Below, piece by piece: positions 1 through 22,862 of a stretch of 22,862 nucleotides of DNA. Under the pieces are notes generated by a model. The model had not been told where the DNA came from, searched no databases, and saw nothing but the letters and a program-made list of their open reading frames with translations. The position numbers and the translations under genes are program-made. Each line of letters opens with the position of its first letter. Position 1 is the stretch's first letter. The DNA is from Chytriomyces cf. hyalinus JEL632 (Eukaryota > Chytridiomycota > Chytridiomycetes > Chytridiales > Chytriomycetaceae), in assembly GCA_025435555.1 (NCBI GenBank), contig JAIWWG010000185.1, positions 1-22,862 on the forward strand, given 5' to 3'.

Positions 1-1
1 C

Positions 2-2015
2 AACACCAACAGCGCACCGCCAACACTCTCTGCAACTGGCCACCGGCCACCATCCTTCAGTATTAGCTCTCCCGCAGAGATCTACAGTGCTGCAGAACTC
101 GAGCTCTGGAATCTCGCAAAAGGCCGCCTCGTTTACCCACACTGTGGCAACAGAAAGATCAACGCAGGCGCTGCTGGCAACCCCAACTCTCTGGGTGCAA
201 CCAAACGGTCCCTTGCGTGCAACAAGAACCCTCAGTGCTCCAGGCCCCGGCTTCTGGAATTCTGTCTTGGTCTTGATCACGATCCAGACTCACCTACACA
301 CGACATCTTCACCAAGGCACAAGCTGTCAAGCAGATCTATACAGATCTGAAATCAGCGCGAAAAAGCGGTCTAGGAATGGCCAGCAAGACTGCTGGCAAG
401 GGTGCTGCATCCAAGTTGGTGCAGCCAATTCTCTCTTTTTCAAGTGGCAAAGCAGCAACAACATCAGCAACTCCATCAGTTCAACTCGGATCCTCCCGAA
501 ACCTCGTCCAAAGCATAGAGACCACTCCCGCTATGCAGCGGGACTGGTCTCTTGCCCCCTCCTCCTCGTCCTCCTCCTCCCAAATCGATCCTGTGCAGTC
601 TGAGTCCCCTCTCACTCCCAAGCAGGCCCAGAAACGAGCGCGCGAGTCTGACAGCCCACCCCAGGCACATCAGAACCCCCCGACGGCCCCTCTAGACGAT
701 GCTGCTGTCGAAAACAACGAATTAAATTGCGATCTGAGTGATCTGGCTGCTGTCTTTGATGGCAGTCAGCACAAAGCCCAGATGATCATGAGGTTTATTC
801 AACGAATCATCAACCAATCGAACCAGCAGCACGGCGAGGCCATCCAGGTGCTACTACGAGACAGGGAATCGAAAATCGCGGAGCAGGAGCACCAGATTGA
901 GCAGCAGCGCGTCGAAATTCAGGAACTTAGGCAAATCATCGAACATGGAACACCAGCAGCATCGAATGGACCCCCAGCAGTGACAGCACCGGCAGCGTGG
1001 CAGGTCCAGCAGCGTGGTGCTGCACCTTCTCGCGGTGGTAAGCGTGTTGGCCGTGGTGGAGCAGTGGTGGGATCACTGCGGAGCACACCTGCAACCAATG
1101 GTCCAGCATCATATGCCGCTGCAGTTCAGCAGACGTCCACACCAAACCCAGTTCGTCAGTTCCCATCGTATGCCGAAAAGCTCAAGCAGCCAAGCAAGAG
1201 CAGACAGCAGCAGCTCAAGCAGCCTCCAATCTGGAACTACTGGCTGATCTCAAGAAGCAACAAGAACGTCGTACCAATCCACCCATTCGTCGGGAGCCAG
1301 TCGAGTACAAGTCCTTCATTATCGAGAACCCACTTGGGAACAGGACACGTTTTGTCCAGAACCCACTGCGGCGCATTCGAAGCATCCTTGCTGACGAGTA
1401 CAAAGTCCCTCGCACTATCCGTGAGATCAGCTACATTGGTGCAGCCAAGTCCACCCTCGAGATTTTCATCAAGGTCTCAGACTATGATGATGCAATCACC
1501 AAGCTCTCAACACCCCTCGACCCAAGTCTTCCGTCCATCTTTGTGACATCCAACCTTGCCCAAGTACCAGACCACCGAGTGTTTGGCCTCCCCCCACCTT
1601 GCTCCCAGTGAACAGCAGATGGAGGAGGCCCTCGTAAGGCGCCGTGCTGTCATGCTGGAACGTGCCTTGCGTGAACGTGTCCCAGTCATGTGCAGCGTGG
1701 CTACATCCAATGTCGACAGCTACTTGAAGAACCGAATCTACACAGCAGCCCTTATCCTTTGAATCAGGATCCCTCAAGCCATTCCTATTCCCAAATGACA
1801 TCTCCCGTACAAATCTCGATGCACTCAAAGCCGCAGCAGACAATTTGATCAGAGACGGAGAACTCCGCCCCCTCGAAGCCTCAGCGGAGCAAGTTAATCT
1901 AGTTGCAAAGCGATGTGAACTCCCCAAAGAGGAAGCAAAGCAGCAAGTCAAGAACTTTATTCGTGCCTTTCCACTATCAGCTCTGGCAGAGTGTCAAGCT
2001 GAAGCAGATTCATGA
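2..2015 (+). pseudogene. LINE ORF1 protein (copy A), 5' partial, frameshifted
   Basis: The frame is open from the window edge through to 1546; the first ATG in it is at 377, but the conserved domain lies upstream, so 377 is unlikely to be the true start. From about 92 it reads LWNLAKGRL, then a cysteine motif C-X24-C-X5-C-X8-C ending in CSRPRLLEFC, the same spacing as in copies C and D. A Ser/Gln-rich stretch, a coiled coil (about 790-945, glutamine and glutamate rich) and a basic Gly/Arg segment follow. The conserved core EYKSFIIENPLG (from 1303) lies in another frame, so a frameshift sits in the CAG-rich run near 1195-1215. A second shift falls in a C run near 1583 and a third near 1745. 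The protein ends at TGA 2013-2015, overlapping an ATG (ATGA). By family analogy it should be an RNA-binding, RNP-forming protein; this is inferred. Confidence 0.75.
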
Positions 2016-2252
2016 TAACCTCGGATTTCCTTTCCTTTCTTTTCTCTTATCTTTTGGTCTTTTCTTTTGATTACGACCAGGCCTGACTTTCCTCTCTCGC
2101 CTGGGATATCCCCCACTTGTCTTCGCTGTTCCCACCCGTCTACCTCAGAAAACTCTTAGTCCATTCATTCTTCCTGAATATCTCCTAGTTTACGCGTTTT
2201 TCCTTGTCGCAAAGCACGTCTGATCCCCCTCGGGCTGTATTGGAATAAACAC
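2016..2252 (+). other. Pyrimidine-rich 3' tail of LINE A
   Basis: No coding frame is convincing here. The first part is a run of C/T-rich tracts, and an AATAAA polyadenylation-like signal lies at 2244-2249, just before the junction with copy C. It fits a LINE 3' UTR. No endonuclease or RT remnant is visible. Confidence 0.45.
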
Positions 2253-2271
2253 ACTGAAAACGTTAGGGTTA
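2253..2271 (+). repeat. LINE junction 19-mer with telomere-type TTAGGG
   Basis: The sequence actgaaaacgttagggtta is identical to 13110-13128, at the matching junction ahead of LINE D. TTAGGGTTA occupies 2263-2271. Upstream flanks differ at the two junctions, and the next 12-15 bases also differ before C and D align again, so this is a junction sequence and not a random match. Confidence 0.6.
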
Positions 2272-2429
2272 TGGATTCTTTACAAAAACGAGTGCGGTGC
2301 TGGAAATTAGTCCAACAGCCCACCACAACAGCAACAGCTACAGCAACGTCAGACAGTGCTCTCAGTCCCGGCACTCTACTCAGGAACATCTAGGAAGCAC
2401 ATTGGTGCTCTTTCTGGAACAAAGCAACG
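2272..2429 (+). other. LINE C 5' leader (exon 1 / 5' UTR)
   Basis: This leader matches 13133-13290 in copy D closely, including a CAACAGC-rich segment. A short ATG frame present here is absent in D, so I read it as untranslated. It may contain an internal promoter, but no TATA box is evident. Confidence 0.5.
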
Positions 2430-2475
2430 GTAAGTGAGTGAGTTGTTGTTTACTAACTCCACACTCTCTACACAG
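2430..2475 (+). other. Intron-like sequence 1 in LINE C, 46 nt
   Basis: It has a GTAAGT donor, a perfect TACTAAC branch-point consensus at 2451-2457 and a CACAG acceptor, in the right order and at spacing typical of compact fungal introns. The counterpart in copy D (13291-13336) differs at one base. Splicing itself is not shown. Confidence 0.65.
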
Positions 2476-2744
2476 ACTCTCTTAAATCGAGTCGGATCGA
2501 TCTCAAACCACTCTGGTTGTGATCGCCGGCATCGAAAACCTTGTATCTGCGACAAAGGCGGCTGCCTATCGTCGCGCGTTCTCGTTTTACGTTGGTGTGT
2601 TGTGTGCTGTCAAAGTACACAATCACCAACCAACTCCATCAAAAACCGTCGGACACGCTCCAAATCACAGGAGCACGGTCTCGCGGACCCATCAAAACAA
2701 TCGACGGCGGTGATCACGGCGTTGTATCGAATTTGAGAGCGCCG

Positions 2745-2792
2745 GTGAGTGTTCTTTATTTCCTTACAACTCAACACCCCCTCTCTCCACAG
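2745..2792 (+). other. Intron-like sequence 2 in LINE C, 48 nt
   Basis: It has a GTGAGT donor, a CTTACAAC branch-like site and a pyrimidine tract ending CTCCACAG. The copy in LINE D (13605-13652) is identical. It is a multiple of three, sits in phase 0 relative to the frame ...LRAP / ATVPQTW..., and has no in-frame stop, so that frame stays open whether or not it is spliced. Confidence 0.6.
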
Positions 2793-5053
2793 GCGACAGT
2801 CCCCCAGACCTGGGATTTACTGTCTGACCCCTCTCGCGGTACCCGAATCCAACCGCGCTTTCGAAAACCGGCTGCCACGTTCGCTTCGCGCGCGGCTGGT
2901 TCTTCTTCTGTTTCTTTTTGTCCGGACAGTCCGGACTTTGCAACAAAAAGTGTCCAGTGGCGAACAATACGCACAGGCTGAGAAAGACCTGTGGAAACTC
3001 GCTCAAGGCCGTTTATTCTGTTTCATCTGTGGCAAAGAGAAGCTCTCAGCCGGCGGAACAGGAAATCCCAACGCGCTTGGAGTCAGAAGCACATCGCTTT
3101 GCTGTCGACACAACTCCACCTGTTCCAGACCACGTCTTCTCAGATTCTGCCTGAACCTGGGAAGTGATCCGAAACTCCAAGATATTGTGGAAAAAGCTAA
3201 AGAAGTTCACCAACTTTACTTAGATCTTCTTGCGGAGCGGAAAATGGCACCAAAAACTACAACACTTCCAGCTAAGAATCAAAAAGCAATTACATCATGC
3301 TTTCCCTCGACACTCACCCAAAACACAGGTACTTCATCGTCACAAGGAGTACCATGCACACAATCGCAATCTTCCGAGACTGGAGTCCCCGACTCCCTGG
3401 ATCCAGACGCTGTGTTGGTCAATGCCACGCAGACGTCGAAACTTGATTCACAGGAGATTATCTCGCACCAGACTCTCAGATTTCGGACTTTGATGCAGCA
3501 ATTGACTCAGCCATTGAATCACAAACTTCAACGATGGTGTCAAAAACACCATCACGTAAACGCGCACGACCTGTATCGACACCATCGCCTGCCCAGGTGC
3601 CACCATCGGCGGCAATGTCAGACATGGATTTTGACCTTGCTAACTGTCCAGCAAGTCCAACCCAGCCACAGGCATGGAATCACTCATGGATGAACGTGAT
3701 GGTGGTGACCACCAGCCACCGAAATCGCGGCGCTGTCGGAGATCTTTGGGATTAATGAAGCTAAGGCCAAAATCTTAACGATTTTTTTAACTCGAAAAAC
3801 TCGAAGTTAAAAATGACATACAGCCTCCCTCAAAAGTGAACTTCGAAAAAAAGACGCGATTATCAACAGCAAGCAGCAACGAATCGCGGATCTGGAGGCA
3901 CTGCTGGAGTCACGAATGGCTCCCAGTGACCACGAACTTGTATTCGGGCCCGCCGCCCGCCGCCAAAACCAACCACGCAACAGATGCAGCCACGGGGATT
4001 GAAGATGGGGAGAGGTGGGGAGTGCAGCGTAGCTCACGATCGAAGAGTGCTGCTCGGAGATCGTATGCGGCTGCCGCAGCGAAGCCAGCTGCTGGGGATG
4101 TTGGAGCTGGGAAAGGGAAGGAACCAGAAAGTGCACGCGCAGTTTCGAAACCACCCCACAAGCGTCAGCAGCACCACAGCCGCAGGCAACCCAAGCGCCT
4201 GAACTTCGAAGCAAAGGTCAGAGTGCGAAAATTGAATCATATCGCCAATATCCAGACAGCATCAAATGCGGATTTTATCGCAAACTTGAAACTGATCCAG
4301 GAAAATCGCGCGAATGCACAAACGGCACCAGCTCCTCGGGCGAGTGTCGTTTATCGAAATATTTTTATTGAAAACCCCCTCGGTAACAGCACAGATCTTG
4401 TCACAGATCCATTTGTCAAAATTCGATCCATCTTGTTTGATCTCTACAAAGTCCCCCGGTCTATTCGCGAGATCTCATTTGTTGGCGTCAAAAAGTCTGT
4501 GCTGGAGCTGTTCATCAGAGACTCGGATCTGGATGAAGCTGTCGCTAATCTGTCCAATCCGGGGAGTGATTTACCAGCAATTTTATTACCACTAACATCC
4601 TCGACACACCCAAACACAGAATCTTCGAGAAGCTGAGTGCAAGTCGCATGGAGCGGGGCAACCATCCTGCGTCGCGGAATCATGCTCGAGCGTGCGATGC
4701 GCCAGGGCGTGAGAGTGATGCAGGAGATTGCTCGTTCCAATGTCGACGAATTCACAGCATATCAGATTGAGGCTTGTGCAAGTCATATTTATTTGAAAAT
4801 AATTGAACTTCCAATTCCCAAATTCTGTCACCCGCACTAACTTTGAAGAGAAAAAATCCCAAGCACAGGAACGGCTGCCAGAAACTCCAGAACGGATCAA
4901 GTTTCCATTGTCGGTGCCATCTTCACGTGTTGGTTCGAGTACCTTGTCGCAGTCTGAGCTCATGGCACAGGCAAAGAATTTTGCTTATGCCAGTCTCAAA
5001 GCCCGGCTGCACAGGAAAATCTGGAATCTTAGCGCAGAATCCGGGGAGTCTCA

Positions 5054-5057
5054 ATGA
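5054..5057 (+). promoter_or_regulatory. ATGA stop-start overlap, ORF1/ORF2 of LINE C
   Basis: The ORF1 stop TGA (5055-5057) overlaps the ORF2 start ATG (5054-5056). The same arrangement occurs in copy D at 15916-15919. Such overlaps allow termination-reinitiation, as described for the insect telomeric LINE SART1; use of that mechanism here is inference. Confidence 0.6.
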
Positions 5058-8000
5058 TTGAGACAACGTTTGCTTTATTAAATATTAACAAAAACCTCAT
5101 AGGCTCGAAAGCACTGCAAGTAGACCAGCTATCACTAACTTTTCGATTACTTTTTCGCACTAACTGAACACACCCTAGCTAGGAACGACACCTGTCCTCT
5201 CAAGGGCGTGATTTCTGAATCACGGGGTGAATCCCCACACATAGATCGGCTGGGGCGTGACGGGGTGCTCATCGCACGCACCGATGATCGCTTCACCACT
5301 AAATCCATCGCAGAACACAATGACGGTCGCTGGTGTGTCTCGCTCATTGGGGACATGGTGGTCATTGCTGTATATCTTGCGCCTCGCTTGGGGGCACAAG
5401 ACCTTCTTGATTTCGATATTTTTATTACTTCCATTACACAGCTGTATCCCAATGCGCCAATGATCCTCATGGGGGACTTCAATGCTCGGGACCAGCAATT
5501 CGGAGACCACGCCAACTGTCAAGACCCTGTGCGGCGCGACTGGATTCGAACCCTGGTCAATGACGGGTTTTTGGAACTTTGTGGCGCCAACTCAGGGGAA
5601 ATGGACATTCTGTCACGGAACAGGTCATGGAATCCCCGATCTCGTTTTTGTTAATGATGGTGGTAAAAACCGGGTCTCCAACCTCCAGGTGCTTGAACAT
5701 GATTCAACTGTCTTGTCGGATCACCGCCCCATCATCTTCACGGTTTTGTATCCAGACGGTCTCGAAAAACCACCATTCCACGCGGACGAACAGTCAGAAA
5801 CCTCCTCGCAAATTGCGAGGACTGTTATTTCGAACTTGGTTCCCCGCTGCATCGCAATTTCGCAACTTATTGATGCGGAGTTGGTGAATGCAAACAATAA
5901 ACGCGTCGAAAATTCCCCAATTCTTTGGGAAGATCGCCGTGTTATTGCAGGTAAAATCGCGACGGAGATTTCGACAGCTCTGGTGGAGTCAGCACGCGAA
6001 ACAGCGGGAATTTTGCAGTTTCGAGGCGGTTGTATCCATGCGCCAATGCGCGAGTCTCACGTTGCGCAGATCAGATCCATTGTTGTTGAAGCCTGTCGAA
6101 ACGCGTCGGAAAGTGCTGTGGGATCTGTTGGCCATGCGGTTCTTTGGGCGCGTGCTCGAAAATGGAAAGTCATTCTTCGTCGTGCTGAATTACGCTCACG
6201 AAAACGTTTATTCAACAAAACAGCGGACGAACGCTTGTACGATCCAGCCGGTGAAGCCAAGCGACTCGCGAACGCAAGACATAGACGGAACAGGTCCCAC
6301 TGTGGGTTGGATCCCAACCACATGGACAACCACTGCGCGTATTTTTCCACAACTTTTGGTGCCCAACCAACGGGTACCGATCAGCCGGATCCTGGTTCCC
6401 TGGAGATGACTGACCCCACCCAGCCCATGGTTCCCCTCGAATACGCAAGCATTACCCCCCTTTTTTCTGAAGAGGACATCGCGAAGTCTTGAGATGCCAA
6501 CCACGTGGGAAAGCAACAGGAGATGATGTGTACGGGGAGATGCTGGCCTATTCGGCTGAGGAGCTCAAGGAAGTCATGTGCGAGTTTTTTCGACTGTGGT
6601 GATACTGCGTGTAACGCCACCACAGTGGGGGAAGGCAAATGTGGCGCTTGTCTGGAAAAACAAAGGAGACAAGATGGACGTTGCAAACTACCGACCCATC
6701 TCCCTTATCTCGCGTCTGCGTATGGCTTTTGAAGGGTGTTTGCGACCCAAAGTCATGGTACTAACTCATAGGATGCTCGACGTGGCTCAAGGTGGTTTCA
6801 GGCCACAACGTTCAACGATGGAGCAGGTTTTCAATCTTCATGAACTGATGGTTGCTAATCCCCATGGTGACCATCTTGATGGACATCATGGCGGCTTATG
6901 ATTGTACTAATCGACAGTTGCTCTGGAGTGATCTGGCCACCAACCCATTGGACCCACATCCGGAGTTGACAAGGGGAGTCTTGATCCCCATTCTTCGTTC
7001 TTTGTTTGATCATTGCGTTGCTCACCTTTTGGTCTTAGGACACAAAAGTCAAGGCATCCCAGTGCTTCGTGGTCTACTACAAGGAACGGTTCTGGCTCCT
7101 CCTTTGTTCAATGTCTCGATCAACACACTCCCCGGGGGTCTACGTGCCAATTTCCAAGCACGTTGCTTCAAAGTTGGCCCACTGGCTGGACCCAGATTTG
7201 ATATCAACTCGCTTCTTTTTGCTGATGATACTGCTAACCTTGCTAGAATCGATACCGCGCAAGCCCAAGTCGACTTCTGCGTGGCATGGGGCCGTCGTCG
7301 GGGTACCACATTTCGTGCTGACAAGACATTTGTGCTGGCAAGGGACCCAATCCGGCTCACCATTGGATGTTGTAGCAGTCCAACAAGTTGATTCAGCTGA
7401 GTACCCTCGGGGTTTCAATGTCGTACCAAGGTGTTGAAATGACTAAGCAACTCGAAAAACGCTGCAGTGATGCCAAGAACACTGCCAACTGGCTCCGGTC
7501 CAAAGGCATGAATGCATACGGCTTCCGTACCTTCAGTCCCTCCGTTGTATCCAGTCTTCATTCGGTCTCAGTTGGAGTATGGCATGTGTCTCCGCCCCCT
7601 CTCGGACGCGGAAGCACACATGGCCCAACTCGTTCAAAACCAGGTGTTGCGTTTTATTTTTTCTGTTGCTCGAAACACTTCGATTTCAGCACTTCACCAG
7701 GTATCCTCGGTGACACCCATCGCTGCAAGGGCCAAGATTCTCAATGCTGGGTTTCTTCTGGCAGCTCCACCATTCCACTGACGAGTCCAACCTCACAGTC
7801 CAACATGTATCGGATGTTACAAAGCTCGGATGCTGCACCCACCAGACTCCAAGTCCCTGTACGGTCGCATCCACGAGGCACAACGAGTTCTGGTCCAGCA
7901 AACACTGACCTTATGGCCAAGCGCTGGCGGAATCTGTCTGTTGATCACCCACTTGTATCCGTTGATCCACTGGTACCCTTTGGCAGGGGCTGCGAAACGT

Positions 8001-8732
8001 GTAGTCTCACTCCCCGACAAGGCAATTGATGAGTACCACTTTCTCTCTTTAACTTTAATGCTCCGTGCTTCAAAATCCCGTATTGCACAGATTCTACCCG
8101 TGCCCAAAACGCGTCATCAACGTCATCCATTGGTTCAATCTGGTGCTTATATCCCTCGTGTTGTCTCAAGACCCATCACACTGTGGCTCCTTGGCTGTGT
8201 GGCAACACACCAAGACTGCGTCAACTGCAATGGCTTCAAGAATCTCTCTCGTCAACATGCTGTCGAATGTGCTCAAGTGGATCCACAAGTCTTCCAACGG
8301 TTGGGGGTGACCAGGCCTATGACTGCAGCAGAAGTTGGTACGGGGATGACCCAGATCGACCTATGCCTCCGGATCCTCAACTACGAGGAACCGGCGCAGT
8401 TTGGTGGTGCTGGCCACACTCATTGAACAAGTTCGGACTACTTGCACTGGATACCACGCCATCTACGATGCCTCGGATGCTACCCCCCAGCTCAAGAAAT
8501 CGAGTTTATCACACGTGATCTGGAACCCTTGACGGCGAGGACTTGGGATCACGAAATTCTCGGAACAAGCTACCCCAAATTATCGATCTGCATTTCGAAC
8601 CTCTCACAGCTGTTCTACCTCCTCGGACCCAAGCTCCAAGGCCAAGAACGGCAAGCTCAAGTCAATGCTCCTCCTCGCGTTCCCCTTCCTGGTGGTTTGG
8701 GGATTGGCGGCCGTCCTCGCGGACCCCGCTAA
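5054..8732 (+). pseudogene. LINE ORF2 polyprotein (copy C): endonuclease-RT-CCHC, decayed
   Basis: The start at 5054 matches copy D (FALLNINKNLIGSKAL). An EEP/APE-type endonuclease follows: LTEHTL, GDFNAR (about 5472), HGIPDLVFVND and SDHRPI. The RT has NYRPISLIS, GGFRPQRST, motif A MDIMAAYD (about 6879), motif B GLLQGT and catalytic FADD (7218-7229). The thumb continues in 7388-7550 and then 7512-7781 (RSQLEYGMCL). A C-terminal CX2CX9HX3C finger lies at about 8217-8270, and a Pro/Gly/Arg-rich tail ends at 8732. Frames change near 5140, 5620, 6490, 6870, 7375, 7550, 7800, 8420 and 8530, so the copy is dead. Intact relatives nick target DNA and prime reverse transcription from it. There is no RNase H domain. 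Confidence 0.85.
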
Positions 8733-9125
8733 TGTTGTTTCTTCTCTTTATTCTATTGGCCCCATTGTGCGGCCAGGCTGTTGTATACCTGTTGCCAGCT
8801 CAAGCCTTTGAGTGTTCACTGTTTTCGTGATTTTTCGTTTCTACCTTTTATTTTGCCAAAACATCCATCCTCTTTTCACTATACCTTCTTGATATTGACT
8901 ATCTCTACCGGGTTTTTGGTGTTGGGTGGGCTCCTGTTTATGGGTTTTTTCTTCGCCAAATCTTTTCCCATCTAGTCATTGCGTTTTCTCCTTCCTTTCG
9001 TGCTGCAACGTCCTTTCCTTCTAAAGCGTATAATCTACTGAGTTTGTCGATAGTCAAGACGATGTTGCAATGTCTGTGTCCAATCTTGGATCTTGGTCCC
9101 CCGCGCTGACGCCGCCGACCAAGAA
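8733..9125. other. LINE C 3' UTR and upstream edge of LINE B
   Basis: This gap is T-rich and has no convincing gene. The first 300 bases or so fit a LINE 3' UTR with pyrimidine tracts. A 19-codon frame at 9070-9129 ends in a TGA overlapping the ORF2 ATG of copy B, and it might be the last scrap of an ORF1. No TTAGGG repeat was found at this junction, unlike the other two. Confidence 0.4.
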
Positions 9126-9894
9126 ATGATCAAAATCGCATTTTCGAATCTCAACGGGCTGTCTGGCAAAGCCGAAGAAGTCCCTGAGATTCAAGTCTGC
9201 GCAATCTGTTGACCTTTCTTTAATGGTGGAAACGTGGCTCTCCCCAACATCCTCCATTCCTTTTCGACCACACCTATTTAATATCACAAGTACAAACACG
9301 GAGGCAATTGCGGGAGGTCGGCGCAATTTTGGCGGCATTTTGGCGTTCTCAACTGCAACTCTCTCCCCCCAATTCCGAGTTATCTATGAAGATCCCTTGG
9401 GGTTCTATTGCGCAATGCGCATCTCTGATCTTATCCTCATCACTGCCTACATCCCCCCCTCTGCTGACAATCGGGTAATCGGGGACATGCTTCAAAAAGC
9501 GGAAACGTTATCTGAAGGCTTTACGTTGCGTTGTCTTTTGGTTGGCGATCTGAACGCACGGATGACGGATGCTGGTGATTCACTCACAAACACACGTGGA
9601 ACGTATATGCAGCAGGAACTGTTCAACTCTGGACTTGCGCTTCAAATCCCGGAGTCTGGGAAATGGACGTCGTGGGCTGGTGGTGGTCGAGGGATTCCGG
9701 ATGTTGTACTCTCGAGCTTCCCAGTCTCTAACCTCACAGTTCATGAAGGCGAGTCACTTGGAGGTTCGGACCATCGGCCGCTGACATTTTCTGTGCCACT
9801 GGATGTCGAAACCAAGCCCAAGTCTTTTGCGCGCTGGAATGTTCGTCGCCTCACAACTGCCAAATACCATCAGCGTTTTGCTGAGGAGCTGGAG

Positions 9895-10331
9895 TCCACG
9901 CAGCAGGAGATCATGGATCAACTGGAATTGCTGCGAACACTCTTGGAAAGCCCTGCTGTGGGATACGTTGCGGGTGTATCACAGTGCGATGCACACACCG
10001 TGGCACCTGCAGTAGGCGCCAACCCTCCGGGAAGTACTTCCCATGCTTCTCTTGATCCTGTTACTCACACTGCGGATTGCCCCAGAGCCACCACTCACAT
10101 GTCTGACAGTCCTTCTCAGTCCGCTGGTCCATCCCACTCCCATCCACGTTCTGTCGATGCTCCCAACCCATCTACGCAGCAGGACATGTGCTTATGCCTG
10201 GAATTGCTGCGAACGAGCTTTGAAAGCCCTGCTGTGGGGTACATCGCGGGTGTATCACAGTGCGATGCACACACCGCGGTACCTGCAGTAGGCGCTCCCC
10301 TCCCGGGAAGTACTTCTCGCTCCTCGCTCTT
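9895..10331 (+). repeat. In-frame direct duplication inside ORF2 linker of LINE B
   Basis: Two copies, about 9895-10050 and 10171-10326, lie 276 bases (92 codons) apart. Both encode LELLRT, ESPAVGY, AGVSQCDAHT and PAVGA with few differences. The segment between them is Ser/His/Pro-rich. Because the offset is a multiple of three, the frame survives. Confidence 0.85.
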
Positions 10332-12255
10332 GAACAATACTCACACACCAAACCGTGCTAGAACTCAAGAGTTGATCAACGAGGCCTGGGAACACTTCCT
10401 GTCATGGGTCCGAAATGCTGCGTCAAAGTCAATTGGTGTCCTCCAAGTCTCTGACCATCTGCCATCGGAGTTTTGGACTGATGAGCTTGAACAAAGTCGG
10501 GACAACGTGCAGCAAGAACTTGCGAACGTGCAACAGGAAATCGAGCGTGGCCAGTTGTCTCGTCTCGAAATCAAACGCCTTGCTTCCGAACTGACCAACA
10601 CTCAGCGTGCTTACCGGGCGGATCTGACCACACGCAAGCGCGTGCTCTTCGAAGATGCTGTCGATAAGCTCACAGTCCCACAAAACATGTCCTCGTTCAT
10701 GCGCATGGTAAAAGGAGCCAAGTCGCGAAAAGACCGCACTGTCTGCAAACTGGACCCGGCGAAAATCAATGAACACGCTGCCCATTTTCGAACTACCTTT
10801 GGAGCACCTCCGACTGGGACATCCCCAACCTGGACCCCCTGCGCTTGAGGAAATCCAGTCGCGTCCAACTCAGGAAGTCTTCAACCCGGATGCGATCATG
10901 TCTGCGATTGCTGGACTCCCACTCGGAAAGGCTACTGGATCCGATGGAATTCCTGCTGAAACTCATCAAAGCCGGTGGCGATCTCATGGCTGACGTTCTC
11001 AGTGTTTTCCTGCCCATGGTCCATGCTGCTGCAACTATTCCATCTGACTGGAGGAAGGCGCTCATTGTGCCAGTCTTCAAGAAGAAGGGATCTGATCAGG
11101 ACATTGCAAACTACCGACCCATTGCACTGACAAGTACGATACGACGACTCTACGAGCGGCTGCTTGTTCCTGAACTTGGACCCGTAATGCAACAACTCGA
11201 TGACTTTCAAGGTGGCTTCAGACCCGGTCGGTCCTCGCTCGATCAAGCCATGGTTCTCCACGAAACCCTGAACACCAATGAACATGCTTCGACTATCCTG
11301 CTAGACATCAAAGCGGCATATGACGAAGTTGATCGACGGGTTCTTTGGCAAATGCTCACACAAGTCTTTGGCCTGGATGAATTCATGCTTGCACGGCTCC
11401 AGGATCTTTTCGATCACAACTCGTGCTGTCTGGTGGTGGCTGGCGTGATTAGTGATCCGATTGACAACGAACGAGGTCTTTTGCAGGGTGCTACTCTGTC
11501 CCCGATTTTGTTCAACTGTCACATCCATGGTCTCTCAATTCGGCTACGTGCTCCTGGAATCCCGCGAATTCGAATCAACGGTATCCATCTCAATAACCTC
11601 CTGTTTGCAGACGATACGTCCTTGGTAGCTGCAAATCAACATGATCTCGCAGTCCTGCTCCGAACGTGTGAGGAATGGTCCAACACTGTCGGCATCCGGT
11701 TCTCGCCATCCAAGTGCATCTATCTCGGTCCTGTTCCAGCACAGCGTGATGTACCTCTCAAGCTCTACAACGTGGACCTTCCATCCCAGCAATGTGCCCC
11801 GTATCTCGGCATCCCTTTTGGTCAACACGGAATCAACTGGGCTCTGCTGGCAAAGGAACGAACATCAAAAGCGCGTGGTGTCATTGTGGCGCTGGCGTCG
11901 GTAGGTATGAATGCAATGGGCTGGGCTCCTGCAGCTTCTGTTACTATCTACAGGAGTTTCATTCGGCCGGTTCTTGAATATGGCATTGCTCTCAAGCTCC
12001 CATCCCGCGTCCACACTCAAGTGTACGAGTCGGTCCAACGTCTTGCACTACGGACTCTCACATCACACACCCCGCAACACGTCCACTGCCGCTCTCCACA
12101 AGCTGCTGCAAGTCGAACCATTCAAACACCGTGCTACCGAGCTCAATCTCATGTGGTCCTCCCGATTGCATAACTCAACTGATCGTTCTATCCCGGCTGT
12201 TCGTTTCTGGCGCGGCGCTCTGCTTGGTGCTGACAAACCATTTCAGGAATGTCTT

Positions 12256-12275
12256 CCCCCCCCCCCCCCCCCCCC
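12256..12275 (+). repeat. C20 homopolymer inside ORF2 of LINE B
   Basis: Twenty consecutive C residues encode a proline run between the RT thumb and the CCHC finger. Such a tract is prone to slippage and to assembly error, so its length and the local frame are uncertain. Confidence 0.9.
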
Positions 12276-12937
12276 ACTTGTGACTCATGTGGATGCTAAA
12301 TGGATTGATTTTCGACAGCAACCACTGGTTCCCCCACCTCCAGCTGAAGTTCCGTTCCGGTACCCTCCGAAGCCAAAACAAGCGCTGTCTGACAATGCTC
12401 GCAAGAAGCTGCGCAAGGAATCCATCGTCAACCTGGACAACAACCTGGACACCATTGCTGGCGCAATCCAAGTCGAAACCAAAGACCCAGTCCGGCCGTA
12501 TCTGACTGCCTGCAAGGGAATTGACCGCAAGACACGCAACAACATCCTTCGCTGGACTCTTGGTGCCGTCACCCGACACGAACCGTGCCTCAAGTGCAAC
12601 GACGTACTGACCCGATCCCATGCTGCTGACTGTTCTGGTGCCACTGCTCTCCTGCGCATCAACGGACACTTGCACCTCCTGCCGGCCGAATGACCTGGCT
12701 TGATACGATCCTGAATGAAGTCCGGAATACACCGCCCTGAAATCGACATACACGAAGTCTCTCTGCGTAGCTCTCATCTACACCGAATGTCGCCACCTCC
12801 AACAGCAAGCCAATGGCTACTGGGCCGAGCCAGATGCACCCGCACGACCACTGCCGCCTCGAAGACCGCGAAATCGCATACCTCAACCCGGGGGAGCCCC
12901 GCTTGGGCGACCACGGCAAAACCCGGAGCCTGGATAA

Positions 12938-13109
12938 TCAACCGTCAAGCCCGAACTGACCATACATATCTTATTACCTTTACCGATCATCTGTTTTCTT
13001 AACATTTCCGCACTTACTTCTGATTCTTTGGAGTTCTGAACTTTTTTTGAGTGATTTTTGCTATCTTTCAACCCCGCACTTGTGTTACTGTGTAACTTGA
13101 TTAAAAGAA
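12938..13109 (+). other. LINE B 3' UTR
   Basis: This is a T-rich, non-coding stretch after the ORF2 stop. It runs into the actgaaaacg junction sequence. No gene or RNA is seen. Confidence 0.45.
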
Positions 13110-13132
13110 ACTGAAAACGTTAGGGTTAGGGG
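13110..13132 (+). repeat. LINE junction 19-mer with TTAGGGTTAGGGG
   Basis: The first 19 bases equal 2253-2271, and the telomere-type tract here is longer (13120-13132). It separates the 3' end of LINE B from the 5' leader of LINE D. Confidence 0.65.
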
Positions 13133-13290
13133 AAAGGTTAAGGAAAAACGCGTGCGGTGCTGGAAAATAGTCCAACAGCCCACCAACAACAGCAACAGCT
13201 ACAGCAACGTCAGACAGTGCTCTCAGTCCCGGCACTCTACTCAGGAACATCTAGGAAGCACATTGGTGCTCTTTCTGGATCAAAGCAACG

Positions 13291-13336
13291 GTAAGTGAGT
13301 GAGTTGTTGTTTACTAACTTCACACTCTCTACACAG
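13291..13336 (+). other. Intron-like sequence 1 in LINE D, 46 nt
   Basis: It has a GTAAGT donor, TACTAAC branch consensus and CACAG acceptor, all conserved with copy C and with a single base change. The 13133-13290 leader upstream matches 2272-2429. Confidence 0.65.
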
Positions 13337-13604
13337 ACTCTCTCAAATCGAGTCGGATCGATCTCAAACCACTCTGGTTGTGATCGCCGGCATCGAAAAC
13401 CTTGTATCTGCGACAAAGGCGGCTGCCTACTGTCGCGCGTTCTCGTTCTTTGTTGGTGTTGTTGTGTGCCGTCAAAGTACACAATCACCAACCAACTCAA
13501 TCAAAAACCGTCGGACACGCTTCAAATCACAGGAGCACAGTCTCGGACCTATCAAAACAATCGACGGCGGTGATCACGGCGTTGTATCGATTTTGAGAGC
13601 GCCG

Positions 13605-13652
13605 GTGAGTGTTCTTTATTTCCTTACAACTCAACACCCCCTCTCTCCACAG
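13605..13652 (+). other. Intron-like sequence 2 in LINE D, 48 nt
   Basis: It is identical to 2745-2792 of copy C, while the flanking exons have several differences. It is phase 0 with no in-frame stop, as in C. Confidence 0.6.
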
Positions 13653-15915
13653 GCGACAGTCCCCCAGACCTGGGATTTACTGTCTGACCCCTCCGCGGTA
13701 CCCGAATCCAACCGAGCTTTCGAAAACCGGCTGCCACGTTCGCTTCGCGCGCGGCTGGTTCTTCTTTTGTTTTTTTTGTCCGGACAGTCCGGACTTTGCA
13801 ACAAAAGTGTCCAGCGGCGAACAATACGCACAGGCTGAGAAAGACCTGTGGAAACTCGCACAAGGCGTTTATTCTGTTTCATCTGTGGCAAAGAGAAGCT
13901 CTCAGCCGGCGGAACAGGAAACCCCAACGCGCTTGGAGTCCGAAGCACATCGCTTTGCTGTCGACACAATCCTACTTGTTCCAGACCACGCCTCCTCAGA
14001 TTCTGCCTGAACCTGGGAAGTGATCCAGAACTTCAGGACATTGTCGAAAAAGCTAAAGAAGTTCACCAACTTTACTTAGATCTTCTCGCAGAGCGGAAAA
14101 TGGCACCGAAAACCACAACGCTTCCAGCTAAGAATCAAAAAGCAATTACATCATGCTTTCCATCGACACTCACCCAAAACACAGGTACTTCATCGTCACA
14201 AGGAGTACCATGCACACAATCGCAATCCTCTGAGTTTGGAGTCCCCGACTCCCTGGACCCAGACGCTGTGTTGGTCAATGCCACACAGACGTCGAAACTT
14301 GATTCACAGGAGATCATTCTCGCACCGGACTCTCAGATTCTAGACTTTGATGCAGCAATTGACTCCGCAATCGAATCGCAAACCTCAACGATGGTGTCAA
14401 AAACGCCATCACGTAAACGCGCACGACCCGTATCGACACCATCACCTGCCCAGGCGCCACCATCGGCGGCCATGTCAGACATGGATTTTGACTTTGATAA
14501 TCGTCCAGCGAGTCCAACTCCAGCCACAGGCATGGAATCACTCGTGGATGAACGTGATGGAGGCGACCACCAGGCCACCGAAATCGCGGTGCTGTCAAGC
14601 ATTCTTGGGATCGATGAAGCTAAGGCTGAAAAACTTAACGATTTTTTCAACTTAAAAAACTCTAAAGTCAAAAAGGATATTACAGATGCATTGAAAAAGG
14701 AGATCAAAAAGAAAGACGCCCTGATTAAACAGCAGGAGCGCCGCATTGCTGAACTGGAGGCACTGCTGGAGTCTCGTGTAACTCCCAGTGACCGCGACAT
14801 TGTATCCAGACCACCACCCCCACCGCAGCCATCAGCACAGCAGATGCAGCCACGTGGACTGACAAAGGGACGTGGCGGTGGAGTGGCAAGACGTTCACGA
14901 TCAAAGAGTGCTGTTGTTGGCACTTACGCTGCTGCGGCAGCAAAGTCGGTCGTGGGAGTTGCTGAAGACGGAAAAGTGGCGGAACGCGAAAACGCGCGTG
15001 CAGCCTCGAAACCAAGGCAGCAGCAACATCAACGTCAGCCAGCTCAGCCACCAAAGCGCCTGAACTTCGAACAGAAGTCCAGAGTGAAAAAATTGGATCG
15101 TATCGCGAACGCTCAAACAGCAACAGGCGAAGACTTCCTGGCACACCTGAAACGCGTCCAGGAAGCCCGAGCCAATCCCACCTCTGAGCAGACCACCCGG
15201 GCGAGTGTTTCTTATAAAAACATTTTTATTGAAAACCCGCTCGGTAACAGCACGGATCTTGTTACAGATCCATTCTTCAAAATCCGGTCGATTTTGTTTG
15301 ATATCTACAAAGTCCCACGTACAGTTCGGGAGATTTCATTTGTTGGTATCAAAAAGTCGGTGCTGGAAATTTTCGTCAAAGACTCGGATCTGGAGGAAGC
15401 AATCAACGCCTTGTCCAATCCGGGGAGTGGTCTTCCAACTCTCTTTATTACGACTAACCTTCTCGACACCCCCAACACAGAAGACTGGAGCACGCAAATC
15501 CAGCAAGAGTCGAACGGTCGGTGATCTTGCGTCGTGGCATCATGCTTGAACGCGCAATGCGTCAAGGCATCACAGTGATGCAGGAGATTGCACGGTCTAA
15601 CGTGGACGAGTACATGGCCTTCCAAATTGAGGCCTGTGCTTGCCACATTTATTTCGAAAATAACTTGAATTTCGAGTATCCAAATTCAATTAACCGCGAC
15701 AACTTTCTTGAGAGAAAATCCCAAGCACAGGAGCGCTTACCAAGCACACCGGAACGGATGCCGTACCCAATCGAGATCCCACCCAAGCGAGTTGGAGCGC
15801 ACCAACTCTCACACGGGGAGCTTATGGCGCAAGCCAGAAACTTTCACCGTGCGAGTCTCAAAGTGCGACTCTTCCGCAAGATTTGGAACCTTAGCGTTGA
15901 ATCTGGGGAGTCGCA

Positions 15916-15919
15916 ATGA
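15916..15919 (+). promoter_or_regulatory. ATGA stop-start overlap, ORF1/ORF2 of LINE D
   Basis: The ORF1 stop TGA (15917-15919) overlaps the ORF2 start ATG (15916-15918). This fixes the ORF2 start and suggests coupled reinitiation. Confidence 0.65.
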
Positions 15920-17672
15920 TTAACACAACCTTTGCATTATTAAATATTAACAAAAACCTCATAGGCTCAAAAGCTTTGGAGATCAACCACCTTATTACTA
16001 ACTTATCAATTGATTATATAGCACTAACTGAACACACTCTAGGTACCAGAGATACATGTCCCATCCGGGGCGTTATCTCTGAATCACGCGGCGAATCGCC
16101 GAATTTATATAAAGGGGGGTGCGACGGTGTGCTGATTGCACACACGAATGACCGCCTCACCACCAAATCTGTCGCCGAACATGAGGAAGGCCACTGGTGT
16201 GCCTCGTTGATTGGCGACATTGTCGTTATTGTTGCTTATCTGGCCCCACGTCTTGGGGCACTTGAACTAACTTTATTCGATGACTTTCTTCTCTCCATCG
16301 ACCAGCTGTATCCAAATGCGCCAAAGATTCTGATGGGCGACTTCAATGCACGTGATCGCCAGTTTGGTGACCATGCGGACTGCAGTGACCCTGTTCGGAA
16401 AGACTGGATTCGGAACTTGGCTAACGAAGGATACTGGAGCTACGTCAAACCTACCTCTGGGAAATGGACGTCTGTCACGGAAACAGGTCATGGAATCCCT
16501 GACCTTGTTTTTGTTAATGATATTGGTAAAAACCGGATTTCGAACTTACAGGTGCTCGAACATGACACAACTGTCATGTCGGACCACCGACCAATCATCT
16601 TCACTGTGTCATTCCCGGATGGCATTGAGAAGCCCCCATTCACACGCACCAACATCAGAAAACTGAGCGAGAAGCGCAACGACTTTATTACGACATTGGT
16701 TCCTGGTATCGAAGCCCTCGAGGGTCAGATCAACACCGAACTTGCCCGAATCGACGCCAAACGACGGGAAAATGAGGCACTTACGTGGGAAACGCGTCGA
16801 AACATCGCGGAAAAATTTGCGACCGCGATTTCGACACTTTTGGTGGATGCGGGACAATCAGCAGCAGGAGTTATTCGATTCCGAGGCGGTTGTATCCATG
16901 CACCAATGCGCGAGTCTCACGTTGATCAGCTCAAACCCATCGTACTTGAAGCCACCAAACGTGCTTCAGAGAGTGTTGTTGGATCCATCGGTCATGCAGT
17001 CTTGTGGGCACGCGCTCGAAAATGGAAAGTCGTCTTGAAACGTGCAGAATTACGCTCACACAAACGCCTTTTCAACAAAACTGCAGATGAACGTCTTTAC
17101 GATCCAGCCAGGGAAGCTAAGAGAATCGCGAATGCAAGACATAGACGGAATCGGTCCCACTGTGGTTTGGATCCGGACAATATGGACAACCACATGGCCC
17201 ACTTTGCTACCACCTTCGGCGCACCACCCACAGGAACAGATCAGCCGGATGCAGCTTCGATGGACGCTACAGATCCAGCCCAACCGCTGGTCCCCCTCCC
17301 CTATGTTTCCGTATCCCCTCTCTTCTCTGAACATGACGTCGAGGAAGTCATGCGCTGTCAACCACGGGGGAAAGCCACCGGCGACGACACGGTGTACGGG
17401 GAAATGCTGGCCTATGCTGAGGAGCTACGGGAAATGATGTGCCAGTTTTTCCGACTGTTGGTGATACTGCGTGTAACGCCACCACAGTGGGGAACAGCAA
17501 ACGTGGCGCTGGTGTGGAAAAACAAAGGAGACAGGATGGACGTTGCCAACTACCGTCCCATCTCCCTCATTTCGCGTTTACGGATGACCTTTGAGGGTTG
17601 TCTACGGCCAAAAGTCATGGTACTTACTCATAGGATGCTTGACGTTGCCCAGGGTGGTTTCCGGCCACAGCG

Positions 17673-17918
17673 GTTATCAATTAAAATCAATATCCCCACA
17701 GTGGGTAAGGTTATTGATTAATTGCTTGACTGGCTGGACATATTAGTCATACAAAAGTAGCAATAGAATACTTTTCCAAGTTGATTTCTATTTCTTCTTC
17801 TTCTGCTTATTTCTCTATAAAGATCAGAAGATAACTGCATGAAGTTGACAGCAGTGTGGGTTGAACCAGTGACCTGTGGGTCTTTGGTCGCGAACCTTAA
17901 CAACTAAGCCAGAATCAT
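17673..17918 (-). mobile_element. tRNA-derived SINE-like unit
   Basis: Read on the minus strand, TGGCTTAGTTGTTAAGG (17911-17895) matches a pol III A box and GGTTCAACCC (17867-17858) a B box. Their starts are 44 bases apart, as in a tRNA. The T stem does not pair well and no clean anticodon stem forms, so it is not a working tRNA. A roughly 130-base body, a hairpin (17719-17685) and an ATTGAT-type tail follow, ending where LINE D breaks off. It could instead be a tRNA pseudogene. The 5' limit is approximate. Confidence 0.5.
17685..17719 (-). repeat. Hairpin at the SINE-like 3' end
   Basis: AATCAATA (17685-17692) pairs with TATTGATT (17712-17719), and inside it CCCAC-A-GTGGG (17695-17705) forms a second perfect stem. 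In a SINE transcript this would be a stem-loop next to the 3' tail. Confidence 0.6.
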
Positions 17919-18250
17919 ATAAATTCCAAACAATTACTTTCAACCATATTTATGCTTGATCAGAGCAAGAATAGTTGAAATCATGTAGTGGAATAAGCTA
18001 TTGTCATCTACAAGTCTGCACCCTTTATAGAATACGAGTATTCGTGTATTCATTCCTTGTTATAGTATCAACTAGACGTTCACCTTACTCAATGTCATAA
18101 TTCATGCCCATATGTATTGAGGTTGGTGGAATGGTGAGGTGCGTGACTCTTCTTTATCTGCAGTAGAGAATAAGAGATGAATCAGGGAGAATTAACCTTT
18201 ATTGAAGTAAACAGTGCTCCATCACTTGAGACTGATATTCAACAATTTTA
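17919..18250. other. AT-rich unassigned spacer
   Basis: I find no open frame, domain or RNA here. Base composition is clearly more AT-rich than in the LINEs. A small palindrome GAATACGAGTATTC lies at about 18028-18042. Part of this may belong to the copia LTR, whose left edge I cannot define. Confidence 0.4.
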
Positions 18251-18314
18251 TGCAGTTTTGGGTGGCACATTGGTTGTCATGCATCCGGACCGGAAAGGAA
18301 TGTTTCCGACGTAG

Positions 18315-18460
18315 AAACGAGGGTTACTGGTGTAAAAACGAGGGTTACAGGCGAAATTGCGCAATCCACCAATCAGAAGGGATCAGAAGAGCAAGAATCG
18401 TGGGACATGAGGGCATGCACTGGGGCACGCTGCTGAACAGCCTGGAAAAGGGATATAAGA
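18315..18460 (+). promoter_or_regulatory. Copia U3-type promoter region
   Basis: A 13-bp direct repeat aaacgagggttac (18315-18327 and 18336-18348) is followed by a CCAAT motif (18369-18376) and a TATA-like tataaga (18454-18460). The CCAAT-to-TATA spacing of about 85 bases is reasonable for a pol II promoter. Activity is inferred. Confidence 0.5.
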
Positions 18461-18487
18461 AGGAGTTTTGTTTTAGTTTTTCTCTTT

Positions 18488-18601
18488 AAGTTGTTATCTC
18501 TGATCTGGCTGTGCACACAACTAACAGTTGCTGTGTTTAAGGTATTAAAGAAGTTGTTATCTCTGATCTGGCTGTGCACACAACTAACAGTTGCTGTGTT
18601 T
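18488..18601 (+). repeat. Tandem repeat, two 51-bp copies with 63-bp period
   Basis: 18488-18538 and 18551-18601 are identical over 51 bases (aagttgttatctctgatctg at the start, gttgctgtgttt at the end) and are separated by 12 bases. They lie just downstream of the TATA-like box, so they would fall in the R/U5 part of the LTR. Confidence 0.9.
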
Positions 18602-18636
18602 TAGTTTGGTAGAAAGGCCTCATAGAAATTCAAACA

Positions 18637-18649
18637 CGTTATCAGCACC
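18637..18649 (+). other. Copia primer binding site, internal initiator-tRNA type
   Basis: cgttatcagcacc lies between the LTR-like sequence and gag. It resembles the GTTATCAGCAC-type primer sites known in some copia lineages, thought to pair with an internal half of initiator tRNA-Met. The match is from memory of the family, not from an alignment. Confidence 0.5.
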
Positions 18650-18699
18650 AGCTGGCCTCATCTACCGTTCCAAACACCTGTTAAACGCAGTCCTGAGCA

Positions 18700-19534
18700 A
18701 TGTCTGACTCCGACGGTGCCTACAAATCGATCCCTGACGTTGATGCTACGCTGGCAAAGTAGCTTGTCTTCAAACTGAAGTTCAGGACCTGCTTGGAGGG
18801 CAGAGATCTTCTGTACATCATTGACAGAACTGCTGCAGAGGATAATATTGCTCCTACGAAGGAAACCGACGCTGCCAGGACACTCAGATTGGAACAACTA
18901 CGTGATAGACGAAAGAAGGATGCCCTGGTTCGATCCCACTTGATCAGCAAAATCGATTCATCAGTCCTGGGTCTTATTGGGGATCTACCAACTGCCAAGG
19001 AAATGTTCGATGCTCTGGGAGCTCAATTCAATCTGTCTACTGCTTCAACTTCAATGGCTCTTCTCAAATGGCTTCTGGAAACAAAATTCCGACCGGGAGA
19101 AGACATGTCAAAGCACCTGGCTTTGATGATTGACACTGCCAACATGATTAAGGCAGGAAATGCATTCACAATCGATAAACTGCTCATTGTGAGCATTCTG
19201 ATGTCACTAAAGATTTCACGCTGGAGATATCAAAAGACGGCTACTGGAACGTGCTACTGAGGTTGGCAAGGGCAAGTCCAGGAAACCGCATTCTGAGACT
19301 CCTACCGCATTTTACGTCGGTAGCAAACCTGGTAGTGGCAGGAAATGCTTTGCATGCAGTAAAGCAAACCATTACATCAAGGACTGTCGGAACAAGGCTG
19401 CTGTTGACCGTTACAAGTCCGAAAGAGCCAAGAAAGACTCTGGCAGAGAGTCTGGTTCAGGTGCCAACAAGGAAACAGGGAACTACGCGTTTTCAGCGTT
19501 CTCTGTGGAACAATCAGACCAAGAAGCGGGTGTC
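18700..19534 (+). pseudogene. Copia gag, with early stop and frameshift
   Basis: ATG 18700 opens 20 codons (MSDSDGAYKSIPDVDATLAK) before TAG 18760-18762. The same frame then continues through a typical copia capsid-like region (LVRSHLISKIDSS, AKEMFDALGAQF) to about 19205. One frame change later it reads RRLLERATE and a zinc knuckle CFACSKANHYIKDC (19346-19387, CX2CX4HX4C), then a Ser/Gly-rich linker. It ends where the inserted TIR element starts, in the codons for QEAGV. Gag packages the element RNA into virus-like particles in intact relatives. The early stop and the shift mean this copy is inactive. Confidence 0.85.
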
Positions 19535-19595
19535 CTTTTTAGCTTGCTGTAAAGCTAGAGCAATTTTTCTCCGTAACACTTTTTTTCCCGCCGCT

Positions 19596-19662
19596 ACAGG
19601 AAACACGCTAGCTTCCTGACACAGGAGGATCACTTATTGTTCCTGCTGTGACAGGAAACACG
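19596..19662 (+). repeat. Subterminal CAGGAA/TTCCTG repeats of the TIR insertion
   Basis: acaggaaacacg occurs at 19596-19607 and 19651-19662. Between them are TTCCTG and CAGGA motifs in both orientations, including TTCCTG-N6-CAGGAA. Dense subterminal motifs of this kind often bind transposase; that role is inferred. Confidence 0.55.
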
Positions 19663-19840
19663 GGAGTTTCTGTGCCAACTGAAGTATTTTCGTACTTCAA
19701 GTTCTGTATAATAAACACCAGTTCAAAAACCAAATACATCCCATTATCCCCATCCTCAGTAATTCATGATTGCCTTTACAAAACTGCTGAACGGCAATGC
19801 ACCATTGCCCTTCACAGAATTTTATCTGCTATTGTATCCG

Positions 19841-20293
19841 GCGTTTTGAAAGATGGCAGATTCTGTTACGGAACCTGCGTTTTAAAAAACGGCAGATTCC
19901 GTTAAGTGAACCTTTAAAACGCGGGTTCCCTCAACAGAATCTGCGGTTTTTTACCCGCGTAAGTGTTGGACAGGTGCAGTTAACACAGATTTCTGTGACC
20001 GGACAGGCGCAGTCTTCTTGATTGTTTAATTTGAGGTAGAAATCCTGGAGGAAACCACGGATGAACTTGTGCCAGCGTCACTAGACCACTTGTAAGTTTG
20101 AAACATCAGGGTTTACGAGGGCACACTATGAATCCGTCGAACTCTGGTTGTATGAATGCACTCTAAAAACAGGAAAAAAAATGGGACAGAATCGGGACAG
20201 AATCGGGACATAAACGGGACACGAAAAAAGTGGGCGAGGACATTTATATGAAATCTGCTGTAAGGGAACCCGCGCGTTTTTAAAGACGGCGGA
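19841..20293. repeat. Family of about 37-bp GCGTTTT...GGCAGATTC units, partly inverted
   Basis: Unit 1 (19841-19876) and unit 2 (19877-19913) are tandem. A third copy is inverted at about 19916-19958, and a fourth in direct orientation lies at about 20251-20293. Units 2 and 3 could pair as a hairpin with a stem near 30 bp around the loop tttaaaacgcg. Core motifs are GCGTTTT, GGCAGATTC and GGAACC. Confidence 0.7.
20183..20222 (+). repeat. 11-bp tandem repeat gggacagaatc
   Basis: The unit gggacagaatc occurs twice exactly, followed by a variant gggacataaac and a partial gggacac. Confidence 0.85.
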
Positions 20294-20324
20294 TGGGATT
20301 GTCCACCGAGCATGGCTGATATTT

Positions 20325-20975
20325 GTTATATTGACTATGTAGAACTGTACCATCCAATCAAAACCAAAGGCAAAGATGTTGATCATTGGGTTTAAAACTC
20401 TTTGTCTGAAAGGAAGGTCCTCATCATAACTGGATGTCAGCTACCTAATCTGGCAAGACCTTTGAGCGAGGATGAATTGATCATCTACTACGAAAGTTAG
20501 TTAATTCTGTTCAAGCCCCATCATTCACTAGACGGTCTCCTGTTTCATCCAGGTATGCCAAAGGATCTCTCATAAGATCTGAAGTTCTTGAACGGTGGTG
20601 TTTTGAAGGGACCAAGGGTGCGTCCAGCTTTGCATTCGTCAAGGAGGTTCTTGGTAAATTTCTCCGGGAATTGAAGCGCAATTTTAGCATTGGGTCCGAT
20701 TTTTTGTGAACGTGGGCCAGAGTAACCAACATCAACTCCATACTTTATTGCATTGACAACATCACAAATTAGAGCTTGGTTGGGGTAGCCAGAAAAAACC
20801 TTTGCCAAACAGTGGCATCAAGGGGGGACTTGGGGAGATGTAAAGAAGGGTGGCTTGAAATAAAAGAGGCCAAAGGTGGCCCTGAGGAAAGTGGCTGAGA
20901 AAGGTTGGTGTTGGGTTGAGGTGGAGGTGTGGTGTTGATTGGGAGCACTGAAGCAGATGGAGTAGATGAAGTCAT
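20325..20975 (-). pseudogene. DIRS-like reverse transcriptase fragment, antisense
   Basis: From the right end it reads a Pro/Ser-rich stretch, then SPLDATVWQRF. After a frameshift in an A6 run (about 20793-20798) it continues NAIKYGVDVGYSGPRSQKI, FPEKFTKNLLDECKAGR and LGPFKTPPFKNF. This resembles the block GFDIGY-GPR ... GPF-PPFPNFR that precedes the RT palm in DIRS/tyrosine-recombinase retroelements. Another frame gives ETGDRLVNDGA, like the SVND motif, and further left INIFAFGFDWMVQFYIVN resembles the block before the LPFG motif. Stops and shifts are frequent. No catalytic block is preserved. It sits wholly inside the TIR insertion, so it was captured or inserted there. The family call is from memory of the motif. 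Confidence 0.5.
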
Positions 20976-21181
20976 CTCTCTTTCTTATGCAAACAAGTTC
21001 CGGCCAACATCATCAACAGTTGTAGAAATGTTGAGACTCATTGACAAAGTTGAGATGCCACCTTACGCTTCTTCTCGCATGAGATCTGCTTTTCTGTCCT
21101 GGACTAATGAGCAGAAACACTATGGCTCTTCATTACTAGAATGATAAAATACTTTCATGTCATAATATCGTTTATGTATAT
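20976..21181. other. Unassigned right part of the TIR insertion
   Basis: A 71-codon plus-strand frame (20929-21144) overlaps the antisense RT fragment at its left end. Its right half (SYANKFRPTSSTVVEMLRLI) looks protein-like, but I do not recognise it. The last 40 bases are AT-rich and lead into the TIR. Confidence 0.3.
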
Positions 21182-21192
21182 AAGCTAAAAAG

Positions 21193-22862
21193 GTCCAGGC
21201 GTACCACCGTACGCACCCCTAGTCTGGTACAAGGATGCAGGTGCTTCCAGGCACTACACGTTCCAGCGCAAAATTCTGAGCAACTACCGACCAGTGCAAG
21301 ACTCTGTGCAGCTTGCAGACAGGAGTTCTCTTGAGATTCAAGGTGTTGGAAGCATCACCTGCAAGACTTCTGAGGGAAACACTGTTACTCTTCAGGAGGT
21401 GTTTCATGTCCCCAAGATGAAGGTCAATCTTCTTTCCACTGCGCAATTGGACAAGAAGGGTATTGAAGAACACTGTCTGAACAGTGTCACGACTTTCAAG
21501 CACAAGGGGAACACAATCTTCACGTCCAAACGCGTTGGAAACCGCTGGATCATGAACTGGCAGGTTCAGAATGCCGCTGCCAGCTCAAATAACGCGTATT
21601 TAGTTGCTGACAAGCTGTGGCACCGACGGTTCTGCCACATTGGCTATTCCACACTGAAGCAAGTAGCTCAACATGTTCATGGAATGAGCTTTGGTAAAGA
21701 CTCCCATGACCATGAGACCTGTGAAGCCTGTACTCTCGGGAAAGCACAACGTAAGGTGTTCTCTCCAACTGGAAATCACATGCTAAACATCCAATGGACC
21801 TGTTGCATCTAGATTTCAACATTGTGAACATTCCTGGTCGAAATGGCGAGCTAGCAGTACTTGGAATGACTGATGACCACTCAAACATGCGGTTCATGTT
21901 CCCAATGAAGCGGAAATCCAGCCGCGACGTTGTGGAAGTCCTTAAAAGCTGGCTACCTTGGGCTGACCGCGTCACAGGCCGCATGGTAAAGGCTTTTAGG
22001 CATGGAGATGAAAAGGAACTGACTTTGGGTCATTTCAAGGCTTACTGTGACGAGCATGGCATTGAGCAGCAGATGACTGTGCCATATGAACACGAGCAGA
22101 ATGGCACTGCAGAGGTCACGAATCGCGTAATTACCACTCTGGCACGAACTACACTCATTGAGAGCGGTCTACCAAAGAGCTACTGGCCAGACGCGATTTT
22201 GACAGCTACCTTTTTGCCAACAGGAGCATGGCTCCAGACAAGTGTGCTACCTGTGTGGAAGAGTTCACAGACGTCAAACCCGACGTTTCCATGCTTAGAG
22301 TGTTTGGTAGTCGCTGCTGGGTCAAGGTCCCAGTTGAGAAAACCGGTGGGAGCCACAAACTTGATCCAAGAAGTCTCCCAGGACGATTTCTGCGTTATGA
22401 GAACTATGGTAGTGCTTACCGTGTTCTGCTGGACGACAAACGCGAGGTCGTTGCTACCAGTATCATGTGGGATGAAGGAGCTACCGGTAGACATGCAGAA
22501 GTACCGGAAAACATGTCGTTTGAGCGAGCTAGAAGCTCTGAAGTGCTGACAGCTCCAGAATTCGATTCTGACTCTGAGGATGATATTCCAATCCCAGAAG
22601 TCATAACGGTTCAAGAACCATCCCTGAAGTTCCAACGGTTCCAGAACGCGTACAGCAAGCTCCTGCGGTGCCAGAACCACCGCCACAGACTCATGACAGT
22701 GACAGTGAGTTTGACCAAGACATGCCAAGTACACCCACCTTCCCTGCGGCCCCAGCGAATCAGCGTCCCCCAGGTGAATGGTGGAAGCTGGACAACAGGA
22801 AGAACGTGCATTACGCGTTATGACCATGGATGCAGCATTGCAAGGTCCAGATGCTCCAAAAT
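21193..22862 (+). pseudogene. Copia pol: protease, GAG-pre-integrase, integrase, start of RT
   Basis: The protease active-site motif reads DAGAS (21234-21248) where DSGAS is usual; it continues VQLADRSS and VFHVPKMKVNLLS. GAG-pre-integrase has LWHRRFCHIGYSTL and CEACTLGKAQR, the HHCC zinc site. A frameshift near 21790 leads to integrase: LLHLDF (first Asp, 21812), then FRHGDEKEL, where the second catalytic Asp position is Gly (22004), then NGTAEVTNR with the Glu at 22112, giving the usual X35 spacing. The frame changes near 22220 (KPDVSMLRVFGSRCWVK) and near 22610 (PPGEWWKLDN). A last shift after 22820 gives MDAALQGPDAPK, the usual entry to copia RT. The window ends there. The copy is inactive. 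Confidence 0.88.

Follow-up and report, generated by a model that had tools for sequence, protein, structure and literature searches.

Intron-like leader segments and a putative AUG-less ORF1 start in telomere-associated LINEs of a Chytriomyces-like chytrid

Results

The leaders of two LINE copies (LINE C and LINE D) in a 22,862-nt stretch of DNA (the window, which is the entire contig C95) each carry two intron-like segments, of which the first is probably a splice-competent intron and the second a weaker candidate. The explanation that best fits the data as a whole, to which we give a probability of about 55% from sequence comparisons, is that segment 1 would be a leader intron, that unspliced RNA would be the template for reverse transcription, and that ORF1 would be translated from both a non-AUG and an AUG start. 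The genome searched comprises 37.8 Mb in 242 contigs, and the window contains the following features.

2262–2271, plus strand: telomere-type repeat GTTAGGGTTA, which separates LINE A from the 5′ end of LINE C; other copies have similar junctions
2430–2475, plus strand: segment 1 of LINE C, a putative 46-nt 5′ UTR intron (GTAAGT..TACTAAC..ACACAG)
2745–2792, plus strand: segment 2 of LINE C, 48 nt, intron-like but weaker, with canonical signals confined to family I
2950–3243, plus strand: N-terminal zinc-domain part of ORF1 in LINE C, 98 codons, ahead of any ATG, with GTG at 2950 as candidate start
3244–3246, plus strand: first ATG after the leader of LINE C, in frame with the zinc domain (MAPKTTT); the annotated start in a Chytriomyces hyalinus relative
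5054–5057, plus strand: ATGA, overlap of ORF1 stop and ORF2 start, LINE C
13119–13131, plus strand: telomere-type repeat at the 5′ end of LINE D
13291–13336, plus strand: segment 1 of LINE D
13605–13652, plus strand: segment 2 of LINE D
13807–14099, plus strand: zinc-domain part of ORF1 in LINE D, first ATG at 14100; frameshifted in the window contig, open in the C10 copy
15916–15919: ATGA, overlap of ORF1 stop and ORF2 start, LINE D

Two-ORF LINEs stacked at telomere-type repeats

The element that carries the segments is a two-ORF, APE-type LINE. It sits at telomere-type repeats in the genome of a Chytriomyces-like chytrid, where it and other LINEs follow one another head to tail. The N-terminus of LINE D ORF2 matches the endonuclease domain PF14529 (E = 1.6e-9), which is of the exo/endonuclease-phosphatase type and places the element with the APE-type LINEs. 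The reverse transcriptase domain PF00078 was found in a 46% identical relative, the scanned ORF2 of LINE D itself being cut short. Repeats of the GTTAGGG type lie at the 5′ junctions of most LINE copies and point to insertion at telomere repeats, the chromosome ends themselves being outside this evidence. ORF1 has two public relatives, both annotated in Chytriomyces hyalinus, one 87% identical over 69% of the query and the other 76% identical over 68%; on this basis the host is probably a Chytriomyces-like chytrid.

Positions 54224–78772 of contig C10 match the window (1–22862) at 99% identity, with 95 substitutions and 146 gap bases. The two contigs are the same region present twice, and their LINE copies are non-independent. 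We note that this duplication, with its many small gaps, is probably a haplotig or a low-quality duplicate. The frameshift decay of the window LINEs may partly be contig error, because the C-type copy on C10 has both ORFs open (745 codons for ORF1 and 1230 for ORF2, stop to stop). Both are likewise open in the family II copies on C92 and C137 (748 and 1230 codons).

Outside the window, family Y LINEs on C66, C48 and C125 are arranged head to tail with a period of 5451–5452 bases. Within it, a repeat at 17674–18248 cuts LINE D at about 17672; LINE copies on C4, C203 and C229 are flanked by this repeat too. Judged by eye from translations, positions 18700–22862 are what is left of a copia-like LTR element, with a gag zinc knuckle and integrase-like frames.

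Segment 1 combines three splice signals

The host reference consisted of 28 introns hand-picked, a choice that may favour consensus sites, from 42 exon gaps at 10 chaperonin gene places; the chaperonin search gave matches above the cut-off on 12 contigs. These introns are 43–88 nt long (median 64), and 14 of the 28 have a CTRAY branch motif. The donor plus acceptor score is 14.3 for segment 1 and 13.9 for segment 2, with host introns ranging from 6.6 to 19.8 (n = 28); segment 1 lies in the middle of this range, and the segments are host-like in both score and length. Eight pairs on the plus strand of the window score at least 13.3, four of them being the two segments in the two copies. Shuffled leaders contain a mean of 0.23 such pairs, with the best pair at 15.6 at the 95th percentile, and the reverse strand of the leader has one donor–acceptor pair scoring 15.1. 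By donor and acceptor scores alone, both segments are within the chance range.

It is the added TACTAAC and the conservation, not these scores alone, that make segment 1 convincing. The motif lies at 2451 in LINE C and at 13312 in LINE D, and GT donor, branch motif and AG acceptor are at host-like spacing. On the plus strand of the window, the pattern GTRAGT..TACTAAC..YAG occurs only in the two copies of segment 1 (four overlapping starts at 2430, 2434, 13291 and 13295); it is absent from the minus strand of the window and from all 500 dinucleotide shuffles of the 720-nt leader. Between families I and II, 41–42 of the 46 bases of segment 1 are identical (42/46 for C10b and C137), versus 397/540 (73.5%) for the exonic leader (exon 1, exon 2 and the rest) of C10b and C137 (Fisher p = 0.007). 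Family II keeps GTAAGTGAGTGAG and ACACAG, with TATTAAC replacing TACTAAC. Together, these signals suggest that segment 1 is probably a splice-competent intron of the host type.

The first-pass annotation of this DNA had stressed conservation of the segments despite decay elsewhere. The identity is real, one base differing between the window copies in segment 1 and none in segment 2. It is nevertheless unexceptional between the C and D types: in C5 versus C203, identity is 97.8% for segment 1 and 97.9% for segment 2, and 97.4%, 95.2% and 98.1% for exon 1, exon 2 and the remaining leader, while the decay itself is partly suspect given the open C10 copy.

A quite possible alternative, short of probable, is that segments 1 and 2 are never spliced and are conserved promoter or other cis leader sequences that resemble introns. 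The whole leader is conserved between families (70–78% identity versus 55–58% in codons) with no coding signal, the non-signal bases of segment 1 are likewise conserved, no copy without segment 1 was found, and donor–acceptor pairs of like score arise in shuffles at the rate given above. Such sequences would, however, have to account for a donor, a TACTAAC-type branch and an acceptor at host-like spacing, which none of the 500 shuffles produced, and for the presence of all three signals in family II.

Segment 2 is a weaker candidate

Both segments had been described in the first-pass annotation as carrying complete splice signals. The lengths of 46 and 48 nt, their places in LINE C and LINE D and the TACTAAC of segment 1 stand, but segment 2 lacks a consensus branch site. 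Its donor is GT in family I and GG in family II, where the GC donor two bases on scores 0.2 versus a host minimum of 3.3. Because of this donor, segment 2 would be a family I feature at most, and the idea that it is an equal partner of segment 1 was rejected. Its identity between C10b and C137 is 72.9%, and in C203 the donor is GTGGGT, which places the pair below the 13.3 threshold. In sum, the wider alignment supports segment 1 through family II and weakens segment 2, whose signals are not conserved in related copies.

A hairpin, GACAG..CTGTC, lies just after segment 2 (window region 2746–2794) and is kept in both families, with a weak z-score. Within segment 1 and immediately 3′ of segment 2, predicted hairpins have z-scores of −0.24 to −2.21, which are unconvincing, and a search of Rfam gave five matches up to E = 5, all far under the gathering scores and none within the segments.

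Inserted copies retain the segments

An element that moves through spliced RNA would be expected to lose its introns. Searching the genome with window positions 2380–2860 found leader copies at 11 places including those of the window: seven of family I (two in the window, two on C10, and one each on C5, C203 and C4), three of family II at 76% identity (C137, C92 and C198), and a 70% remnant on C229 whose match starts within segment 1. The C4 copy is 5′ truncated and begins downstream of segment 1. Segment 1 is fully spanned by nine of the 11 copies and kept in all nine, which amount to seven placements when C95 and C10 are counted once; three copies that carry the segments have both ORFs open (C10a, C92 and C137). 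The spliced segment 1 junction, allowing two mismatches, gave six matches in the genome, all of them unspliced acceptor sites, and the spliced segment 2 junction matched two unrelated places, versus seven for a reversed control pattern. Intron-less inserted copies, the equivalent of L1 SpIREs and proposed as a check in the first-pass annotation, were searched for in the genome and none was found.

Since both segments are still present in inserted copies, reverse transcription appears to have used unspliced RNA, as had been proposed, unless the segments are never spliced at all. By our own arithmetic, seven unspliced placements out of seven only bound the fraction p of insertions from spliced RNA to below about 0.35 (95%).

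The introns would also persist if copies had multiplied as DNA, by recombination between arrays, and were never exposed to reverse transcription. Such a history would suit arrays that are tandem and head to tail, a region that is present twice (C95 and C10) and Y units that recur at a 5452-base period. The seven placements, however, differ in their upstream neighbours and in their telomere-type-repeat 5′ junctions (e.g., GTTAGGGTTATGG, GTTAGAGTTAGGGG, GTTAAGGTTAGCGG and GTTAAGGTTAGGGAGAG), which argues for separate insertions, and 5′ truncation of the C4 copy also speaks against recombination. We regard multiplication as DNA as unlikely.

The leader has no coding signal and no ATG

Long open frames are present in the leader, but as a chain of coding exons it was rejected, its mismatches having no codon-position bias anywhere. 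In the zinc-domain frame, the mismatches between C10b and C137 at the three codon positions are 10/9/7 in exon 1, 24/26/22 in exon 2 and 16/14/15 in the rest. A phase 0, stop-free frame does run through segment 2, as reported from the window alone; it differs from the ORF1 frame, in which the last in-frame stop is downstream of segment 2 (and segment 1) in all four copies tested. Passage of translation through segment 2 with or without splicing is not supported, given this stop and a leader with neither codon-position signal nor ATG.

These data bear on the first-pass interpretation that splicing gives ORF1 an mRNA of its own and thereby sets translation apart from transposition. The idea has an LTR precedent in the spliced, Gag-only RNA of barley BARE1 (PMC3735527). 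ORF1 coding, however, begins 3′ of both segments with the frame closed in between, and because the ORF1-frame stop is downstream of both, removing either segment would leave the ORF1 protein unchanged; no protein would be altered. A separate ORF1 mRNA is, in our judgement, quite improbable. The earlier observation is thus partly confirmed and its interpretation partly supported, the unspliced template being the part that stands.

In the stretch that begins 60 nt inside the element and runs up to the first ATG, all three frames are free of ATG in nine copies (leader plus zinc domain, 934–952 nt) and in the C4 copy (596 nt). Shuffling predicts 6.8–10.7 for the nine copies and 4.2 for C4, and zero-ATG shuffles number 0/400 for each of the nine and 2/400 for C4. 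The complementary word CAT (ATG on the opposite strand) is present 6–14 times per copy in the same span, and four times in C4. ATG does occur within the first 30 nt of some copies, at the telomere junction, and 3′ of the first ATG it reappears: ORF1 of C5 has 29 in 1821 nt.

Families A and Y share the AUG-free layout of leader and zinc domain, family A leaders being intron-free. The survey covered one of 19 Y-like places (C66), where 669 nt without ATG (0/1000 shuffles) are followed by 25 in the next 884 nt, and left out C50 (family A), C166 and C112. The family A copy on C10 has 439 nt without ATG (6/1000 shuffles reach zero), and those on C94, C199 and C210 have none from the element start to the post-domain ATG, C210 having one at the junction; an older, degenerate copy on C203 has two out-of-frame ATGs in the zinc domain. 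With a synonymous-codon control restricted to the domain, the probability of no ATG was 0.085 for family I, 0.074 and 0.034 for family II, 0.082 for family A and 0.0008 for family Y. Given the protein sequence, ATG avoidance inside the zinc domain is significant by itself only in family Y.

A zinc domain encoded upstream of the first AUG

The 98 zinc-domain codons that precede the first ATG are under coding constraint. Mismatches by codon position are 41/30/59 for C10b/C137 and 3/0/16 for C5/C203, and a similar third-position bias is found after the first ATG (42/29/59 and 3/2/17). Such constraint upstream of the first AUG is expected of a non-AUG-initiated N-terminal extension. Upstream of AAAAGTGTC[CT], families I and II differ by an indel and in-frame stops, so coding would begin about at the GTG of this sequence. 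The candidate GTG has an A at −3 in families I and II, and the context of the first AUG is AAAATGG. For family A, ATT is a possible start; none was identified in family Y. We infer that ORF1 is made as a long protein by non-AUG initiation, with GTG as candidate, and as a shorter one from the first AUG.

Six domain sequences from four families share C24, C27, C52, C58 and 12 other invariant positions, and AlphaFold2 run on the alignment of these six predicts a fold (pLDDT 89.3, pTM 0.81) whose first helix spans residues 3–18. A PDB search with this predicted fold gave 36 matches at a limit of E = 10. None had E ≤ 0.001, and the few zinc ribbons (TFIIS) among them were not significant. None of 123 candidate public protein relatives of ORF1 residues 1–98 reached E = 0.001, and Pfam assigned no family to ORF1 (best Med28, E = 0.047, under its cut-off). 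In the annotation of the Chytriomyces hyalinus relative P0007, the protein starts with MAPKTTT at the first ATG and the zinc domain is left off.

An AUG exactly at the coding start, and in frame, could also be created by a long splice that joins a GTGAGT donor within segment 1 to the AG acceptor in AAAAGTG. It is feasible in four of four copies tested, and the three nested donors of GTAAGTGAGTGAG are invariant. The sites nevertheless score poorly (donors 2.5–3.9 versus 3.4–9.3 in the host; acceptors −0.3 in family I and 2.6 and 5.3 in family II, versus 1.7–11.8), the intron would be about 511–519 nt long versus 43–88 nt in the host, and neither family A nor family Y offers a pair of this kind in which both sites exceed a score of 2. 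We rejected this splice as very unlikely.

Discussion

Under the reading we favour, with segment 1 as a splice-competent leader intron and ORF1 translated from two starts, reverse transcription would copy full-length unspliced RNA. Any spliced RNAs would found no lineages owing to loss of conserved leader sequence, as has been reported for human L1 (SpIREs). Ribosomes would scan from the cap over the AUG-free leader and zinc domain; part of them would make the zinc-domain ORF1 protein by starting at a codon other than AUG (in families I and II, GTG), and the remainder would make the shorter ORF1 from the first AUG.

A broader proposal, which we put forward tentatively and with some doubt, is that at least four families of telomere-stacked LINEs in a single chytrid produce two ORF1 forms from one RNA, a long one that includes the conserved zinc domain and begins at a non-AUG codon and a short one beginning at the first AUG, AUG having been removed over about 440–970 nt upstream for scanning to both; in two of these families, a splice-competent intron whose retention is required might tune scanning or RNA fate. 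As the intron-free leaders of family A show, this type of LINE can do without a retained intron.

A LINE with a conserved splice-competent leader intron would be a natural test of how a template is kept apart from spliced RNA. With its AUG-less zinc domain, the LINE would provide a clear-cut example of non-AUG initiation in such an element, and gene callers would miss a conserved part of ORF1, as in the Chytriomyces hyalinus annotation. The literature searched, with most subscription journals outside it, contained no LINE with a retained leader intron in chytrids and no AUG-less ORF1.

TRAS and SART of the silkworm are APE-type LINEs at telomere repeats, in which the ORF1 stop overlaps the ORF2 start, and the chytrid LINE resembles them in all three respects. 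We know of no AUG-less ORF1 start in TRAS or SART. Stop–start coupling (reinitiation) has been described for SART1, which the ATGA overlap at 5054 recalls (PMC5972666). FoTeR and MoTeR are also fungal LINEs at telomere repeats, but they have a restriction-like endonuclease, unlike the APE-type domain found here, and the word intron is absent from the main text of the paper that describes them (PMC12857005).

Among intron-keeping retroelements, the chytrid LINE is joined by Penelope-like elements, some of them telomere-associated, for which an unspliced or antisense template has been proposed; their endonuclease is of the GIY-YIG type, unlike that of the chytrid ORF2 (PMC3846280). BARE1, in which spliced and packaged RNA are kept separate, shares the class of mechanism, i.e., splicing and retrotransposition through different RNA pools, but it is an LTR element whose splice ends are inside the polyprotein, whereas both chytrid segments are untranslated (PMC3735527).

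The nearest known case for leader introns is human L1, in which splice sites of the 5′ UTR give spliced, dead-end copies, the SpIREs (PMC5860796). Such spliced copies exist in the genome for L1, unlike the chytrid LINE, for which none was found and which differs further in its 46–48-nt putative introns and its putative non-AUG ORF1 start. As in L1, the splice signals of the LINE 5′ UTR are kept by most copies, and the leader would be conserved regulatory sequence (PMC5860796).
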